This document shows positions 1 through 64,000 of a stretch of 64,000 nucleotides of DNA, piece after piece. The notes under the pieces were generated by a model. That model did no database searches and had not been told where the DNA came from. It worked only from the letters and a program-made list of their open reading frames with translations. How positions within the stretch are numbered: the stretch's first letter is position 1; each line of letters begins with the position of its first letter. The stretch is from Bacteroidota bacterium (GTDB taxonomy: Bacteria > Bacteroidota > Bacteroidia > Cytophagales > Cyclobacteriaceae): contig JAFDYT010000012.1 of NCBI GenBank assembly GCA_018266055.1, positions 149,111-213,110 on the forward strand, given 5' to 3'. A program made the position numbers and the translations under genes.

Positions 1-273
1 GGAACATAATTATATCCCGACGGATCATAATTATAGTTGGTAGGATCATAATTATATCCCGACGGAACATAATTATGATTGGTAGGAACATAATTATATC
101 CCGACGAATCATAATTATAGTTGGTAGGAACATAATTATATCCCGACCGATCATAATTATAGTTGGTACGAACATAATTATAACCCGACGGAACATAATT
201 ATGGTTGGTAGGATCATAATTATATCCCGACCGAACATAATTATGGTTGGTAGGAACATAATTATAATCCGTC
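1..273. repeat. 21-bp tandem array, 13 units, two alternating variants
   Basis: Exactly 13 units of 21 bp with no insertion or deletion. Units alternate between a form ending TCCCGAC (or close) and one ending GTTGGTA, so the higher-order period is 42 bp. The nine bases CATAATTAT are present in all 13 units and include the palindrome ATAATTAT. The array continues to the left edge, so its full size is unknown. There are no unique spacers, so it is not CRISPR. A 21-bp period is close to two helical turns and also equals seven codons, so both protein binding on one DNA face and a heptapeptide-coding origin are possible. Confidence 0.95.
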
Positions 274-314
274 GTTCCGCGATTTTGTGGCCACGGAGTG
301 CATTTTTTAGGCAT
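1..314 (-). CDS. Possible heptapeptide-repeat protein, N-terminal part, runs off left edge
   Basis: On the minus strand an ATG at 312-314 opens a frame with no stop to the window edge (about 104 codons). After a short leader (MPKKCTPWPQNRGT) it reads as a heptapeptide repeat of the form [TS]-[NGD]-[YH]-N-Y-[VD]-[PRS], with TNYNYDP-type and SGYNYVP-type units alternating strictly. The frame is also open upstream of the ATG to a TAG at 372-374. Several unit differences are synonymous in this frame (GGA/GGT, AAC/AAT, CCT/CCG), which mildly favours coding. The AATTAT core never changes, even at third positions, which instead favours constraint on the DNA or very recent duplication. No clear ribosome binding site precedes the ATG. 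I do not recognise the family. It may be a low-complexity surface protein or a non-coding array that happens to be open. Confidence 0.35.
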   Translation of the reverse strand, partial: MPKKCTPWPQNRGTTDYNYVPTNHNYVRSGYNYDPTNHNYVPSGYNYVRTNYNYDRSGYNYVPTNYNYDSSGYNYVPTNHNYVPSGYNYDPTNYNYDPSGYNYV

Positions 315-334
315 TGAGCCTGAAAGCGAACTCA

Positions 335-410
335 AGGTACGATGGTAGAGATACGAGGTACGAGGATTGACCTACGAGGTACGAGGGTAGAAATACGAAA
401 TACGACGATT
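335..410. repeat. Short GGTACGAG-type tandem repeat, copy 1
   Basis: Irregular tandem copies built from 7-base blocks such as GAGGTAC, GAGATAC and GTAGAAATAC. The same family recurs at 31672-31710 and 32878-32950, always in the same orientation. Lies in the 315-651 gene-free stretch, which otherwise holds an inverted repeat (427-461) and an attC-like remnant (551-647). Confidence 0.8.
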
Positions 411-426
411 GACGTAAGACTAAGAA

Positions 427-461
427 TAGTCTTTAGTCGTGAGTCCTAAGTCTAAAGACTA
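427..461. repeat. Inverted repeat (10-bp arms) in a GACTA-rich segment
   Basis: Perfect arms TAGTCTTTAG (427-436) and CTAAAGACTA (452-461) around a 15-base loop, inside a segment where GACTA/TAGTC motifs recur from about 418 to 475. No T tract follows, so it does not look like a terminator. Confidence 0.75.
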
Positions 462-550
462 ACGACTATGGACTACCGACTACACAACCAAATTCTACCC
501 CATCCCCACCACTTACCCGCCCCAACCCGCCAAATGCTAAGTGGCGTTGG

Positions 551-647
551 AGAGGAGAGGATAAAGGGGTATTTTGGAGGAGGCAATAGAGGGATATATG
601 CAATAGGGGTATATATTCGGATGTTGGTTGCAATTTTTTCGGGACAG
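551..647 (+). other. attC-like 3' segment upstream of the first full gene
   Basis: This segment shares a long, clearly alignable sequence with 37821-37912 and, in its second half, with 34841-34900. Common features are GGGTATTTTGGAGGA, a GCAATAG block, then GATGTTG plus a GC-containing end, and GGACA just before a gene start. In the right-hand cluster such segments form the 3' part of attC-like elements with a GTTG core. Here no matching 5' arm was found, so it is probably a remnant. Inference rests on alignment by eye. Confidence 0.5.
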
Positions 648-651
648 AGAG

Positions 652-1080
652 ATGATTGACATAGAATTTGAAGAACCAAAAATTGAGAACTGTGAATGTT
701 GCGGACAAGAAATTGTACGACTGACAAGATTCGTATTTCAGGACGACAACGCTTTCGGTGTTTACTACTTAAAGTTTACAAGGGGACACTCTCCAAAAGT
801 AGCTTATGGACTAATAGGACTTGGGGAATGGGGAGAAGAAGGAGAGCCCAAAGACCGACTCGCCTTTCCTTTTAAAATATGGACAAATGAGTCACACTAT
901 CAAGTGGGACTAATTGACGCAGAAGAATCACCATGGAGTCATGTGACGTACCTGGGACAGATTCTCAATAGAGACGAGGGACTGAAACATGAATGGATTA
1001 AGGACGTGTTTCATATCACCGACCACATAGTTGCAGACGACAAGATTGTGGTTGACTATTTTACGAAGGACAGTGAGTGA
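652..1080 (+). CDS. Uncharacterised protein with CxxC zinc-knuckle-like N terminus
   Basis: 142 residues from the ATG at 652. An upstream TTG at 628 is in frame but lies inside the attC-like segment, so I prefer the ATG, which follows a purine-rich ACAGAGAG. Near the N terminus ENCECCGQEIV gives closely spaced cysteines (C-E-C-C), possibly half of a metal site. The rest is acidic with several tryptophans (FKIWTN, ESPWSH, HEWIKD). No signal peptide or membrane segment, so cytoplasmic. I do not recognise the family. The immediate attC-like upstream sequence and AT-rich composition suggest an acquired gene, and small acidic orphan proteins in such places are sometimes immunity or antitoxin-like, but nothing in the sequence proves that. 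Confidence 0.65.
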   Translation: MIDIEFEEPKIENCECCGQEIVRLTRFVFQDDNAFGVYYLKFTRGHSPKVAYGLIGLGEWGEEGEPKDRLAFPFKIWTNESHYQVGLIDAEESPWSHVTYLGQILNRDEGLKHEWIKDVFHITDHIVADDKIVVDYFTKDSE

Positions 1081-1265
1081 ACAATGGCCTCAAACTGGCG
1101 CAAGTCTTCAGCAAGTGTGTGAGCCAGGCGCGTGATTTGTGCCTTCTTTAGTTATCTTCTTTGGAATGATTAAAATTTAAACCGTCAAAGCCGGAGTATC
1201 AACACCATCCAAAAATCAAAATGATTTATTAGATTAGCAAAAACACCAACCTTAGGTAAACAGAC

Positions 1266-1805
1266 ATGACCAAAATTTTTATAGTATTACTGTTTTCCCT
1301 AACTATTTTTTGTTGCTCCCATCAAAGCAAAATGCAGCAAAAAGATGCCCATGACATTGCCGAAGCAAGCTTAGATAATATCGACATTCATGTGCTAAAG
1401 GCAGACACAGACGTTTTAAACTATATTTTTCCAGGCATCAAACGGACAGAGAAACTAAGTAAAGCAGAACTCCTGGAGTGCGAACGTCTTGTGCAGAAGT
1501 ATGTAGTTGAATACAATAGCCTTGGTTTGGAACGATTCGAAGAGTTACAAAAGCAAGACCCGGGAGTTCCTTATGTGAAAACAAGTTTTACCATAGAATT
1601 GGAAGAATACGGAAGGCAGTACATTGCGGTCATTGAAAACGGACAAAAAATAGTGTACGGCAATTTCTTCTGCGAACCGAAAATATACACTCGCAGAGCC
1701 AAAGAATTTGTGCTTGCCAATGATGGTGGGAATTGCTATTTCTCGATGAAGATTAATCTTAACACAAAAGAGGTATTCGATCACCATGAAAACGGGCACG
1801 GATAA
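1266..1805 (+). CDS. Putative lipoprotein of unknown function
   Basis: 179 residues. The N terminus MTKIFIVLLFSLTIFCCSHQ is a short hydrophobic signal ending in cysteines, consistent with a Bacteroidota lipoprotein, although phenylalanine just before the cysteine is an unusual lipobox residue. The mature part has a helical, charged first half (LSKAELLECERLVQKYV) and a C-terminal beta-rich part (FFCEPKIY, GGNCYFSMKINL), including two cysteines that could pair. No family recognised. Its last 20 bases overlap the start proposed for the next gene, suggesting co-transcription. The 185 bases upstream hold no feature I can name. Confidence 0.65.
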   Translation: MTKIFIVLLFSLTIFCCSHQSKMQQKDAHDIAEASLDNIDIHVLKADTDVLNYIFPGIKRTEKLSKAELLECERLVQKYVVEYNSLGLERFEELQKQDPGVPYVKTSFTIELEEYGRQYIAVIENGQKIVYGNFFCEPKIYTRRAKEFVLANDGGNCYFSMKINLNTKEVFDHHENGHG

Positions 1806-2331
1806 AATCTCTTTTTTCAGCCATTTACCCACGATAAAAAGAAATAGGCACTCTGCCCCAATCTCCTCAACAGCAAAGGCGCTGTTCATTATGTTTGCAC
1901 TGCTTGCGGCTAGCTGTATCGAAAAAAACCAAACTTCTGAAGTCACTCTCACAAGTTCGATTATTGGAACATGGCAATTGATTTCAGAAACTAAAATTGT
2001 ACAGGCAGACACAACGGTTACCGTAGCAAACCCTACCGAGCGAATGATTAAAATAATCAACGCTACTCATTTTGCATTCCTGAAACATGATTTGAAAAAA
2101 GGCCAGGATTCGGTCAAAGTATTTGTAGCTGGCGGGGGAACCTATACCTTGAAGGATAATCACTATGTAGAGCACCTTGACTATTGCAACTATCGGGAGT
2201 GGGAAGCGAACCGCTTTGAGTTTGAAGTCACTATCAAAAACGATACCCTTGTGCAGCAAGGCAGAGAAAAAGTAGAAGGCATTGGTGTCGATAGAATCAT
2301 CATCGAAAAATACATTCGCACCAAGGAGTAG
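1786..2331 (+). CDS. Lipocalin-like putative lipoprotein
   Basis: 181 residues from the ATG at 1786, which overlaps the preceding gene. A shorter start at 1891 (MFALLAASCIEKN) would place the lipobox LAASC right at the N terminus, so the true start is uncertain. After the lipid-acceptor cysteine the pattern SIIGTWQLIS, a central beta-rich region and a closing IIIEKYIR resembles the small lipocalin-like secreted proteins common in Bacteroidota. GTWxL near the N terminus is the typical lipocalin-like signature. Likely an outer-membrane or periplasmic lipoprotein binding an unknown ligand. Assignment is by pattern only. Confidence 0.6.
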   Translation: MKTGTDKISFFSHLPTIKRNRHSAPISSTAKALFIMFALLAASCIEKNQTSEVTLTSSIIGTWQLISETKIVQADTTVTVANPTERMIKIINATHFAFLKHDLKKGQDSVKVFVAGGGTYTLKDNHYVEHLDYCNYREWEANRFEFEVTIKNDTLVQQGREKVEGIGVDRIIIEKYIRTKE

Positions 2332-2414
2332 TTGTTTTGTAGTTCTTCGTCTTATCATGAATTTATTGATTTAAATTTGGTAAAGGTTTACGATGAAGAA
2401 ACCCGTCAACGGAG

Positions 2415-2439
2415 GTGCATATCCGGATGTTGGGCGCAT
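2415..2439 (+). other. attC-like 3' end remnant
   Basis: GTGCATATCCGGATGTTGGG and the following CGCAT match the 3' ends of the attC-like elements seen in the 34.8-38.6 kb cluster (compare TGCATATAGCGGGATGTTGG at 34862-34881). It sits directly before the start of the next gene, the same position as in that cluster. No 5' arm was identified. Confidence 0.45.
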
Positions 2440-2452
2440 TTTTTTCAAGACC

Positions 2453-2857
2453 ATGTTGACAAACAAAGAACTAGAAACAAGGAGGCCAATTTGGACAGAG
2501 TTGTCGGATTTCTACCTTGACACTGAGCTGAGTGATGATGACCTAAAAAGAAAGGCTGACGTATTTCGAAGTTCGGGACTGACTCTAGACGAAATAAAAG
2601 AGATCAACTACGGTGAAGTCGGACCTCACTTGATTGACAACTTGAGAAGTACTGCGGGCATTTGGAATGGTTTTGACGAAGAATGGCTCCACTCCACAAT
2701 TGAGCGGCATATAACAAGACAAAGAGGGCGACCACGGAATATTTTTCAACGTGTGAGAAACTATTTTAATAAGAGAGCTATTGACTACTATACTGGGAGA
2801 TATTTCATTTCCATTGAGGGCCATTTGATTGACGGCAAAACCAGCACCCAACAATAG
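2453..2857 (+). CDS. DUF7079-like protein
   Basis: 134 residues from the ATG at 2453. The frame is open upstream to 2393, but that part covers the attC-like remnant, so the internal ATG is preferred. The N-terminal half reads RRPIWTELSDFYLDTELSDD, then ...GEVGPHLIDNL and WNGFDEEWL, which matches from memory the small protein family named DUF7079 (PxWxALSxLFLDTEL...WxGFDExWL). The C-terminal part (RGRPRNIFQRVRNYFNKR) is basic and looks added. Cytoplasmic, function unknown. Members of this family are often found alone in variable regions. An attC-like 5' core overlaps the stop codon, so gene plus flanks resemble a mobile cassette. Confidence 0.65.
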   Translation: MLTNKELETRRPIWTELSDFYLDTELSDDDLKRKADVFRSSGLTLDEIKEINYGEVGPHLIDNLRSTAGIWNGFDEEWLHSTIERHITRQRGRPRNIFQRVRNYFNKRAIDYYTGRYFISIEGHLIDGKTSTQQ

Positions 2858-2874
2858 CTATGCGCAATCAACTG
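2844..2874 (+). other. attC-like 5' core after the DUF7079-like gene
   Basis: GCACCCAAC followed by AATAGCTATGCGCAATCAAC resembles the 5' arms GCGCCCAAC (36466) and GGCAGCCAAC (35248) of the right-hand elements. It overlaps the stop codon. No GTT-type partner was found before the next gene at 2916, so the site is truncated or decayed. Confidence 0.35.
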
Positions 2875-2915
2875 ATAAGGCTTGCTATTAAAATCATTTT
2901 CTTAATTTAGTTCGC

Positions 2916-3740
2916 ATGAAAAAAATAGTTGTATTCATTTTCACGCTTGCTCTTACCACAACTTCTTACGGGCAATCGAAAGAGGAGAAAGAAATAATTA
3001 CCGAGGCGACTAAGCTCTACAAAACGGAGATGGCCTCGTGGTACGGCACGGATATCTTTGTAGAAAAATTCGGTGACCGGAGACAAAATACGGGTGGATA
3101 CTTTTCGTACCTCGCCGACAACAAAGCGATCTGTATATTCTTTTCTAAGGGTGACAATCCAAAAGTAATAGGGTCGTTTGCGTTTGACAGTACATACAAT
3201 GTAAATACAGCCATAATCGACGGACAAGAACGCAACCTTACCACACACGAAATGGTACTTTGGACAATCAGGCGATCTGCGTTAGCCGAATTCAGGAAAG
3301 ACACATTATTCAAAACGTACAATGATATGAATCCAAATTTCATTCCTCTTAATGATGAGAATGGGAAACGGGTTTACATTTTGACCGGACCTCAAAAACA
3401 AGGAATAGTAGTTTTTGGCAATGACTACCTATTAACTTTCGACAAGAAGAACGAACTGAAAGAGAAAAGACGGCTACATAAAAACCTTATTTCCATTGAG
3501 TATGGAAAGAAAGACGATAAAATTATCTTAGCCACCATGCATACGCACCTGCCGGAAACAGGCGACTTAATTACAGCGACCGACGTGTGTACATTAATGC
3601 TGTATGAAAAATATGCTCATTGGGGGCAGCATTATGTGATTTCAAAAAAGAACGTTTCCATTTGGGACTGTAATAAGAACCAGTTGATTGTGATGACCAA
3701 AAAGGCCTGGGACAAAATGTACAATAGCGAGAAAAAGTAG
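2916..3740 (+). CDS. Secreted protein of unknown function, possible degenerate JAMM-like motif
   Basis: 274 residues with a clear signal peptide (MKKIVVFIFTLALTTTSYGQ, cleavage after YGQ), so periplasmic or secreted. The middle is beta-rich without recognised motifs. Near residue 210-225 the stretch ATMHTHLPETGDLITATD has the spacing of the metal-binding HxH...[ST]xxD motif of JAMM/MPN proteases, followed by a YVISKKNVSIWD segment typical of how that fold closes. The upstream catalytic glutamate was not identified. Treat the JAMM idea as a hint only. It stands alone between the DUF7079-like cassette and a membrane protein gene. Confidence 0.6.
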   Translation: MKKIVVFIFTLALTTTSYGQSKEEKEIITEATKLYKTEMASWYGTDIFVEKFGDRRQNTGGYFSYLADNKAICIFFSKGDNPKVIGSFAFDSTYNVNTAIIDGQERNLTTHEMVLWTIRRSALAEFRKDTLFKTYNDMNPNFIPLNDENGKRVYILTGPQKQGIVVFGNDYLLTFDKKNELKEKRRLHKNLISIEYGKKDDKIILATMHTHLPETGDLITATDVCTLMLYEKYAHWGQHYVISKKNVSIWDCNKNQLIVMTKKAWDKMYNSEKK

Positions 3741-3786
3741 ATAGGAACAAATCAACAATCCCGCATCTTAAAATTCCCTTCATCAC

Positions 3787-4278
3787 ATGAGTTGGATACT
3801 AAAACTAAAACACTGGCAGGTTTTTTTGGTCCTGGTGGCCGCGATGTTGATAAATAATTTCAAGGTCGAGGAAAATCAGGAGTTAACAACGATATTAACA
3901 TTGATAGGTGGATTAATTTATTTTTTATGGTGGCTGGCTGTTGGGCATGAACTTTTTCAACGACTACCGAACAGTATTGAGCTCAATTATAATTTTTTTG
4001 TCCTGAATTCTTTCGTTTGGCTAATTACCTACGCTACGATAATGACAGTGTCGGAAGGGCAAGGCATGTCATTCACTGGATGGGAAGCAATTCCAGGGTT
4101 TTATGTATTCTTTGCATTTTTACATTTCCTGGTGTTCCCCGTCAGGATATTAAAATCAATGGAGATTGGAAGAAAAGCGACTATAAAGGAGTGTATTGGA
4201 AGTTTTTTTCTTGTGTTGATATTCTTTCCAATAGGAGTTTGGTTTCTTCAACCCAGAATTAATAAAGTTGCTGATTAG
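3787..4278 (+). CDS. Four-helix integral membrane protein, uncharacterised
   Basis: 163 residues with four predicted membrane segments: near residues 10-25, 37-53, 70-88 and 105-118, plus a further hydrophobic C-terminal stretch ending FFPIGVWFLQPRINKV. The Q-P-R-I-N-K ending after a last helix is familiar from small uncharacterised inner-membrane proteins of Bacteroidota. No catalytic motif. Gene starts 47 bases after the preceding gene. Function unknown. Confidence 0.65.
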   Translation: MSWILKLKHWQVFLVLVAAMLINNFKVEENQELTTILTLIGGLIYFLWWLAVGHELFQRLPNSIELNYNFFVLNSFVWLITYATIMTVSEGQGMSFTGWEAIPGFYVFFAFLHFLVFPVRILKSMEIGRKATIKECIGSFFLVLIFFPIGVWFLQPRINKVAD

Positions 4279-4334
4279 TAAGATGTAGGTTGCAAACGTA
4301 AAAGGAATTATCACGAAGCTAAAATTCAAAGGAG

Positions 4335-4898
4335 TTGAAAATTGATCATCGGGAGTTAACCGATTTATTGCAAAAAGCATATTCGGCAGAAAAAGCGGCG
4401 GCCTTTGCCTACCCGGGACATGCAGGCTCGGTAAAAGATAAGGAAGAAAAACTGGCCATCCGGCAAATCGAAATAGACGAATGGAATCACCGGAAAGAAG
4501 TCCTGACCATCATGCAGCACTACGACATTCCGGTATCGCGGTATTACGAGCTGCGGTTTCATATCATCGGCAAGATAATTTCCTATTCATGCTACATCAT
4601 AGGTTGGTTTATGCCCTATTATTTTGCCGGGCGACTGGAGAGCGGCAACGTCTGTGAATACTTTAGAATGATGCATTATTTTCATGAGCTTGGAATTTTG
4701 GAGCACAATGAAATTTTGTACGAAATGGGAATTAAAGAGAAGGAACACGAAGTGTACTTCTTAAGTAAGATTAAAAACAAAAAGCTGCTCCCCGTTTTTG
4801 AGAAGGTATTTGCGTGGGGTTCCAGCAAAAGTTTTAATGATGTGGACCTCGACAAGAAATATCCCATCGAAGAATCAAAAGCATATTGTAAGAAGTAA
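4335..4898 (+). CDS. COQ7/ferritin-like putative diiron protein
   Basis: 187 residues. Two ExxH motifs, EWNH (in EIDEWNHRKEV) and EKEH (in IKEKEHEVYF), plus glutamates in YSAEKAAAFAY and GILEHNEILYE give the ligand set of a four-helix diiron bundle. The order and spacing resemble demethoxyubiquinone hydroxylase-like and other ferritin-like proteins. A hydrophobic hairpin (HIIGKIISYSCYIIGWFMPYYF) suggests membrane association as in COQ7. A TTG start directly abuts the AAAGGAG sequence, an unusually tight spacing, so the real start is uncertain. The substrate is unknown: Bacteroidota normally use menaquinone, so ubiquinone hydroxylation should not be assumed. Confidence 0.65.
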   Translation: MKIDHRELTDLLQKAYSAEKAAAFAYPGHAGSVKDKEEKLAIRQIEIDEWNHRKEVLTIMQHYDIPVSRYYELRFHIIGKIISYSCYIIGWFMPYYFAGRLESGNVCEYFRMMHYFHELGILEHNEILYEMGIKEKEHEVYFLSKIKNKKLLPVFEKVFAWGSSKSFNDVDLDKKYPIEESKAYCKK

Positions 4899-5021
4899 GC
4901 CTTTTAGTTATTCTTGGTGTGGATTGCAGGAATTAAAGAAAAGGTAGGAACAACAATTCAGTGAGCTACTTCCGATTTTACCCGTCGATAAAGTTAGTAG
5001 ACTAAGCCAAGCAACAACACA

Positions 5022-5447
5022 ATGACCCCCGAGCAACTTCAGATAAAAGAAATAGTAGACCGCGAAACGCGCGCGTGGGACACACAGGATGTGAATCTGC
5101 TGATCACCCTCTTTCACCCTGACATGGTGTGGCCCTGGCCAAAAACTTCATCTTCGCACGACCCGATGGAGTGGGAGATGGTCATGGGTAAGTTTAACAA
5201 AGAGCGCTGGAGCAAAAGTTGGCAACACTTGTTTGACACGCACCGGTTAGTACACAACAGAAGGGAGATTAAGAAAATCGTAGTATCCGAAGAACAAGAC
5301 GGAGCCTTTGCCGTAGTCGATATCGACACACTGTGGGTGGATCAGCAGAATAATAAAAGCCACTGGAAAGGCCGCGTTTGTAAAGTGTATGCGCATACAG
5401 GCGGAGAATGGAAAATGACCATGCACACGGGTGTGCTGGAGTATTGA
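5022..5447 (+). CDS. SnoaL/NTF2-like protein
   Basis: 141 residues, cytoplasmic. The pattern EIVDRETRAWDTQDVNLLIT, then LFHPDMVWPWP, a central DxDTLWVDQQ strand and a final WKMTMHTGVLEY is that of the SnoaL/DUF4440 branch of the NTF2-like fold, a cone-shaped alpha/beta barrel that binds small molecules. Catalytic residues cannot be assigned. Stands before a YCII-type gene in the same orientation. Both are small single-domain proteins with no further operon context. Confidence 0.7.
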   Translation: MTPEQLQIKEIVDRETRAWDTQDVNLLITLFHPDMVWPWPKTSSSHDPMEWEMVMGKFNKERWSKSWQHLFDTHRLVHNRREIKKIVVSEEQDGAFAVVDIDTLWVDQQNNKSHWKGRVCKVYAHTGGEWKMTMHTGVLEY

Positions 5448-5504
5448 AGGTTATATCCTGATGGTTTGTTATTTTAGTAAGTAAATCACAAGTTGAATAT
5501 CAAA

Positions 5505-5765
5505 ATGAAAGCAGTAGTAATCGGTGAGCCTTCCGGCGTAACCATGGAAACGATCATGAAAGTATATCCTCGCCACAAAGTGATCGTGGATAAGTACGTC
5601 GCCAACGACGAAGTGCTGGGCATTGGTCCCTTTACCGACTTTGGAAACATGGCGATATTCAGAACCCGCGCCGCCGCTGAGCAATTCGTAAAAGAAGATC
5701 CCTTCGGGTTGGAGGGCATTGTGAAGTCGTATACCATTCGCGACTGGAACGATACGATGCTATAA
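5505..5765 (+). CDS. YCII-related domain protein
   Basis: 86 residues from the ATG at 5505 (a TTG four codons earlier is in frame). The order MKAVV...VYPRHKVIVDKYVANDEVLGIGPF, then ...FRTRAAAEQFVKEDPF, and EGIVKSYTIRDWND is a complete YCII domain, a dimeric ferredoxin-like alpha/beta fold. The conserved DPF and histidine/aspartate pocket positions are present. Enzymatic role unknown. The 295 bases to the next gene contain only the promoter at 6001-6029 that I can name. Confidence 0.75.
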   Translation: MKAVVIGEPSGVTMETIMKVYPRHKVIVDKYVANDEVLGIGPFTDFGNMAIFRTRAAAEQFVKEDPFGLEGIVKSYTIRDWNDTML

Positions 5766-6000
5766 AAGCCGGAAAAATTTCCCTTCGCAGGGGCAGTTTA
5801 CACCTCCATTTTTTCTGATAAAAAAACCTTACACCCGTCATCCACGGCGAACAGGTCGTTTTCACGTTCTTAAAAAGAAGCCAGCATTCGTTTGCTTCCT
5901 TTTAAAATTTGGCGAAGTACTATGATTACCAAAAGAAAATATTGATTCTTCACTTCTCCTGATTTCCTTACTTCTATGGGTTGAACACCCACTTCTTGGT

Positions 6001-6029
6001 TTTGGGTAAGCAGGGCCGCAATACTTTTG
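6001..6029 (+). promoter_or_regulatory. Bacteroidota-type promoter
   Basis: TTTG at 6001-6004 and TACTTTTG at 6022-6029 (consensus TTTG / TAnnTTTG) separated by 17 bases, 31 bases before the ATG of the secreted beta-rich protein. Confidence 0.65.
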
Positions 6030-6060
6030 CACCACGAAAAACAAAACAAAAAATAAGAAC

Positions 6061-6630
6061 ATGAACACAAGAACTTTCTTTTTAGCATTGACCCTTACCG
6101 CCCTGACTTCAGGCGCTTTTGCTACCGCGAATGAATCATCGATGAGCGTAGTGGCAGGTGCAAACGCAAGCATTTTTAAAGTAGTCTATAAAGCAGCATC
6201 GGCTAACCGCGTAGAGGTGACGATCCGCAACAGCAACAACGAATCTGTTTTCTCTGAAACCTTCAATAAAATGACGGCTTTCGTTCGTCCTTACAACTTC
6301 TCAGAATTGCCTGAAGGCGAATACACCATCGAGCTGAACGACGAACAAGGCAAAAAAGTAGAGAAAGTAAACTACTCGTTGGGTGCAGTGAAGAGCCTTA
6401 TCCGTGTGACGAAGCTGAACAGCGATCCTTCGAAGTTCATGCTTACCGTAGGCAACCAGGGTGCAAACGAAATCTCTGTTGAAATCTCCAATGCCAGCGG
6501 CGAGAGCGTGCACAATGGCACATATTCAGTAGAAGGTGATTTTGCTGTGGTATATAAATTGATCGTAGCAGGTTCGTACACTTTCGTGGTGACCGACAAG
6601 GCTGGCAATGTCCAGACGATCAAATATTGA
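6061..6630 (+). CDS. Secreted beta-sandwich protein, uncharacterised
   Basis: 189 residues. A signal peptide (MNTRTFFLALTLTALTSGAFA) is followed by two similar beta-rich halves, each with a N-x-[SN]-[NG]-E-[SN]-V pattern (VTIRNSNNESVFSETF and VEISNASGESVHNGTY) and a G-x-Y-[TF] strand (PEGEYTIEL, VAGSYTFVV). This looks like two tandem immunoglobulin-like domains related to the DUF3244/T9SS-associated beta-sandwiches, but no C-terminal sorting signal is evident. Own promoter upstream and a strong terminator downstream, so monocistronic and probably well expressed. Confidence 0.7.
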   Translation: MNTRTFFLALTLTALTSGAFATANESSMSVVAGANASIFKVVYKAASANRVEVTIRNSNNESVFSETFNKMTAFVRPYNFSELPEGEYTIELNDEQGKKVEKVNYSLGAVKSLIRVTKLNSDPSKFMLTVGNQGANEISVEISNASGESVHNGTYSVEGDFAVVYKLIVAGSYTFVVTDKAGNVQTIKY

Positions 6631-6660
6631 TTTTAAAGATTAGGTTAAGTTTGGTTAAGA

Positions 6661-6689
6661 AAAAGCCCTGCTGATGCAGGGCTTTTTTC
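6661..6689 (+). terminator. Rho-independent terminator, probably bidirectional
   Basis: AGCCCTGC / GCAGGGCT arms with a TGAT loop, an A tract before and a T tract after. It separates the plus-strand secreted protein gene from the convergent msrB. Confidence 0.9.
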
Positions 6690-6706
6690 GTTTGAGTAAA
6701 ACTTGA

Positions 6707-7198
6707 TTATTTTTTCTTGAAATCTACTGACGTTGAATTTACACAATAGCGTAGGCCTGTGGCAGTGGGGCCGTCGTCAAACAAGTGCCCCAGGTGCGAG
6801 CCACATTTGGCACACATAATTTCGGTGCGCACCATGCCGTGCGAGTAGTCGGTTTGTTTTTTGATTTTACCGCCTGCAATTTCTTTGTCGAAACTCGGCC
6901 AGCCGCAGCTGGAATCAAACTTCATGTCCGACGAAAAGAGTTCGTTGCCGCACGCGGCGCAGTGATACATGCCCTTCTCCTTGTTCAGATAATATTTCCC
7001 TGTAAAAGGGGCGTCGGTTCCTTTTTCCCGAAGCACGTAATACTGCTCAGGCGTAAGGATTTTTTTCCATTCTTCTTCGGTGTGTTTTACAGTTTGCGTG
7101 GTGTCGCTCATAGTTGTTTTTTTATCGGTTTTGTGTTGACTGTTGCTGCTACATGAAATCATGGTCAGCAGGGAGGCCAGTAGGATTAGCTTTTGCAT
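6707..7198 (-). CDS. msrB: Methionine-R-sulfoxide reductase, exported lipoprotein
   Basis: 163 residues. The N terminus MQKLILLASLLTMISCSSNS is a lipoprotein signal with the acceptor cysteine at residue 16, then a Thr/Lys-rich linker. The catalytic domain has both zinc CxxC pairs (CAAC, CAKC), the substrate-pocket GWPSF and the C-terminal catalytic cysteine in RYCVNS. It reduces the R epimer of methionine sulfoxide, here outside the cytoplasm. An exported MsrA is encoded at 57081-57704, so both stereoisomers can be repaired in the envelope. Convergent with the secreted protein gene, separated by a terminator. Confidence 0.93.
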   Translation of the reverse strand: MQKLILLASLLTMISCSSNSQHKTDKKTTMSDTTQTVKHTEEEWKKILTPEQYYVLREKGTDAPFTGKYYLNKEKGMYHCAACGNELFSSDMKFDSSCGWPSFDKEIAGGKIKKQTDYSHGMVRTEIMCAKCGSHLGHLFDDGPTATGLRYCVNSTSVDFKKK

Positions 7199-7312
7199 TT
7201 CTTTTTATTTTTTTAGCCTAAACGGTAAACAACCAGTCTGAGGATTTGGTTTAGCCGGTTTTTCACCTTTATTGTCTTGCCCGAGACAATCCCGGATCAC
7301 CGGATTTCTTTC

Positions 7313-7320
7313 TAAATTTG
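7313..7320 (+). promoter_or_regulatory. -7 promoter element
   Basis: TAAATTTG matches TAnnTTTG, 19 bases before the ATG of the peptidase gene. A convincing -33 box was not found. Confidence 0.45.
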
Positions 7321-7339
7321 GCCTATAACAAAATTACTC

Positions 7340-8410
7340 ATGGACAAGAAGAGCAAAAAATTCTTATTTGACTACCTCAACAATTCATCGCCCACAGGAT
7401 TTGAAGCGTCAGGTCAGCAAATCTGGCTGGATTATATCCGGCCGTATATTGATTCACATATTATTGATGTTTATGGTACTGCGGTGGGTGTGATCAACCC
7501 CAAGGCCCAATACAAAGTGGTGATTGAAGCGCACGCCGACGAGATCAGCTGGTTCGTCAACTACATCACGGAAGAAGGGTATATCTACGTGCGCCGCAAC
7601 GGAGGCTCCGATCATCAGATTGCCCCTTCCATGCGGGTGAACATTTATACCGAAAAAGGGATAGTAAAAGGAGTGTTCGGATGGCCTGCCATTCACGTAC
7701 GCGACGCCGGAAAAGAAGAAGCACCTTCGTTGAAAAACATCTTCATTGATATTGGCGCCGAATCGAAGAAAGAAGTGGAGGCCATGGGCGTGCACGTAGG
7801 GTGTGTGATCACCTTTGTGGACGAGCTGATGGAATTGAACAAAAATTACCTGACCGGTCGTGCGCTCGACAACCGGATGGGTGGATTTATGATTGCCGAA
7901 GTGGCCCGGCGCCTGAGCGAAAACAAAAAGAAACTGCCCTTTGGGCTCTATATCGTTAATGCCGTGCAGGAGGAAATCGGGCTGCGAGGGGCAGAAATGA
8001 TCTCCCGCAGGATAAAACCAGACCTCGCCATCTGTACCGACGTGACCCACGATACCGGCTCGCCAATGTATAATAAAAAGGAGAGCGGGAATATGAAATG
8101 CGGTCTGGGCCCTGTGCTTTGCTATGGTCCGGCGGTGCAAAACAACGTGCTGAAAATGATCATCCAGGTGGCTGAGAAAAAGAAAATACCCTTTCAACGC
8201 CAGGCAGTTTCGAGGTCTACGGGTACCGATACCGACTCTTTTGCGTATTCTGCCGAAGGGGTTGCGTCAGCCCTAATTTCCTTACCCCTTAAATACATGC
8301 ACACCACCGTGGAGACCGTGCACAAGGAAGATGTCGAAAACGTTATAAATCTTATTTATGAGGTTTTGCTGCAAGTAAAACCCGGCCACGATTTCCGATA
8401 CATCAAATAG
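7340..8410 (+). CDS. M42 family metallo-aminopeptidase (glutamyl aminopeptidase/endoglucanase-like)
   Basis: 356 residues, the usual length for the M42 family of large tetrahedral aminopeptidases. Visible metal and catalytic motifs: EAHADEISW (first histidine/aspartate), GRALDNRMGG (bridging aspartate), VQEEIGLRGA (catalytic and metal glutamates), CTDVTHDTG (aspartate) and KYMHTTVET (last histidine). No signal peptide, so cytoplasmic peptide degradation. SPTGFEASGQ at the N terminus is also typical. Monocistronic, with a -7 element upstream and a hairpin terminator downstream. Confidence 0.92.
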   Translation: MDKKSKKFLFDYLNNSSPTGFEASGQQIWLDYIRPYIDSHIIDVYGTAVGVINPKAQYKVVIEAHADEISWFVNYITEEGYIYVRRNGGSDHQIAPSMRVNIYTEKGIVKGVFGWPAIHVRDAGKEEAPSLKNIFIDIGAESKKEVEAMGVHVGCVITFVDELMELNKNYLTGRALDNRMGGFMIAEVARRLSENKKKLPFGLYIVNAVQEEIGLRGAEMISRRIKPDLAICTDVTHDTGSPMYNKKESGNMKCGLGPVLCYGPAVQNNVLKMIIQVAEKKKIPFQRQAVSRSTGTDTDSFAYSAEGVASALISLPLKYMHTTVETVHKEDVENVINLIYEVLLQVKPGHDFRYIK

Positions 8411-8448
8411 AATAGCAAAAACCTTACATCAGAAAGGATCAGTACAAG

Positions 8449-8485
8449 GTAGGCTCTTCTGCGCAAGCGGGGGAGCCTACTTTTG
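8449..8485 (+). terminator. Hairpin terminator whose 3' arm doubles as a -7 promoter element
   Basis: Arms GTAGGCTC (8449-8456) and GAGCCTAC (8473-8480) followed by TTTTG. The sequence TACTTTTG (8478-8485), made of the end of the stem and the T run, also matches the TAnnTTTG -7 consensus and lies 28 bases before the next gene. It may end the peptidase transcript and start the YfiR-like one. Confidence 0.6.
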
Positions 8486-8513
8486 TATCATCAAACACAA
8501 ATAAAAAACAGTA

Positions 8514-9032
8514 ATGAAAAAGATGAAAGGAATAGTAGCAGGTCTGGTTCTTTTAACCGCCTCTTTTGCTGCGTCTGCGCAAGAGCGCCCTATGCACGAA
8601 GTGTACTCCATGATGGTATTCAACTTCGTGAAATACGTACAATGGCCGGCCGGCGATAACAGCTCAGAATTTGTAATCGGAGTGGTGGGAAATACAGAGA
8701 TCTACAATACCCTTACTGCCTGGTACAGTGGCAAGCCAAAAGGCAACAAGAAATATGTGATTAAGAAATTCAACAGTGCAGCCGAACTGACCGAATGCCA
8801 GGTGGTATTCATCGACCGGTCTAAAAGCGGAGAGTTCGATGCAGTGAACAACAAAGTAAAAGGAAAGGGTACCCTGGTGGTGACAGACCGCAATGGCCTT
8901 GGCTCAAAGGGAAGTTGTATCAACTTCAAAACGGTAGACGAAAAACTCCGTTTTGAATTGAATCAGGCAGCCATCGAAGCCTCAAATCTTAAAGTATCAG
9001 GAGCACTTACCAGTATGGCTATATTAATTTGA
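8514..9032 (+). CDS. YfiR-like periplasmic protein, copy 1
   Basis: 172 residues with a signal peptide (MKKMKGIVAGLVLLTASFAASAQ). The mature protein has the YfiR/DUF4154 hallmarks: an N-terminal F-N-F-x-K-Y-V-Q-W-P segment, FVIGVVG, a variable middle, QVVFIDRSKS, a GTLVVTD strand, GSCINF and FELNQAAIEASNLKVSGALTSMAILI. In Pseudomonas YfiR restrains the diguanylate cyclase YfiN, but no GGDEF protein is in this window. Next to a close paralogue (9132-9647), and a third copy lies at 54414-54917. A conserved single cysteine in each half may form a redox pair. Role here unknown. Confidence 0.88.
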   Translation: MKKMKGIVAGLVLLTASFAASAQERPMHEVYSMMVFNFVKYVQWPAGDNSSEFVIGVVGNTEIYNTLTAWYSGKPKGNKKYVIKKFNSAAELTECQVVFIDRSKSGEFDAVNNKVKGKGTLVVTDRNGLGSKGSCINFKTVDEKLRFELNQAAIEASNLKVSGALTSMAILI

Positions 9033-9055
9033 TTGGGTTTGTTTGTGTGAAAGAA

Positions 9056-9088
9056 GGCCCTGGGTAAAACCGGGGTTTTCGTTTTTTT
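9056..9088 (+). terminator. Probable terminator between the two YfiR-like genes
   Basis: CCCTGG (9058-9063) pairs with CCGGGG (9070-9075, one G-U) and is followed by TTTTCGTTTTTTT. Suggests the two paralogues are separately transcribed. Confidence 0.5.
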
Positions 9089-9131
9089 AAGAAGTTTACC
9101 TTAATTTGGGTTATTAAACGAAAAAACCACC

Positions 9132-9647
9132 ATGAGAAAAGTTGTTCTTCTTAGCCTGTTCGTAGTTCTCTCTGCCGGGGCAGGTTTTAGCCAGTCAGAA
9201 AAACCAATGCATGAAATTCATGCTGCTATGATCTACAATTTCTTGAAATACATCCAATGGCCTGATGATGGATCGGCTGGCGAATTTGTGGTGGGGGTAT
9301 TGGGAGAAGACAATGTATTTAATACACTAAAAAGCTACTACGACGGCAAACCCAAGGGAGCGAAGAAATATGCCATTAAAAAACTGGCCGATGCTTCAGA
9401 GGCTGCATCTTGCGCCGTGGTGTACATCGGAAAGAACAAAAGCAAAGAATTTGACAATGTGAAGAACGCGATCGGTAGCAAATCCATCCTGACAATTACC
9501 GACAGCTTTAACCTCGGTAAAAAAGGAAGCTGCATCAACTTTAAAGTCATAGACGACAAGCTGAAATTTGAAATCAATCAGGCCTCTATGAACGGAGCTT
9601 CGCTGAAGGTAGCCGGCCAGTTGAGCAGCATGGCTATCTTGATCTGA
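9132..9647 (+). CDS. YfiR-like periplasmic protein, copy 2
   Basis: 171 residues with a signal peptide (MRKVVLLSLFVVLSAGAGFSQ). It aligns along its whole length with copy 1: PMHEIHAAMIYNFLKYIQWP, FVVGVLG, GKPKGAKKYAIKKL, CAVVYIGKNKSKEFD, GSCINFKVIDDKLKFEINQA and the ending SSMAILI. This is a tandem duplication that has diverged moderately. The 99-base gap carries a probable terminator. It ends six bases before the convergent aroA stop. Confidence 0.88.
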   Translation: MRKVVLLSLFVVLSAGAGFSQSEKPMHEIHAAMIYNFLKYIQWPDDGSAGEFVVGVLGEDNVFNTLKSYYDGKPKGAKKYAIKKLADASEAASCAVVYIGKNKSKEFDNVKNAIGSKSILTITDSFNLGKKGSCINFKVIDDKLKFEINQASMNGASLKVAGQLSSMAILI

Positions 9648-9652
9648 TTTTT

Positions 9653-10888
9653 TTACTCCTTTATTTCAAAAGTAAAACCAACCGACTTTAGGTCGTCCCA
9701 ATACCCTGGGTAGGATTTATTGACTACGTCCGGTGCTTCCAAAGTTACCGGGGTGAGCGTTGCCCAGGGTGCAAAGCCCATGGCCATACGGTGGTCGTGG
9801 TAGGTGGCAATCGGTTCGCGCAACGATTTTACATCTCCCGGCACAAGTTTCCAGGTTCCTACAGAAGGCTCGGTAAGCGTTGCGCCAATTTTAGCCAACT
9901 CCTGCTGCAGGGCTGCAATGCGATCAGTTTCTTTTATCCGTAAACTTTCCAGTCCGGTAAACTCGCCTGAAATTCCTTTGGCCGCACATACCGGCAATAC
10001 AGTCTGGGCAAGATCAGGACAATCTTTAAAATCCCAGGTAAGGTGATCGGCCGACTTTGTCTTTGAAAGGAAAAGCGAACCGTCTTTGAACAAGGCATTT
10101 ACACCCAAAGACTGCATGATCTCTACGATCACTCTATCTCCTTGCAAAGATTTTTCGGATACGTTGGGGAGCACAAGATTGGCTTCCGCCGCTAGCGCCG
10201 TGAACGCAAACCAATAACTGGCCGCCGACCAGTCTGCTTCGATAGTAACCTTGGAAGGTGTGAGGTTTCCCGGGTGAACCCGAATCTCGCTTTTAGCGAA
10301 GTCCAGATCTACTTTGGCGCCAAACTCTTTCATCAACGTGGCGGTCATGGTGATGTAGGGTACACTTCCGATTTCTCCCGTAAGGTGCAGTACTAATCCT
10401 TTGGGTAACGTTGGCGCCATCATCATCAAGGCAGAGATATACTGGCTGCTCACGTTTCCGGGAATTTCAATTTGATCCGCCTTTTGGGTTGCGAATCCAT
10501 GAAGTTCAATAGGGGGGAACCCTTCTTCACCGCGGTAACTAATCTCGGCTCCAAGTTGTCGGAGCGCATCCACCAGCAGTTTGATAGGGCGTTGTTTCAT
10601 GCGGTCGGTGCCCGTCATGATTTTGTTTTTATTGGTCAGCGCAAAATAAGCTGTTAAAAACCGCATCGTTGTTCCTGCATCCATCACGTCGATGGTTTTG
10701 GCATCGCTCCCCACCAGAGCCATCATCAGTTTAGTGTCACGTGCGCTTGACAAATTACTTACAAGTGATCGGTTGCCAGTCAATGCATTTAGAATCAGCG
10801 CGCGATTGCTTACACTCTTCGACGAAGGCAACTCGTGAACAATTCCTTTGACGGTGGGGTTACTTCTTATTTTGATATACGAATTCAA
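9653..10888 (-). CDS. aroA: 3-phosphoshikimate 1-carboxyvinyltransferase (EPSP synthase)
   Basis: 411 residues, slightly short for the family. Transfers the enolpyruvyl group of PEP to shikimate-3-phosphate in chorismate synthesis. Motifs in order: SKSVSNRALIL (substrate lysine and serine), DAGTTMRFL, Q-Y-I-S-A-L in the first-domain helix, DWSAASYWF, KETDRIAAL and HDHRMAMGF (PEP site). Cytoplasmic. aroB is encoded on the same strand upstream (11162-12193) with only a small unrelated plus-strand gene between, so the two shikimate genes are near each other but not a simple operon. Confidence 0.95.
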   Translation of the reverse strand: MNSYIKIRSNPTVKGIVHELPSSKSVSNRALILNALTGNRSLVSNLSSARDTKLMMALVGSDAKTIDVMDAGTTMRFLTAYFALTNKNKIMTGTDRMKQRPIKLLVDALRQLGAEISYRGEEGFPPIELHGFATQKADQIEIPGNVSSQYISALMMMAPTLPKGLVLHLTGEIGSVPYITMTATLMKEFGAKVDLDFAKSEIRVHPGNLTPSKVTIEADWSAASYWFAFTALAAEANLVLPNVSEKSLQGDRVIVEIMQSLGVNALFKDGSLFLSKTKSADHLTWDFKDCPDLAQTVLPVCAAKGISGEFTGLESLRIKETDRIAALQQELAKIGATLTEPSVGTWKLVPGDVKSLREPIATYHDHRMAMGFAPWATLTPVTLEAPDVVNKSYPGYWDDLKSVGFTFEIKE

Positions 10889-10979
10889 TGCAGTGAGTCG
10901 TTAAGATGAAAATATATTTTAAGGAGAGTTTTTTTCAGCGAGGCGAAACTATTTATTTTAAACGAAAGTTAAAGGTAGT

Positions 10980-11165
10980 ATGAGTACAACAAGAAAAATA
11001 GCAATCGGTCTGGGTTTGGCTGGTGGCGCACTGTTGGCAGCGTGGCTGTTGACCGGCGATCGTAAAAAGAAAACAAAAGAATTCGTTGCGAAGAAGGCGA
11101 ATGATCTCAAAAAATCGTTTGCGAAAAACAGCGATACCGAAGATCAGGACGTTCATTACGTTTAA
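10980..11165 (+). CDS. Small single-helix membrane protein, YtxH-like
   Basis: 61 residues: a glycine/alanine-rich membrane helix (IAIGLGLAGGALLAAWLL) followed by a lysine-rich amphipathic tail (KKKTKEFVAKKANDLKKSF) and an acidic end. This helix plus charged coil layout is that of small YtxH-type envelope proteins, though the sequence is too short to assign firmly. Encoded between aroA and aroB on the opposite strand. Its stop overlaps the aroB stop by three bases. Confidence 0.6.
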   Translation: MSTTRKIAIGLGLAGGALLAAWLLTGDRKKKTKEFVAKKANDLKKSFAKNSDTEDQDVHYV

Positions 11166-12193
11166 AGTGATCGGTAAAAGTCGAATGACTTTACAATTTC
11201 CTTTTCAGTAATACTTACATCCCACTTCGCTTTTCCTATCCCTTCCGGCAACGCCGCCAGAATTTCTGCACCCCGGTTCTTTTTATCCTGAGTCATTAAG
11301 CTGATTACCGTCGCATCCTTCCAGGGAGAAGATTCTTTTCCAAAGATCTTTATCAGGTAATTTACTATTTCATGGAGCTCGGGTTCGGAAATAAGCTTTT
11401 TTTCGGTCGCGATGAACGATTCCATAATCATCCCCATGGCAATGGCCTCGCCGTGAAAAATCCTGTTTTCCTGAGTGAGGAAATAGCTTTCAAGAGCATG
11501 CCCAATGGTGTGGCCGAAGTTGAGGATTTTGCGCAACCCTTTTTCCCGGGGGTCGGTTTCAGTCACTGATTTCTTGAAGTCAACGGAGTGTTTTACCAGT
11601 ACCTCCCAATTTTGCTCATCCAATGATTTTTTTCGAATGGTCTCCCACATGGCTGCATCTGAAATAAGGCAATGCTTCACCACTTCGGCAAACCCGCTTC
11701 TCAGTTCCCGTAAGGGCAATGTTTTCAAAAAGTGGGTATTGATGACTGTAGATTGAGGTTCGCAGAAAACGCCGATCTGATTTTTAAAGTCATTGAAATC
11801 AATGCCTAGTTTTCCGCCGACGCTGGCATCTACCTGCGCCAGCAGCGTGGTTGGTACCAACACGAAGTCGATTCCTCTTTTGTAAGTGGCTGCACAAAAC
11901 CCGCCCATATCGCCGAGTACGCCGCCGCCCAACACAATAACCAACGAATGCCTGTCGAAATGCTTATCGGTAAGTTTTTGCCAGATCAACTGGCAGGTGG
12001 TAATATTTTTTTGTTCTTCGCCAGCCGGCACTTCGATCAACTCGTGTGGTGGAAGAAAATCTCGCAGAGCCGGATAACAATGAATTCGGGTGTTGCTGTC
12101 TACTAAAACGCAGGTCTGCGAGTAACTAAGTTTCGGCAAAAGGCTGGGAAACTCTTTAAAATTCTGACTGAAAACGACGGCTCCTGATGACAT
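11162..12193 (-). CDS. aroB: 3-dehydroquinate synthase
   Basis: 343 residues from the ATG at 12193. A start ten codons earlier is possible but adds a stretch (VYFVAVISS) not expected for this enzyme. NAD-binding GGGVLGDMGGFCAA, the TTLLAQVDASVGGK loop, the zinc ligands in GFAEVVKH, NFGHTIGHALE and FHGEAIAMGM are all present. Converts DAHP to 3-dehydroquinate in chorismate synthesis. Divergent from the proline dehydrogenase gene, with about 90 bases between the two starts. Confidence 0.94.
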   Translation of the reverse strand: MSSGAVVFSQNFKEFPSLLPKLSYSQTCVLVDSNTRIHCYPALRDFLPPHELIEVPAGEEQKNITTCQLIWQKLTDKHFDRHSLVIVLGGGVLGDMGGFCAATYKRGIDFVLVPTTLLAQVDASVGGKLGIDFNDFKNQIGVFCEPQSTVINTHFLKTLPLRELRSGFAEVVKHCLISDAAMWETIRKKSLDEQNWEVLVKHSVDFKKSVTETDPREKGLRKILNFGHTIGHALESYFLTQENRIFHGEAIAMGMIMESFIATEKKLISEPELHEIVNYLIKIFGKESSPWKDATVISLMTQDKKNRGAEILAALPEGIGKAKWDVSITEKEIVKSFDFYRSL

Positions 12194-12257
12194 GCTTGAA
12201 ATAACAGCGACAAAGTAAACCAATTTATATTTATCGGGTTGAAAAAGGTTCCGTTCT

Positions 12258-12265
12258 TATATTTG
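12258..12265 (+). promoter_or_regulatory. -7 promoter element for the proline dehydrogenase gene
   Basis: TATATTTG matches TAnnTTTG, with TTGA at 12239 as a weak -33 box. Transcription would begin near 12272, which rules out the TTG codon at 12239 and supports the ATG at 12284. Confidence 0.55.
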
Positions 12266-12283
12266 CACCCAAAATTCTACCGC

Positions 12284-13465
12284 ATGGCCAGTGACCCGAT
12301 TCCCTTCGACAATACGGAGGTCGCTTTTTCGTATAAAAGCAACAGCGAATTAAAAAAAGCGAACCTGATTTTCTCCATCGTCAACAATCCTACAACTTCT
12401 TCCATCGCTACCAGTCTTGCCAAAGCCAGTCTTGCGCTTCATCTTCCGATCAAAGGAATAATACGCGCAACTGTGTTTCAGCACTTCTGTGGAGGCGAAA
12501 CCATCGATCAGAGCGATAAGACGGTTGCCACCCTGCACAAATTTGGTGTCGGCACTATTCTCGACTACTCGGTAGAGGGCGCAAAAAATGAAGAAGGCTT
12601 TGAAAAAACGGCTCAGGAAATCATGAGCACGATTGAAAAAGCCAAGAATAATCCGGCCATTCCGTTTTCTGTTTTCAAACCAACAGGTTTGGCTGCTTTT
12701 GATTTGCTTGAAAAGGTGCATGCTGGCGAAAAACTTTCACCAGAAGATCAGGCGGCGTGGAACCGCGTACACGAGCGGGTGGACAAAATTTGCAAAAAGG
12801 CCTTTGACAACAACGTACCTGTATTGATTGATGCCGAAGACAGCTGGATTCAAAAGCCGATCGACGACCTGGCCTATGAAATGATGCGTAAGTACAACGG
12901 CTCACGCGCCATTGTGTACAACACGTTTCAGATGTACCACAAGGTGATGCTTTCAAACCTGACCCATGCCATTGCAGAAGCCGAGAAAGGAAACTATTTC
13001 TTTGGCGCCAAACTAGTGCGTGGAGCGTATATGGAAAAAGAAGGCGAGCGTGCTGCAAAACTTGGTTACGAAAACCCGATTCACCCGAGCAAAGCAGCCA
13101 CGGACGAAGCATTTAACAAAGGTCTTGCCCTGTGTGTGGAAAAGAGAAGTCGTGTGTCGTTGGTGTGTGGTTCGCACAACGAATACAGCAACCAGTACCT
13201 GGCAACCTTGATGGAAAGCCAGAATATTGCGCACAGCGATCAGCACATGTGGTTTGCCCAACTGCTGGGCATGAGCGACAATATTTCGTTCAACGTAGCC
13301 AAGGCGGGATATAATGTGGTGAAGTATGTTCCCTACGGGCCGGTGGAAGCGGTGATGCCTTACCTGTTGAGAAGAGCCGCAGAAAATACTTCGGTAGCCG
13401 GGCAAAGCAGCCGCGAATTGACGCTGATCCGGAAAGAACTGAAACGCAGGAAATCCGCCAAATAA
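12284..13465 (+). CDS. Proline dehydrogenase
   Basis: 393 residues. FAD-dependent oxidation of proline to pyrroline-5-carboxylate, as a single-function enzyme rather than the PutA fusion. Signature segments: [47 protein letters not shown] (substrate arginine region), VCGSHNE, and the C-terminal [24 protein letters not shown]. No P5C dehydrogenase gene is nearby. The upstream open frame starting with TTG at 12239 precedes the likely transcription start and was not used. Confidence 0.93.
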
Positions 13466-13524
13466 GCAGGCGGGGATGCTTTGATCCTCTGCGTAGAAAT
13501 AGCTATCGGGTAATTGTAAATCAT

Positions 13525-13532
13525 TATTTTTG
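13525..13532 (+). promoter_or_regulatory. -7 promoter element upstream of lysS
   Basis: TATTTTTG matches TAnnTTTG, 19 bases before the ATG. The -33 region is not recognisable. Confidence 0.4.
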
Positions 13533-13551
13533 CAGCCTAATTCAAACAGGT

Positions 13552-15276
13552 ATGCAATTAAGCGAACAGGAAATCATCCGCCGGCAAAGTTTAGAGGAGT
13601 TGACAAAGCTGGGAATCAACCCGTATCCAGCCGATTTATTTGAGATTACCATTTCGGCCGATAATTTTCACAAAGATTTCTCCACGCTTGAAGGCAAAGA
13701 TCTTTCCATCGCAGGACGGATAATGACGCGCCGCGTGATGGGCAACGCCTCCTTTATTGAGTTGCAGGATGAAACCGGCCGCGTACAGGTTTACTTCCGT
13801 CGCGACGACTTGTGCCCTACCGACGACAAGACTCTTTATAATACTGTTTTCAAAAAACTGCTCGACATCGGCGACATCATCGGCGTGAAGGGTTTTGCCT
13901 TCACCACGCAAACCGGCGAGCGTTCCATTCACGCCAAGAGCTTTGTGGTGTTGTCGAAGTCATTGCGCCCGCTGCCTATTGTAAAAGAAACCAAAGACGA
14001 GCAAGGCAACGTGCACCTTCACGATGCTTTCACCGACCCTGAGCAACGTTACCGCATGCGCTATGTGGATCTGGTGGTAAACCCGCAGGTGCGCGATGCC
14101 TTTGTGAAACGCACCAAGCTGGTCAACTCCATGCGCGAGTTTCTCAACAAGCAAGGGTATCTGGAAGTAGAGACGCCGATCCTTCAGCCGCTTTACGGCG
14201 GAGCCGCTGCCAAGCCTTTCAAAACTCACCACAACACGCTGGACATGACGCTATACATGCGCATTGCCAACGAGTTGTATTTGAAGCGCCTTATTGTAGG
14301 AGGCTTTACCGGTGTGTATGAATTCAGCAAAGATTTTCGCAACGAAGGCATGTCGCGTTTTCATAATCCTGAATTCACGCAGGTGGAATTGTATGTAGCC
14401 TACAAAGACTATCAATGGATGATGAACCTGGTGGAGGAAATGATCGAGAAAGTAGCGATAGACTTGCACGGCACTACTCAAGTGAAGGTGGGTGAAAACA
14501 TCATCGACTTCAAACGCCCGTGGAAACGATACACCATGTTCGAAGCCATTGAACATTTTACCGGCATTGATATTTCTACTTTCGATGAGCATCAGCTTCG
14601 TGAGACGTGCAAGCAACTTCACGTGCCTGCCGACGCCACGATGGGAAAAGGAAAACTGATCGATCAGATCTTTGGTGAGAAGTGCGAGCCCAACATTATT
14701 CAACCGACCTACATCACCGACTATCCGCTGGAGATGTCGCCGTTAGCGAAGAAACACCGCACGAAGCCGGGATTGGTAGAGCGCTTTGAAGCCATCTGCA
14801 ACCGCAAGGAAATGTGCAACGCCTTTTCGGAATTGAATGACCCGATCGATCAGCGCCAGCGGTTTGAAGAACAACTTGAGTTGGGCAAACGCGGCGACGA
14901 AGAAGCCATGACACTGGACGAAGATTTCCTTCGCGCCCTTGAGTATGGCATGCCACCGACGGCGGGCTTGGGCATTGGCATAGATCGGTTAAGCATGATC
15001 ATGACCAACTCACCGTCTATTCAGGATGTCATCTTCTTCCCGCAGATGAAGGCGGAGAAAAAGACCGAAGTTGATACCGTGAAAGAGTTTGAATCCTTAG
15101 GTATTCGTGCTGAATTATTTCCAATCCTGGAAAAACTGAATATTCGCTCGGCCGCTCAATTGAAAGAAATAAAACCTTCCAAGCTTTTTAATGACATTCC
15201 CGGCATGCGTAAAAAGCTTAAGCTGGATAGCGTTCAAAATCCGACGCTCGAAGAGATTGAAGGTTGGCTGAAATAA
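13552..15276 (+). CDS. lysS: Lysyl-tRNA synthetase, class II
   Basis: 574 residues. An N-terminal OB-fold anticodon-binding domain ([23 protein letters not shown] as LSIAGRI...[10 protein letters not shown]) is followed by the class II catalytic core: motif 2 [16 protein letters not shown] and motif 3 [10 protein letters not shown]. After the usual end of the enzyme near residue 505 there is an extra segment of about 70 residues ([20 protein letters not shown] and on) that looks like a helix-hairpin-helix extension, known from LysRS of this phylum. Charges tRNA-Lys in the cytoplasm. Convergent with the lptD-like gene. Confidence 0.96.
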
Positions 15277-15320
15277 TTTCAGCCCCGATCAATTCACGAT
15301 TAACCATTAACGGCTAGGCC

Positions 15321-18041
15321 TCAATACCCTTGTTGCGAGTCGATGAAGCTGCGCGTGCGGTTAAGCTTCAGGTCTTTCAGCAACGACGATTTGATTCCGA
15401 TGTTGAAGGTGTAGGACTGCCATTTTCCAAAAGGCACCCAGTTTAGCGACATCTGCCAGCAGTGTAGGTCGCGGCTCAGTCCAAGGTTAGTTTGGGTAAA
15501 TTGTTGGTTGACGAAATCATATCCCGAGCTGTAAGTCACCTTCCATTTTTCGCTTAGGCTCACATCGCCATTAAAGCGGGCACCTTGTGTCACGGTGGCG
15601 GCGCCGGTACTTCTTGAATAAGATACATTGTAGCTGATGCGCAAATTCCACGGAATGGAGAAATCCACATACGTATCCGGATTGCGCAGCAGGTAATCTT
15701 TGTCGGCCTGAGACGCATTGGCTTTGCCGACCTTCTCACGCATCTGCGTATCTTTTTTCTGGCCTTTGGGATTGAGGTTGGTGCTGAAAGCCAGCGTGGC
15801 AGAGGTAATGCGACCAAAGCTTCCTGCATTCCATGAATAGCGACTTACACGCAGCACAGAGTAAACGGGCTGGTCGTTGGCGTTTACTCCGGAGCGCACA
15901 TTCCAATATTGATAAGGATCGAGTGTGGCGCTTACGTTCACGTTGATTTTGTTGTCGAGTACGTTTGAGTTGGCGCTGATGGAGATCGGGGCAAGCTTAA
16001 AGGAGTCTGCCAGGAAATTATAGCTTGATCCCAGCGACATATTGTTGATCAATGAAATCTTGCGGTCAACGGTATCTTTCTTGTTGCGCACTTTCATTTC
16101 AAGTGTATTTCCGATACCGAAGCTCATCGCTTCGCTTCGTCCTTGCGGCGCCTGCCCGTAGATGAACCCTTCGTGAATAGATTTCAGCACCACTGTGGGC
16201 TTTCCATTGGCGTCGGTGATACCAATGCGTTGATAGTATCCATACTTTGGATCAGCAAAATCAGGACTGTAGCTGAAGCCAATGCTGGGCGTAATCAAGT
16301 GGCGGATCGCGCGTATGCGTGCTGTTTTACTTTTGGCCAGATAGGTTCCGTAAATGCGTGTAGTCATACTCAACGAAAGGCTATAAAATGACTCACGGTT
16401 GAATTGATGCACGGTATCTTTCTTCACGGCAGTAGTACCAAGCGTAAGGGGCCCGGTAGGCGAGGCAGTCCAGTTTACCTTTTCGAGATACCAGAGCTCA
16501 GTGAAATTGGCGCTGGCCGTGAGTGTGAAAAATTTGAACGCTTTGAACGAAGTACTGATCGGAATGACGTGGCGCATACCCTTGCTGGCATTGCGGAAAT
16601 ACGTAGGCAGGTTTTGGGCATTGAACGCGCCGATACTGTCGCGTACTGTGCCGTCTTTGTTTTTGGCAATATTGCCCAGGTCGTTGTTGATCTGGTTGAC
16701 GGCGTTCATCGAATACTTCACCTGCAGGTTTTGCAGAATCATCGCCTTGGACGTTTTGAAAGGATAAATGTTATTGACGTTGAAACTGATGTCGGGTAAA
16801 CCAAGGTCTACACGGCGTGTTTTAAAATCCTGACTGTGCCTTAAGTTGGTGGCTAGAGAGAATGGTGTACCGGGAAACGATTTTGAAAATGATATGTTGG
16901 AAGCGGCTTTCTGCTGTACATTACTGTTTTGCAACAGCGCCGCATTGGTTTGGCCAACCCCCAGATAGTTGTTGCTGTTGTTAGTGCTAGTAGAGGCATT
17001 AACTGAAGCGGCAAATCGCGACGTGCCTTTCGACTTGGGCGAGTGACTCCAGGTAATACTAAAGTCTTTGCGCTTGTCGGGCTTCTCGATGTTTACACTG
17101 TAGTTGTTGTTGTTAAACGAAAAAGCGATGCTGCCCGTGTATTTGTAGCGGCTGATATAATTGGAGTTGAGGTATAATCCGGTGGATCCTTTGGAATACA
17201 GGTCGGCGGTGAGACTTAATTTAATGTAATCGTTGATGTCAAAATAATAGCCGGCGCGCCGCAGGAAAAACCCGCGAATTTGTTCTTCGCCATACGCCGG
17301 AACGATAATGCCCGACGAACTTTTGCGCTGCGAGGGAAACAAACCGAAGGCAAAACCGAGTGGCGTAGGCACGTGGTTGAATTCCATATAAAAAGGTCCG
17401 GAAACAATTTTGTCGCCGGGGATGGCCTTTGCTTTCTTAGAGATAATTCTGAAGTGCGGGTCGGCCAGGTCGCAGGTGGTGTAGGCATTGCCGATGGTGA
17501 AGAGTTCGTTCTTCGAATTTTTATACACCTGATCACCGTGTACAAATCCTTCGCCTTCTTTGGTCACTACCTCGGTGATCTTCGCTTTTTTAGATTTGAA
17601 GTTGTAGATCATTCCTTTGGTTTCGTACTCGTTTTCTCCGTCTTTGAAAATCGGAAATCCGATCATCTGGCCAGTGCTGTCTTTTTTACCGTTGGCGGTG
17701 ATGGTCGATTTTTCGTAGTCGATGAAAATCTCTTCGGCGTCGAGTTTTATTTTTCCGTACGTAACTTTTGCATTGCCGTAGAGCCGTACAATTTTCCGGT
17801 GAAGTTCGGAGACGATGGAGTCGTCAGCCGAGTAAATGATGGTAGACTCAATGTCGCTTTTGGGCGTATTTTTTGTGGAGTCCTTCTTTACTTTGGTAGT
17901 ATCGGCGCCGATTCCCTTACGGGTTGAATCTTTGGCTGCGGCCAACCTGCCCGGTCGCTGGGTTTGGCGTCGGGCCTGCCCCGTAGCCATAAATTGAATA
18001 CCGAAAAGGAAAACAGCTGAAAAGAGGATGAAACGAGCCAC
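15321..18041 (-). CDS. LptD/OstA-like outer-membrane LPS assembly protein
   Basis: 906 residues from a GTG at 18041, giving a signal sequence (MARFILFSAVFLFGIQFMA). The open frame runs a further 111 codons upstream, but those cover the start of the divergent amidase gene and look non-coding. After a lysine/threonine linker, the OstA-type beta-jellyroll follows (VTYGKIKLDAEEIFIDYEK, KAKITEVVTKEGEGFVHG, YTTCDLADPHFRI, GDKIVSGPFYME), then a long outer-membrane beta-barrel (GSIAFSFNNNNYS, RNASKGMRHVIPIS, RYSWNAGSFGR, WNLRISYNVSYS). This is the layout of Bacteroidota LptD, which inserts lipopolysaccharide in the outer leaflet. No LptE gene adjoins. Confidence 0.85.
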   Translation of the reverse strand: MARFILFSAVFLFGIQFMATGQARRQTQRPGRLAAAKDSTRKGIGADTTKVKKDSTKNTPKSDIESTIIYSADDSIVSELHRKIVRLYGNAKVTYGKIKLDAEEIFIDYEKSTITANGKKDSTGQMIGFPIFKDGENEYETKGMIYNFKSKKAKITEVVTKEGEGFVHGDQVYKNSKNELFTIGNAYTTCDLADPHFRIISKKAKAIPGDKIVSGPFYMEFNHVPTPLGFAFGLFPSQRKSSSGIIVPAYGEEQIRGFFLRRAGYYFDINDYIKLSLTADLYSKGSTGLYLNSNYISRYKYTGSIAFSFNNNNYSVNIEKPDKRKDFSITWSHSPKSKGTSRFAASVNASTSTNNSNNYLGVGQTNAALLQNSNVQQKAASNISFSKSFPGTPFSLATNLRHSQDFKTRRVDLGLPDISFNVNNIYPFKTSKAMILQNLQVKYSMNAVNQINNDLGNIAKNKDGTVRDSIGAFNAQNLPTYFRNASKGMRHVIPISTSFKAFKFFTLTASANFTELWYLEKVNWTASPTGPLTLGTTAVKKDTVHQFNRESFYSLSLSMTTRIYGTYLAKSKTARIRAIRHLITPSIGFSYSPDFADPKYGYYQRIGITDANGKPTVVLKSIHEGFIYGQAPQGRSEAMSFGIGNTLEMKVRNKKDTVDRKISLINNMSLGSSYNFLADSFKLAPISISANSNVLDNKINVNVSATLDPYQYWNVRSGVNANDQPVYSVLRVSRYSWNAGSFGRITSATLAFSTNLNPKGQKKDTQMREKVGKANASQADKDYLLRNPDTYVDFSIPWNLRISYNVSYSRSTGAATVTQGARFNGDVSLSEKWKVTYSSGYDFVNQQFTQTNLGLSRDLHCWQMSLNWVPFGKWQSYTFNIGIKSSLLKDLKLNRTRSFIDSQQGY

Positions 18042-18144
18042 AATGCCTTTGCCGATGATCAAGGTTAACGAATATTTAGCATGTTGCGAAAAATTCACAA
18101 CTTTGCGCAAAGTTATTTCAATTCTGTCACACATCGCTACGTTC

Positions 18145-18927
18145 GTGAGGAATATCGGGTTAAAGGTTTTTCTTTTAGCAATAACCTTGCTAAACTCTTC
18201 GGCATCATTTTTACCTACGGGTACCAAGGTATCGACGATCGTCATCGATCCCGGACACGGCGGCAAAGACCCTGGTACTTCAGGTAAATCCACCAAGGAG
18301 AAGGACATTGCGCTGAAGATCTCGCTGAAATTCGGCGCATACATCGAAAAAAACATGCCCGATGTAAAAGTCATCTATACCCGCAAAGACGACCGCTACA
18401 TGCCCCTGGAAGACCGGGCCGAACTGGCCAACAAGGTGAAGGCCGATCTTTTTGTTTGCATCCATGCCAATTCCCTTCCAGGCGCAGCCGCCTATGGCAC
18501 CGAAACGTTTGTGATGGGCTTGCACAAAGACAAAGGAAACTTTGAAGTAGCCAAGCGCGAAAACTCAGTAATCCTGATGGATGAAAACTACGAAGAGCGT
18601 TACGAAGGATTTGATCCCAAAAGTCCTGAGTCGTATATATTGTTTACCTTGAGTCAGAGTGCGTATCAGGAAAGCAGCCTTAGGTTTGCCCAAAAGGTAG
18701 AAGATCAGTTTAAGCACAAGACAGGCCGCTATAGTCGCGGAGTAAAGCAGGCCGGATTTTGGGTGTTGTGGCGTACGGCCATGCCCAGCGTGCTGATCGA
18801 AACCGGATTTTTGTCGTATGGCAAAGAGGAGAGTTTTTTGGCCAGCGATGCAGGTCAGGACGCGATGGCGGCAGGCATTTACCGCGCCTTTAAGGAGTAT
18901 AAAACTGAAATGGAAGCAATAAACTAA
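18145..18927 (+). CDS. N-acetylmuramoyl-L-alanine amidase (Amidase_3)
   Basis: 260 residues from a GTG at 18145, which places a signal peptide (RNIGLKVFLLAITLLNSSAS) at the N terminus. The frame is open to 18028 but the added residues carry no signal features. Zinc ligands and catalytic residues: IVIDPGHGGKDPG (histidine), a glutamate in the DDRYMPLEDRAELAN region, FVCIHANSLP (histidine) and VLIETGFLSYGKEE (catalytic glutamate). Cleaves the stem peptide from peptidoglycan in the periplasm during growth and daughter-cell separation. Five bases separate it from the mlaD-like gene, so the two are probably co-transcribed. Confidence 0.92.
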   Translation: MRNIGLKVFLLAITLLNSSASFLPTGTKVSTIVIDPGHGGKDPGTSGKSTKEKDIALKISLKFGAYIEKNMPDVKVIYTRKDDRYMPLEDRAELANKVKADLFVCIHANSLPGAAAYGTETFVMGLHKDKGNFEVAKRENSVILMDENYEERYEGFDPKSPESYILFTLSQSAYQESSLRFAQKVEDQFKHKTGRYSRGVKQAGFWVLWRTAMPSVLIETGFLSYGKEESFLASDAGQDAMAAGIYRAFKEYKTEMEAIN

Positions 18928-18932
18928 TACAC

Positions 18933-19907
18933 GTGAAAAACAAAGAATTGAAGGTAGGTCTGTTCAGCGCGATCACGCTGGTGTTGCTTTATTTTGGATT
19001 TAATTTTTTGAAAGGCATCGATTTTTTTGAAAAGAAGAAAATCTACTATGCCGTGTACGACAACATCGATCAGCTCGCCGTGTCCAACCCGGTGCTGGTC
19101 AACGGCTACGCTGTGGGGCGGGTGAGTCGCATCCGCATTCTGCAAAACCGCAACAACCACGTGCTGATTGAAATGGAGATTGACGCCGACATCGCCATCA
19201 CTGATTCTACGAAAGCTATTTTGAACAGCGAACTACTCGGCGGTAAATCGGTGCTTTTGAAAATGGCGCGATCTACCAAAATCCTGAACGAAGGCGACAC
19301 GCTGCATACCGAAGTGGCCAAAGGAATGTTTGATGTGCTCTCTGAAACGGCAACACCCGTGGCTACCGACTTGCAGACTACGTTGCGGAAATTCAATTCG
19401 GTGATTGACAACTTTAACAAGAACTTCGAAAAACTTGACGTGATTCTCACCAAGCTGCAGACTACACCTGACTTGATCAACAAAACGCTGGTGACGACCA
19501 ACTCGAATATTGAAACGCTATCGGCCAGTTTTAAAACCGATGCCGAAAAACTCGGCGTGGTGCTCGATGAACTTAAGCCCACACTCAGCAACATGAAGGT
19601 GCTGTCTGATTCGCTTAAGCGTTTGAAGCTGAATGAAACCCTTGTCAAAACACAGCATGTGCTCACGAGTCTTAATGAATCGCTGGGCAAGCTGAAAAAG
19701 CGCGACAACACCATGGGCCGCCTGATGAACGAGGATTCGCTTTATGTTAATCTTAATAAACTCATTGTCGATCTTGACAAACTTTCTAAGCATTTCAACA
19801 GCAATCCGAAACACTTTCTTGGCCCGCTCGGCAAGAGCAAATCGAAAATAGAAAAAGACCTGCGCAGGGAAGAAGAGAAAAAGAAAGCGGCCGCCGCCAA
19901 AAAATAA
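18933..19907 (+). CDS. MlaD/MCE family lipid-transport protein
   Basis: 324 residues, GTG start. One N-terminal membrane helix (LKVGLFSAITLVLLYFGFNFL) is followed by a single MCE domain (KKKIYYAVYDNIDQLAVSNPVLVNGYAVGRVSRI ending LLGGKSVLLKM in substance) and a long predicted coiled coil with KK-rich tail. MCE proteins form rings that carry phospholipids between membranes in the Mla-type pathway. The expected MlaE/MlaF permease and ATPase genes are not next to it. Organisation amidase - MCE protein is a pairing I recall in Bacteroidota. A second, cassette-located MCE lipoprotein lies at 37935-38396. Confidence 0.88.
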   Translation: MKNKELKVGLFSAITLVLLYFGFNFLKGIDFFEKKKIYYAVYDNIDQLAVSNPVLVNGYAVGRVSRIRILQNRNNHVLIEMEIDADIAITDSTKAILNSELLGGKSVLLKMARSTKILNEGDTLHTEVAKGMFDVLSETATPVATDLQTTLRKFNSVIDNFNKNFEKLDVILTKLQTTPDLINKTLVTTNSNIETLSASFKTDAEKLGVVLDELKPTLSNMKVLSDSLKRLKLNETLVKTQHVLTSLNESLGKLKKRDNTMGRLMNEDSLYVNLNKLIVDLDKLSKHFNSNPKHFLGPLGKSKSKIEKDLRREEEKKKAAAAKK

Positions 19908-19918
19908 AATCGTGTGCA

Positions 19919-21544
19919 ATGGATTTAGAATTCAACAAGAATGAAGATCAGTTGAAGCAACTCTGCTTTCAGTTGCGCACCAAAGAAAAGAAAGTAAAGC
20001 AGGGTGGCGGCGAGAAAAAAATCAATGAACAGCACGACAAGGGCAAGCTCACGGCTCGTGAGCGTATCGAATACCTGACGGACAAAGGAGCTCGATTTTT
20101 GGAAATCGGTCTTTTTGCCGGCGATGGAATGTATGCCGAACAAGGCGGCTGCCCTTCGGGTGGAGTTGTTACCGGCATCGGTTATGTATGCGGGCGACAG
20201 TGCGTGATCGTGGCCAACGACGCGACGGTGAAAGCAGGTGCGTGGTTTCCGATCACCGCCAAGAAAAACTTGAGGGCACAGGAAGTGGCCATGGAAAACC
20301 GCCTTCCCATCATTTACCTCGTGGATAGCGCCGGCGTGTTCCTGCCAATGCAGGATGAAATTTTTCCCGACAAGGAACATTTCGGCAGGCAGTTTCGCAA
20401 CAACGCGAAGATGTCGTCGATGGGCATTGTGCAGATCGCCGCGATTATGGGCAGCTGCGTAGCTGGCGGTGCGTATCTGCCGATCATGAGCGACGAAGCC
20501 ATGATTGTAGATAAAACCGGCTCAATTTTTCTGGCTGGCTCATATCTGGTGAAAGCGGCCATCGGCGAAGATATTGACAACGAAACATTGGGCGGCGCAA
20601 CTACGCATTGCGAAATATCCGGTGTAACCGACAACAAGTTTCCCAACGATCAGGCATGCCTTGATTACATCCGCACCTTGTTCGATAAAATCGGTTCACC
20701 GGTGGCGGCAGGTTTTGATCGTACAACACCCAAAGCGCCCAAAGAAAAAGCAGAAGAAGTTTACGGTCTGCTGCCGTCGGACAGAGTAAAGCCTTACGAC
20801 ATGCTGGAGATCATCAAACGCATGGTGGATGACTCTGCATTTGAAGAGTATAAACCCCTTTACGGGAAAACAATACTGTGTGGATTTGCCCGCATTGAAG
20901 GTTGGGCGGTGGGAATCATCGCCAACCAGCGCAAGACGGTGAAAACCAAAACCGGCGAGATGCAAATGGGTGGTGTGATCTACTCCGACTCTGCCGACAA
21001 AGCCGCACGCTTTATCATGAACTGCAACCAGCGCAAAGTGCCGTTGGTTTTTTTACAGGATGTCAGCGGCTTTATGGTGGGCAGCAAAGCAGAGAAAGGG
21101 GGCATCATCAAAGACGGCGCAAAAATGGTGAACGCCATGGCCAACTCCACCGTGCCGAAGTTCACGTTCCTCATCGGCAACTCGTATGGCGCAGGCAACT
21201 ACGCCATGTGCGGCAAGGCCTATGACCCGCGATTGATTTACGCGTGGCCCACAGCGCAGCTCGCGGTAATGAGTGGAAACTCGGCAGCCAAAACACTATT
21301 GCAGATCAGAGTGAGTTCGCTGAAAGCGCAGGGTAAAACGATAACCGAACAGGAAGAGGCCGAACTACTGAAAGAAATTACCGATCGCTACAACGAGCAA
21401 CTGAGTCCTTACTATGCCGCCTCCCGACTTTGGGTGGACGGTGTAATCGATCCAATGGAAACAAGGACAGTCATCTCGATGGGAATTGAGGCAGCCAACC
21501 ACGCGCCTGTGGAGAAGTTTAATGTCGGAGTTATTCAAACGTGA
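19919..21544 (+). CDS. Biotin-dependent acyl-CoA carboxylase, carboxyltransferase subunit
   Basis: 541 residues. The pattern GKLTARERIEYLTDKG, PSGGVVTGIG, DATVKAGAWFPITAKKNLRAQE, LVDSAGVFLPMQDEIFPD, MGSCVAGGAYLPIMSDE, and GNSYGAGNYAMCGKAYDPR is that of methylcrotonyl/geranyl/propionyl-type carboxyltransferase beta subunits, and PMQ...FPDKEHFGR is closest to the methylcrotonyl-CoA branch. It transfers CO2 from carboxybiotin to an acyl-CoA. No biotin carboxylase or biotin-carrier subunit lies nearby. Eleven bases after the MCE gene, so it may be co-transcribed although functionally unrelated. Confidence 0.9.
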   Translation: MDLEFNKNEDQLKQLCFQLRTKEKKVKQGGGEKKINEQHDKGKLTARERIEYLTDKGARFLEIGLFAGDGMYAEQGGCPSGGVVTGIGYVCGRQCVIVANDATVKAGAWFPITAKKNLRAQEVAMENRLPIIYLVDSAGVFLPMQDEIFPDKEHFGRQFRNNAKMSSMGIVQIAAIMGSCVAGGAYLPIMSDEAMIVDKTGSIFLAGSYLVKAAIGEDIDNETLGGATTHCEISGVTDNKFPNDQACLDYIRTLFDKIGSPVAAGFDRTTPKAPKEKAEEVYGLLPSDRVKPYDMLEIIKRMVDDSAFEEYKPLYGKTILCGFARIEGWAVGIIANQRKTVKTKTGEMQMGGVIYSDSADKAARFIMNCNQRKVPLVFLQDVSGFMVGSKAEKGGIIKDGAKMVNAMANSTVPKFTFLIGNSYGAGNYAMCGKAYDPRLIYAWPTAQLAVMSGNSAAKTLLQIRVSSLKAQGKTITEQEEAELLKEITDRYNEQLSPYYAASRLWVDGVIDPMETRTVISMGIEAANHAPVEKFNVGVIQT

Positions 21545-21608
21545 GCCTCCACTGCGATTTCTGTTTTCTGTTTTGTAATTTTGATTGTAATCCTATTTTA
21601 AACTAACG

Positions 21609-22460
21609 TTGGAAGAAAAAGAACTCAAGGCATTAGTTTCGCTGCTGGACGATGAGGACCAGCAGATTGTGTCGCATGTGGAGGAGAAAATTCTTTCCAT
21701 CGGTAAGGATGCTATTCCATTTTTAGAACGCGAATGGGAGAGCAACCTCAACCCTTCGGTGCAAGGCCGCATCGAAGAATTGATTCACACGCTGCAATAT
21801 GATCTGTTGCGCGATCGCCTGAAAAAATGGTACGAAAGCCCGGACCACGACCTGCTCACCGGCATGTGGATTTTGGCAACGTATCAATACCCCGACCTTG
21901 AGCTTGAAAAACTGAAACAGGAACTTGAGCAAATCTATTACGAAACCTGGCTTGAGTTTCGGCCTGACCTTTACCCGTTCGATCAGGTGAAGGTGATCAA
22001 CAGCGTACTTTTCAACAAACTCAAGTTTGGCGCGAACACCAAAAATTTTCATTCGCCGGGCAACTCCATGATCAATGTGGTGCTTGAATCGCGCAAGGGA
22101 AACCCGATTACACTTTGTGTGATTTATTTGCTGGTGGCCCAAAAGTTGAAACTACCCGTTCACGGTGTGAACCTCCCCAATCTTTTTATCCTCACCTACA
22201 AGGACGAGAACCATCAGTTTTACATCAATGCGTTTAACCGCGGACTGATTTTCTCAAAGCAGGATATCGAAAATTATATTCACGAATTGCACCTTGTGCC
22301 TCAGTCGTCATTTTTTGAAGCGTGTAGCAGCCTGGATATTATTCGCCGCGCCTTGCGAAATCTGGTGATGAGCTTTGAAAAAATGGGCGAGCACGCCAAA
22401 GCTGACGAAGTGAAAGTACTGCTCGTGGAGATTTCGGATGGAGGAGACCTCGGCGTCTAA
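21609..22460 (+). CDS. SirB1-like transglutaminase-fold protein
   Basis: 283 residues, TTG start assumed. The first 80 residues are helical, HEAT-like (VSLLDDEDQQIVSHVEEKIL). The core SMINVVLESRKGNPITLCVIYLLVAQKLKLPVHGVNLP (described by its GNPITLCVIY and GVNLP parts) is the SirB1/transglutaminase-like domain, in which a cysteine, here in TLCVIY, and a later histidine (NHQFYINAFNRG region) are the expected dyad. Function in bacteria is poorly known. Ends convergent with and overlapping the mgtC-like gene by four bases. Confidence 0.8.
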   Translation: MEEKELKALVSLLDDEDQQIVSHVEEKILSIGKDAIPFLEREWESNLNPSVQGRIEELIHTLQYDLLRDRLKKWYESPDHDLLTGMWILATYQYPDLELEKLKQELEQIYYETWLEFRPDLYPFDQVKVINSVLFNKLKFGANTKNFHSPGNSMINVVLESRKGNPITLCVIYLLVAQKLKLPVHGVNLPNLFILTYKDENHQFYINAFNRGLIFSKQDIENYIHELHLVPQSSFFEACSSLDIIRRALRNLVMSFEKMGEHAKADEVKVLLVEISDGGDLGV

Positions 22461-23095
22461 TAGCTAAAGGAGATCACCCGATGGTCGCCTTTTAGAATTT
22501 TATTGAAAAGCTCCAGACGCGCTTCCCTGCCATACACTTCGTAAATTAAAATGTAGTTGTTCACGTCTTTCTGATCCCGCCGTTTTTTGAAACTCAAGCC
22601 AGTGTCGGTCAATGTTTTTTCGATCACCTCATCAAAGCCGCCGTTTTTTTCGAATACAATTCTATAAGTTCGGTTTTGATGAAGCCGCTCTACTACGCCC
22701 TGCACCTTTTCAAGAACGGTGAGCACGATCAGCACCACTCCAGATCCAACGATAGCAATAAAATATTCACCGGCACCTACGGCCATACCTAGTGCAGCTG
22801 AAATCCAGATCGTAGTTGCGGTAGTAATGCCGGTAATGGTAAGGCCATCCTTGAAAATTACACCTCCGCCCAGGAAGCCAATGCCTGTAACGATGTTCGC
22901 GGCCAGACGATCGGGGTTGGCAGCGCCGAGGTGAATGGAGATCTCCGTGAAGATGGTCGATCCGAGACAGATCATGATCATCGTACGAAGGCCGGCCGCT
23001 TTGCTGCGGTATTCACGCTCCAGCCCGATGGCTGCACCCACACCAAACGAGATGAGCAGGCGGAGGGCAACTTCCATATCTAGATTAAGGTTCAT
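22457..23095 (-). CDS. MgtC/SapB family membrane protein
   Basis: 212 residues from the ATG at 23095. A start 17 codons earlier is possible. The N-terminal half has the MgtC signature: LISFGVGAAIGLEREYRSKAAG, LRTMIMICLGSTIFT, GIGFLGGGVIFKDG and TTATTIWISAALGMAVG over four membrane helices. The C-terminal 80 residues form an ACT-like cytoplasmic domain. In other bacteria MgtC supports growth in low magnesium and restrains the F-type ATP synthase. Stands alone on its strand. Confidence 0.88.
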   Translation of the reverse strand: MNLNLDMEVALRLLISFGVGAAIGLEREYRSKAAGLRTMIMICLGSTIFTEISIHLGAANPDRLAANIVTGIGFLGGGVIFKDGLTITGITTATTIWISAALGMAVGAGEYFIAIVGSGVVLIVLTVLEKVQGVVERLHQNRTYRIVFEKNGGFDEVIEKTLTDTGLSFKKRRDQKDVNNYILIYEVYGREARLELFNKILKGDHRVISFSY

Positions 23096-23270
23096 GATTT
23101 CAAAAAGTTTAGCAGGTATGCATGAAATGAAATAAAGGTTCAACAACGCATTGGCCGTTGACTCCTATAAATGTAGCATTACTTTACGGAAAATAATCTG
23201 CCTGTTGAATTGACTGAAATTATAGAATCGGTAACAATAGTCAGGAAAAAATGATTTATTTTTAGTTATC

Positions 23271-26200
23271 ATGAAAAGGTCTGTTGTTGTTTTAATCGCG
23301 CTGTTTCTTTTTACTATTCGCTCGTCCGCTCAAAACTGGCAGTCAGCTTATGACGCAGCGAAAGCCAGTTATCAAAAGGAAGAGTACACAGCCTCATTGT
23401 CAAAGGCAGAGGAAGCCCTGACCAAAGAAAAAGGGATTACCGTTGCGGGCCGCGCTTATTTTATTCAACTGATTACGTTGAATTGTCTGGCGCTGAAAGA
23501 GGCGGACAAAGGAATAAAATTTAGCGCCGAGGAGATTCGGCTTTTCAAATCAGTCGAAGGTGCGAGCAGTCCGTCGCTGGCCGAAGCCAGAAAAAAAGAG
23601 ATCCTGTTTTTGCAACTTCAGAATCAATTCAAAGTCGCGCGTCAAAAATCCGATTCTGCTCTGCTATCGGTTGGGTTGGCGTATGGCAAACAGTCATTAC
23701 CTTATTATCAGATGTTATCCCTTCAAGGCGACCTTTCCTTTAGCGCAGGCGATGCCGACGACGCCCGGAAAAGCTGGGCGGCCGCTTTGCAAGGATTGGC
23801 TTCCGTTCCCGAAGCGCAGGACGAATACCGCGCCCTGCTTTACAATGCAGCTGCCCTCGACGAAAATTTGAATGATATTCCATCGGCAAAAAATAAATAC
23901 ACAACGCTTATTCAAATTCTTGAAAAGGAAAAAAAGACAGACGATGAATTGTACACGCTGAGTAAAACAGCTGTGGCGCGCCTGGGCAATCAGTCGGCAC
24001 TGCCAATGAATGATCATCTTCAAGACATCTTGAAAGAGGCCATGACGCTGGCTGCCAATCACCAGACCGAAAAGGCAATCGAGAAATACAAGGAGGCCGA
24101 AGACCAGGCAATGAAGGACAATGCGAAAAACAAAACTTCATTTTCGATTCACCTGAATTTTGCCAGGCTGCTGTTGGAGCTTGGTCGCCTGGCACAAGCG
24201 GAGCAGCCGCTTCAACAGGCAAAGCTGGTGAGTGTTTCCCTTGCCAATGCCACCATCGAAAACATCGCGGTAGAACTCACGGAGGCCGATTGGCAGTTGA
24301 CGAAGAATCAAATTCAAAATGCACAGGCGCTTTATCAAACCGCAGCGAAAAAGTTATCTAAAGATGTAGCGCCTCAGGTGAGTGGGCTGTGGCTTACGTC
24401 ATCTAAAAGATTGGTAAACAAAAATCAGCAGCCCACTGCACTTCTCCTTCTTCGAAAGTGGTTGAATGTTGCTGATCGAAATGAATTGTCCCTTGCTTCC
24501 ACCTATTGGGATGCTGCTTCGCTTTTCTGCGACGTGCATCTTTTTTTGAATCAGCCTGATTCTGCCTTGAACTTTTTGAAAACTCCTTTTGGTGAAAAGT
24601 ATCGCACGCAGGTAGAATTCAAGAAGGCAGAAGCCTATCAGCAAAAAGGACAATGGGGAACAGCCTTGCAGCTATTGAAAGAATTAGAAAATCAACCGTC
24701 GCTGTCAGGACCTGCAAAAGCGGAGGTAGCGTACCAGCACGGACGGATGGCACACAAAATGGGCGACTACCTGGAAGCAGAAAAAGAATACCGACTGGCC
24801 CTTTCCCTTTTCGGCGATTCCAATGGTGAGAGCTCCTGGCAGGTCAACAATTCGCTGGCGATCTTGTACGCCAAACTTGGAAATTATTCACAGTCTGAAA
24901 AAATCCTGGCAAGTCTTCTACAGCAAATTCCTTCGGATAATGAGTTGAGAAAAACGGTGATTGAAAATTTGTCGGCCGACCTGATTGAAACCAATCAGTT
25001 GGAGAAAGCCCAAAAGCTACAGACTGAAATTGTCAATTCGCTGCGTGCGCAAGTAGGAGAGAATGATCCCGAATACGCTACCGCACTGAACAACCTGGCA
25101 GTACTTTACCAGAAGCAGCGCAATTATCCGGAAGCAAAAAAATTATTTGCACAGTCGTTACTGATCGCAAAGAATAATTCCGGTGAAACTTCCGCTGATT
25201 ATGCATTAAAAGAAACCAGCCTTGGAGCCGTGCTCAAAGACATGGGCGATTACCGCGGAGCGGTGACGGTGCTGGAGCACGCGGAAAAAATTCTTGCCGC
25301 GCAGTTAGGAAAGTCTCACCCCGACTATGTGTTGTGCGAATACAACCTGGCGGTAGCCTACAAGCGAACCTCGAACAGCGAAGCAGCCGCGCCGCTGATG
25401 AAGCACATGGCTGAATTTTACAGCAAACAAATTCGCCAACTATTCCCGGCGATGAATGAGCAGGAGCAAGTCGCGTTTTATAATAAAGTCAACCGTCAGA
25501 TTCAGGATTACCAGCAGTTTGCGGTGGAGGTTGGGAAAAGCAAACCTGACTTTGTGAAAGACCTTTTCGATTTCAGGCTTGTCACCAAAGCCTTGTTACT
25601 AAACTCATCGGTGAAAACCCGGAACCGGATTTTGGCGAGCAACAACCCGCAACTGAAAGAACAATTTCTGCAATGGCAAAACGCCAAGGAGCAGTTGGGC
25701 AAATGGTATAGTCAGGATGCCGCCACCCAACTAAAGCAACAAGCGCAGATCCGGGAGTTGGAAGAAAAAGCGAATTCGCTTGAGAAAGCATTGTCGCTTG
25801 GCTCGATGAATTTCAAGAACGCCATGGACGAGCAGGCAGTAACGTGGAAGACGGTGGCGTCGTCACTAAAACCTCAGCAAGCTGCAGTGGAAATTGTTCG
25901 CTTGCGATCTGTGACGGGTGTAGATTCAATTTCGTATGCGGCGCTCATCGCACGCTGGGATTCGGATAAACCCGAGTTGGTCGTTTTTCCGAACGGCAAA
26001 AAAATGGAAGGGCGTGAGTACAGCTATTATAAAAACTGCATCGTGCATCGGCAGTACAATGATCGCTCGTATTCGGTGTATTGGAAACCGATGGCCGCAA
26101 GCCTGAAGGGTGTAACTACCCTGTATCTTTCCTCCGATGGAATTTACACGAAGTTGAATCCGGCCACTCTATTTGATTCGTTGGCGAATGAGTTCCTGAT

Positions 26201-27017
26201 CAATCGTCATAAAGTGATTATGCTCTCCAGTTTGCGGGAGTTGGTTTTGCCTTCCGGCGACGGCGTCCAACCGAAAAGCCTGAATCTTTTTAGTCCGGTG
26301 ACTTTTGGTGAGCAATCAAAAGGCAACGCTAATCATGCTCTGCGTTCCTCCAATTTTTTAGCCAACTCAATTCTTTCAAACCCGATTGCTTCTTTGCCAG
26401 GAACAAAAGAAGAAGTACAGCAGATTGATAAACTAATGAAAGGGGCGGCGTGGAATTCAACCCTGCATCTTGAAGCTAATGCTTCGGAGCGAAGTCTTAA
26501 AGCGATTCAAAGTCCGGGAATTATTCACATCGCAACGCATGGTTTCTTCATTCCTACCACCGACGAAGATGCGCCGGTAGTGCTCAGCGGTGAAAGCAAA
26601 ACCGAGAGCAATCCCCTTCTTCACTCCGGGCTTATCCTGAGCGATGTGTCGTCGAGTGGAGCTGCCGCAGGTGCAGAAGATGGCTTACTCACCGCTTATG
26701 AAGTGAAGAATTTGAATTTTGATAAGGCCGGATTGGTGGTGTTGTCGGCGTGTGAGACAGGCTCGGGTGAACTGCGCAACGGCGAAGGTGTATACGGTTT
26801 ACAGCGTGCGTTTTTCCTCAGCGGAGCGAAGAATGTATTGATGAGTTTGTGGAAGGTGGACGACGAAGCGACTCAGGAACTGATGATCCTGTATTATCAA
26901 AAAATGCTGGCAAATAATGACAACGTCAGCGCATTGCGCGAAGCGCAAGCAACTTTGTTGAAGAAATATCCCGACCCGTTTTTCTGGGGCGCATTTGTTC
27001 TCATTGGCAAACCTTAA
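23271..27017 (+). CDS. Secreted TPR-CHAT protease-like protein
   Basis: 1248 residues. A signal peptide (MKRSVVVLIALFLFTIRSSAQ) is followed by a long array of TPR-like helical repeats (about residues 30-760, for example YATALNNLAVLYQKQRNYPEAKKLFAQSL), a linker, and a C-terminal CHAT domain (about 960-1248). The caspase-like dyad is complete: His1090 in HIATHGFF and Cys1161 in VLSACETGSGE, followed by YGLQRAFFLSGAKNVLMSLW. The signal peptide predicts action in the periplasm or outside the cell, unlike the cytoplasmic CHAT proteases of type III-E CRISPR or gasdermin defence. The PD40-OmpA gene begins 12 bases downstream, so it is probably a partner. Confidence 0.92.
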   Translation: MKRSVVVLIALFLFTIRSSAQNWQSAYDAAKASYQKEEYTASLSKAEEALTKEKGITVAGRAYFIQLITLNCLALKEADKGIKFSAEEIRLFKSVEGASSPSLAEARKKEILFLQLQNQFKVARQKSDSALLSVGLAYGKQSLPYYQMLSLQGDLSFSAGDADDARKSWAAALQGLASVPEAQDEYRALLYNAAALDENLNDIPSAKNKYTTLIQILEKEKKTDDELYTLSKTAVARLGNQSALPMNDHLQDILKEAMTLAANHQTEKAIEKYKEAEDQAMKDNAKNKTSFSIHLNFARLLLELGRLAQAEQPLQQAKLVSVSLANATIENIAVELTEADWQLTKNQIQNAQALYQTAAKKLSKDVAPQVSGLWLTSSKRLVNKNQQPTALLLLRKWLNVADRNELSLASTYWDAASLFCDVHLFLNQPDSALNFLKTPFGEKYRTQVEFKKAEAYQQKGQWGTALQLLKELENQPSLSGPAKAEVAYQHGRMAHKMGDYLEAEKEYRLALSLFGDSNGESSWQVNNSLAILYAKLGNYSQSEKILASLLQQIPSDNELRKTVIENLSADLIETNQLEKAQKLQTEIVNSLRAQVGENDPEYATALNNLAVLYQKQRNYPEAKKLFAQSLLIAKNNSGETSADYALKETSLGAVLKDMGDYRGAVTVLEHAEKILAAQLGKSHPDYVLCEYNLAVAYKRTSNSEAAAPLMKHMAEFYSKQIRQLFPAMNEQEQVAFYNKVNRQIQDYQQFAVEVGKSKPDFVKDLFDFRLVTKALLLNSSVKTRNRILASNNPQLKEQFLQWQNAKEQLGKWYSQDAATQLKQQAQIRELEEKANSLEKALSLGSMNFKNAMDEQAVTWKTVASSLKPQQAAVEIVRLRSVTGVDSISYAALIARWDSDKPELVVFPNGKKMEGREYSYYKNCIVHRQYNDRSYSVYWKPMAASLKGVTTLYLSSDGIYTKLNPATLFDSLANEFLINRHKVIMLSSLRELVLPSGDGVQPKSLNLFSPVTFGEQSKGNANHALRSSNFLANSILSNPIASLPGTKEEVQQIDKLMKGAAWNSTLHLEANASERSLKAIQSPGIIHIATHGFFIPTTDEDAPVVLSGESKTESNPLLHSGLILSDVSSSGAAAGAEDGLLTAYEVKNLNFDKAGLVVLSACETGSGELRNGEGVYGLQRAFFLSGAKNVLMSLWKVDDEATQELMILYYQKMLANNDNVSALREAQATLLKKYPDPFFWGAFVLIGKP

Positions 27018-27029
27018 TTTTTTATACGG

Positions 27030-29033
27030 ATGAATCTAAAATTGGCAATCGTACCTTTTTTATTCGCAGGCGCTCACCTCGTGTTCGCTCAGGGGACCTC
27101 TGACGAGCGCAAAGTGGTGCCGGTCATCAGCAGTACGAAATACACCGAGTTTTCGCCTACCATCAGTGCCGACGGCCGAACTATGATTTTTGAATCCAGC
27201 CTTGATATGGAGAAAGGATGGGAACTGTTTGAATCGCAACTGGACGAACAAGGAAACTGGAGCCCGCCGGTGCCGCTGAAAAGCATCAATGAAAAATGTA
27301 ATTTCCTCGCCGGCCCGAGCATCAGCTACGACGGAAACCTTTTGTTTTATACTGCCTTCATCGAAGGGAAATCGCAAACCGAAGACATTTATTATTCTAC
27401 ACGCACCGGCGACAACATTTGGAGCGAACCCGTCAACATCGGTGCCCCCATCAATACCGAAGATGGCTACGAAGGATTTCCCTCGATTTCGCCTGATGGC
27501 AAAACCTTGTACTTCGTGCGACTGAACATGGAACACGATTTTGACAAGAAGAGCAAGGAGCCGTGCTTCGCGATCTATTATTCCAAAAAAACAACGGATG
27601 GAAAGTGGGGAGAACCTGTGCTTATGCCTGCGCCCATCAACCTGGGCTGCGAGCGTGATCCAAAAATCATGGCCGACAACCACACCTTGATTTTTTCTTC
27701 CATTCGCGACGGCGGCGTAGGAAAGTACGACATGTATCAGACCGTGAAACAAAACGATGGAACATGGTCGGTGCCAGTTACGCTCGACTTTATCAACTCA
27801 GCAGAAAACGATCAGTCGCCTTGCATCTCGGCCTACGGTGATAAAATGTTTTTCTATTCAAAGAATGATATCTACTCGATTCCGATCCCGGAAAAGTTCA
27901 GGCAACGTGTAAACGCCGTGGTGGAAGGGCGCGTGCTGGACGATAAAAAACTGGCGCCGCTACCTGCGGTGATCACTGTGTTTAATACTACCACAGGCGA
28001 AACTTTTTCAACGTCCAACAACGCGACCGACGGAGAATATAGCGTAGTACTCAACGCGGGATACAATTACAAAATCACGTTTGATAACAGTAACTTCTTC
28101 CCCGACACGCTGGTGTTTGCGCTGGAGAACCAAAAGAAATTTGAGTTGATTTCCAAGAATATAATCATGCGGTCTTCCTATCCGGTGCTAATCGACGTGG
28201 TTGACAAAGACCTGAAGAAGCGGATGAACGTGTGGCTTAATGTAGGTCGCGCCGAGAAAGATATTATTAAAGACTCCGTTTCATCCTCACAGCTGCCGAT
28301 GAAAGTAATGTTTGAAGCGCCATATAATTATGTAATCAGTTCTGCCAAGGATAAATACATTAAGAGCGATCAGGTCTGGACGTTCAAAGAGAAACGCTTG
28401 AGCCCTGACAAGAATGTGATCGTGGGCGTAGAGCACACCAAGGCGCCGTTTGTAGCCAGTGTGATCAGTTCATCGACTAAGCAAAAAGTAAACGTGAAGG
28501 TGATGTGTCACAACAAAAGTCAGGAGGAAGTGTTGATTGCCAACTCAGAGGAAAAAATAAAACTGCGCAAAGGCGACCGCTACGAAGTAATCGCCGGAAG
28601 TCAGGAAGGGTATTTCTTTTCGTCCACTGAAGTGGTGGGCGGCATTGACTCGGCGGTGGTCATGCAGGTTATTCCCATTGAGGTGGGAGCGCTCCTTACG
28701 TTAAATAACATTACGTTTGAAACCAATTCTGCGGAGCTGAAGAAAGGTTCGCAATTTGAACTCGACCGCATTGTAGAGTTAATGAAGTTCAACCCTACAG
28801 TAACCATCGAAATCTCCGCGCATACGGATGACGTAGGCACCGACGCGAACAACCTTCAACTGTCGGACAAGCGTGCAAAAAGTGCTTTCGAATACCTGAA
28901 GACGAAGGGAGTGAATTTTGAAAAACTGGTGCCGAAGGGTTACGGCGAATCGAAGCCGGTGGTGCCGAATGATTCCGATGCCAACCGCGCACAAAACCGA
29001 CGCGTTGAACTTCGGATATTAAAATTGTCTTAG
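27030..29033 (+). CDS. PD40-repeat and OmpA-domain outer-membrane protein
   Basis: 667 residues with a signal peptide (MNLKLAIVPFLFAGAHLVFAQ). About residues 30-290 hold TolB-like PD40 propeller repeats (FSPTISADGRTMIFESS, GPSISYDGNLLFYT, FPSISPDGKTLYFVR). A carboxypeptidase-regulatory-like fold follows (VEGRVLDDKKLAPLPAVITV), and residues 550-667 form an OmpA-type peptidoglycan-binding domain (LNNITFETNSAELK, EISAHTDDVGTDANNLQLSDKRAKS, GYGESKPVVPNDSDANRAQNRRVEL). This composition is frequent in gliding and T9SS-bearing Bacteroidota. It anchors to peptidoglycan in the periplasm and may tether the CHAT protein encoded just upstream. Confidence 0.92.
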   Translation: MNLKLAIVPFLFAGAHLVFAQGTSDERKVVPVISSTKYTEFSPTISADGRTMIFESSLDMEKGWELFESQLDEQGNWSPPVPLKSINEKCNFLAGPSISYDGNLLFYTAFIEGKSQTEDIYYSTRTGDNIWSEPVNIGAPINTEDGYEGFPSISPDGKTLYFVRLNMEHDFDKKSKEPCFAIYYSKKTTDGKWGEPVLMPAPINLGCERDPKIMADNHTLIFSSIRDGGVGKYDMYQTVKQNDGTWSVPVTLDFINSAENDQSPCISAYGDKMFFYSKNDIYSIPIPEKFRQRVNAVVEGRVLDDKKLAPLPAVITVFNTTTGETFSTSNNATDGEYSVVLNAGYNYKITFDNSNFFPDTLVFALENQKKFELISKNIIMRSSYPVLIDVVDKDLKKRMNVWLNVGRAEKDIIKDSVSSSQLPMKVMFEAPYNYVISSAKDKYIKSDQVWTFKEKRLSPDKNVIVGVEHTKAPFVASVISSSTKQKVNVKVMCHNKSQEEVLIANSEEKIKLRKGDRYEVIAGSQEGYFFSSTEVVGGIDSAVVMQVIPIEVGALLTLNNITFETNSAELKKGSQFELDRIVELMKFNPTVTIEISAHTDDVGTDANNLQLSDKRAKSAFEYLKTKGVNFEKLVPKGYGESKPVVPNDSDANRAQNRRVELRILKLS

Positions 29034-29135
29034 CGTTTTAGCTTCGGCATCGTGTAGCGCTGCCCGGATTTCACGGCGAATCATTTGTGTTTTCGCGGCC
29101 GCACAATTGGGATAAAGGATACGCCATAAAATCCT

Positions 29136-29143
29136 TAGTTTTG
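29136..29143 (+). promoter_or_regulatory. -7 promoter element upstream of priA
   Basis: TAGTTTTG matches TAnnTTTG and ends 13 bases before the priA ATG, implying a leader of only a few bases. Confidence 0.45.
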
Positions 29144-29156
29144 GTGGCTGAGTGCT

Positions 29157-31664
29157 ATGGCAAAAGAACTTTCACTTGAGTTTGATCCCCGCGAAACCCT
29201 TTTCGCCGATCTGGTCATTCCGGTGCCCATTGATAAGCTCTTCACCTACCGTGTACCCGCTGCCTTCAACGATAAAATAAAAGCAGGCCAGCGCGCCATC
29301 GTGCAGTTTGGTGCCAAGAAAATACAGACAGGCATCATCGTGCGATTGCACAATCAGCCGCCCGCCGACCACGAAGCCAAGTATATTCTCGATTTGCTTG
29401 ATGAGAATGAGGTGATCTACGCGCAGCAGTTTACTTTGTATCAGTGGATGGCCTCGTATTATCTCTGCACGCTTGGCGAAGTGGTGAACGCAGCGCTGCC
29501 CTCCGGACTAAAACTTTCCAGCGAGTCGATGGTGCAGATCGATCCTCGTTTTGATTTTGAGACCACTGCGTTTGATTTCTCTGAAAAAGAACGGATGGTG
29601 CTGCAGCGACTCAAGCATGAATCGCTGAACTACTCGGCCATTGTAAAACTCGCCGGATCAAAGGCCATCTACAATCTTCTCAAATCGCTCGTGGCCAAAG
29701 AGGCGATCATTATCTTCGAACAAGTCAAAGAAAAATTCAGACCCAAGACCGAGAAGCGAATCCGGCTGGCCAAAGAATACACGAACAAAAAGAAACTCGA
29801 ATTCCTGTTTGAAACCATTGCCAAAAAACCAAAGCAGGAAGCAGTGCTCTTAAAATACCTGCAGCACATTCCGGTATTCGCCGATGCGTCGCTCAATGAA
29901 AAAGGAATGGCGAAAGCCTTGCTCGCCGACGAAGAGATTTCTGATTCAGTAATCAAAACGCTCATCAAAAATCGTATCCTCGAAGAGTTTGAAGTCACCG
30001 TGCCGCGGTTTGGTTTCGATGATCCGAAGCACGACCATCCGGTGTTGCTCAGCGAACAGCAAGAGCAGGCGCGCAATGCCATTCTTACGTTCTTCGAAGA
30101 AAAGAATACGGTGTTGTTGCACGGCGTTACAGGCAGTGGCAAAACGGAAATCTACATTGACCTGATCCGGCGTGCGCTAGAAGGCGGCAGTCAGGTGTTG
30201 TACCTCCTTCCGGAGATTGCACTCACTACGCAGATTGTATTGCGACTAAAGAAAATATTCGGCAGCGCGCTGGGTGTGTATCACTCCAAGTTTTCGGACA
30301 ACGAGCGTGTCGAAGTGTGGAACGGAGTGCTCACCAACAAATTCCGGTTTGTGATCGGTGTGCGCTCGTCTGTCTTTCTTCCTTTCGATAACCTCGGGCT
30401 GATCATTGTAGACGAAGAGCACGACCCGTCATACAAACAACATGAGCCTGCGCCACGCTACCATGCGCGCGACGTAGCCCTGTGGATGGGACAGGCCCAC
30501 AACGCCAAGGTGATTCTCGGCAGTGCTACGCCTTCGGCGGAGTCGTATTATCAGGCAACCAACGGCAAGTATGGGCTGGTCACGCTCACGCAACGCTTCG
30601 GCGAAGCCACACTTCCGCAGATTTTCTTCGCCGACATGGCGATGGAGAAAAAAAGCAAGACCAACCGCGGCGAGTTTTCGTCGCTGCTCCTTCGCTCCAT
30701 CGACGAGGCTACGAAGAAAAAAGAACAATCCATTCTCTTTCAAAACCGACGTGGCTATGCGCCGATGGTGCAGTGCGAAGACTGTGGCTGGGTGCCCAAG
30801 TGCATCAACTGCGCCGTAAGTCTTACCTATCATCAGTATCGCCATGCGCTGGTGTGTCACTACTGCGGATACCGCGAACCCCTGCCGGCACAGTGCCCCG
30901 AATGTTCGTCGAAGCGCATCTTGACGCTGGGCTACGGTACGGAAAAACTGGAGGAAGAACTCAAGCTTCACTTTCCGGAAATCCATACGCAGCGCATGGA
31001 CCTCGACACCACGCGCACCAAGTCGGGGTATGACGACATTATCTCCGGCTTTGAAAGCGGCGCTACCGACGTGCTCATCGGCACACAGATGGTGACAAAA
31101 GGTCTAGACTTTGATAAGGTAAGCCTGGTGGGTGTATTTGATGCCGACAGGCTCATGCACTTCCCCGATTTCCGTTCGTATGAAAGAGCATTTCAACTGA
31201 TCACGCAGGTGAGCGGTCGTGCGGGCCGTCGCGCCAAGCAAGGGAAGGTGGTCATCCAGACGTCTAATCCAAAGCATGCGCTGTTTGCCTATGTGATTGA
31301 AAACAAAGTGACGGAGTTTTTAAAAGAAGAACTCGCCGACCGGCAGCGGCATTATTATCCACCGTTTGCGCGCCTCATCGAAATCACCTTCAAGCATACC
31401 GACAAGAAAGTAGTGGTGGAAGCTGCCGAGCAATACACCGCTGCTGTGAAAGCGAAAATCAAATCAGTGAAAATACTTGGCCCCGGCGAGCCGATGATCT
31501 CCAAGATCAGAAACGAGTACCTCATGCACGTGCTCATCAAGATTGCCCGCAACCAGGGAGGCTTGCCTGACATTAAAGCCGTGCTGCATGCGCAGGAAAC
31601 AATCCTTCATCAGGAGAAAAACTTCAGAAACGTGAAGGTGGTGTTTGATGTCGATCCCGCCTGA
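29157..31664 (+). CDS. priA: Primosomal protein N', replication-restart helicase
   Basis: 835 residues, the usual length. An N-terminal DNA-binding domain (LFADLVIPVPIDKLFTYRVP) precedes a superfamily 2 helicase core: Walker A HGVTGSGKTEIYI, Walker B IIVDEEHDPSYKQ, GSATPSAESYY, and QVSGRAGRRAK (motif VI). Inserted between them is the zinc-binding region CEDCGWVPKCINC and CHYCGYREPLPAQCPEC. Restarts stalled replication forks by reloading the replisome. Own -7 element upstream. Downstream DNA carries GGTACGAG-type repeats. Confidence 0.96.
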   Translation: MAKELSLEFDPRETLFADLVIPVPIDKLFTYRVPAAFNDKIKAGQRAIVQFGAKKIQTGIIVRLHNQPPADHEAKYILDLLDENEVIYAQQFTLYQWMASYYLCTLGEVVNAALPSGLKLSSESMVQIDPRFDFETTAFDFSEKERMVLQRLKHESLNYSAIVKLAGSKAIYNLLKSLVAKEAIIIFEQVKEKFRPKTEKRIRLAKEYTNKKKLEFLFETIAKKPKQEAVLLKYLQHIPVFADASLNEKGMAKALLADEEISDSVIKTLIKNRILEEFEVTVPRFGFDDPKHDHPVLLSEQQEQARNAILTFFEEKNTVLLHGVTGSGKTEIYIDLIRRALEGGSQVLYLLPEIALTTQIVLRLKKIFGSALGVYHSKFSDNERVEVWNGVLTNKFRFVIGVRSSVFLPFDNLGLIIVDEEHDPSYKQHEPAPRYHARDVALWMGQAHNAKVILGSATPSAESYYQATNGKYGLVTLTQRFGEATLPQIFFADMAMEKKSKTNRGEFSSLLLRSIDEATKKKEQSILFQNRRGYAPMVQCEDCGWVPKCINCAVSLTYHQYRHALVCHYCGYREPLPAQCPECSSKRILTLGYGTEKLEEELKLHFPEIHTQRMDLDTTRTKSGYDDIISGFESGATDVLIGTQMVTKGLDFDKVSLVGVFDADRLMHFPDFRSYERAFQLITQVSGRAGRRAKQGKVVIQTSNPKHALFAYVIENKVTEFLKEELADRQRHYYPPFARLIEITFKHTDKKVVVEAAEQYTAAVKAKIKSVKILGPGEPMISKIRNEYLMHVLIKIARNQGGLPDIKAVLHAQETILHQEKNFRNVKVVFDVDPA

Positions 31665-31671
31665 GGAAAGG

Positions 31672-31710
31672 TACGAGATTAAAGGTACGAGAGTAGAGGT
31701 ACGAGGTGTT
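31672..31710. repeat. Short GGTACGAG-type tandem repeat, copy 2
   Basis: Three copies of GGTACGAG separated by ATTAAA and AGTAGA, immediately after the priA stop. Same family and orientation as 335-410 and 32878-32950. Copies 2 and 3 bracket the YncE-like gene. Confidence 0.8.
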
Positions 31711-31852
31711 TCAATTCACGGATAACGATTAACAAATAACCAATTCCAAACCCGTTGCCGCCTGCATACTTTATTCACACGGTGGAATAAAGAACCATTC
31801 CCGATTGTCTGAGATGTACTAGTTTCGATTATCAATTCAACCAAAAACAATC

Positions 31853-32878
31853 ATGAAAAAGATTCTTTGCGCAGTGATGGCTGCGGCGTGTATCACACCG
31901 TGGACAGGGTTTGCTCAACACGGGTTTCAGTTACTGAAGAAATCCGTGATCGGGGGAGAAGGAGGTTGGGATTACCTGAGTGTGGATGCGCAAAACCAGC
32001 GCCTTTACGTGTCGCACGGCACACAGGTAGAAGTGCTGAATGCCGTCACGCACGAAAAAGTAGGTGCCATCAGCGGACTGCAAGGTGTGCACGGCGTGAT
32101 TGCGGTGCCTGAGGCAGGCCGGGGCATTACCACCAATGGCCGCAGCAACACAGCTACGATCTTTGATTTGAAAACCTTGAAGCCGATTGTAGAGTTGCCT
32201 ACCGGCAAAAATCCTGACGCGTTACTGTATGATTCCTTTTCCAAACGAGTATTCATCTTTAATCACAGCGACGTGACTACCACCGCCATCGACATTGCGC
32301 AAGGCAAAGTAGTAGGTACTGTGGAGGTGGGCGGCACTGCACTCGAAGCAGGCGTATCGGATGAACAGGGAACGATCTTCGTGAACCTGGAGGACACGCA
32401 CGAGATCGTATCGTTTGATGCAAAAACCCTGGCCATTAAAAACAAATGGAAAATTGCACCGGGCGAAGAACCAACGGGACTGGCCATCGATGTGAAAACT
32501 CATCGGCTCTTCAGCGTATGCCACAACGGATGGATGATGGTAGTAAACAGCGACAATGGAACACTGGTCGCACAACTGCCGATTGGCAAACGTGTGGATG
32601 GTGTAGTGTTTGATCCTGTATTGAAGTTGGCGATCAGCTCCAACGGAGAGGGCTCAATGACGGTGGTAAAAGAAATTTCGGCCAACGAATTTAACGTAGT
32701 AGAAACGGTGAAGACGCAGGCTGGCGCGCGCACCATCGCGCTTGACGCCGCCACGCATCACGTGTTTGTAAGCACCGCCAACTACGGTGAGACACCGCCC
32801 GCTACCGCCGAAAACCCCAACCCCAGACCTAAGGTGATACCCGGAACCTTTATGGTGATGGAGTTTGGAATGAAGTAG
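31853..32878 (+). CDS. YncE-like secreted beta-propeller protein
   Basis: 341 residues with a signal peptide (MKKILCAVMAAACITPWTGFAQ). The mature part is a repeat of about 40 residues in the pattern of a seven-bladed YVTN/YncE propeller: LYVSHGTQVEVLNAVTHEKVG, ITTNGRSNTATIFDLKTL, VFIFNHSDVTTTAIDIAQGK, IFVNLEDTHEIVSFDAKTL. YncE-like proteins are periplasmic, and some bind DNA or copper-related partners, but the ligand here is unknown. The gene is flanked by direct GGTACGAG-type repeats (31672-31710 and 32878-32950), raising the possibility that it moves or is exchanged as a unit. Confidence 0.85.
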   Translation: MKKILCAVMAAACITPWTGFAQHGFQLLKKSVIGGEGGWDYLSVDAQNQRLYVSHGTQVEVLNAVTHEKVGAISGLQGVHGVIAVPEAGRGITTNGRSNTATIFDLKTLKPIVELPTGKNPDALLYDSFSKRVFIFNHSDVTTTAIDIAQGKVVGTVEVGGTALEAGVSDEQGTIFVNLEDTHEIVSFDAKTLAIKNKWKIAPGEEPTGLAIDVKTHRLFSVCHNGWMMVVNSDNGTLVAQLPIGKRVDGVVFDPVLKLAISSNGEGSMTVVKEISANEFNVVETVKTQAGARTIALDAATHHVFVSTANYGETPPATAENPNPRPKVIPGTFMVMEFGMK

Positions 32879-32950
32879 GAGAGTAGAGGTACGAGGGTAG
32901 AGGTACGAAAGACGAGGTTAGAGATACGAGGTACGAGAGTAGAAGTACCA
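32878..32950. repeat. Short GGTACGAG-type tandem repeat, copy 3
   Basis: Begins at the stop codon of the YncE-like gene. Blocks GAGAGTAGAGGTAC, GAGGGTAGAGGTAC, GAGATACGAGGTAC and GAGAGTAGAAGTAC show a 14-base unit made of two 7-base halves, each copy containing the palindrome GTAC. Confidence 0.85.
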
Positions 32951-32961
32951 GGATGCACAAA

Positions 32962-32994
32962 CAAAAAAAGTCCGGAGCTCACTCCGGACTTTTA
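32962..32994. terminator. Bidirectional rho-independent terminator
   Basis: GTCCGGAG (32970-32977) and CTCCGGAC (32982-32989) with a CTCA loop, A-rich before and T-rich after. Serves the YncE-like gene on plus and the desaturase gene on minus. Confidence 0.9.
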
Positions 32995-33019
32995 CCCTAT
33001 ATATAACCCAGCAAAATCG

Positions 33020-33790
33020 TCAGGCGGCTTTTCTTATCCGCTCCAGTTTGATTTCTTTTTGACGCGCTATTTCAATCACGCCCACTTTGTCGAGCACCTT
33101 GATAATAAAATAGGTCGGGTCAAGTTCATGCCAGCGTATGCCACCGAAGTTGGCCCGTGAGCCATGCTTGTGGTGGTTGTTGTGATAGCTTTCGCCCATC
33201 ATCAGGAAATCGACAGGCAGAAAGTTGCGCGACGTATCGCCTACTTCGTAGTTGCGGTAGCCGTACTTGTGAGCAAACCAGTTGATGATCGCGCCATGAA
33301 TAGGGCTCATCAAAAACTGAATCGGCAGCAACAGCCACAACCACCAGGCGGTAGCAAAGTTCCAATAGAACAGCGCGTAGAGCGCACCCCAGAAGATACG
33401 CGACGGCCACGAGCGGGCAATCTTTTCAAACGCTTCCCATTGCGGCACGCCATCCGTAAAGCGGCTTTCTACCTTCATCTCGCGGTTGGTGATGGCCGAG
33501 TAGATGGTTTTCGTTTTCCACATCATCTTCCAGATGCTTTCGTCGTATTTGGGTGAGTGCGGGTCGTTTTCGGTATCGGCAAAGGCATGGTGCATGCGGT
33601 GCATCACTCCGTAGCCGTAGGGACTGAGGTAGTTGGAGCCTTGAAAAATCCAGGTCAGCACAAAGAATACCTTTTCGGTAAACTTATTCATGGTAAAGGC
33701 TTTGTGGGCGGCGTAACGGTGCAGGAAAAACGTCTGAAAAAACAGCGACAAGTACCAGTGCGCCACGAAAAAAATGAGAATTGCTTTCAT
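33020..33790 (-). CDS. Membrane fatty-acid desaturase (acyl-CoA/acyl-lipid type)
   Basis: 256 residues, short for the family but with all three histidine boxes: HRYAAH near residue 24, HRMHHAF near residue 65 and HNNHHKHG near residue 205, plus the accessory NWFAHKYGYRNY. These bind the diiron centre that inserts a cis double bond in acyl chains. Four membrane segments are visible. It is the delta-9/stearoyl-CoA desaturase-like branch, probably acting on membrane lipids for fluidity. A terminator-like hairpin lies 35 bases upstream of its start. Confidence 0.9.
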   Translation of the reverse strand: MKAILIFFVAHWYLSLFFQTFFLHRYAAHKAFTMNKFTEKVFFVLTWIFQGSNYLSPYGYGVMHRMHHAFADTENDPHSPKYDESIWKMMWKTKTIYSAITNREMKVESRFTDGVPQWEAFEKIARSWPSRIFWGALYALFYWNFATAWWLWLLLPIQFLMSPIHGAIINWFAHKYGYRNYEVGDTSRNFLPVDFLMMGESYHNNHHKHGSRANFGGIRWHELDPTYFIIKVLDKVGVIEIARQKEIKLERIRKAA

Positions 33791-33824
33791 GTAAATAGAA
33801 CAGGTTTGGTAAAAAACATACTAA

Positions 33825-33847
33825 AAAACCCCGAAATGAGGGGTTTT
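33825..33847. terminator. Terminator-like hairpin upstream of the desaturase gene
   Basis: AAAACCCC (33825-33832) pairs with GGGGTTTT (33840-33847) around a seven-base loop, and the minus strand ends the hairpin in TTTTTTAG. No gene ends here on either strand. It could be a leftover terminator or a leader attenuator for the desaturase. Confidence 0.6.
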
Positions 33848-33993
33848 GAGGTGTAAGACAAACTCGTGACCCGGTTTGTGACAGGCTTTTTGACAAAATT
33901 CAATTTTTTTTACTGAACTCTCCTTTTGACGCAACCAACAGCATACTAATAATGGTTCACAAAGAGCAGGCTGCAGTCACCTCCTGGCCCGAA

Positions 33994-34728
33994 ATAGACG
34001 TTTTTGGGGCCTAGACGAACGTTTTTGGGTATGAAATAGATGTGGCAGCACGTCCGATGCCCCTCATAGTGTAAGAAATAGACGTGGAGGTGTGCCCGAC
34101 GATTAGCAGGCGACGTGCGACGACTGAAGTCGATCGTATGACGATCGAAGTGCGACGTGTTACGATCGATGCACGACGTGTTACGACTGATATACGACAT
34201 GTGATGATCGAAGTGCGACGTGTTACGATCGATGCACGACGAATTACGACTGAAGTGCGACGTGTTACGACTGATGTACGACATGTGACGATCGATGTAC
34301 GACGTATTACGACTGAAGTGCGACGTGTGACGATCGAAGTGCGACGGGTGACGATTGAAGTGCAACGTATGACGATTGATGTACGACGTGTGACGACTGA
34401 TTTACGACGTATGACGATCGAAGTGCGACGTATGACGACTGATTTGCAACGTATTACGATTGATTTACGATGTGTGATGATCGAAGAGCGACGTATGACG
34501 ATCGATGTACGACGTGTGACGATTGAAGAGCGACGTATGACGATCGATGTACGACGTGTGACGATTGAAGTGCGACATATTACGATTGAAGTCAATCGAG
34601 TGCCAACTGAAGAGCGACGTGTGACGATTGAAGTTGCTCGAGTGATGTCTAACGCCCCTCCTGTAATGTCTAAAGTTCACCGAACGAGGTCTGACGTGGT
34701 GTGCATGGTGTCTATGCTGGCATGCCTG
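33994..34728. repeat. 21-bp tandem array, 35 phased units (26 well conserved)
   Basis: From 34099 to 34644 there are 26 consecutive 21-bp units close to ACGATCGAAGTGCGACGTGT plus one base. Main variants change GAAGTGCGACG to GATGTACGACG and GATC to GACT or GATT. Five decayed units precede (33994-34098) and four follow (34645-34728), all in exact 21-base register, 735 bp in total with no indel. The plus strand is open from a GTG at 34084 to a TGA at 34759-34761 (225 codons) as repeats of R-[VMI]-T-[IT]-[ED]-V-R. The minus strand is also open from 34595 to 34011 as TSIVIRR repeats, so coding cannot be inferred from openness. No spacers, so not CRISPR. Confidence 0.95.
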
Positions 34729-34840
34729 AAAAACGATTTCATTAGGTTGCTGTCCGACTGATTAAAACAGTCGGCCCTGTGATTGGTTTACGAATAAAAG
34801 ACTTTTGGATGGTGTATAGGGATTGGGTAGATTGGGGTAA

Positions 34841-34884
34841 GAGAGGGCTATATGCAATAGTTGCATATAGCGGGATGTTGGCTG
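34841..34884 (+). other. attC-like 3' segment before the first cassette gene
   Basis: Contains a perfect inverted repeat CTATATGCAA (34848-34857) / TTGCATATAG (34861-34870) with a three-base loop, then CGGGATGTTGGCTGCC, the same GTTG-GC end as other elements here. GGACA and the ATG of the BamE-like gene follow at once. Its 5' arm would lie where the 21-bp array decays and was not found. The DNA between 34762 and 34840 shows nothing else. Confidence 0.55.
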
Positions 34885-34900
34885 CCATTTATTTTGGACA

Positions 34901-35245
34901 ATGAGGACTCTTCTGACAATCGCGACAATTTTAATTCTAACGACTTCCTGTCAACAAAAATTTGAAAAGGAGAAATGGCAAACGCAGGGCGACTTGGGGA
35001 CTTATCCATATCGAGAATCTATGCTTGTGGACATTTTGGACAGTAAACAATTCGTGGGACTGAGACTTAGACAAATACCAGACTTACTCGGAGCACCAGA
35101 TGGACTGGCCGACTGTGAGATTTCCTATTCAATTATTTTGGACTACGGATCAGATATTGACCCTGTTTACACTAAGAATCTTGTTCTGACTTTTGACAAA
35201 GACTCAATCGTGACAGCAATGAAGATAGAGGAGTGGAAAAAATAA
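34901..35245 (+). CDS. Small BamE/SmpA-like lipoprotein
   Basis: 114 residues. The lipoprotein signal MRTLLTIATILILTTSC ends in a lipobox with the cysteine at residue 17. The mature domain reads YPYRESMLVDILDS, KQFVGLRLRQIPDLLGAPD, then two strands and a final DSIVTAMKIEEW. The helix-helix-strand order with GLRxxQIxxLLGxPD resembles the BamE/SmpA fold seen in many small Bacteroidota lipoproteins. Whether it acts in outer-membrane assembly is unknown. It lies tightly between two attC-like elements with only a few bases on either side, as a gene-cassette coding sequence does. Confidence 0.7.
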   Translation: MRTLLTIATILILTTSCQQKFEKEKWQTQGDLGTYPYRESMLVDILDSKQFVGLRLRQIPDLLGAPDGLADCEISYSIILDYGSDIDPVYTKNLVLTFDKDSIVTAMKIEEWKK

Positions 35246-35247
35246 AC

Positions 35248-35382
35248 GGCAGCCAACAGTGCGCATATTACAGCTGCGGGTTTTTTGCAGTTGGAAAAAT
35301 TATTTCATTATCTTCGTTTGGCTCGTGCGACAAGGCGCGGCAGTGAAAACCGTAGCCGCAATATGCGCGGGTCGTTGGACGC
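35248..35382 (+). other. attC-like recombination site 1
   Basis: Begins three bases after the preceding stop. The 5' arm GGCAGCCAACAGTGCGCATA pairs imperfectly with the 3' arm AATATGCGCGGGTCGTTGGA. GCGCATATT (35261-35269) and AATATGCGC (35360-35368) match perfectly, and the outer CCAAC / GTTGG cores pair. Further in, AGCTGCGGGTTTT pairs with AAAACCGTAGC with bulges. The roughly 60-base apical loop contains TTTGGCTCGTGCGACAAGGC, nearly identical to 38480-38499. Overall size, AAC/GTT ends, bulged pairing and position between genes are those of an integron attC site. Confidence 0.7.
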
Positions 35383-35398
35383 AATTATCAAATAGACC

Positions 35399-36463
35399 AT
35401 GGGAAAGAAAAAAGATATTTCGAAAAGAACTAGTGAATTTAAAGGAGTCCTTACAAGTGGGTTTCTAATTCATGACCCTAGATTTGTCACTACCATTTCT
35501 CTTTTATTTGACAAGGTATACATTCCTAATAACCTTGAGTTTGTAATAGAATTTTCAAAGAAGCATAAACTATTACCTTCAATTGACACTAGTAAATTTC
35601 AGATGTCGATTGAACCAGTTGATAGTGATACTGATGATGACCCGTTTCAGAACCTAACCAAACAAGAGAAAGAAACGGCAAATTACTATCTGTTCCATTC
35701 AGGTAATTTTTGTCTACACCATCACGAATTATTTCCATCTATACTACAAACAAGCTTATTCGAAAAAGGAGAACCATTAACTGCCAAACTCCTAAAAAAA
35801 GGAAAGAAAGGGAAAAAGAATTTATATAGAGTGACTACAAATCCACTCATTGTTACACTGGACGGATTTGACAATCTCAATAAAGAGTTAGATAATAACG
35901 CGATTCCGATTGTTGAACTAACTAAATCGAAAAACTCCTTTACACCAACAGGGCTGAAGCAAAACAAAGAAATAGCAGCGATTCTAGCAATGAAATCGAT
36001 CGAGATGCTATTACCATCTTTTAAGGCAGTTAAGCCTCAATTGATACTTGAGGCCAGGGATAAACTCTCCGACCAACTACCACAATATTGGTCGACTATG
36101 CTGAAATTTTCCCAAGAAGCGAAGCAAATCATTTCAGAAACAAAGTCCTTAACTGAGGCTTTAAATGAATGCCAGAATATCGTAGATTCAAATATAAGAC
36201 CAGCATTAATCGACCTAAATAGAAAGCTGGAATTAGAAAGAAAAAACTGGTTCTACAGGATTTTAACACCTGTTGGAAAAACAATTAAGCTTTTAGTTGG
36301 TCAACCTGCAATGACCACACAAGATTTACTGTCTGCATCTATATCTTTGACGACAAACGTGACCTCTGACTTTGTACGACACAAAAGAAAAATTGAAGAA
36401 TTACAGAATGACGCTGGACTAACATACTTGTTTGAATTGAATAAATTAATTGAGGGAAGATAA
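35399..36463 (+). CDS. Uncharacterised cytoplasmic protein in a cassette-like position
   Basis: 354 residues, no signal peptide or membrane segment. Starts MGKKKDISKRTSEFKGVLTS followed by GFLIHDPRFVTTISLLFDKVYIPNN, which could be a beta/alpha core, then long helical regions with lysine-rich stretches (LLKKGKKGKKNLYR) and a predicted coiled coil near residues 215-300. I do not recognise a family. AT-rich composition differs from the housekeeping genes. Flanked by attC-like sites 1 and 2 with 17 and 1-2 bases between, so it is the second gene of the cassette-like cluster. Confidence 0.7.
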   Translation: MGKKKDISKRTSEFKGVLTSGFLIHDPRFVTTISLLFDKVYIPNNLEFVIEFSKKHKLLPSIDTSKFQMSIEPVDSDTDDDPFQNLTKQEKETANYYLFHSGNFCLHHHELFPSILQTSLFEKGEPLTAKLLKKGKKGKKNLYRVTTNPLIVTLDGFDNLNKELDNNAIPIVELTKSKNSFTPTGLKQNKEIAAILAMKSIEMLLPSFKAVKPQLILEARDKLSDQLPQYWSTMLKFSQEAKQIISETKSLTEALNECQNIVDSNIRPALIDLNRKLELERKNWFYRILTPVGKTIKLLVGQPAMTTQDLLSASISLTTNVTSDFVRHKRKIEELQNDAGLTYLFELNKLIEGR

Positions 36464-36464
36464 C

Positions 36465-36640
36465 TGCGCCCAACAAAATGTATGTGCCATTGTGGGGTGT
36501 AGTGTAAATTTGTAGTTTGGTTTTCAAACAACGTTCGGTCACGGTGGACCGTTTTGGGGTAAGTCGGGCAAAACAGTCGTTCCTCCTTTATTTACCCTCC
36601 TATGTCCGCAACGTCACATACACAAACGTTATGTGCCATA
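36465..36640 (+). other. attC-like recombination site 2
   Basis: Starts right after the stop of the preceding gene. The 5' core GCGCCCAAC and the 3' core ACGTTATGTGCC end an imperfect stem in which TGTATGTG (36479-36486) pairs with CACATACA (36615-36622). The apical part contains CGGTCACGGTGGACCG, comparable to the loop blocks of sites 1 and 4. The next gene starts 17 bases after the 3' end. Confidence 0.6.
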
Positions 36641-36656
36641 ATTTGACAAAGAGTAA

Positions 36657-37616
36657 ATGAGTTTAAAGGTTAGAGAACAATTTCCAGAATTTGAAGTCGA
36701 TGAGTTCACTGAAGAAAAAGAACTAACGCTGGACGAGACAATAAACGCACTAAAAGAATTTAACTGGACAGAAGAATATTCCAAGAGTGTCAAAATAATT
36801 GAGCAACACGCTGAACCCTCGATTTGGTTAAAGAATCAGTGTGGAGACAAACTATCGATCTATTGGGCAGAGAACAATAAGTTCGCTATTTACTTTTCTC
36901 CAAAAATGCGAAGATCAAGCACTTCAATTGTAAATGGACTTGATCAAGTCGATGCTGTCGTTAAATTATTCGACAGAGGTGAGAGACATTTGCTCCTAAA
37001 TCGACTTAGGACGTCTGAGTATCATCACAAAACTCATTGGTTTCTTGACTTGATACAATTCTTTATTCACAAAAATAAAACGAGGACTTCACGAGAAATT
37101 GTCAAAGAAGAATTTGTCTATCAGATGAAGAATCTTTCGATAATTAAGAAACTCACGTTTTCTCTGCTGTTTTTTCTAATGCCTTCAACAATCTGGGTTT
37201 ATTCTTACTTGGTCAATAATAAGCCGTTTAATCTAACAGCGTTTTTAGGGATACAAACCTTTATGACATTGATGGCCACCCCAGGAATTATTATTGCAAT
37301 CAATCATTGGAGAAAGAACGGCAGATGGAATGTCTATTTTAGAAAAGGAGACAACAAGTTTATTATAGTGTCCCCGACAGGAAAAGAAATCTTTGACAAA
37401 GTTGATTTTACAAAGAGGTCAACTACAGTGAACGACAGCCACGCACCCTGGAACAGTTTTGAGTACACAACACTGATAAAAAACACTGGAGAACAAATTC
37501 ACTTTTCAAATCTGTTAATTCCAACATCGGACTTTGATAAATTATTTGGACGAATTGAAGAAACGAGGTGCAAAAGCGGATTTCAAATAATAAAGGATAA
37601 GAAAATTAAAGATTAA
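36657..37616 (+). CDS. Uncharacterised protein with two central membrane helices
   Basis: 319 residues. The N-terminal half is soluble (EFPEFEVDEFTEEKELTLDE, WAENNKFAIYFSPK), two membrane helices follow (about residues 165-187 LTFSLLFFLMPSTIWVYSYL and 196-216), then a beta-rich C-terminal domain (VYFRKGDNKFIIVSPTGKE, EYTTLIKNTGEQIHFSN). The two soluble parts would lie on the same side of the membrane. No family recognised. Third gene of the cassette-like cluster, between attC-like elements 2 and 3. Confidence 0.68.
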   Translation: MSLKVREQFPEFEVDEFTEEKELTLDETINALKEFNWTEEYSKSVKIIEQHAEPSIWLKNQCGDKLSIYWAENNKFAIYFSPKMRRSSTSIVNGLDQVDAVVKLFDRGERHLLLNRLRTSEYHHKTHWFLDLIQFFIHKNKTRTSREIVKEEFVYQMKNLSIIKKLTFSLLFFLMPSTIWVYSYLVNNKPFNLTAFLGIQTFMTLMATPGIIIAINHWRKNGRWNVYFRKGDNKFIIVSPTGKEIFDKVDFTKRSTTVNDSHAPWNSFEYTTLIKNTGEQIHFSNLLIPTSDFDKLFGRIEETRCKSGFQIIKDKKIKD

Positions 37617-37617
37617 G

Positions 37618-37912
37618 AAATTACGGCACACTACATTATGGTTATGTCAGCTTGTGGCTCGTATTAGATAGTAGTTAAGTTTTCTTTATTTCCTTCATCG
37701 CGGAGTTACTCGTTTGGAGAACTCTGCGTATGAAACAGGTTGGAATTATGTGTTGCTGAGTCCCTTTTTTACAGACACTTCTTTTGTGCAGTCCCGGTTA
37801 AATACTCACCGGCGTTTGAGAAGAAAGGATAAAAGGGTATTTTGGAGGAACGCAATAGAGAGGTATGTGTAATAGGTGCATATAGCGAGATGTTGCCAGC
37901 AATGCTTCAGGA
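37618..37912 (+). other. attC-like element 3 (long or composite)
   Basis: Fills the 318-base gap between two cassette genes. The 5' part (TACGGCACACTACATTATGG) shows no clean pairing with the 3' end. The middle carries the inverted repeat GGAGTT / AACTC and the block TAGTTAAGTTTTCTTTATTT also seen in site 4. The 3' part (37821-37912) aligns with 551-647 and ends ATAGCGAGATGTTGCCAGCA, a GTTG-GC end like the others. Probably two elements fused or one decayed. Confidence 0.5.
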
Positions 37913-37934
37913 CATAACTAGTTAACAATTTAAC

Positions 37935-38396
37935 ATGGCTAGACTTCTTATTTTGTTTTCATTCTTATTGACAAGTTGCAATGCTTTCAGGGATGACCTT
38001 GAATTGAAAATAGTTTTCGCTGACGTATCGGGACTAACAGTCAGTTCTAGAGTTACACTAAATGGACTGGAACTAGGACGCGTGAAATCAATTGAACTGG
38101 ACAATTCCTATCAAGTAATCACGACAATATTTCTAACTGACAACTTACCGTCTGATTCTCAATTTACTTTAATACCAAATGCCTTAGGACAATCAGAAAT
38201 AAAAGTAACGACAGGAAAAAGTACCTCTCTTTTTAAAACGGGTCAGCAAGTAACTGGACAAATTGAAAAATTCAAACCTAGCTCAGAAGAAGGCGACAAT
38301 CTCATTGACAACTTATTCGGAATAAAAAAACGCGACTCGTTATTATTAGAACTTCGAAGACTTAATAAGAAGGTCGACAGTTTAATGAAAAAATAA
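37935..38396 (+). CDS. Minimal MCE-domain lipoprotein
   Basis: 153 residues. Lipobox LTSC with the cysteine near residue 15, then a complete single MCE domain: LKIVFADVSGLTVSSRVTLN, GLELGRVKSIEL, TTIFLTDNLPSDSQFTLIPN and LGQSEIKVTTGK, followed by a charged tail with a short coiled coil (LLLELRRLNKKVDSLMKK). MCE proteins form hexameric lipid-carrying rings. As a lipoprotein without a membrane helix this one resembles the lipoprotein members of MCE systems, which sit in the outer membrane or periplasm. It is the fourth gene of the cassette-like cluster and is separate from the chromosomal MlaD-like protein at 18933-19907. Confidence 0.78.
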   Translation: MARLLILFSFLLTSCNAFRDDLELKIVFADVSGLTVSSRVTLNGLELGRVKSIELDNSYQVITTIFLTDNLPSDSQFTLIPNALGQSEIKVTTGKSTSLFKTGQQVTGQIEKFKPSSEEGDNLIDNLFGIKKRDSLLLELRRLNKKVDSLMKK

Positions 38397-38411
38397 AGTT
38401 TGGAGTTTCGC

Positions 38412-38590
38412 ACTGCTGCCAACTGTTTATATCAACTGCGGGTGACGTGTAGATTTGAAGTTTAGTTTTCTTTATTTAGTTTGGCTCGGTGGACAAGGCG
38501 TTGAAGGTCGGCCTTGGCATTCCGCTTCGCTTCATTGCTAAGCCCTCCTAAACCTCGCTACCGCTCATACACTCACGTTAGTGGCAGCCT
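38412..38590 (+). other. attC-like recombination site 4
   Basis: 5' core GCTGCCAAC (38415-38423) and 3' end ACGTTAGTGGCAGCC (38575-38589) are partly complementary. The apical part holds TTTGGCTCGGTGGACAAGGC (38480-38499), shared with site 1, and an inner hairpin CAAGGC / GCCTTG. It closes the cluster: the following 70 bases are AT-rich and lead to the MarR operator. Confidence 0.6.
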
Positions 38591-38660
38591 ACTAAGACCG
38601 CCCATTTAACCGACGTAAAATTTTTTATAAAAAAATTTCCAAATATTTTTGTTACTATAT

Positions 38661-38698
38661 GTATAGTTGCTAAACTAGCAGTGGTTTAGCAACTATAC
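38661..38698. promoter_or_regulatory. Operator palindrome upstream of the marR-type gene
   Basis: Perfect 15-bp inverted repeat GTATAGTTGCTAAAC / GTTTAGCAACTATAC with an eight-base spacer, ten bases before the MarR start. Each half contains TAGTTGCTAAACTA or its near complement, so each could itself bind a MarR dimer. Likely site of autorepression. Confidence 0.8.
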
Positions 38699-38707
38699 TA
38701 TAACACT

Positions 38708-39181
38708 ATGTCAAATAAAAATAAATCAATAGAGAGAGGCTTTGAAGTTTTTACAAAAATCTTTATGAAATATGATATTCTCGGTAAACAGCCTAGGAAC
38801 ATTGGCAACAATATAAGAATCAATAGTTCAAATATTCATACAATAGAAGCCATTGGAAAAGGATATGCAAATTCAGTTACAACCCTAAGTCACTACTTCA
38901 TGATTACAAAAGGTGCAGTTTCTCAAGTCGTCTCCAAACTTCATAAAGAAGGTTATATTAAAAAAATACAAGCCGAAAATAAAATTGTATTGCTTGAATT
39001 GACCTCTTTGGGTAAGCAGGCACTTAAAGCTCACGATAAATACAATCTTTCAGTTATACGAAAATTGCAAATCGTTGAGAGCAAATATAGTAGTAAAGAA
39101 TTCGATGCGTTTTTTAGAATTCTATTAGAAGTGGATAATTGTTTTGGAGAGTTCATTGAAGAATTTAAAAATATAAAATAA
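38708..39181 (+). CDS. MarR family transcriptional regulator
   Basis: 157 residues. The winged helix-turn-helix is at about residues 50-110 (VTTLSHYFMITKGAVSQVVSKLHKEGYIKKI by its ITKGAVSQVVSKL core and the wing NKIVLLELTSLGKQAL), flanked by dimerisation helices. AT-rich, like the hydrolase gene that follows after six bases, so the two form an operon. The perfect palindrome just upstream predicts autorepression relieved by a small ligand, perhaps a substrate or product of the hydrolase. Confidence 0.9.
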   Translation: MSNKNKSIERGFEVFTKIFMKYDILGKQPRNIGNNIRINSSNIHTIEAIGKGYANSVTTLSHYFMITKGAVSQVVSKLHKEGYIKKIQAENKIVLLELTSLGKQALKAHDKYNLSVIRKLQIVESKYSSKEFDAFFRILLEVDNCFGEFIEEFKNIK

Positions 39182-39187
39182 TAAGGG

Positions 39188-40513
39188 ATGAGATTAAGAT
39201 TTAAAAATAAGTACATGGATGTAGGGACTCCAGAGTTTCTTTGGATGAGAGCAACAATGCCAATTTGTACAGGTGGTGCAGACCTTGCTGAATGTCTTAC
39301 TGTGATTGAGCAAATTGATGGCTCAGATAGAAGTTGGGTATCAGAATGGAATAAAAAAGCAGAACAACTTCAAAGGGCCGCAAACATTCATTTGGAAACA
39401 AACCAAATAATTACTGCAAAATTTGAACTACTCAGAGCCTCCAATTATTACAGAACCGCTATGATGAGATCCAAAGCTGCTTCTGCTGAAGCTGATGATC
39501 TACTAACAAAAAGCAGAGAGAGTTACATTCAAGCTTTATCTCACATTAATTCTTCTGTTGAATTTGTTAAAATACCTTTTGGAGAGCATCTCCTGCCTGC
39601 ATACTATTACAATTGTGGTAAGCCCGATTCTCCAACGTTGATAGGGATCGCTGGGGGTGATTCTACTAATGAAGAGATGTTTAATTTACTTGGTTTTGCT
39701 GCTATTGAAAGGGAATGGAATTGTCTTGTATATGAAGGTCCGGGCCAATACACAGCCCGCCAGCTAAATCCAAATTTGCATTTAATGCACAATTGGGAAG
39801 CTCCTAATGGAGCTATTGTTGATTGGCTCAATAACAGACCAGAAGTAGCAAAAGATAAAATAGCTTTATTTGGATGGTCGTTATCATCAAACCTTGCAAT
39901 AAGAGCTGCTGCATTTGACAAACGCATTGCTGCTGTAGTTTCAAATGGTTTAATTGTAGATGTATATCAAGCATGGTATGGTGTTTGGCCTAAGTGGTTG
40001 CAAAGAGCAAAACCAAAGTATTTTGATTTTTTCTTTCACATTCTTGAAAAATTAAGTTCACAGGTAAGAGCAATTGCAAGTGTGTTTTATCAAATGCATG
40101 GGGTAACTACTCCAACTAAAATGATACAAGCTTGGAAGCCTTTTAATGTAAGTGATTGCGCAGACAAAGTAGAATGCCCCACTCTTTTTATAACTGGTGA
40201 AGCTGAATATGCCGAACAATCGGCAGGACCACTTATACTTTCGATTGGAAATTTTCTTAAAAATATTAAAGCGCCATCATGGTTTCATGAGTTTGGTTTT
40301 GAATCTGGGTGGGCGGCTTCGCACTGCCAGATCGGAGCGCAACAAAAACTACAGGAATTAACTTTTGACTGGCTGGAAATGGTACTGATACATCCTGATA
40401 AACTCCAAGAAGGGAGACAGAAAGACCATGATTTTTCAAAAGTAATTTCTTACTTCAACAAAACCCCCGGTTTAGAAACCATTTTGAATGAAGTAAAAAT
40501 TAAAAGTTTTTAA
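39188..40513 (+). CDS. Alpha/beta hydrolase, FrsA/2,6-dihydropseudooxynicotine-hydrolase-like
   Basis: 441 residues. A helical N-terminal cap domain (about 1-120) precedes an alpha/beta hydrolase fold. The nucleophile elbow is GWSLSSNLAIRAAA with serine in G-W-S-L-S. The strand TLIGIAGGDSTNEE supplies the oxyanion region, CPTLFITGEAEYAEQ the acid strand, and the catalytic histidine is probably in AASHCQIGA. The cap plus R-A-A-A-F-D downstream of the elbow resembles carbon-carbon hydrolases such as 2,6-dihydropseudooxynicotine hydrolase and FrsA-like esterases. Substrate unknown. Co-transcribed with the MarR gene. Confidence 0.85.
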   Translation: MRLRFKNKYMDVGTPEFLWMRATMPICTGGADLAECLTVIEQIDGSDRSWVSEWNKKAEQLQRAANIHLETNQIITAKFELLRASNYYRTAMMRSKAASAEADDLLTKSRESYIQALSHINSSVEFVKIPFGEHLLPAYYYNCGKPDSPTLIGIAGGDSTNEEMFNLLGFAAIEREWNCLVYEGPGQYTARQLNPNLHLMHNWEAPNGAIVDWLNNRPEVAKDKIALFGWSLSSNLAIRAAAFDKRIAAVVSNGLIVDVYQAWYGVWPKWLQRAKPKYFDFFFHILEKLSSQVRAIASVFYQMHGVTTPTKMIQAWKPFNVSDCADKVECPTLFITGEAEYAEQSAGPLILSIGNFLKNIKAPSWFHEFGFESGWAASHCQIGAQQKLQELTFDWLEMVLIHPDKLQEGRQKDHDFSKVISYFNKTPGLETILNEVKIKSF

Positions 40514-40615
40514 TGGAAGTAAATTACAGCATGACCTATTGAAGTGGTATTGAGAAAACGGGTAACTCTACGATGAAATGGTGAGGAAGAAATAGCGTTT
40601 AACGTCTTAGGCCAT

Positions 40616-42046
40616 TCACTCTACCTTCGCGAATTTAGCGAATGCCACAAACCCGATGACGGTGGCTACACACAGCCATCCAAACCAGTCGCCCCAGGCG
40701 GAGTACACTGTCTTCACGTGATACACGGGTGCTTTCGCCAGCAACGAGGTGGCGGCGCCTTGTTCGGCGTTGGCTTCGGCTACTACTACGCCGCGGTAAT
40801 CGCTTACCGTAAGCCGACCCTGCCGCCCGGCCCGCACTATGGTGTAGCCGTTTTCCACGCCGCGAAGTATAGCCATGCGCGAGTGCAGCCATCCGTCGGC
40901 AACAAAATCCCAGGCAGGCACAAACAGCAGTTCTACGTTGTGGTATCCGCGCAGCCACACAGGAAAGTCCATGTCTTTGCAGATGGCCATGCCGGCCTCA
41001 CACGGTGTGCCGTGAAGAAAGCCGATCGTCTTGCCCGGCTCAAAGTCTCCTTCAAAGCCCTGCACGTGAAATCGCTTTTGATACTCCTGTACTGTGCCGT
41101 CGGGTGAAATAAATTCGACAAGGTTTAGCCTGCTGCTTTCCTTGCGCACGGCGATGCCACCGATGACAGTAACGTGATGTTGTGCAGCTATTTTCTTGAA
41201 GGCGCCAAGGAGAGAGTCTTTCAGCGTTTCGCGGATATGAAAAATTTTCTCTGGAAAGAGAACGTAAGCGGCACCTTGGTTGGCAAGTGCACCAATCTGT
41301 TGGTCGTACTGCGCTACGATGCGTTGCTTCATCAGCGTGGCAGGGACGTTGTCCTGGTAGAGGTCTTCGGCCACGGCCGTGATGCCCACCGGAATCTGCG
41401 TGTAAGGAGTTTCCTCCGTGCTGCGAAGTAATCCGAACACAATCACACCACCTATCAGCACGGTACTAAATGTGGCGATCAGCAGTTGGTGGCGAGGACT
41501 TTTCCTGAAATGCCAGAGGCCAACAAGTGCGGCCGGAAACAGTGAAGCAGTGAATACGATTCCCCAGATGCCGGTGACGGAGGCGATCTGAATCAGCGTC
41601 ACGTAGTTGGCCTGCGAGTAAGCCAGACTTCCCGCAGTACCATCGCGTGACACGGAGAACAATACAAATTCAATGGCTGAAACAAGAGCAGGAAAGGCCA
41701 GCACCGACCACGGACTCCGGCTTTTCAATACGATCCATCGGTTGATGCAAACATAAAGACCGAAGGCCAGAGCGGGCATGAGGGTCAGGATCGTGATCGG
41801 TAGTACGGGCATGAGCAGCGACAGAAAGGGCACCCAGTTTGTTCTTCCGATAAGGTATGCGAAGAATGCGGTGAAGAAAGAAACCCTGGCGCTGTTCTGC
41901 AGCGATACCCAAAGTATCGGCAACGGTGCTATCCACAACAAAAAGCCGAAGTCGCCGCGAATATCGATGGTAAAATACCAAAGGCATCCGGAGAGAAGTG
42001 TGGCGGCCACAACAGCAAGCCGCGAGGGACGTAAGGAATTATTCAT
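40616..42046 (-). CDS. Nitrilase-family membrane protein, apolipoprotein N-acyltransferase-like
   Basis: 476 residues from the ATG at 42046 (another at 42064 is in frame). Six or so membrane helices in the first 220 residues, then a periplasmic nitrilase domain with the Glu-Lys-Cys triad: glutamate in LFPEKIF, lysine in YQKRFHVQGFE and cysteine in MAICKDMDFP, and a last membrane helix. This is the architecture of Lnt, which N-acylates lipoproteins. Divergence from classical Lnt leaves room for another amidase role. The regulator at 42119-42685 lies just upstream on the same strand. Confidence 0.8.
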   Translation of the reverse strand: MNNSLRPSRLAVVAATLLSGCLWYFTIDIRGDFGFLLWIAPLPILWVSLQNSARVSFFTAFFAYLIGRTNWVPFLSLLMPVLPITILTLMPALAFGLYVCINRWIVLKSRSPWSVLAFPALVSAIEFVLFSVSRDGTAGSLAYSQANYVTLIQIASVTGIWGIVFTASLFPAALVGLWHFRKSPRHQLLIATFSTVLIGGVIVFGLLRSTEETPYTQIPVGITAVAEDLYQDNVPATLMKQRIVAQYDQQIGALANQGAAYVLFPEKIFHIRETLKDSLLGAFKKIAAQHHVTVIGGIAVRKESSRLNLVEFISPDGTVQEYQKRFHVQGFEGDFEPGKTIGFLHGTPCEAGMAICKDMDFPVWLRGYHNVELLFVPAWDFVADGWLHSRMAILRGVENGYTIVRAGRQGRLTVSDYRGVVVAEANAEQGAATSLLAKAPVYHVKTVYSAWGDWFGWLCVATVIGFVAFAKFAKVE

Positions 42047-42118
42047 GCGATGAGATTGGGTCATTCGCTACAAAGAACGAGAGGCCTCGTCAATTAGCTG
42101 TTGATAAATATCACCAAA

Positions 42119-42685
42119 TCATTTTCTGGATTTTAACCTCGACAGCGTTTCTTTGGTGATGCCCAGATACTCGGCAATGACATTGGCAGGCAACTGCTGA
42201 AACAGTTTGGGTTTTTCTTTGAGTAAAAGACGGTAGCGCTCGTAGGCACTCATAGAAATCAGGCTTTCGATACGGTGGATGGCCTGGATATAAGCCTGTT
42301 CGATAAGTCCGCGGTAATACGTTTCAAATTCAGGAACCTTCTTGCAGAGGAGGTTGAGGTCTTGATAGGAAAGGCGCAGCACTTCGCATTGGCCCACGCA
42401 CCGGATTGACGCCGTCGAAGGTTTTTGTGAAACGAAACTGGGAAAGGCTGTTCCCACCATTCCTTCTTCAATCAAAAAGCGGGTGAACTGATGGCCCACA
42501 CTATTGGTGACACCCACACGCAGATACCCTTTCACTACAAAATAGATGTGCCTGGCTACTTCGCCACGACTCACAATCTCCTGGTTGCGCCGCGTCTTGA
42601 AAGGCTTGTACAGGGCGACGATCATTTTAATTTTCTTTTCGGATAAGGTGGTATTTTTTCGGAGAATATCGGCGGGCAGTGACAT
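42119..42685 (-). CDS. Crp/Fnr family transcriptional regulator
   Basis: 188 residues. An N-terminal cyclic-nucleotide-binding-like beta roll (EIVSRGEVARHIYFVVKGYLRV) and a shortened C-terminal helix-turn-helix (QLPANVIAEYLGITKETLSRLKSR). The pattern ISMSAYERYRLLL...P is common in Bacteroidota Crp-like regulators that respond to unknown effectors. Fe-S cysteines of true FNR are absent. It precedes the Lnt-like gene on the same strand by 55 bases. Confidence 0.9.
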   Translation of the reverse strand: MSLPADILRKNTTLSEKKIKMIVALYKPFKTRRNQEIVSRGEVARHIYFVVKGYLRVGVTNSVGHQFTRFLIEEGMVGTAFPSFVSQKPSTASIRCVGQCEVLRLSYQDLNLLCKKVPEFETYYRGLIEQAYIQAIHRIESLISMSAYERYRLLLKEKPKLFQQLPANVIAEYLGITKETLSRLKSRK

Positions 42686-42817
42686 AGCAGGAGTTAAGTG
42701 ATATTAAAAATACAAACTTATTCGCCAACCGGACTTGCTGCCGGGAGTTGGTTTGGAATTTTAGCAAAAGCTGAAGAGATTTAAGTGAAATAGCAGGAGC
42801 AATAATTTGAATACTTT

Positions 42818-43276
42818 ATGGAAATAACAATTAAGCCGATCGCCACGGTAAGGAACTCACGGGTAGAACCGATAGACGATCACTGGGCGGCCATCGTCAC
42901 GGACATCGTGCTTACTGAGGATATGCCTACGGAAGTATTCAACCACATCGCAGATTTCTCGCACCTTGAAGTCATCTACTATTTTGATAAAGTAAAAGAC
43001 GAAGACATTGTATATGCCGGCCGGCCGCGGGGAAATCCGAATTATCCGTTGACCGGCATTCTCGCGCAGCGCAAAAAAGACCGCCCTAATAAAATCGGAC
43101 TGGCTACGGTAGAATTAGTGGCGCACCATGGACGGACCATCACGGTAAAATACCTTGACGCCATTGACGGCACGCCGGTGGTGGACATCAAACCCGTATT
43201 CAAAGAATTTCAATCCAAGACTGAAATCAGGCAGCCGGACTGGGTAGCAGATCTGATGAAAAACTATTGGGTATAA
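42818..43276 (+). CDS. tRNA (N6-threonylcarbamoyladenosine-37-N6)-methyltransferase TrmO
   Basis: 152 residues, all of the TrmO/TsaA (UPF0066) domain: IKPIATVRNSR, FNHIADFSHLEVIYYFDKV, AGRPRGNPNYPLTGILAQRKKDRPNKIGL by its RPNKIGLATVELV core, YLDAIDGTPVVDIKPV. The family uses S-adenosylmethionine to methylate t6A at position 37 of tRNA-Thr. Usual bacterial members are longer by a C-terminal domain, which is absent here. Divergent from the Crp-like gene. Confidence 0.85.
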   Translation: MEITIKPIATVRNSRVEPIDDHWAAIVTDIVLTEDMPTEVFNHIADFSHLEVIYYFDKVKDEDIVYAGRPRGNPNYPLTGILAQRKKDRPNKIGLATVELVAHHGRTITVKYLDAIDGTPVVDIKPVFKEFQSKTEIRQPDWVADLMKNYWV

Positions 43277-43352
43277 TGCTTCAGCTTTATTGTACACACA
43301 AAAGCCACCTGTTTGTGTTAGAAAGTAATTTGGGATTACCTTTTTGAATTTG

Positions 43353-43640
43353 ATGACTACGCTGAAGACAATCTCCGGCTTTTTAATTTTTGTTTTCTTT
43401 TTCGCTAAAGTAATTGTGCACTACTACCTCGACCGGAAGCACGGCAGGAGTGGAGGTTTTCTCTATTCCCTGATTTCTCCCATGGCTTATTTTCAAGGGT
43501 ACAAAAGCGACGTAGATATTCGGCATCATCACCTGAAGCGCCATTGTAATGGGCTGTTTTGGCTTGCCCTTATTTCCTTGCTGGTGAATGTCGCGCTGGG
43601 CGCAATTCTCTATGTAAACCCAAACTGGCGAATGCCTTAA
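43353..43640 (+). CDS. Small membrane protein, uncharacterised
   Basis: 95 residues from the ATG at 43353 (a TTG at 43344 is in frame). Two membrane helices: TISGFLIFVFFFAKVIVHYYL and LFWLALISLLVNVALGAILYV. The loop carries histidines (DIRHHHLKRHC) that could bind metal. No family recognised. The 242 bases that follow hold only a -7 element near the next gene. Confidence 0.55.
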   Translation: MTTLKTISGFLIFVFFFAKVIVHYYLDRKHGRSGGFLYSLISPMAYFQGYKSDVDIRHHHLKRHCNGLFWLALISLLVNVALGAILYVNPNWRMP

Positions 43641-43860
43641 GGTTTGCATTTGCAAAGTAGTGTGTGGCGCCATTCGTTCATGCAGCTCATGTCACACCTG
43701 GTCAGAATCAATAGACTGTAGAGTAGATCAGATCAGTTACGCTACCATAAAAAAAGGTAAGCGGCTTGCATGGTTGGAAAAACAGAGCAAAAAACACAGT
43801 TATGCAACGAATTCACTTCTTGTTGATACAAAAATACTAATGTCAGGGAGGCGTTGATTT

Positions 43861-43868
43861 TACTTTTG
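43861..43868 (+). promoter_or_regulatory. -7 promoter element before the first IPT/TIG gene
   Basis: TACTTTTG matches TAnnTTTG and ends 14 bases before the ATG, so the mRNA leader would be only about 7-9 bases. Confidence 0.45.
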
Positions 43869-43882
43869 TCCCCAAAAAAAGT

Positions 43883-45364
43883 ATGTTGTATCCTCGGCGT
43901 GTTCGGCTCATTAAGCCATTATCATTTTGTTTTGCTGCGTTATTAATACTTGTCAGTGCGGGTTGTTCTAAACACGACGGAACGCCCGCACCGGTGATCA
44001 ACTCCATTACGCCTATGGCCGCCATAGCCGGGGCTACGGTCACAATTACAGGTGATCATTTCGGTACTTCCATATCATCGGCAAGTGTAAAGTTTAATGG
44101 AGCGCCTGCTACGATCGCCACCATTACACCTACCGTGATTACCGTGACCGTACCAGCCAGTGCCACTTCCGGCAAAATTTCTGTTACTGTGAATGGAGTT
44201 ACGTATCAATCCACCTCTGATTTTACGGTTATTGCTCCGCCGTCAGTCACCGGTATCACCCCCACGGCCGGTGTGGCTGGTACCGCGGTGACCATTGCAG
44301 GTGCCAATTTCGGGACAGCTGCGACAGATGCCATCGTAAAATTCAATGGTGTGCAAGCTACTATTACCAACCTCACTTCGTCATCAATCACGGCCACCGT
44401 TCCGACTGCGGCCACCACCGGTAAAGTGGCGGTAACGGTGAATGGAATTACAGTTCAATCGGCTTCAGACTTTACCGTTATTCAACCTCCGACCATTACC
44501 TCCGTGGCACCTCAGTCAGGAATTGTTGGTTCAACAGTTACCCTTTCAGGCAGTAATTTTGGTGCAGCGGTGACGGACGCGGTGGTAAAATTCAATGGCA
44601 CTCAAGCCACTGTTACCAACCTCACTTCCACCTCTATAACTACAAGTGTTCCGGCCAACGCTACCACCGGAAAAATATCGGTGACAGTAAATGGCGTTAC
44701 GGTGCAGTCGGCTTCAGATTTTACCGTTATACCTCCGCCGGCCATCACTAGTTTTTCACCTTCTTATTATAATGTAAAGGATGCGCTGCCTACCATCACG
44801 ATCAACGGTACAAATTTTTCTTCGACCGTGGCCGACAACGTAGTGAAGTTTAATGCAGTGCAGGCTACTGTACTTACCGCCAGCGCTACGGTGCTTACTG
44901 TGAAATTGCCGGCCACTGCCACTTCCGGTACGATCACTGTTACCACCTTTGGCCAGACGGCTACCAGTGCAACCTCCTTTCTGATTGGATGCCCTGATGC
45001 AAAACCATCGAATCTCTCCATCACTTCCATTACCGACAGTGGCGGAACGGGTGCGTTTCAGATTGTGGCCGAGCTTGATCTTGAAAATGCGGGAACGATT
45101 CCCTACGATATAAAGGACTTTTATGCGCAAACCTACGTCACCACTGATGCGGCCGGAAAACTTGGAAACGCTGCGGGTGGCAATGTTTTTGTGACAAAAA
45201 GTCAATTGCTAAATCCAGGCGATAAGAAGCATTTTATATTGAATTGGATTAATGGCATTAACTTATCAATCTACAGTTACCTCCGTGTAGATGTAGCCCC
45301 TGAGCTTACCGCACCCACCGAATGCGATGCTACCAACAATACGGCTATTGTAAAATTGAAGTAA
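43883..45364 (+). CDS. IPT/TIG-repeat lipoprotein with CARDB-like C terminus
   Basis: 493 residues. Lipoprotein signal ending LLILVSAGCSKH (cysteine near residue 28). Four tandem IPT/TIG immunoglobulin-like domains of about 85 residues each follow (roughly 38-115, 118-200, 203-285, 288-370), with the recurring P-x-G-x-x-G-x-x-V-T-I-x-G-x-x-F-G and VKFNGxxAT patterns. The repeats are very similar at DNA level. The last 120 residues (LSITSITDSGGTGAFQIVAEL...) resemble a CARDB-type adhesion domain. Surface-exposed lipoprotein, likely adhesive or polysaccharide-binding. A similar gene lies at 45976. Confidence 0.87.
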   Translation: MLYPRRVRLIKPLSFCFAALLILVSAGCSKHDGTPAPVINSITPMAAIAGATVTITGDHFGTSISSASVKFNGAPATIATITPTVITVTVPASATSGKISVTVNGVTYQSTSDFTVIAPPSVTGITPTAGVAGTAVTIAGANFGTAATDAIVKFNGVQATITNLTSSSITATVPTAATTGKVAVTVNGITVQSASDFTVIQPPTITSVAPQSGIVGSTVTLSGSNFGAAVTDAVVKFNGTQATVTNLTSTSITTSVPANATTGKISVTVNGVTVQSASDFTVIPPPAITSFSPSYYNVKDALPTITINGTNFSSTVADNVVKFNAVQATVLTASATVLTVKLPATATSGTITVTTFGQTATSATSFLIGCPDAKPSNLSITSITDSGGTGAFQIVAELDLENAGTIPYDIKDFYAQTYVTTDAAGKLGNAAGGNVFVTKSQLLNPGDKKHFILNWINGINLSIYSYLRVDVAPELTAPTECDATNNTAIVKLK

Positions 45365-45377
45365 GCCTGAGAAGCAG

Positions 45378-45917
45378 ATGAGAGTTGAACGAGGAACTAA
45401 TCAAGTGCTGATACTTCTGCTTGTCGTGGTGATGGCCGCGTGTTCAGGAAGTAAGAAAGAAGAAACTATATCTGAGGATGCATCAGATCCTTCTACGGCA
45501 AGCGTAGAAACGCCGATACCTTTTGCCCACATTGATTCACTTTTTGTAGTGAACAATAACACGTTTCGTGTCACGGTTTCTCAGTTTGATGTTTCTGAGC
45601 AGCCGGAGTTCAAAACGGACTCTTCGGCACATCCGGTTTATCTCAGTTGGGTTGAGGTGAGAGATGCGAATCGCCAGCTTTTGCTGAGCGATTCGCTCTA
45701 TCGCGACAGTTGGGGATACCCGGGGAAAACAGCCTCGATTAAATCGTACCAGCTCTATTTTCCGGTGATAAGAGTGGAAGACAATGCGATTGTATTTCGA
45801 TTTAATCTTTACGATGAAAAAAACGAAGAAGGAGTTTGGGGTGTCATTACCTACGACGTTGTAAAACGCAAATCCGATTATTCCTGGGTAGAGAATTTTT
45901 CGGTCATGAATGAGTGA
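45378..45917 (+). CDS. Putative lipoprotein between two IPT/TIG genes
   Basis: 179 residues. Signal LILLLVVVMAACSGSKKEE with lipobox MAAC, then a beta-rich domain (NNNTFRVTVSQFDVS, HPVYLSWVEVRDANRQLL, YQLYFPVIRVEDNAIVFRF) without recognised family. Thirteen bases after the first IPT/TIG gene and 58 before the second, so probably part of the same transcript. Confidence 0.65.
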   Translation: MRVERGTNQVLILLLVVVMAACSGSKKEETISEDASDPSTASVETPIPFAHIDSLFVVNNNTFRVTVSQFDVSEQPEFKTDSSAHPVYLSWVEVRDANRQLLLSDSLYRDSWGYPGKTASIKSYQLYFPVIRVEDNAIVFRFNLYDEKNEEGVWGVITYDVVKRKSDYSWVENFSVMNE

Positions 45918-45975
45918 TTGCTATTGCACTACAAGCGCAGAAAAATAATACCCACCCAAATAAAGTTAACTCCAC

Positions 45976-47520
45976 ATGCATACACCACGTATTAAAATAG
46001 TAGCTGTTTTAAGTTTTGTTACATTGACTTTAGCATTATTAAGATGCACAAAAGACCACCACGCTATAGGTAACAATATCACTATTAGTTCGATTACTCC
46101 AGACAAAGGCTTTCCCGGTACAGAAGTAACGATAACGGGAACAGGATTTTCTTCGCTGGCCGGCACAAGTGAAGTTTATTTTAATGGCCTAAGTTCTACA
46201 ATCTCAAACCTTAGCGAAACCTCACTAAAAGCCACGGTGCCAGTGGGCGCAACACCTGGTAAAGTGACTGTAAAAATCGGTAATCAGTCGGTACAAAGTG
46301 CGGTGTCATTTGAAGTTCTTCAGCCGGCCCAAGTCATATCATCCTTTTCGCCTGGCTATGGTGAAGTTGGATCGACCGTTACCATTGCGGGCACAGGGTT
46401 TTCTACTTCGGCTAATTTGGATGAAGTCTATTTTAATGGAGTGCGGGCTACGGTTACCACGGCCACTGAAACTTCGCTTACAGTGACTGTCCCTTCTGGC
46501 GCTAGTTCTGGCAAATTGACTGTGACCATCGCCGGGTATTCCGTACAAAGTGCAGGGAGTTATGAGTTACTTCAACCGAACCAGACAATTACCTCCTTTG
46601 CACCTGCAAAAGGATTAACAGGCACTGCCGTTACCATCTCAGGGTCTGGCTTTGAAACCTTTGCGAAAGAAATAAATAAAGTCTATTTCAATGGAGTCAG
46701 TGCGCCGGTTTTGAGTGTCACATCTACATCGCTTGTAGTTAATGTGCCGCAAGGCGCCACGTCCGGTAAATTAACCGTCACCATTGGTAGCTTAACGGTG
46801 GAGAGCACACAGCCTTTTGAAGTGATAGTAGATATCCCTCGCGACGGGTTGGTGGCATTTTATCCCTTTAGTGGTAATACTAAAGATGCCGGAACCAACA
46901 TGCTTGATGGCGTAGCGATGAATGGCCCGGCACTGGCGGAAGACCGGTTTCACGTAGCCAATCAGGCCTATTCATTTGATGGTGTTGACGATTTTATTAC
47001 CATGGGTAATCCTGTTCCGCTCCAACTTCATGGTAGCTTCACTGTCTCAGGGTGGTTTAACTTGAAGGATGTTACGACCGATCATACCATCGTAAGCAAA
47101 GCGTTTGATAATCCAGCGAAAGGCTACAATACTACGCAAGGATATATATTGGCTGGTTCCCCGCTGGGAGCGAATGCGGAGTATAGGTTGTTTCAAACTA
47201 TTTTTTCATCCGTAGGTACGAGTACTCAAGTAGATCAATTTATAAACTACTATACTTCACCAATTGTAGCTGATCAATGGTATTTCTTTGCGATGGTAAT
47301 TGATTCAAAATCATTTAAGATATATTTAAACGGTTCGCTCAGCGGTTCATTCTCTATGCCCTCAGAAATTCTCCCGGATGGGACCAATGGAGATTTTATT
47401 ATCGGATCACACCGCAATGCCTATTGTGCCAAGGGATTTATCGATGACGTGGCCGTGTATAATCGTGCCCTTTCGGAAGCAGAGATCACACAGCTTTATC
47501 AGCAGACTATTACAAAATAG
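45976..47520 (+). CDS. IPT/TIG and LamG/concanavalin-domain lipoprotein
   Basis: 514 residues. The N terminus HTPRIKIVAVLSFVTLTLALLRC is a lipoprotein signal. Three IPT/TIG domains (about residues 33-115, 117-198, 201-285; each with Y-F-N-G and a final SFEVLQP-like link) are followed by a concanavalin-like LamG domain (GLVAFYPFSGNTKDAGTNML, YSFDGVDDFITMG, FTVSGWFNLKD, DDVAVYNRALSEAEITQLY). This is the arrangement of surface glycan-binding lipoproteins. Paralogous in its repeats to 43883-45364. Confidence 0.87.
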   Translation: MHTPRIKIVAVLSFVTLTLALLRCTKDHHAIGNNITISSITPDKGFPGTEVTITGTGFSSLAGTSEVYFNGLSSTISNLSETSLKATVPVGATPGKVTVKIGNQSVQSAVSFEVLQPAQVISSFSPGYGEVGSTVTIAGTGFSTSANLDEVYFNGVRATVTTATETSLTVTVPSGASSGKLTVTIAGYSVQSAGSYELLQPNQTITSFAPAKGLTGTAVTISGSGFETFAKEINKVYFNGVSAPVLSVTSTSLVVNVPQGATSGKLTVTIGSLTVESTQPFEVIVDIPRDGLVAFYPFSGNTKDAGTNMLDGVAMNGPALAEDRFHVANQAYSFDGVDDFITMGNPVPLQLHGSFTVSGWFNLKDVTTDHTIVSKAFDNPAKGYNTTQGYILAGSPLGANAEYRLFQTIFSSVGTSTQVDQFINYYTSPIVADQWYFFAMVIDSKSFKIYLNGSLSGSFSMPSEILPDGTNGDFIIGSHRNAYCAKGFIDDVAVYNRALSEAEITQLYQQTITK

Positions 47521-47687
47521 TTTTATAAGGCCGCTCGAATTGCATTGCTGATAAATGGGTGCGGCATGAAACGTATCCCGTTCAGTTTGTTTTGAGGGGC
47601 CTTCGCCGATACGCCTGCTCCTGGTGGGGAACTCGTAGAATATTCATCAGAAGGATTTTATTCATTACATTTCATCCTGCGTTTGTA

Positions 47688-48170
47688 ATGCATACTTTCA
47701 AAGCGACCCTCAAGATCATAGGTGTAAATCCTTTTGTTTCACTTCCCGCGGCGGTGCTTCGCACTATTATTAAAGCTGCCGGTAAAGACAGAGGCCCGAT
47801 CCGCATCAAAGGCACGATCAACGACAAACCGTATCGGCAGACGTTGGTAAAATACAGCGGCGAATGGCGCCTTTACATCAACACCAGCATGCTGAAGAAT
47901 TCGCCTAAGCGCATCGGCGAGAAAATTGAAGTAACTGTGGAGTTTGATCCGGATAAGAGAGAAGTAAAAGCTCCACTGGCTTTTGCAGAAGCACTGAAAT
48001 CAAATCACAAAGCAAAAGAAGTATTGGCTGGTTTGCCTCCGTCGCGAAGGTTGGAGATTGTTCGCTACCTCGCGAATCTTAAATCCGAAGAAGCGTTGGC
48101 GCGCAACATCACACGAGCGTTGAATTTTTTAGAAGGAAAGGGGAGATTTGTGGGAAGGGATAAGCCGTAA
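47688..48170 (+). CDS. DUF1905 / YdeI-OmpD-associated protein
   Basis: 160 residues from the ATG at 47688. The open frame extends to 47559 but those residues are arginine/tryptophan-rich and unlike this family. The first 90 residues (HTFKATLKIIGVNPFVSLP, GPIRIKGTINDKPYRQTL) form a DUF1905 beta-barrel, and the rest (FAEALKSNHKAKEVLAGLPPSRRLEIVRYL) is the YdeI/OmpD-associated helical tail. Cytoplasmic, biochemical role unknown. Confidence 0.82.
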   Translation: MHTFKATLKIIGVNPFVSLPAAVLRTIIKAAGKDRGPIRIKGTINDKPYRQTLVKYSGEWRLYINTSMLKNSPKRIGEKIEVTVEFDPDKREVKAPLAFAEALKSNHKAKEVLAGLPPSRRLEIVRYLANLKSEEALARNITRALNFLEGKGRFVGRDKP

Positions 48171-48200
48171 GGCTTGTGAACTAAATACAATGCGATGTGT

Positions 48201-48208
48201 TACTTTTG
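48201..48208 (+). promoter_or_regulatory. -7 promoter element
   Basis: TACTTTTG, 40 bases before the ATG of the next lipoprotein gene. TTG at 48175 is a possible distant -33 box. Confidence 0.45.
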
Positions 48209-48248
48209 ATAGTCCAAACCTTACGGTCACACATCAACCTCAAAAATT

Positions 48249-48737
48249 ATGCGCAACGTCACTTTTGTTCTTTTGCTGTTGGCGGCAGCCGGTTGCAAAA
48301 CTTATTATATGACTCCCGGGAGTTTGAAAGAACAACTGCAGAGTATTGATCCGGCCAAGGCACGCGAAGTGTATGATGTGCTGCGCTTGCCGGTACCTGT
48401 CCCTCCTGTGCCGGGCACAAATACGTCGGCACAAGTAAGTGTGCCGCTTGTCACAGGCACGCACATGTACAACGGGCTCACCGAAGTGACCTGTCAGGAT
48501 AATACCGGCGCGACGTGGAAGGTCTCCATCAATTACTTGTCGCAGGCGAGAATCACTGAAAAAAGCGGCCGTCACAAAATCGTGTACTTCGATACGATGT
48601 TCCTTCGCGATTCACTGTTGTACGCCAGCAAGTCGCACATGATTCACGCGGCCATCAATCCCCCGTTTAATATCAACAAGGTTACGAAAGTGGAGTTGCA
48701 GTTTCGGAATTCAAGAAAGACTAAAGTAGTGCCATGA
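48249..48737 (+). CDS. Small lipoprotein, uncharacterised
   Basis: 162 residues. Lipoprotein signal MRNVTFVLLLLAAAGCKTYY (lipobox AAGC). A proline-rich segment (PVPVPPVPGTNTS) precedes a beta-rich part (CQDNTGATWKVSINYLSQAR, GRHKIVYFDTMFLRDSLLY). No family recognised. Monocistronic with its own -7 element. Confidence 0.65.
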   Translation: MRNVTFVLLLLAAAGCKTYYMTPGSLKEQLQSIDPAKAREVYDVLRLPVPVPPVPGTNTSAQVSVPLVTGTHMYNGLTEVTCQDNTGATWKVSINYLSQARITEKSGRHKIVYFDTMFLRDSLLYASKSHMIHAAINPPFNINKVTKVELQFRNSRKTKVVP

Positions 48738-48813
48738 GTAGTACTACCCGGTTTCCTTATCTGGTCAGAAAGACTAGCCAAAATATTTTTTCTAACTTGA
48801 ACGAGGTGAAAGA

Positions 48814-49668
48814 GTGAAGTCCATCCCGATCCGATCTATTCCCACCTCATCGATTGAGCCTGTTTATTCGGAAGCGTTCGTCATTCGTGATGTTCGCACG
48901 CTGATGAAGGACAAAGACATGGTGCAAGACCTTCATCGTCATGATTTCTTTTTTATCATGGCCTTGCAAAAGGCAAAAGGCATTCACTCCATCGACTTCA
49001 CCGACTACCGAATTGGCAATCGTTCGGTAATCTTCATGCGCCCTGGTCAAGTGCATCAGCATACGCTAAAAGCAGGAAGCACAGGATACCTGGTGGAGTT
49101 CAAGGCTGACTTTTATCCTTCTACCAATTTTGCGCAGCAGTTGGTGCGTAGGGCAGGGGCCGCGAGTTTTTATCAGCCCGCTGCAGCTAGTTTTGCCAGG
49201 CTTTTCTCTTGCCTCCATCAGGTGACCGAGGAATATGGCGGACGCCAGGAGAAGTACCTGGACGTGATCAAAGCCAACCTCGATATTTTCTTTATTGAAC
49301 TTATTCGCAACAATCCTAAAACGCCAACCGATCGCAAGGCCGTTTACCAGATGGAGCAACTGGATAAATTTAACGCCCTGCTCGAAAAGCACGTAGCCAC
49401 AGAGAAGCAAGCTTCTTTTTATGCGAATGAGATGAACCTTACCCTGTTTCAGTTGAATACTATTACGCACGCTACCGTGGGCAAGACCTGCTCAGCGATG
49501 ATAACGGATTACATCATGCTGGAAGCGCGCCGGTATTTATTAGCGACGACCAATCAGGTATCACAAATTGCTTACCATTTGGGCTACGACGATGTTTCTT
49601 ATTTCATCCGGTTTTTCAAAAAGCATTCGGGGTATTCACCCGAGGCATTCCGAAACAAGTTCAGATAA
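48814..49668 (+). CDS. AraC family transcriptional regulator
   Basis: 284 residues, GTG start assumed. An N-terminal cupin sensor (QDLHRHDFFFIMALQKAKG, MRPGQVHQHTLKAG) and a C-terminal pair of helix-turn-helices (YANEMNLTLFQLNTITHATVGKT and SQIAYHLGYDDVSYFIRFFKKHSGYSPEAFRNKF by its LGYDDVSYFIRFFKKHSGYSP core). Probably senses a small molecule. The two genes downstream, same strand with their own -7 element, are possible targets. Confidence 0.92.
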   Translation: MKSIPIRSIPTSSIEPVYSEAFVIRDVRTLMKDKDMVQDLHRHDFFFIMALQKAKGIHSIDFTDYRIGNRSVIFMRPGQVHQHTLKAGSTGYLVEFKADFYPSTNFAQQLVRRAGAASFYQPAAASFARLFSCLHQVTEEYGGRQEKYLDVIKANLDIFFIELIRNNPKTPTDRKAVYQMEQLDKFNALLEKHVATEKQASFYANEMNLTLFQLNTITHATVGKTCSAMITDYIMLEARRYLLATTNQVSQIAYHLGYDDVSYFIRFFKKHSGYSPEAFRNKFR

Positions 49669-49717
49669 GTCCTGTCGAATTGCTTTTTTGTCCTACCCCC
49701 AAGAGACGCGGGTCTTT

Positions 49718-49725
49718 TACTTTTG
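49718..49725 (+). promoter_or_regulatory. -7 promoter element
   Basis: TACTTTTG, 37 bases before the small membrane protein gene. Confidence 0.5.
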
Positions 49726-49762
49726 AGGTATTAAATAAATTTCAAAACTTAAATTTTCAAGT

Positions 49763-49984
49763 ATGAAAACAAAAGCAAAATTAATTGCCTCTTTAAAAAT
49801 CTGGTTGGCGATCTACCCATCCATCACGTTTTTCCTTTACCTGTTTGGCGAAGCCCTGTCTGTGTTGCCCTTGTATCAGCGCACATTGCTGCTTACCCTT
49901 TCGTTGGTTCCGTGGATTGTATTTGTTGGCGTACCCTTTGTGGATTCAGTGATCGGAAGATTCCTTCCTACCAAACAAAATTAA
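49763..49984 (+). CDS. Small two-helix membrane protein
   Basis: 73 residues: two membrane helices ([21 protein letters not shown] and [19 protein letters not shown]) with a short loop and a positively charged N terminus. The pattern W-x-x-x-Y-P-S-I-T and final V-P-x-V-x-x-x-I-x-x-F resembles DUF2798-type or similar small inner-membrane proteins. Fourteen bases before a methyltransferase gene, likely co-transcribed and downstream of the AraC-type regulator. Confidence 0.6.
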
Positions 49985-49998
49985 AAACCAGCAAAGTC

Positions 49999-50619
49999 AT
50001 GAATGAATGGATTAACCGGTGGAATGAGCGCTTTGCGAAAACGGAATATGCCTATGGCAAAGAGCCTAATGAATATCTGCGGGAGCAACTAACGAAGTTG
50101 CCTGTCGGCAAAATACTTTTTGCTGCGGAAGGCGAAGGCCGTAATGCCGTATTTGCCGCGCAGCAGGGATGGCAGGTTTCCGCGTTTGACATCAGTGTAG
50201 AAGGCAAAAGGAAAGCCCTTCAGCTTGCGGCCGAACGGGGAGTAACTCTCGACTATCAGGTAGGTGAACTGCAGTCGCTCGGCTATGCGCCCAATCAGTT
50301 TGATGCCATCGCGCTGATCTATGCGCATTTTCCTGCCGCGATTAAATCGAAGATGCATCGGGAGTTGGATCGCTATTTGCGAAAAGACGGTGTAGTGATC
50401 TTTGAGGCGTTTAGTAAAAGGCATATTGAATACAATTCAAAAAACGAAAAGGTGGGCGGGCCGAAAGACCTTGCTTCCCTTTTTTCAGTAGAAGAATTAC
50501 AATCTGATTTTGCCAACTATCATACTCTCGTGTTGGAAGAAAAGGAAATTGAATTGAATGAAGGGCTTTATCACATCGGAACAGGCTCTGTGATCCGCTT
50601 TGTGGGTAAGAAGAAGTAG
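49999..50619 (+). CDS. Class I SAM-dependent methyltransferase
   Basis: 206 residues from the ATG at 49999; a longer open frame overlaps the preceding gene and was not used. The Rossmann motif I is [19 protein letters not shown] and motif II is [22 protein letters not shown]-x-x-P-N-E-Y-L near the N terminus is characteristic of the SAM-methyltransferases annotated as tellurite/thiopurine-like (Methyltransf_25/TehB group). Substrate unknown. Probably in an operon with the small membrane protein. Confidence 0.85.
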
Positions 50620-50681
50620 AAACATGACCGATAGCATGTGCTGACGACCAATTTGGCCTTAAATTTGGTTACGATCATCAC

Positions 50682-51428
50682 ATGAAACCCATTACCCTCC
50701 TCCTCGTCATCTTTTCCTGTCACCTGGCCTCGGGGCAGACCGATGAAATCAAAAAGAAGTCTACTGAAAATGCAGGTAACCGCGGCAGTGGCCGATCCGA
50801 AGGCTCGTCTTCGGGGGGCAGCGGCGGTGGCTGGTTTTTCTTCAACTCGTTTAAGTTGCTGGCGCAGTGGCAGGCGATAAAACTTGAAAAGGCACAAGAA
50901 AACAAAAGACTCATTTCGCTGGAGACTTATTTTCAAGGAGCAGTTCAGCCTTCGAGTTATTATATCGCGAATCCTCGCATTCGCGGAAACTGGGGTTTGT
51001 TTTCTACCGACTTCCGTTTTAATTATCTCGTCGAAGAAAGCAAAGGAAGCGGCTCCGGTGATTTATCTACGTTCGACTGGCAGATTCTGCAGCTCAACAT
51101 TGTGACCACAAAAAATGTGATCGGCAGAGTTGGCTTTGGAAACATGGTGGAAAATTACGGAGCAAAACAAACTTTTTTTGAATGGACTACTGGCGTAAAT
51201 ATTCTCTCCAACGACCAAAAGTTCGGTGGTGCATTGGAGTATCGTGTGGCGAAAGATTACAACACCAACGCGATTCCCCGAAGGGAAGTTAATTTCTTTG
51301 TAGAGAAGCAAATCTTTTCAACGGGCGCCTTGCACGGTGCGCTCACACTCGGTGGCATGTACCAGCGCTATTATGAATCGGTATCGGTGTGGGGAATGCA
51401 GGCCGGGCTTGTGATGCGGATTTATTAA
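50682..51428 (+). CDS. Secreted outer-membrane-like protein
   Basis: 248 residues. Signal peptide MKPITLLLVIFSCHLASGQ, a serine/glycine-rich linker (EGSSSGGSGGG), then amphipathic strands with aromatic ends (FSTDFRFNYLVEES, GGALEYRVAKDY, GALTLGGMYQRYYES, GMQAGLVMRIY) and a terminal tyrosine, the pattern of an outer-membrane beta-barrel of 8-10 strands. No named family. Starts 62 bases after the methyltransferase stop. Confidence 0.68.
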   Translation: MKPITLLLVIFSCHLASGQTDEIKKKSTENAGNRGSGRSEGSSSGGSGGGWFFFNSFKLLAQWQAIKLEKAQENKRLISLETYFQGAVQPSSYYIANPRIRGNWGLFSTDFRFNYLVEESKGSGSGDLSTFDWQILQLNIVTTKNVIGRVGFGNMVENYGAKQTFFEWTTGVNILSNDQKFGGALEYRVAKDYNTNAIPRREVNFFVEKQIFSTGALHGALTLGGMYQRYYESVSVWGMQAGLVMRIY

Positions 51429-51442
51429 GCTATTTTGGGTGC

Positions 51443-52066
51443 ATGAAAAATAAAAGCCAACTGGTTCTTGCCGTCATTATCCTTTTTTCTGCTCCACGGA
51501 TATTCGCGCAGGCGGATTCTGTAAAATGGATTCAGGAAGCCCGGGCCTACCAGGAAAACCTCAACGCGGAGTATAAGGACAAAAGCAAATCACCACTTGA
51601 TAAAGAAGCACTGGCGACATTTACAGCACACGAATTTTTTCCTATCAACCTTACGTTTCGTGTGGTCGCTAAACTTAAACTCGCACCCGGCTCACCATTC
51701 CTAAAGATGAAGACGACCACCATGCGGCTGGATGAGCAACGGATTTACGGAATGCTGGAATTCACCATCGATGGAAAGAAGTTTGAGTTGCCCGTGTATC
51801 AATCTTCCAACCTGATGAAGACAACCGAATACAAGGATTATCTTTTTCTGCCGTTCACAGATTTAACCAACGGCAACGAAACCTACCAGGGTGGCCGCTA
51901 CATCGACTTGTTGATTCCTAACGGGGATGAGATCGTGATCGATTTCAATAAAGCATACAATCCATATTGCGCCTACAGCCATCGCTTTTCGTGCCCGATT
52001 GTTCCCGCAGCCAATCGTCTTCCGATTGCGGTGAAGGCAGGAATAAAATACACTCCTAAAAAGTAG
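51443..52066 (+). CDS. DUF1684 family secreted protein
   Basis: 207 residues from the ATG at 51443, with a signal peptide (MKNKSQLVLAVIILFSAPRIFAQ). The family pattern is clear: REARAYQENLNAEYKDKSKSPL, FFPINLTFRVVAKL, YGMLEFTIDGKKFELPVYQS, LFLPFTDLTNGNETYQGGRYIDL, IDFNKAYNPYCAYSHRFSCPIVP. Well conserved across bacteria but without a defined biochemical role. It ends two bases before the convergent L-2-hydroxyglutarate oxidase gene. Confidence 0.88.
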   Translation: MKNKSQLVLAVIILFSAPRIFAQADSVKWIQEARAYQENLNAEYKDKSKSPLDKEALATFTAHEFFPINLTFRVVAKLKLAPGSPFLKMKTTTMRLDEQRIYGMLEFTIDGKKFELPVYQSSNLMKTTEYKDYLFLPFTDLTNGNETYQGGRYIDLLIPNGDEIVIDFNKAYNPYCAYSHRFSCPIVPAANRLPIAVKAGIKYTPKK

Positions 52067-52068
52067 CG

Positions 52069-53262
52069 CTAAATCTTTTTCAACGCCAGTGCGGCTACGG
52101 TTTCTCCGATGGCAAGCGAGGATGTCGCAGCGGGCGAAGGCGCATTGCACACGTTGATTACTTTTTTCTCTTCCAGAATCATAAAGTCATCGACCAGACC
52201 ACCGTCGCGGCTGCACGCCTGCGCACGCACGCCTGCGCCGCCTTCGGTTAAGTCGCTCTCCTGAATTTCCGGAATCAATTTTTGCAACGCTTTGGTGAAT
52301 GCGGCTTTGGAGAAGGAGCGGTACATTTCGCCGAACCCGGTGCGCCAATATTTGGCAGCAACTTTCTGAAAACCTGGCCACGCCAGCGACTCAGTCAGCT
52401 CAGCCAGATTGATGTCTGATTTTTTGTATCCTTCGCGGCTGAACGCGAGCACTGCGTTAGGACCAGCTTCTACACCGCCTTTGGCCATGCGTGTGAAGTG
52501 TACACCGAGAAACGGAAAGTTAGGATCGGGCACAGGGTAAATCAGGTTTTTCACCAGATACTCTTTCTCCTTTTTCAGCTTGTAATATTCTCCCCGAAAG
52601 GGAATGATTTTCACATCGACATGAGGCACCGTCAACCGCGCTACTTTATCCGAATACAAACCTGCACAGTTGATCACCAGTTTGGCTGTGTAGGTTCCCT
52701 TGTCGGTGACTACTTCGTGCTGATCGGTTTTGCTCAGTATGCGTACCACGCGTTCGCCAAGGTTGATGGTCGCTCCGTTTTGCTGCAACACCTCGCCGTA
52801 TTTCAAGGCCACTTTCGTGTAATCGACAATTCCGGTTTGCGGCACAAATATTCCTTCCAGACCGGTGACGTGCGGCTCGTATTCTTTCAGTTCATCTTTG
52901 GTGAGGCGTTTAAGATTCTCAAGTCCGTTTTGCTGGCCGCGTACAAACAGGTTTTGCAGCAAAGGCAACTCGGCCTGGTCGGTGGCTACCACAATTTTCC
53001 CGCAAAGGTCGAACGGAATTCCATGCTCACGACAAAAGTCGATCAGCAGGTGATACCCGCGAATACAGTTTTGCGCTTTCAGGCTGCCGGGTTTATAATA
53101 CAGGCCCGAATGAATTACACCGCTGTTGTTGCCAGTTTGGTGTTTGGCTAATACGGTTTCTTTTTCAAGGAGTAAAAGGCGAAGCGAGGGATTTCCTTTT
53201 TGGATCTGCAACGCGGTGGCGAGCCCCACAATGCCCCCACCCACAACGACTACGTCAAACAT
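52069..53262 (-). CDS. lhgO: L-2-hydroxyglutarate oxidase
   Basis: 397 residues, the family's usual length. FAD-binding Rossmann motif VVVGGGIVGLATALQIQ at the N terminus. LLLEKETVLAKHQTGNNSGVIHSGLYYKPGSLKA (recognised by HQTGNNSGVIHSGLYY) is the hallmark of LhgO/L2HGDH, as are VGVHFTRM-like FLGVHFTRMAKGGVEAGPNA and the final APSPAATSSLAIGE. Oxidises L-2-hydroxyglutarate to 2-oxoglutarate, a metabolite-repair and lysine-catabolism step, passing electrons to the membrane quinone pool. Downstream of the amidotransferase gene on the same strand. Confidence 0.95.
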   Translation of the reverse strand: MFDVVVVGGGIVGLATALQIQKGNPSLRLLLLEKETVLAKHQTGNNSGVIHSGLYYKPGSLKAQNCIRGYHLLIDFCREHGIPFDLCGKIVVATDQAELPLLQNLFVRGQQNGLENLKRLTKDELKEYEPHVTGLEGIFVPQTGIVDYTKVALKYGEVLQQNGATINLGERVVRILSKTDQHEVVTDKGTYTAKLVINCAGLYSDKVARLTVPHVDVKIIPFRGEYYKLKKEKEYLVKNLIYPVPDPNFPFLGVHFTRMAKGGVEAGPNAVLAFSREGYKKSDINLAELTESLAWPGFQKVAAKYWRTGFGEMYRSFSKAAFTKALQKLIPEIQESDLTEGGAGVRAQACSRDGGLVDDFMILEEKKVINVCNAPSPAATSSLAIGETVAALALKKI

Positions 53263-53291
53263 AAAATCAAGAATTCAGATATATAAAATTA

Positions 53292-54146
53292 CTACGCATG
53301 AATCGGGCGGATGCGCACGTTCAGCGTTTGTTCTACAATTACAAAATGATTGGGCGGAATCATCGTCCAATACGGGTCGTCCGAAAGTTTTTCGGATACC
53401 ACCAACACCGCCTGATCGTCGTCGTCGGGGGCTTCCATGCGGGTTACGCCATCTTCCACCACATAGCGGCTTCCTTCCGAGTGATACAAAGTTAGAGGTT
53501 CTTCCTTTGGATCTGTGCAGTAGCGCGTGGCCACCAGAAACAAACCGTTGGTGACCACCATATTCAGGTAGGCCGGCTCGGTGATTCCGTGATCGCGCAT
53601 CAACTTTTTTATTTCGGTAAATGTGTGTTCGAAGGAGGCTACGATCGTGTCCGGGCTTACAATCTTATGGCTTTTGAAAAGCTCGTTGAGCAGAAAGGCA
53701 AAAATGTGCTCGGAGTCGGTTTGTCCTTTGATCCAGTTGTATAATTCATCCGACAGCGGCTCGCGGATAAGCCTTTTGATCTTGCCAAAATCTTCTATGC
53801 CACCGTTGTGGGCCATCAGCATGTTTTTGTATTGAAAAGGATGGCAGTTGCTTTCGCTAACATCACCTACGCTGGCGGCCCGCACATGCGCGATCATGCA
53901 GTCGGTTTTGATTTTGGGTGCCAGGTTGCGCAGGTTGCGGTTATTCCATGCGGGATTGACCGATACAAAAGTGATCGGCTCGTAGTTTACCTCCGGCACA
54001 TACCATCCCACCCCAAATCCGTCGCCATTGAGCGGCTCCTCGATTTCGCGGGCGTGGAAACTCTGGTTGATCAGCGAGTTTTTGGGCTGATACAGCAGCT
54101 TGTCGATGACAATGGGAGTGCCTTTATAGGCCATTAACCTGCACAT
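53292..54146 (-). CDS. Class II glutamine amidotransferase (YafJ/EgtC-like)
   Basis: 284 residues. Begins Met-Cys-Arg (MCRLMAYKG), so after methionine removal the cysteine is the N-terminal nucleophile. GDGFGVGWY, IAHVRAASVGDVSESNCHPF and MLMAHNGGIEDF are the glutaminase motifs. Related proteins include YafJ and the ergothioneine enzyme EgtC, but no ergothioneine genes are near, so the substrate is not assigned. Twenty-nine bases upstream of lhgO on the same strand, possibly one transcript. The 267 bases to the next gene hold a promoter and a short CCCGA/TCGGG hairpin only. Confidence 0.88.
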   Translation of the reverse strand: MCRLMAYKGTPIVIDKLLYQPKNSLINQSFHAREIEEPLNGDGFGVGWYVPEVNYEPITFVSVNPAWNNRNLRNLAPKIKTDCMIAHVRAASVGDVSESNCHPFQYKNMLMAHNGGIEDFGKIKRLIREPLSDELYNWIKGQTDSEHIFAFLLNELFKSHKIVSPDTIVASFEHTFTEIKKLMRDHGITEPAYLNMVVTNGLFLVATRYCTDPKEEPLTLYHSEGSRYVVEDGVTRMEAPDDDDQAVLVVSEKLSDDPYWTMIPPNHFVIVEQTLNVRIRPIHA

Positions 54147-54366
54147 GATTCTAGGTTTTTTTTGAAAATATACTAAAACCTGCTGAGAGCGCGCCGCCTA
54201 CCCGAGGTTTCGGGGCAAGCCTTACTAAAAAGGGAGCCTTATTCTTTGGATTTGATTTAAACATTAGGCAAGTTGAAGGAGTTTGCGGCTTTTTTGGCAA
54301 ATTTATTGGAGAAGCCTATTTTCGGTAAATCTTTTTGATGTGGGAAAATGGGCATTTTTTAATATT

Positions 54367-54393
54367 TTTGGAGATGTGCCCTTACTAAATTTG
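54367..54393 (+). promoter_or_regulatory. Promoter of the YfiR-like / HAMP-GAF-PAS operon
   Basis: TTTG (54367-54370) and TAAATTTG (54386-54393), spaced 15 bases, 20 bases before the ATG. Confidence 0.55.
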
Positions 54394-54413
54394 AACTCTT
54401 TTTACACTCAAGA

Positions 54414-54917
54414 ATGAAGAAAATCCTTTTTGGCGGCGTGTTTATCGTTTTGTCTGTAGCTTCTTTCGGGCAATCACAAAACTACCAGACACACACGCTT
54501 TTCATGTATGGATTTATGAAGTACGTGCAGTGGCCTGCCGAAGATGCCCAAGGTGACTTTGAGATCGCCGTGTTGGGCGATTCGCCTATTCTAGCTGAAT
54601 TGAAGCTGATGGCGGAGAAAAAGAAGTTAGGCACCCGAACCATTCATGTCACTAAGATCACCTCGATCGACGAAGTCAAAAAAAGCCATATTCTTTATAT
54701 TTCACCTGCTTTCAACCCACGGTTTGCTGACCTTGCCGCCAAAGTAGGCGACCAGTCCATTTTAATGATTACCGAACTGGCACCAGCGACCAGCAAAGGC
54801 AACATCAATTTTGTCAATAAAGACGGCAAACTGGCTTTTGAAATGAACCAGGCTTCGCTGACCAAGCAACACCTGAAAGCGTCCAATGAACTCATCCGAA
54901 TGGCGATAACGAATTGA
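54414..54917 (+). CDS. YfiR-like periplasmic protein, copy 3
   Basis: 167 residues with a signal peptide (MKKILFGGVFIVLSVASFGQ). Same family layout as the copies at 8514 and 9132: LFMYGFMKYVQWP, FEIAVLGDSPI, ILYISPAFN, a SILMITELAP strand, GNINFVNKDGKLAFEMNQASL and LIRMAI. The cysteines present in copies 1 and 2 are replaced (GNINF for GSCINF), so it is more diverged and probably not redox-controlled. Only ten bases separate it from the membrane receptor gene, strongly suggesting the two work together in the way YfiR controls YfiN. Confidence 0.88.
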   Translation: MKKILFGGVFIVLSVASFGQSQNYQTHTLFMYGFMKYVQWPAEDAQGDFEIAVLGDSPILAELKLMAEKKKLGTRTIHVTKITSIDEVKKSHILYISPAFNPRFADLAAKVGDQSILMITELAPATSKGNINFVNKDGKLAFEMNQASLTKQHLKASNELIRMAITN

Positions 54918-54927
54918 ATAACTATTT

Positions 54928-56913
54928 ATGGAAAACGATACCAAGTCTAAATTCAAATTGCGGCTCTCGATAGGCAATAAAATTTTTGGAGGATTCACCA
55001 TCCTCATTGTTTTATTTGCCATTAATGCCATTATCATCTTTTTCACCGTCAATACCATTGACAACAAAGTGGCGATGTCGTCGCAGGTGGTTAATCCTTC
55101 CAAAGATGCCATCAACGAGTTAGTTACGTTGGTGCATCGTTCACGGATGTTGATTACCAACTGGGTTTTCCTGCAGACCAACGACGACGACAAGAATGCC
55201 CTCAAATACATCATCTCGCACGAATACCCCGGCGTGAAGGAAAGAATTCAAAAACTGATGAAGAATTGGGACGCGGATAGCGCGGCGGCCGGCTTCAAAA
55301 AAGACAGCTCTCAGCGTGTTATGATGACTAAAGCTTTTGGCAAATACGACTCCTTGCTGAAAGGCTCCACCGACAACATTATCAATACCCTGCGCAAGTT
55401 TGAAGACTACGAAGACCCGTCTACCAAACTTCTGGCTGGTGATTACATTGATCAGGTGGTGATTCCGGAGTCCAACAAAATCATTGAAATTCTTTCAGCC
55501 ATTAAGAAGAGACAGGAAGTGCTGGCCGAAAGTACATCTGCCACGCTGGTGGAATCGACCGGCAACTTGCGGATCATTACCATCGTGCTCGGCCTTGCTA
55601 TCATCGGTATAGGTTTCTTAAGCGCTTACCTGCTGGTGCGCACGATTACCCGCCCGATCAATTACATCAAAGATGTTGTGGTAAAATTAGGACGCGGCGA
55701 ATTGGTGGAAGACAAGGGAACGAAATTTAGCAACGATGAAATCGGCGAGATGGCGCTGGCTACTGATAGCCTGGTGACGGGCTTGAAGGCAACCACGGTA
55801 TTTGCCGAAAACATCGGAAGCGGAAAATACGATTCTCAATTTACACCGCTCAGCGACCATGATGTGTTGGGTAATGCCCTCCTGAACATGCGCAGCAACC
55901 TGGCGCGCGTGGCGGAAGATGACAAGAAGCGCAACTGGACTACCGAAGGTCTTGCTAAGTTTGGCGAAATATTGCGTGGCAATAATAGTGACGTTCAAAA
56001 ACTCACTGACGAGATTGTCGGGAACCTGGTGAAATACTTAAAAGCCAATCAGGGCGCGCTTTATATTATCGACGATACAAACGAAAACGAAGAGCAAACC
56101 ATGTCGATGGTGTCATGCTATGCCTGGGATAAGAAAAAATTCATCAATCAGAAAGTGCACATTGGCGAAGGCCTTGCCGGCCAGGCGTGGCAGGAAGGTG
56201 ATACTATATATATCACGGATGTTCCGCAAAACTACATCAAGATTACCTCGGGCCTCGGGGATGCCAACCCCAATGCTATCCTAATCATGCCATTGAAAGT
56301 GAACGACCAGATTTTTGGTGTGGTTGAACTGGCCACGTTCGGATCCTTCCGGGATTTTGAAATTGATTTTGTGAAACGGATCGCCGAAAGTATTGCGTCA
56401 ACCATTTCTTCAGTGAAAGTCAATGCCCGCACACAGCGTTTGCTGAGCGAATCGCAGCAGATGACCGAAGAAATGCGCGCACAGGAAGAAGAGATGCGCC
56501 AGAACATGGAAGAACTACAGGCCACTCAGGAAGAAATGCAGCGCGGCCAGTTGGAGTCTTCGGCAGCCATGGAAGTGATCAACAACAGCACGGCGATGGC
56601 CGACTACGACACAGAAGGAAACATCATTTACGCCAACACCAACTTCCTCAAGTTGATGGGCTACTCATTGGATGAAGTGAAAGGGGAGAGCCACAAAATG
56701 TTTGCCCACCGCGACGATCGTACGGGTGAAGCGTATCGCAAATTCTGGAAAGATCTGGCCGCAGGAAGAACTCAGAAAGGCGAGTTCAGAAGGGTTTCAA
56801 AGATTGGTAAGGAACTGTGGGTGTACGGTCAATACAACCCGGTGATCAACAAAGACGGCAACGTGTATAAAATCACCGAGATCATTTTTGATATTTCTGC
56901 CTACAAAAATTAA
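54928..56913 (+). CDS. Membrane receptor with 4-helix-type sensor, HAMP, GAF and PAS domains, no visible output domain
   Basis: 661 residues. A membrane helix (KIFGGFTILIVLFAINAIIIFF), a periplasmic helical sensor (about 40-205), a second helix (LRIITIVLGLAIIGIGFLSAYLLV), HAMP (RTITRPINYIKDVVVKLGRGEL), a GAF domain (about 345-490), a glutamate-rich coiled coil (MTEEMRAQEEEMRQNMEELQ) and a PAS domain (NNSTAMADYDTEGNIIYANT to the end). No kinase, GGDEF, EAL or methyl-accepting output follows. It shares topology with YfiN apart from the missing cyclase, so it may pass signals by protein contact. Operon partner of YfiR-like copy 3; ends in a strong terminator. Confidence 0.88.
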   Translation: MENDTKSKFKLRLSIGNKIFGGFTILIVLFAINAIIIFFTVNTIDNKVAMSSQVVNPSKDAINELVTLVHRSRMLITNWVFLQTNDDDKNALKYIISHEYPGVKERIQKLMKNWDADSAAAGFKKDSSQRVMMTKAFGKYDSLLKGSTDNIINTLRKFEDYEDPSTKLLAGDYIDQVVIPESNKIIEILSAIKKRQEVLAESTSATLVESTGNLRIITIVLGLAIIGIGFLSAYLLVRTITRPINYIKDVVVKLGRGELVEDKGTKFSNDEIGEMALATDSLVTGLKATTVFAENIGSGKYDSQFTPLSDHDVLGNALLNMRSNLARVAEDDKKRNWTTEGLAKFGEILRGNNSDVQKLTDEIVGNLVKYLKANQGALYIIDDTNENEEQTMSMVSCYAWDKKKFINQKVHIGEGLAGQAWQEGDTIYITDVPQNYIKITSGLGDANPNAILIMPLKVNDQIFGVVELATFGSFRDFEIDFVKRIAESIASTISSVKVNARTQRLLSESQQMTEEMRAQEEEMRQNMEELQATQEEMQRGQLESSAAMEVINNSTAMADYDTEGNIIYANTNFLKLMGYSLDEVKGESHKMFAHRDDRTGEAYRKFWKDLAAGRTQKGEFRRVSKIGKELWVYGQYNPVINKDGNVYKITEIIFDISAYKN

Positions 56914-56930
56914 GAAACCGCTATAAATGC

Positions 56931-56959
56931 AAAAAACCCCTCCGCCTGAGGGGTTTTTT
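56931..56959 (+). terminator. Rho-independent terminator
   Basis: AAAAAACCCCTC / GAGGGGTTTTTT arms with a CGCCT loop, 18 bases after the receptor stop codon. Confidence 0.95.
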
Positions 56960-57080
56960 GTTTACCTAAACCTAAACCTATGAGAGAATTACTCTACTTA
57001 GAGTTTCAAACGGACAGAAGGTTTAGAGGTTACACAAAAAATTACAGAAAGGTAAAATTCAGGGTCTAATGGTTCGCACC

Positions 57081-57704
57081 TCATTTCTTTAGCTTCGCGC
57101 TGAACTGCTTTTTGAATTTTTCAACCTTGGGGCGTATCACATATTGGCAATAACCTTGGTTCGGATTGAGTGCGTAATAGTTTTGGTGATAATCTTCTGC
57201 CGGATAAAAATTCGTCAAAGGACTGATCTCAGTAACAATCGGATTTTTATACAAGTGCGATTCCTCTAATTGCTTTTTGTACTGCTCGGCAATTTTCTTT
57301 TGTTCCTCGTCAGCATAAAAAACCGCTGAGCGGTATTGCGTTCCTTCGTCGGCACCCTGACGGTTGAGCGTGGTAGGATCGTGCGTGTTCCAGAATACTT
57401 CGAGCAAATCGGAAAAGGAAACGACTTTGGGGTCGTAGGTAATTTGTGTCACCTCGGCATGACCCGTGAGCCCTGAGCAAACTTCACGGTAGGTGGGGTT
57501 TTTTACTTTTCCGCCCGAGTAGCCCGACACTACTTTGGTCACCCCTTTTACATTAAGAAATACTGCTTCTGTGCACCAAAAACATCCGGCACCGAAAGTG
57601 GCCGTTTTCAATTCTGTTGATTCCATCACTTTTTTTGTTTGAGCCTGGGTTTGAAGTAAGATACCGGCAAACAGCGCCGATAGCATGGTTAGTTTTGTTG
57701 TCAT
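57081..57704 (-). CDS. msrA: Methionine-S-sulfoxide reductase, exported
   Basis: 207 residues from the ATG at 57704 (eight codons after another possible start). Signal peptide [22 protein letters not shown], then [12 protein letters not shown] with the catalytic cysteine, [30 protein letters not shown] and FWNTHDPTT, and a C-terminal cysteine in GYCQYVI as resolving cysteine. Reduces the S epimer of methionine sulfoxide outside the cytoplasm. The partner MsrB, also exported, is encoded at 6707-7198. Confidence 0.93.
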
Positions 57705-57783
57705 AGGTAATTTTATTAAACCTACCAACGCAGATTTAGTTCAACCCGATGCCCGGAAAATGTCGGGCTCAATACAAAAGGGC

Positions 57784-58890
57784 CTAATATTGGCTATAAA
57801 ATGATTTTAACTGCTGCCCAATATTGCTCTGCAGGTTTCGGATGGATTGATTATAAAGATCCTGTTCATTGGGGAAGGCCTCACGGCGTTGTACAAGATT
57901 CGCGGCATTACCTGTCAAGGCTCTTGAATCTCCCGTAAAGGTAGCCCAGTCACATTCCCAGTTCATGGTCCCTTCAATGTTTTGGTTTTGCAATGAAGAA
58001 TTGCTCGAATAGTCGGTGACCGATATGTTGGCGTAACTGGTAGCCCCCACTGATTTATGAAAGAAGGTGACGGAAGCGGTTACAGTTTGAAACTGATCCT
58101 GAGTTTTTCCGTCCGCTCCTTTGGTCTGGCCTATCACAATTTGCCGCGATACGTTTTCTGTGCGTGTAGAAATGGAGGGTCTGAACTGCTGATAGTTGTT
58201 GAATACAATGCGAAGGATTTGCTGAGGAGGCACGGTATCTTTTTGTGTGATAGGTTTGAAGGAGAGAAACAATCGCTGCAAGGAATTTATCACAGGTTGA
58301 AAAGTGCCATAGTTGAAGCGTGAAGCATTGATCTCTTCAAAGGCTACTCTGATGGTAGCTTTAAATTCAGCCTGAGTCATCATCTCGATGGATTCCTTAT
58401 AACCGGCCTTAAATCCATTGGCATCTTTAAAAGCATAATACGCCTGCTTGTAATCTTCGCGTGTATTTTTCATCATGTCGTTGATCCCTTCATTGTAGGC
58501 TTCGTCCGCTGCTTTTTCTTTGGCTTCGGCCAATTCTTTAAATCGCGTTTGCGGGTTGGTGATCACCTTCATGGCCCCGAGTGAGGTTTTGATCTGATCG
58601 TTGATGAAATTGATGCGGTTGTAACCGTCTACGGCATTGCGCCATTTCCTGGGGTCGTCGGATTTTATCCCGTTTTGAATGTTGGTGTCGATATATTCAA
58701 TGGTGAGTGGATAGGCTTGGGAGAGCACCTCAGTTGCCTTCTTGTGCGTTGGGCTTTCCCGTAATCTTTTGATGGATTCAAGTGTGGCATCGTAGTAGTC
58801 ACCTTTTTTCAGGGCCGCCTTGCCGGAGGAGCAGGCGTTCAAAAGAAAAATCATCAACAAGATTGTCGAGACGCGGGTAATGGTTTTCAT
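57784..58890 (-). CDS. Lipoprotein with helical repeat-like N terminus
   Basis: 368 residues. Lipoprotein signal ending LLMIFLLNACSSGKA. The first 190 residues are helical with TPR-like spacing (ALKKGDYYDATLESIKRL, YNEGINDMMKNTREDYKQAYYAF), the rest beta-rich (YANISVTDYSS, GTMNWECDWATF). NAC-SSGKAALKKGDY is a common start among Bacteroidota lipoproteins of unknown function. No named family. Precedes msrA on the same strand by 79 bases. Confidence 0.7.
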   Translation of the reverse strand: MKTITRVSTILLMIFLLNACSSGKAALKKGDYYDATLESIKRLRESPTHKKATEVLSQAYPLTIEYIDTNIQNGIKSDDPRKWRNAVDGYNRINFINDQIKTSLGAMKVITNPQTRFKELAEAKEKAADEAYNEGINDMMKNTREDYKQAYYAFKDANGFKAGYKESIEMMTQAEFKATIRVAFEEINASRFNYGTFQPVINSLQRLFLSFKPITQKDTVPPQQILRIVFNNYQQFRPSISTRTENVSRQIVIGQTKGADGKTQDQFQTVTASVTFFHKSVGATSYANISVTDYSSNSSLQNQNIEGTMNWECDWATFTGDSRALTGNAANLVQRREAFPNEQDLYNQSIRNLQSNIGQQLKSFYSQY

Positions 58891-58943
58891 GGGGGTCAGG
58901 TAAATTCGGTCCTTAAGTTAATCACTGTAAGCGAAGTAAAAAA

Positions 58944-60167
58944 TCACTTTAAAGCAAAGAAATCCAGGAGGATATCGTCTATCAGGTTGCGCCAGTTGCC
59001 CCAGCTATGACCTTCGTTCACCTCGCGGTAATGGTATTCGCAGCTGCTAACAGCCAATATATCTTTCATCTTCCGACTTTCCTTACTGGTGTCGTTGATC
59101 AGTCCGGAGGTCATGGATATTTTCATTTTTGGATTGTTCGGATTGGAGCAAAGTTGGTAAATCTGAGGCTTTGTCCAGAACGCAGGTGATTGTATGCCGG
59201 CCATCCCGAACACATCGGGTCGTTCAAACGCGAAGTAGGTAGAAGTAAGTCCACCCATAGAAGTGCCGAGGATAGCGCGTTGTGAGGCGTCGGCGATGAC
59301 AGGATATTTCTTCTCGATTTCAGGAATTAATTCATTGGTGAAAAAATCAAGATAGGTTTTGTTCATTGCCAGTTCCTGCATGCGCTTGTTGTTGGATCGG
59401 TTCACCGGTTCACGATGGTCGATGAAGATCGCGACCACGGGTTTGATTTTTTTCTCGCCGATGAGGTTGTCTAACACGGTGACCATGTTTCCCAATTGCG
59501 GGAGCAGATATTCGTAGCCGTCGGTGACGTACACGGCGGGCATTTTCCCCAGGTTTTCATACCCGTAAGGAAGGTACACGCTGTACGTAATCTGATAGCC
59601 TAAGATTTTACTATTGAACAGGATATCACTTTTCAATGAGCCTTTTGAAATTCCGGGATGAACTTGCAGTTCCGGATCTTCTTTCCACAGCGGCATGCGC
59701 AATTCGGAGTTAGGACTGCCGCCGCCCACGCCGCTCCATTGCTGATGTGGATTGTTGGGATCAAGAATATAATCCGAACCGTTGATTACAATTTTGTAAT
59801 CAAGTCGCGCGTCTTTCGGGAAAGCGCATTTCAAATACCAGATGGACGTGTTGGCAATTTTTCTTCCGCGGTTCTTAAAGGACTCATCGTGGCCCCAACC
59901 GTTAAAGTCACCCATCCACACCACAGATTTGACATCGCCTTGAAAGAGAAACAACACGGAGTCCTCCTCAACAAGAGGAATGGCATTGGAGTCTTTGAGC
60001 GCGCCTAACCATTTTTCAACTGCAGTAGCACGTTGCGCCGAATCGGTGAGAAGGGAAATCTTTTGAATGTCGCTCCAGGTTTGCTGAAAGCGTTGGTATG
60101 GCTGGCTGAGGGACCTGCTAGTGAACAAAGTGAATACAGTTATGAAACTGACAACTAGTTTGGCCAT
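58944..60167 (-). CDS. CBM48-like plus enterochelin-esterase-like alpha/beta hydrolase
   Basis: 407 residues with a signal peptide (MAKLVVSFITVFTLFTSRSLS). About residues 60-165 form an Ig-like carbohydrate-binding module (VKSVVWMGDFNGWGHDESF, DARLDYKIVINGSDYILDP). The rest is an alpha/beta hydrolase of the enterochelin-esterase/esterase-D group: VYVTDGYEYLLPQLG, IPEIEKKYPVIAD, nucleophile ILGTSMGGLTS and the C-terminal histidine in NEGHSWGNW. In this family such proteins are often acyl-sugar or feruloyl esterases. The neighbours (sugar transporter, GH31) suggest a glycan substrate rather than a siderophore. Confidence 0.85.
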   Translation of the reverse strand: MAKLVVSFITVFTLFTSRSLSQPYQRFQQTWSDIQKISLLTDSAQRATAVEKWLGALKDSNAIPLVEEDSVLFLFQGDVKSVVWMGDFNGWGHDESFKNRGRKIANTSIWYLKCAFPKDARLDYKIVINGSDYILDPNNPHQQWSGVGGGSPNSELRMPLWKEDPELQVHPGISKGSLKSDILFNSKILGYQITYSVYLPYGYENLGKMPAVYVTDGYEYLLPQLGNMVTVLDNLIGEKKIKPVVAIFIDHREPVNRSNNKRMQELAMNKTYLDFFTNELIPEIEKKYPVIADASQRAILGTSMGGLTSTYFAFERPDVFGMAGIQSPAFWTKPQIYQLCSNPNNPKMKISMTSGLINDTSKESRKMKDILAVSSCEYHYREVNEGHSWGNWRNLIDDILLDFFALK

Positions 60168-60191
60168 AAAGTCTTTGTTGTTCGCTTGCGC

Positions 60192-61544
60192 TTATGATTT
60201 AACGGCATCTGAAACCACGTCATCTTTATCGTCAACAAATCGGGTACAGAAAGCGGCGATCAACAAGAATACACCCGCCATGACAATGCTGTATATCGCA
60301 TGCGATCCGTAAAGATATTTTACAATTGGACCACCTACAATGCCGTTAAAAATTTGAGGGAGCGTGATGAAGAAATTGAAGACGCCCATGTAGATGCCCA
60401 TTTTTCTGGCAGGAATTGCGCCAGCCAAAATTGCGTACGGCATGGCCAAGATGCTCGCCCAAGCCATTCCCACACCTATCATGGAGACTATCAACATTTT
60501 TGGGTCGTGAATAAAATAAATGGAGATTAATCCGATTCCGCCAGCGACCAGTGAAATACTGTGTGTGAGTTTTCTGCCGAGTTTGAAAGCAATGTACGGC
60601 AAGAATAAGGCATAGATTGCAGATATGCCATTGTACACGCCAAAGATGATACCAACCCAATTGCCGGCCTCGTTAAAGGCAAGTGATGAACGATCTGTGG
60701 CGGGCAATCCATAGATGTGAACTGCCACCGCGGAGGAAGTAAATACCCACATGGAAAACAAAGCGAACCAGGAAAAGAACTGTACCAATCCCAATTGCTT
60801 CATGGTCTTGGGCATCCGGGCAAAGTCAGCAACAATTTGACGCAATCCTTTTTCCCCTTTTTCTGATTCTTCTTTAAGATATTCTGAATCAGGTGGGAAT
60901 TCTTTGGTGGTTACTACTGTCCACAAAATTGCAATAAGGAAAGCTACCGCTCCGGTATAGAAAGAGATGGTAACGTTAAAGGGGACCGAGCCTTCGCTCG
61001 CAATTTTCTCCACCCCAAACCACTCTGCATAAATGTAAGGCAGCCACGATCCCAGCACCGCGCCTAACCCGATAAGAAATGTTTGAATAGAAAATCCAAG
61101 TGTGCGCTGATCGGCAGGTAAAAGATCAGCCACCAAAGCTCTGAAGGGTTCCATGGCCACATTAAAGGACGCGTCCATCACCATTAATATTCCGGCGCCG
61201 ACATATAAGGGTGGAAGCAGGCTGGCCAGAAATTGAGAATTGGGCATGAGCATTAACGCCGACGAAGCCAGGATTGCACCGGTAAGAAAATAGGGCCGCC
61301 TTCTTCCCAACGAAGTCCACGTGTGATCACTGTAATAACCAATAAGAGGTTGAACGATCATTCCGGTTAGCGGTGCAGCTAGCCAAAACCAACTCAAATG
61401 TTCTACATCCGCTCCAAACGTGGTGAGAATTCTGGAGGCATTTCCGTTTTGTAGAGCGAACCCAAATTGTATTCCGAAGAATCCAAAACTCATGTTCCAG
61501 ATTTGCCAGAAGCTGAGTTTTGGTTTTTGTGAAAGTGAAGTCAT
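60192..61544 (-). CDS. MFS sugar transporter of the GPH/SLC45 type (maltose-like)
   Basis: 450 residues from the ATG at 61544. Twelve membrane helices. The signatures GMIVQPLIGYYSDHTWTSLGRRRPYFLTGA (read as PLIGYYSDHTW and GRRRPYF) and MEPFRALVADLLPADQRTLGFSIQ are those of the glycoside-pentoside-hexuronide/SLC45 family to which bacterial maltose/maltodextrin permeases (MalT of Bacteroidota) belong. Likely proton-coupled disaccharide uptake across the inner membrane. 33 bases after the GH31 gene on the same strand, so probably one operon for alpha-glucan use. Confidence 0.88.
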   Translation of the reverse strand: MTSLSQKPKLSFWQIWNMSFGFFGIQFGFALQNGNASRILTTFGADVEHLSWFWLAAPLTGMIVQPLIGYYSDHTWTSLGRRRPYFLTGAILASSALMLMPNSQFLASLLPPLYVGAGILMVMDASFNVAMEPFRALVADLLPADQRTLGFSIQTFLIGLGAVLGSWLPYIYAEWFGVEKIASEGSVPFNVTISFYTGAVAFLIAILWTVVTTKEFPPDSEYLKEESEKGEKGLRQIVADFARMPKTMKQLGLVQFFSWFALFSMWVFTSSAVAVHIYGLPATDRSSLAFNEAGNWVGIIFGVYNGISAIYALFLPYIAFKLGRKLTHSISLVAGGIGLISIYFIHDPKMLIVSMIGVGMAWASILAMPYAILAGAIPARKMGIYMGVFNFFITLPQIFNGIVGGPIVKYLYGSHAIYSIVMAGVFLLIAAFCTRFVDDKDDVVSDAVKS

Positions 61545-61592
61545 ACGTGCAGTGTTCAATGCTCCACTAAATGTATCTAATATTTTGAAGCA

Positions 61593-63989
61593 CTACCAAT
61601 TTACTTCAATTTTCTCTGGTGTGTAATCGACCTGAATTGATTTCACCCACTCTTCACCCATCGAATCGGGAGCGTTGATGGGATCGTATTTTTCAAGAGG
61701 AGAGAAGAACGAATGCGGATCGTGTCGCAACTCTTTACGTTCGCCGTGGATATACACTTCGTTGGCCCACAGATTGTGGAATACCAATTTCAATTGGGTG
61801 TAATGAACCGGTAAGGTTCCCTCCGTGGTGTGAAGGATGAGCCGGTTTTCGCTTCCCTTGTACTCCAACTTTCGTTTGGCGAACGAGCCTTTTTGATAGC
61901 CAAATGTTTTTCCGTCGTCGGCAAAGAAAATAAACTCTGACGGCTGACTTCCGGCGTAGATGTGGAGTATGAGTTCGTCTGTTTTTTCTTCCGTGTTGAT
62001 CACCGGTTTTTGCATCGGCAATACGGAGCCAGCTTTAATAAACACCGGCAGCTTGTGGATCGGGCATTCAATGAAAATTTCCTGATCACCGGAATAGGTT
62101 TTGCCTGAGTAGAGATAGTACCATTCGCCGGCAGGCAAAAACACTTTGGTGATTTCCTTATGGCTTTCTACCGGTGCAACCAATATGGCCGGCCCGAATA
62201 AATACTGATGCTGAAATTTTTTTTCAAACACCTGATGTTGATGAGAATAATCCAAGGCCAGCGACCGTTGAATTGGAATGCCGGTTTGAGAAGCTTCGTA
62301 AAACACGGAATAGATGTACGGCATGAGCTGGTACCTGAACCGGATCACATTTCGGCAAATAGACTCCACTTCTTCGCCGTAGCTCCACGGCTCGCTATCG
62401 CGCGAGTTGATCATAGCGTGTGCACGGAAGAATGGTGATAACGAAGCGATTGACATCCAGCGGGCGAAAAGATTTTTGTTGGCATCGCCCACAAAACCAC
62501 CCGCATCATATCCCGCAAAGGCAACACCCGAGAGACCCAAACTATTGACGAGGCGAACACCCAGCATCATGTGTTCGTCGTAGGCTACGTTATCGCCGGT
62601 CCAGAGGGCGGAGTAGCGTTGCACACCGGCAAAACCTGACCTTGTGAGATTGAACGGGCGATGGCCATTCAGTAACTGTTTAGTTCCTTCGTACGTGCTG
62701 CGCGCCATTTGAAAACCAAACACATTTCTTCCGTTACGCATGGTTCCTTTGTGCCCGTCAAAATCGAACTCGATGTTTTCGGGCAGGGCATTTCCCCACG
62801 TAGCAATTTCGTTCATGTCGTTCCAGAATCCTTCCACACCCAGCGCTACATAGTCTTTGAATTTGCTCGCCCACCACGTGCGGGTTTTGGGATTGGTAAA
62901 GTCTGGAAAGTGGCACCAGCCGGGCCACACCTGACCGGTGTAGTTTTCGCCGTCAGGATATTTCAGAAATACATTGTTGCGAATTCCGTCGTCGTAGGTT
63001 TCGTATCCTTGTTCCACCTTGATGCCCGGGTCGCACATAATCACCATGTGAAACCCTGCCGCTTTGAGGGCAGCTATCATTCCCTTGGGGTCAGGAAATT
63101 TCTTGTTGTCCCAAGTGAAGATTTTGTAGTGATCCATGTAGTGAATGTCGAGCACGATGGCGTCGGCGGGGATCTCCTTTTCACGAAACGTGCGCGCCAC
63201 ATTCAGTACTTCCTTGTCGGGATAGTAACTGTAGCGGCATTGCTGATAGCCAATGCTCCAGGCGGGTGGCATTTCCATTCGGCCGGTAAGCCAGGTATAA
63301 TGATGAATGATTTCGCGCACCGAGTTGCCGTACATGAAATAATAATTCAAGTCGCCGGCGTCAACCGAAAAACTGGAGAAGCGATTGTTGGAAGCACCAA
63401 AATTGAAAAACGATTTGAACGTGTTGTCGAGAAAGATTCCGTACGTCAATCCGTGATGAAGTCCAATGTAAAAAGGAATCGAAGAATAGAGCGGATCGGT
63501 GCCTGCGTTGTAGGCGTAGGCGTCAGTGTTCCAGTTTTGTAGCGCCGTTCCCCGTCGATCCAGGTTTCCTGTCTTTTCTCCCATGCCGATGAAGCGCTCG
63601 CCATCCTGAAGTTTTCTGTAAGTCGAGATTTGTTCGCCGATCCACGAGGTAGCAAGAGGATCTTCTTCGTTTAGAATCCGGCCATCAGCGGTCTTGAAGA
63701 TCAGTCGCACCGGATTCTTTTCGATTACCAAATGCACATCGGCAGTTCTGGCTACTAGGTATTCCCCGGCATCGTCAAGTTCGAATGTGTTAGTGGTTGG
63801 CGATTCAATGACCGAATAAGAGAAATCCTCAAACTCACCCGATGCGGACACTGTGACGCGCACTATTTTTGGTGAGTAGGCTGTGATCTTTAACCAGCCG
63901 AACGTTGTTTCAACGGTGATCTGAGGTCCGTTGATTTGAAAATTTAAAACGCTGCCGAGCCGTTGACACGTTGAAGATTTTGCAGGCAT
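61593..63989 (-). CDS. Glycoside hydrolase family 31 alpha-glucosidase
   Basis: 798 residues to the ATG at 63989; no stop lies between this ATG and the window edge, so the start may be further right. Complete GH31 fold: N-terminal beta-sandwich, catalytic barrel with nucleophile Asp391 in GFWNDMNEIATWG and acid/base Asp531 in NSRDSEPWSYGEE, and IPADAIVLDIHYMDHYKIFTW (as VLDIHYMD) at the substrate entrance, then two C-terminal beta domains (LPAGEWYYLYSGKTY). The W-x-D-M-N-E motif with alpha-glucosidase-type surroundings favours an alpha-glucosidase over a xylosidase. No obvious signal peptide. First gene of the sugar operon. Confidence 0.93.
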   Translation of the reverse strand: MPAKSSTCQRLGSVLNFQINGPQITVETTFGWLKITAYSPKIVRVTVSASGEFEDFSYSVIESPTTNTFELDDAGEYLVARTADVHLVIEKNPVRLIFKTADGRILNEEDPLATSWIGEQISTYRKLQDGERFIGMGEKTGNLDRRGTALQNWNTDAYAYNAGTDPLYSSIPFYIGLHHGLTYGIFLDNTFKSFFNFGASNNRFSSFSVDAGDLNYYFMYGNSVREIIHHYTWLTGRMEMPPAWSIGYQQCRYSYYPDKEVLNVARTFREKEIPADAIVLDIHYMDHYKIFTWDNKKFPDPKGMIAALKAAGFHMVIMCDPGIKVEQGYETYDDGIRNNVFLKYPDGENYTGQVWPGWCHFPDFTNPKTRTWWASKFKDYVALGVEGFWNDMNEIATWGNALPENIEFDFDGHKGTMRNGRNVFGFQMARSTYEGTKQLLNGHRPFNLTRSGFAGVQRYSALWTGDNVAYDEHMMLGVRLVNSLGLSGVAFAGYDAGGFVGDANKNLFARWMSIASLSPFFRAHAMINSRDSEPWSYGEEVESICRNVIRFRYQLMPYIYSVFYEASQTGIPIQRSLALDYSHQHQVFEKKFQHQYLFGPAILVAPVESHKEITKVFLPAGEWYYLYSGKTYSGDQEIFIECPIHKLPVFIKAGSVLPMQKPVINTEEKTDELILHIYAGSQPSEFIFFADDGKTFGYQKGSFAKRKLEYKGSENRLILHTTEGTLPVHYTQLKLVFHNLWANEVYIHGERKELRHDPHSFFSPLEKYDPINAPDSMGEEWVKSIQVDYTPEKIEVNW

Positions 63990-64000
63990 TGATGCTGTGG

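Follow-up and report, generated by a model that had tools for sequence, protein, structure and literature searches.

A cassette cluster without an integrase in a Bacteroidota genome, probably a satellite of an integron lineage lacking the I2 helix

Introduction

In a stretch of 64,000 nucleotides of a Bacteroidota genome (this whole stretch is called here the window), four small genes follow one another on one strand, separated by structured elements that resemble the attC sites of integrons. The question raised by this locus is whether the genes are integron cassettes and, if so, which recombinase could have served a cluster that has no integrase of its own. Integrons play a central part in gene capture, and are rarely reported in Bacteroidota. 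The I2 helix of their integrase, which docks extrahelical bases of attC, is regarded as the innovation enabling the enzyme to work on single strands, and is thought to be essential in ordinary integrons.

Bacteroidota or Bacteroidetes/Chlorobi are named among integron-bearing groups in passages of earlier reports (PMC8618304, PMC2426708). A portion of another paper states that only lone integrases had been found in Bacteroidetes in an earlier survey, followed by one complete integron in Salinibacter ruber (PMC9024848).

Results

The four open reading frames lie on the + strand at 34901-35245, 35399-36463, 36657-37616 and 37935-38396, with the starts given in the preliminary description of the locus, and encode proteins of 114, 354, 319 and 153 residues. 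The genes are unrelated to one another. Their GC content of 0.35-0.40, below the 0.46 of the whole window, agrees with their characterization there as AT-rich. The left neighbours, coding for a desaturase and PriA, have a GC content of 0.50-0.51, and the two right-hand neighbour genes are likewise AT-rich (0.30 and 0.38). A Pfam match was found only for the fourth frame (MlaD, PF02470, 6.9e-10). PADLOC gave no match to the four proteins at E<=0.001, and no homologues of them from other genomes were present among the loci collected at that stage.

Each gene lies between a GTT core and an AAC core, which delimit four cassettes on the + strand: 34877..35257, 35374..36474, 36628..37634 (where R'' ends with TAC instead of AAC) and 37892..38423. 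The R' and R'' cores of the same unit match at 11, 10, 9 and 10 of 12 positions in cassettes 1-4 (the first scoring also 7/7 in the cassette scan), whereas the two cores within one element match at only 8, 7, 6 and 8 of 12 positions in elements 1-4. The same-unit pairing was the best of the 24 permutations of the window cores, and 9/12 was reached by 2643 of 200000 random GTT/AAC pairs. The core pairs are inverted around each gene, and the cores differ from unit to unit. Inverted repeats flanking all four genes (20 nt at 95% around gene 1) could also be understood as the ends of small MITE-like units, each moved by an unrelated transposase, with the hairpins as mere by-products. We regard such an origin as highly improbable, as the repeats vary between units and find their best match within the unit, the intergenic stems covary, and the arrays described below have a single starting site, next to a single recombinase, and run one way.

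The search of the four elements with a covariance model, recommended in the preliminary description, was performed with a model (R2) built from 35 sites, all of other genomes and thus independent of the genome of the window. It recovered three of the elements, all on the + strand: site 1 (35248..35383; 28.7 bits, E 1e-4), which contains an inverted repeat, site 2 (36465..36637; 53.7 bits, E 1.2e-10) and the partly decayed site 4 (38414..38586; 18.3 bits, E 0.029). Element 3 (37618-37912) gave no match with R2 and is no intact attC: it consists of a decayed site and, behind it, a separate attI-like copy. The remains of site 3, with the R'' core present, and the sequence upstream of the copy occupy 37623..37856 (+), and the copy itself, at 37857..37900 (+), aligns with the native attI region of this genome (blastn 87% over 52 nt). 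Another attI-like copy, GAGGGCTATATGCAATAGTTGCATATAGCGGGATGTTGGCTGC, opens the cluster at 34842..34885 (+), and aligns with the same region, located on contig C12 (87% over 63 nt). An attC-like site had been postulated after each gene, which holds for elements 1, 2 and 4 but not for the third; similarly, the gene units do lie between GTT/AAC cores, but the two attI-like borders, at 34842 and 37857, had been overlooked. The loop block that elements 1 and 4 were reported to have in common was confirmed, with 84% over 25 nt. A probe for its exact pattern found only these two places in the whole genome, and further searches therefore relied on models of the integrase and of the sites.

Three R2 matches in 35248-38586, of a non-canonical site family and with no integrase, fall within the definition of a CALIN, given in a section of PMC9668308 as at least two attC sites less than 4 kb apart and no integrase. 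Sites 3 and 4 make the window weaker than the rest of the site family, and the top strand of site 1 folds slightly better than the bottom one (-19.5 vs -18.1); both observations count against the explanation that we prefer.

Protein and blastn searches of the window revealed no integrase match beyond chance, and beside the cluster only attI-sized DNA copies were found, which leaves an integrase gene decayed in place unsupported. The cluster was correctly described as integrase-less, but an integrase does exist elsewhere in the genome, albeit without the domain that defines IntI. The search for IntI outside the cluster, proposed earlier, gave 0 matches to canonical IntI in this genome at E<=1e-60. 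Contig C12 carries a 378-aa tyrosine recombinase, behind which lie an attI-like site and three cassettes. The integrase gene runs with its 3' end into this attI region, a copy of which forms the start of the window cluster. By pattern, 13 GTT-ended attI-like places were found in the genome, the native one included, lying before cassettes or open reading frames, and a genome scan with R2 found 15 places, two of them in the window. Among the genes carried by cassettes in this genome are one similar to AbiV, one similar to PLD, and CD-NTases, the cyclases that act in CBASS defence.

Members of the family of this recombinase, named here BacInt, were found in 144 of the 295 sampled Bacteroidia genomes, a count of integrases by which arrays are not implied; canonical IntI was found in one. 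Among 30 surveyed BacInt loci read with flanks of up to about 1.5 kb, 11 carried an R2 site; loci from the genome scan were the best 80 of 530. The distance from the K-loop to the HxxR box was 57-63 residues in the 63 BacInt proteins measured (of 68), and 100 residues in 12/12 IntI, two canonical integrase rows having been dropped before this count (L152, a fused frame, and L154, for which no frame was found). All 63 measured members lack roughly 40 residues in the region of the I2 helix; in the integrase comparison, 62 residues of 2a3v, the structure of VchIntIA-VCR, were answered by 19, and the TIGR02249 score of 196 bits was below the cut-off of 265. Parts of two papers identify the additional domain specific to IntI as the I2 or patch III region (PMC9668308, PMC7790495). 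BacInt lacks it, and is not IntI by this defining domain. At the N-terminus, most members are extended by about 90 residues, with a weak HARP-like Pfam match in 4 of 40 (the three scores inspected were under the cut-off).

In the phylogenetic tree, BacInt (support 90/75) was placed as sister to IntI, both together at 100/99, and IntI without BacInt reached 100/100; BacInt was thus located outside the IntI clade. Its grouping with XerA was rejected (p-AU 0.0025), which speaks against membership in Xer. The tree contained 25 BacInt rows (L077 and L098 were left out), 6 IntI, 4 XerC/D and 2 XerA fragments; the XerC of the genome itself and an IS91-linked row were omitted.

Covariation of the stems, on which the initial claim had been made dependent, is supported by two-sided changes in 16 of 19 stem pairs. 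The sites have paired R and L boxes and form an imperfect palindrome, and in 44 of 54 the fold of the bottom strand is the more stable one (sites with an arm score under 10, a length under 70 or N were dropped from this set, and the mis-called window element 4 was kept). On the other hand, the bulges claimed for the elements are no regular feature of this site family. Extrahelical-type bulges average 0.34 in 64 BacInt sites (52 of the 53 strict ones and 12 from the genome studied here) vs 2.36 in 25 canonical sites, taken from 3 loci only (p 2e-12); the family mostly lacks the extrahelical bases on one stem side known from attC, but some loci do average 1-2 of them (e.g. L086, L097, L117, L121, L130 and C12). 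G.T wobbles beyond the core-adjacent pair numbered 108 in the bottom strand and 49 in the top strand of the 64 BacInt sites (p 8e-6), as compared to 23 and 16 in the canonical ones (p 0.42); by locus, the excess was on the bottom strand in 17 of 27 and on the top strand in 5. A.C and G.U cells are equally frequent in the aligned stems (19 each), so the alignment of sites does not itself tell the strand, and our statement on the strand is drawn from the fold comparison and the wobble counts.

One could consider the cluster a CALIN of the usual kind, belonging to canonical IntI integrons, with attC sites that have diverged. The GTT/AAC core logic, the cassette layout and the spacer asymmetry are indeed like those of canonical integrons, and the canonical attC model finds 6 sites weakly (20-28 bits) in 25 BacInt sources. 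The same model gives 37 matches in 10 canonical loci, 14 of them not being training sites (L235, treated as a canonical locus, carries also 4 strong R2 sites), and 0 matches in the window. Together with the low number of extrahelical-type bulges and the rarity of canonical IntI in the genome and the class, this makes a canonical origin improbable. A distinct cassette family had been considered possible at the outset; the site family is indeed a distinct one, and its members mostly lack the canonical extrahelical bases.

Further evidence comes from the arrays at BacInt loci. Strict cassettes near BacInt were found 53 times downstream, in 264 kb, and never upstream, in 390 kb. At 46 loci, R2 produced 120 matches near integrases, up to 35 of which are the training sites of the model itself; all were on the integrase strand and downstream by coordinates. 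An R2 site was present at 36 of these loci, and the remaining 10 count against our reading. Core pairing was compared in 12 arrays, namely 10 of 25 repeat-cluster loci (41 were examined, and some clusters were excluded by hand), the C12 array and the window. Cores of the same cassette paired at a mean of 5.58/7 (n=36; 19 perfect) and cores of the same site at 2.58/7 (n=48), with mis-called sites kept in the counts (e.g. the first of L086, the second of L070 and window element 4); none of 10000 random draws reached the observed same-cassette value. Tandem cassettes with their own R' and R'' pairing, as in integrons, thus occur both in the family arrays and in the window. Seven of the 36 same-cassette pairs match at no more than 3/7, which is contrary to our reading, and perhaps results from missed sites.

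Insertion at GTT in an attI beside the integrase is indicated, as far as sequences can tell, by five loci: L051, L052 and L053 have near-identical attI followed by three different cassettes, and L048 and L058, from different genera, are identical in 74/74 nt from GTT and in 13/30 upstream. An inverted repeat precedes GTT in 13 of 20 attI candidates vs 16 of 100 controls, and doubtful picks are present among the 7 candidates devoid of it. Whole cassettes are common to L086 and L099 (684/684 nt at 78.6%), and to L117 of Belliella and L126 of Runella (661/661 nt at 69%); these two pairs make up the 3 of 9 rows of the comparison that align end to end, the others being partial. The borders of shared cassettes are exactly at the cores.

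Orthologues of the desaturase were found in 6 other genomes, and the neighbourhood was read in 5 of them. Cassettes 1-4 were absent from the stretches read in all five relatives, so that conservation of the same genes in the same order, which would have spoken against cassettes, was not observed. As little beyond the desaturase is syntenic, a clean empty site was not seen in the relatives, and this weighs against our reading. A fixed operon or gene row, in which the intergenic hairpins serve as terminators or RNA elements, would fit four co-directional genes with structured spacers, and the Rfam scan of the window (0 matches) decides neither way. Such a row is nevertheless very unlikely, given the absence of the genes in the relatives, the better pairing of cores across genes than across the hairpin, and the better folding, in most sites of the family (44 of 54), of the strand complementary to the transcript, to which site 1 of the window is an exception.

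Discussion

The data support the view that this Bacteroidota genome contains a cluster of cassettes that has no integrase and whose sites form a distinct family. We propose, with a probability of about 0.88, that the cluster is a CALIN-like satellite of an integron lineage without I2, served in trans by BacInt. One finding at variance with this proposal is that attI copies without an integrase are not expected from simple decay of one integron.

Excision and insertion of these cassettes by the integrase are inferred from sequence. Recombination of two attC sites, each folded from the bottom strand, would release a cassette as a circle, and the circle would enter attI at GTT, as a result of which its own R' and R'' would meet again. 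In a system that has no I2 helix and whose sites carry few extrahelical bases, two features could tell the strand: the G.T wobbles, which are more frequent when the bottom strand is folded, and the unequal spacing of the R and L boxes. As to the window cluster, its probable origin is an insertion at ectopic attI-like sites, or the copying of them; such sites are scattered in the genome. The cluster is now partly decayed.

On balance, we also favour a broader possibility, that BacInt represents a separate and common integron lineage of Bacteroidota in which I2 was never present or was lost, capture proceeds without I2 docking, and the strand is chosen from wobbles and spacer, perhaps with help from the N-terminal part. 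No description of this system was found in the literature searched, with preprints and most subscription journals lying outside that search. An excerpt of PMC8138268 mentions a subgroup of integron-like recombinases with incomplete conservation of the insertion, and BacInt-type proteins may therefore already be part of it without a name. Evolutionary intermediates for the I2 innovation are said to be lacking in a section of an eLife paper (PMC7790495). A sister lineage that has few extrahelical bases and no I2, but does possess cassettes, attI and covarying hairpins, would make the question of this innovation directly testable and, if our interpretation is true, would be the missing comparison for the origin of integrons. 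Scattered attI copies would then let the lineage seed cassette clusters around the chromosome. Our results also suggest that tools based on IntI and canonical attC may overlook a large network of gene exchange in Bacteroidia.

Comparison with known systems

BacInt resembles Xer recombinases (XerA, XerC and XerD) in the catalytic domain, and the box spacing of XerD, 66 residues, is similar; unlike Xer, it is placed by the tree with IntI. With the integrons of IntI (class 1, Vibrio-type, loci L232-L234) the system shares a recombinase of the same larger clade, attI, tandem cassettes, and attC sites with R and L boxes, GTT/AAC cores and bottom-strand folding. It differs in the loss or lack of the I2 region, in the N-terminal stretch of most BacInt proteins, and in sites with few extrahelical bases that the canonical attC model mostly misses. 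The layout differs too: BacInt is co-directional with its cassettes and has attI at its 3' end, while in the three canonical control arrays the integrase is on the + strand and the array on the - strand, at its 5' side.

Like a CALIN, the window cluster combines three recognizable attC-like sites, spread over 3.3 kb, with the lack of any integrase match beyond chance in the window; unlike it, the cluster has a non-canonical site family and attI-like borders. Copies of attI of varying length within arrays are described, in a part of PMC12901181, for DeltaattI-type cassettes of class 1 and class 2 integrons. The attI-sequence copies reported here are similar, but stand before cassettes or open reading frames at several places of the chromosome.

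The cassette cluster and its cores

The cluster in the window is best read as a satellite without its own integrase, belonging to an integron-like system whose recombinase family, here called BacInt, occurs mainly in Bacteroidota records; the cluster is partly decayed and has attI-like copies at its borders. Its four ORFs (34901-38396, plus strand) are each flanked by short inverted cores. The 5' core of cassette 1, GTTGGCTGCCATTTAT, pairs with its 3' core, ATAAACGGCAGCCAAC; the core sequences of cassettes 2-4 differ from these, yet match inside their own unit. Within-unit pairing for cassettes 1-4 was 11, 10, 9 and 10 of 12, the top among 24 permutations, and pairing across one intergenic element was 8, 7, 6 and 8 of 12. 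Strong pairing within a unit is expected in an integron, since R' and R'' of one cassette are adjacent in its circle, and so is weaker pairing across a site, since the two ends of an array site stem from different cassettes. The same was seen in 12 arrays (ten from the best 80 of 530 loci, the array on contig C12 of the same genome, and the window), with a mean of 5.58 of 7 for cores of the same cassette (n=36), 2.58 for those of the same site (n=48) and 2.68 all-by-all.

The sole known domain among the window cassettes is MlaD in cassette 4. A long 21-bp tandem array (34014-34739; 23 registers, ACGACTGAAGTGCGACGTGTT-like) stands immediately before the cluster, and further short-unit repeats occur at 1-260 of the window and next to the integrase on C12.

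Integrase, attI-like copies and cargo

The window corresponds to positions 149111-213110 of contig C3 in a draft genome of 4.79 Mb. The preliminary description proposed to seek an IntI elsewhere in this genome; the top integrase match is a 378-aa tyrosine recombinase on C12. The stop codon of its gene is spanned and trailed by gagggctatatgcaataaggtgcatatagcgggatGTTG, after which come three cassettes and the contig end; their sites, of ~163 nt, are near-identical (two complete ones are 96% alike, the third is cut). Copies of this attI region lie at 34842, where one opens the cluster, and at 37857, preceding cassette 4. Behind the GTT of a third attI-like copy (588-632) comes an ORF of ~142 aa, as judged by eye (about 652-1080), after which no recognisable end site was seen.

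A pattern search allowing up to three mismatches gave 14 attI-like places in the genome, and one in the backward control. GTT is present in 13 of the 14, the native site included, and upstream the places vary, some having part of the integrase 3' end and others a different sequence. The C12 site was matched in DNA at ten places on C12, C4, C19 and C3 (four at contig ends), and the same core logic holds in arrays of contigs C19 and C4 and at the C3 end. Products of the cassettes of this genome include a short-chain dehydrogenase, two SMODS nucleotidyltransferases, an AbiV-like HEPN protein and a PLD-like protein; LRR-like and TPR-like proteins, one of each, score below the Pfam cut-offs. At the end of C3 (locus L200:10567-14359), a 3.8-kb unit with two CD-NTase (SMODS) genes lies behind an attI-like copy, as if a CBASS-like module moved as a single cassette.

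Arrays in relatives and distribution

Relatives were the best 80 of 530 loci from one scan of genome contigs, the closest among the matches listed being a Chryseolinea MAG (55%) and Chryseosolibacter indicus (54%). Downstream of the integrase the contig breaks off within 1 kb in 36 of these 80 loci; upstream it does so in two, a downstream pile-up that repeated sites would cause. When the integrase strand was scanned by strict criteria in the 46 loci whose downstream DNA spans 700 nt or more, 53 cassettes were found downstream (25 loci) and none upstream. The scan also gives 42 cassettes on the opposite strand of that downstream DNA, because the strict test is close to palindromic. The strands are separated better by R2, a covariance model of BacInt attC sites: its 120 matches at E<=0.001, at most 35 of them training sites, fall in 36 of the 46 loci, every one on the integrase strand.

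Signs of exchange were found at several loci. The loci L051, L052 (both of one genome) and L053 (of the same genus, judged by name) have closely related integrases and a near-identical attI through AGCCATTCGTT, beyond which the loci diverge. Between L048 and L058, which belong to different genera, 74 of 74 nt are identical from GTT onward and 13 of 30 ahead of it. Cassettes are common end to end, with unlike flanks, to L086 and L099, and to L117 (Belliella) and L126 (Runella). The attC lengths (L065-L142 and own genome) group near 80, 124, 163 and about 190 nt, in steps of ~40 nt. In L071, L078 and L092, the place of attI downstream of the BacInt gene is taken by what we presume, from the translated start, to be a gene for an ssDNA-binding protein; attC-type sites are present further on.

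Canonical IntI (TIGR02249 above cut-off) was detected in one of 295 Bacteroidia genomes sampled, and the BacInt alignment matched at E<=1e-85 in 144 of 295 (88 of 155 genera). In a phylum sample canonical IntI was present in 84 of 296 genomes, one of the same class among the matches listed. Seven of the best 80 of 530 loci (L080, L095, L098, L106, L108, L125 and L134) are in records under other phylum names, reflecting either MAG misbinning or inter-phylum transfer. One BacInt member is plasmid-borne (L215:8899-10572, Chryseobacterium oryzae NZ_CP094530.1), its gene being followed by a VOC-family gene and an IS91/tyrosine recombinase pair. Four strong BacInt-type sites were seen at L235:1834-4511, in a genome that also has canonical IntI.

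The recombinase and its sites compared with integrons

Phage_integrase and the SAM-like core-binding domain were matched in all 40 members of the BacInt protein alignment; most members have an N-terminal extension of ~90 residues, with a weak HARP match in 4 of 40. In a careful tree of 37 proteins (including 25 BacInt and 6 IntI, plus XerA and XerC/D), BacInt and IntI grouped against XerA and XerC/D with support 100/99, a result limited by long Xer branches and few outgroups; IntI alone had 100/100 and BacInt 90/75. Joining of BacInt with XerA was rejected (p-AU 0.0025). An earlier, quicker tree was concordant, and placed an IS91-associated recombinase inside or beside BacInt. In the literature as far as its text was available, no report was found testing the action of BacInt on these sites.

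The stretch from the K loop to HxxR is 100 residues long in 12 of 12 IntI, and 57-63 in the 63 BacInt measured (of 68). Residues 182-243 of the IntI4 chain (2a3v) align to just 19 BacInt residues. According to PMC3053210, K209, Y210, W219, P232, H240 and H241 are among the residues contacting extrahelical bases in 2a3v; if the numbering agrees, all six fall inside this stretch.

The preliminary description regarded all four intergenic elements of the cluster as attC-like. R2, the training set of which excludes this genome, recovered three of them and missed one; it finds 15 places in the whole genome. The model of canonical attC sites, R1, had no match in the window; in 10 canonical loci it gave 37 sites, 23 of them its own training sites, and in 25 BacInt sources six, all weak. 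A 35-site alignment of BacInt attC sequences, all taken from other genomes, folds into 19 pairs, with two-sided changes in 16. By our count its A.C mismatch and G.U wobble cells are equal, 19 each, and thus this alignment alone is silent on strand. Single-site folds, unlike the alignment, do tell the strand: of 54 sites, 44 have the lower energy on the bottom strand (p 7e-7), and over 64 sites the bottom folds hold 156 outer-stem G.T wobbles, the top folds 50. The core-adjacent pair was left out of the count, as it is found in canonical sites too; there remained 108 bottom versus 49 top wobbles (64 sites, p 8e-6), with 17 loci of 27 for the excess and five against, and in canonical sites 23 versus 16 (p 0.42).

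For the embedded attI copies, the closest precedent is provided by the DeltaattI cassettes of mobile integrons (PMC12901181). Under identical treatment, spacer asymmetry of canonical attC was similar to that of BacInt sites, whereas one-sided bulges of 1-2 nt differed strongly, with 2.36 per site in canonical attC and 0.34 in BacInt sites (p 2e-12). The joint loss of extrahelical bases and of the protein region that docks them would fit a mode of strand reading other than that of canonical integrons.
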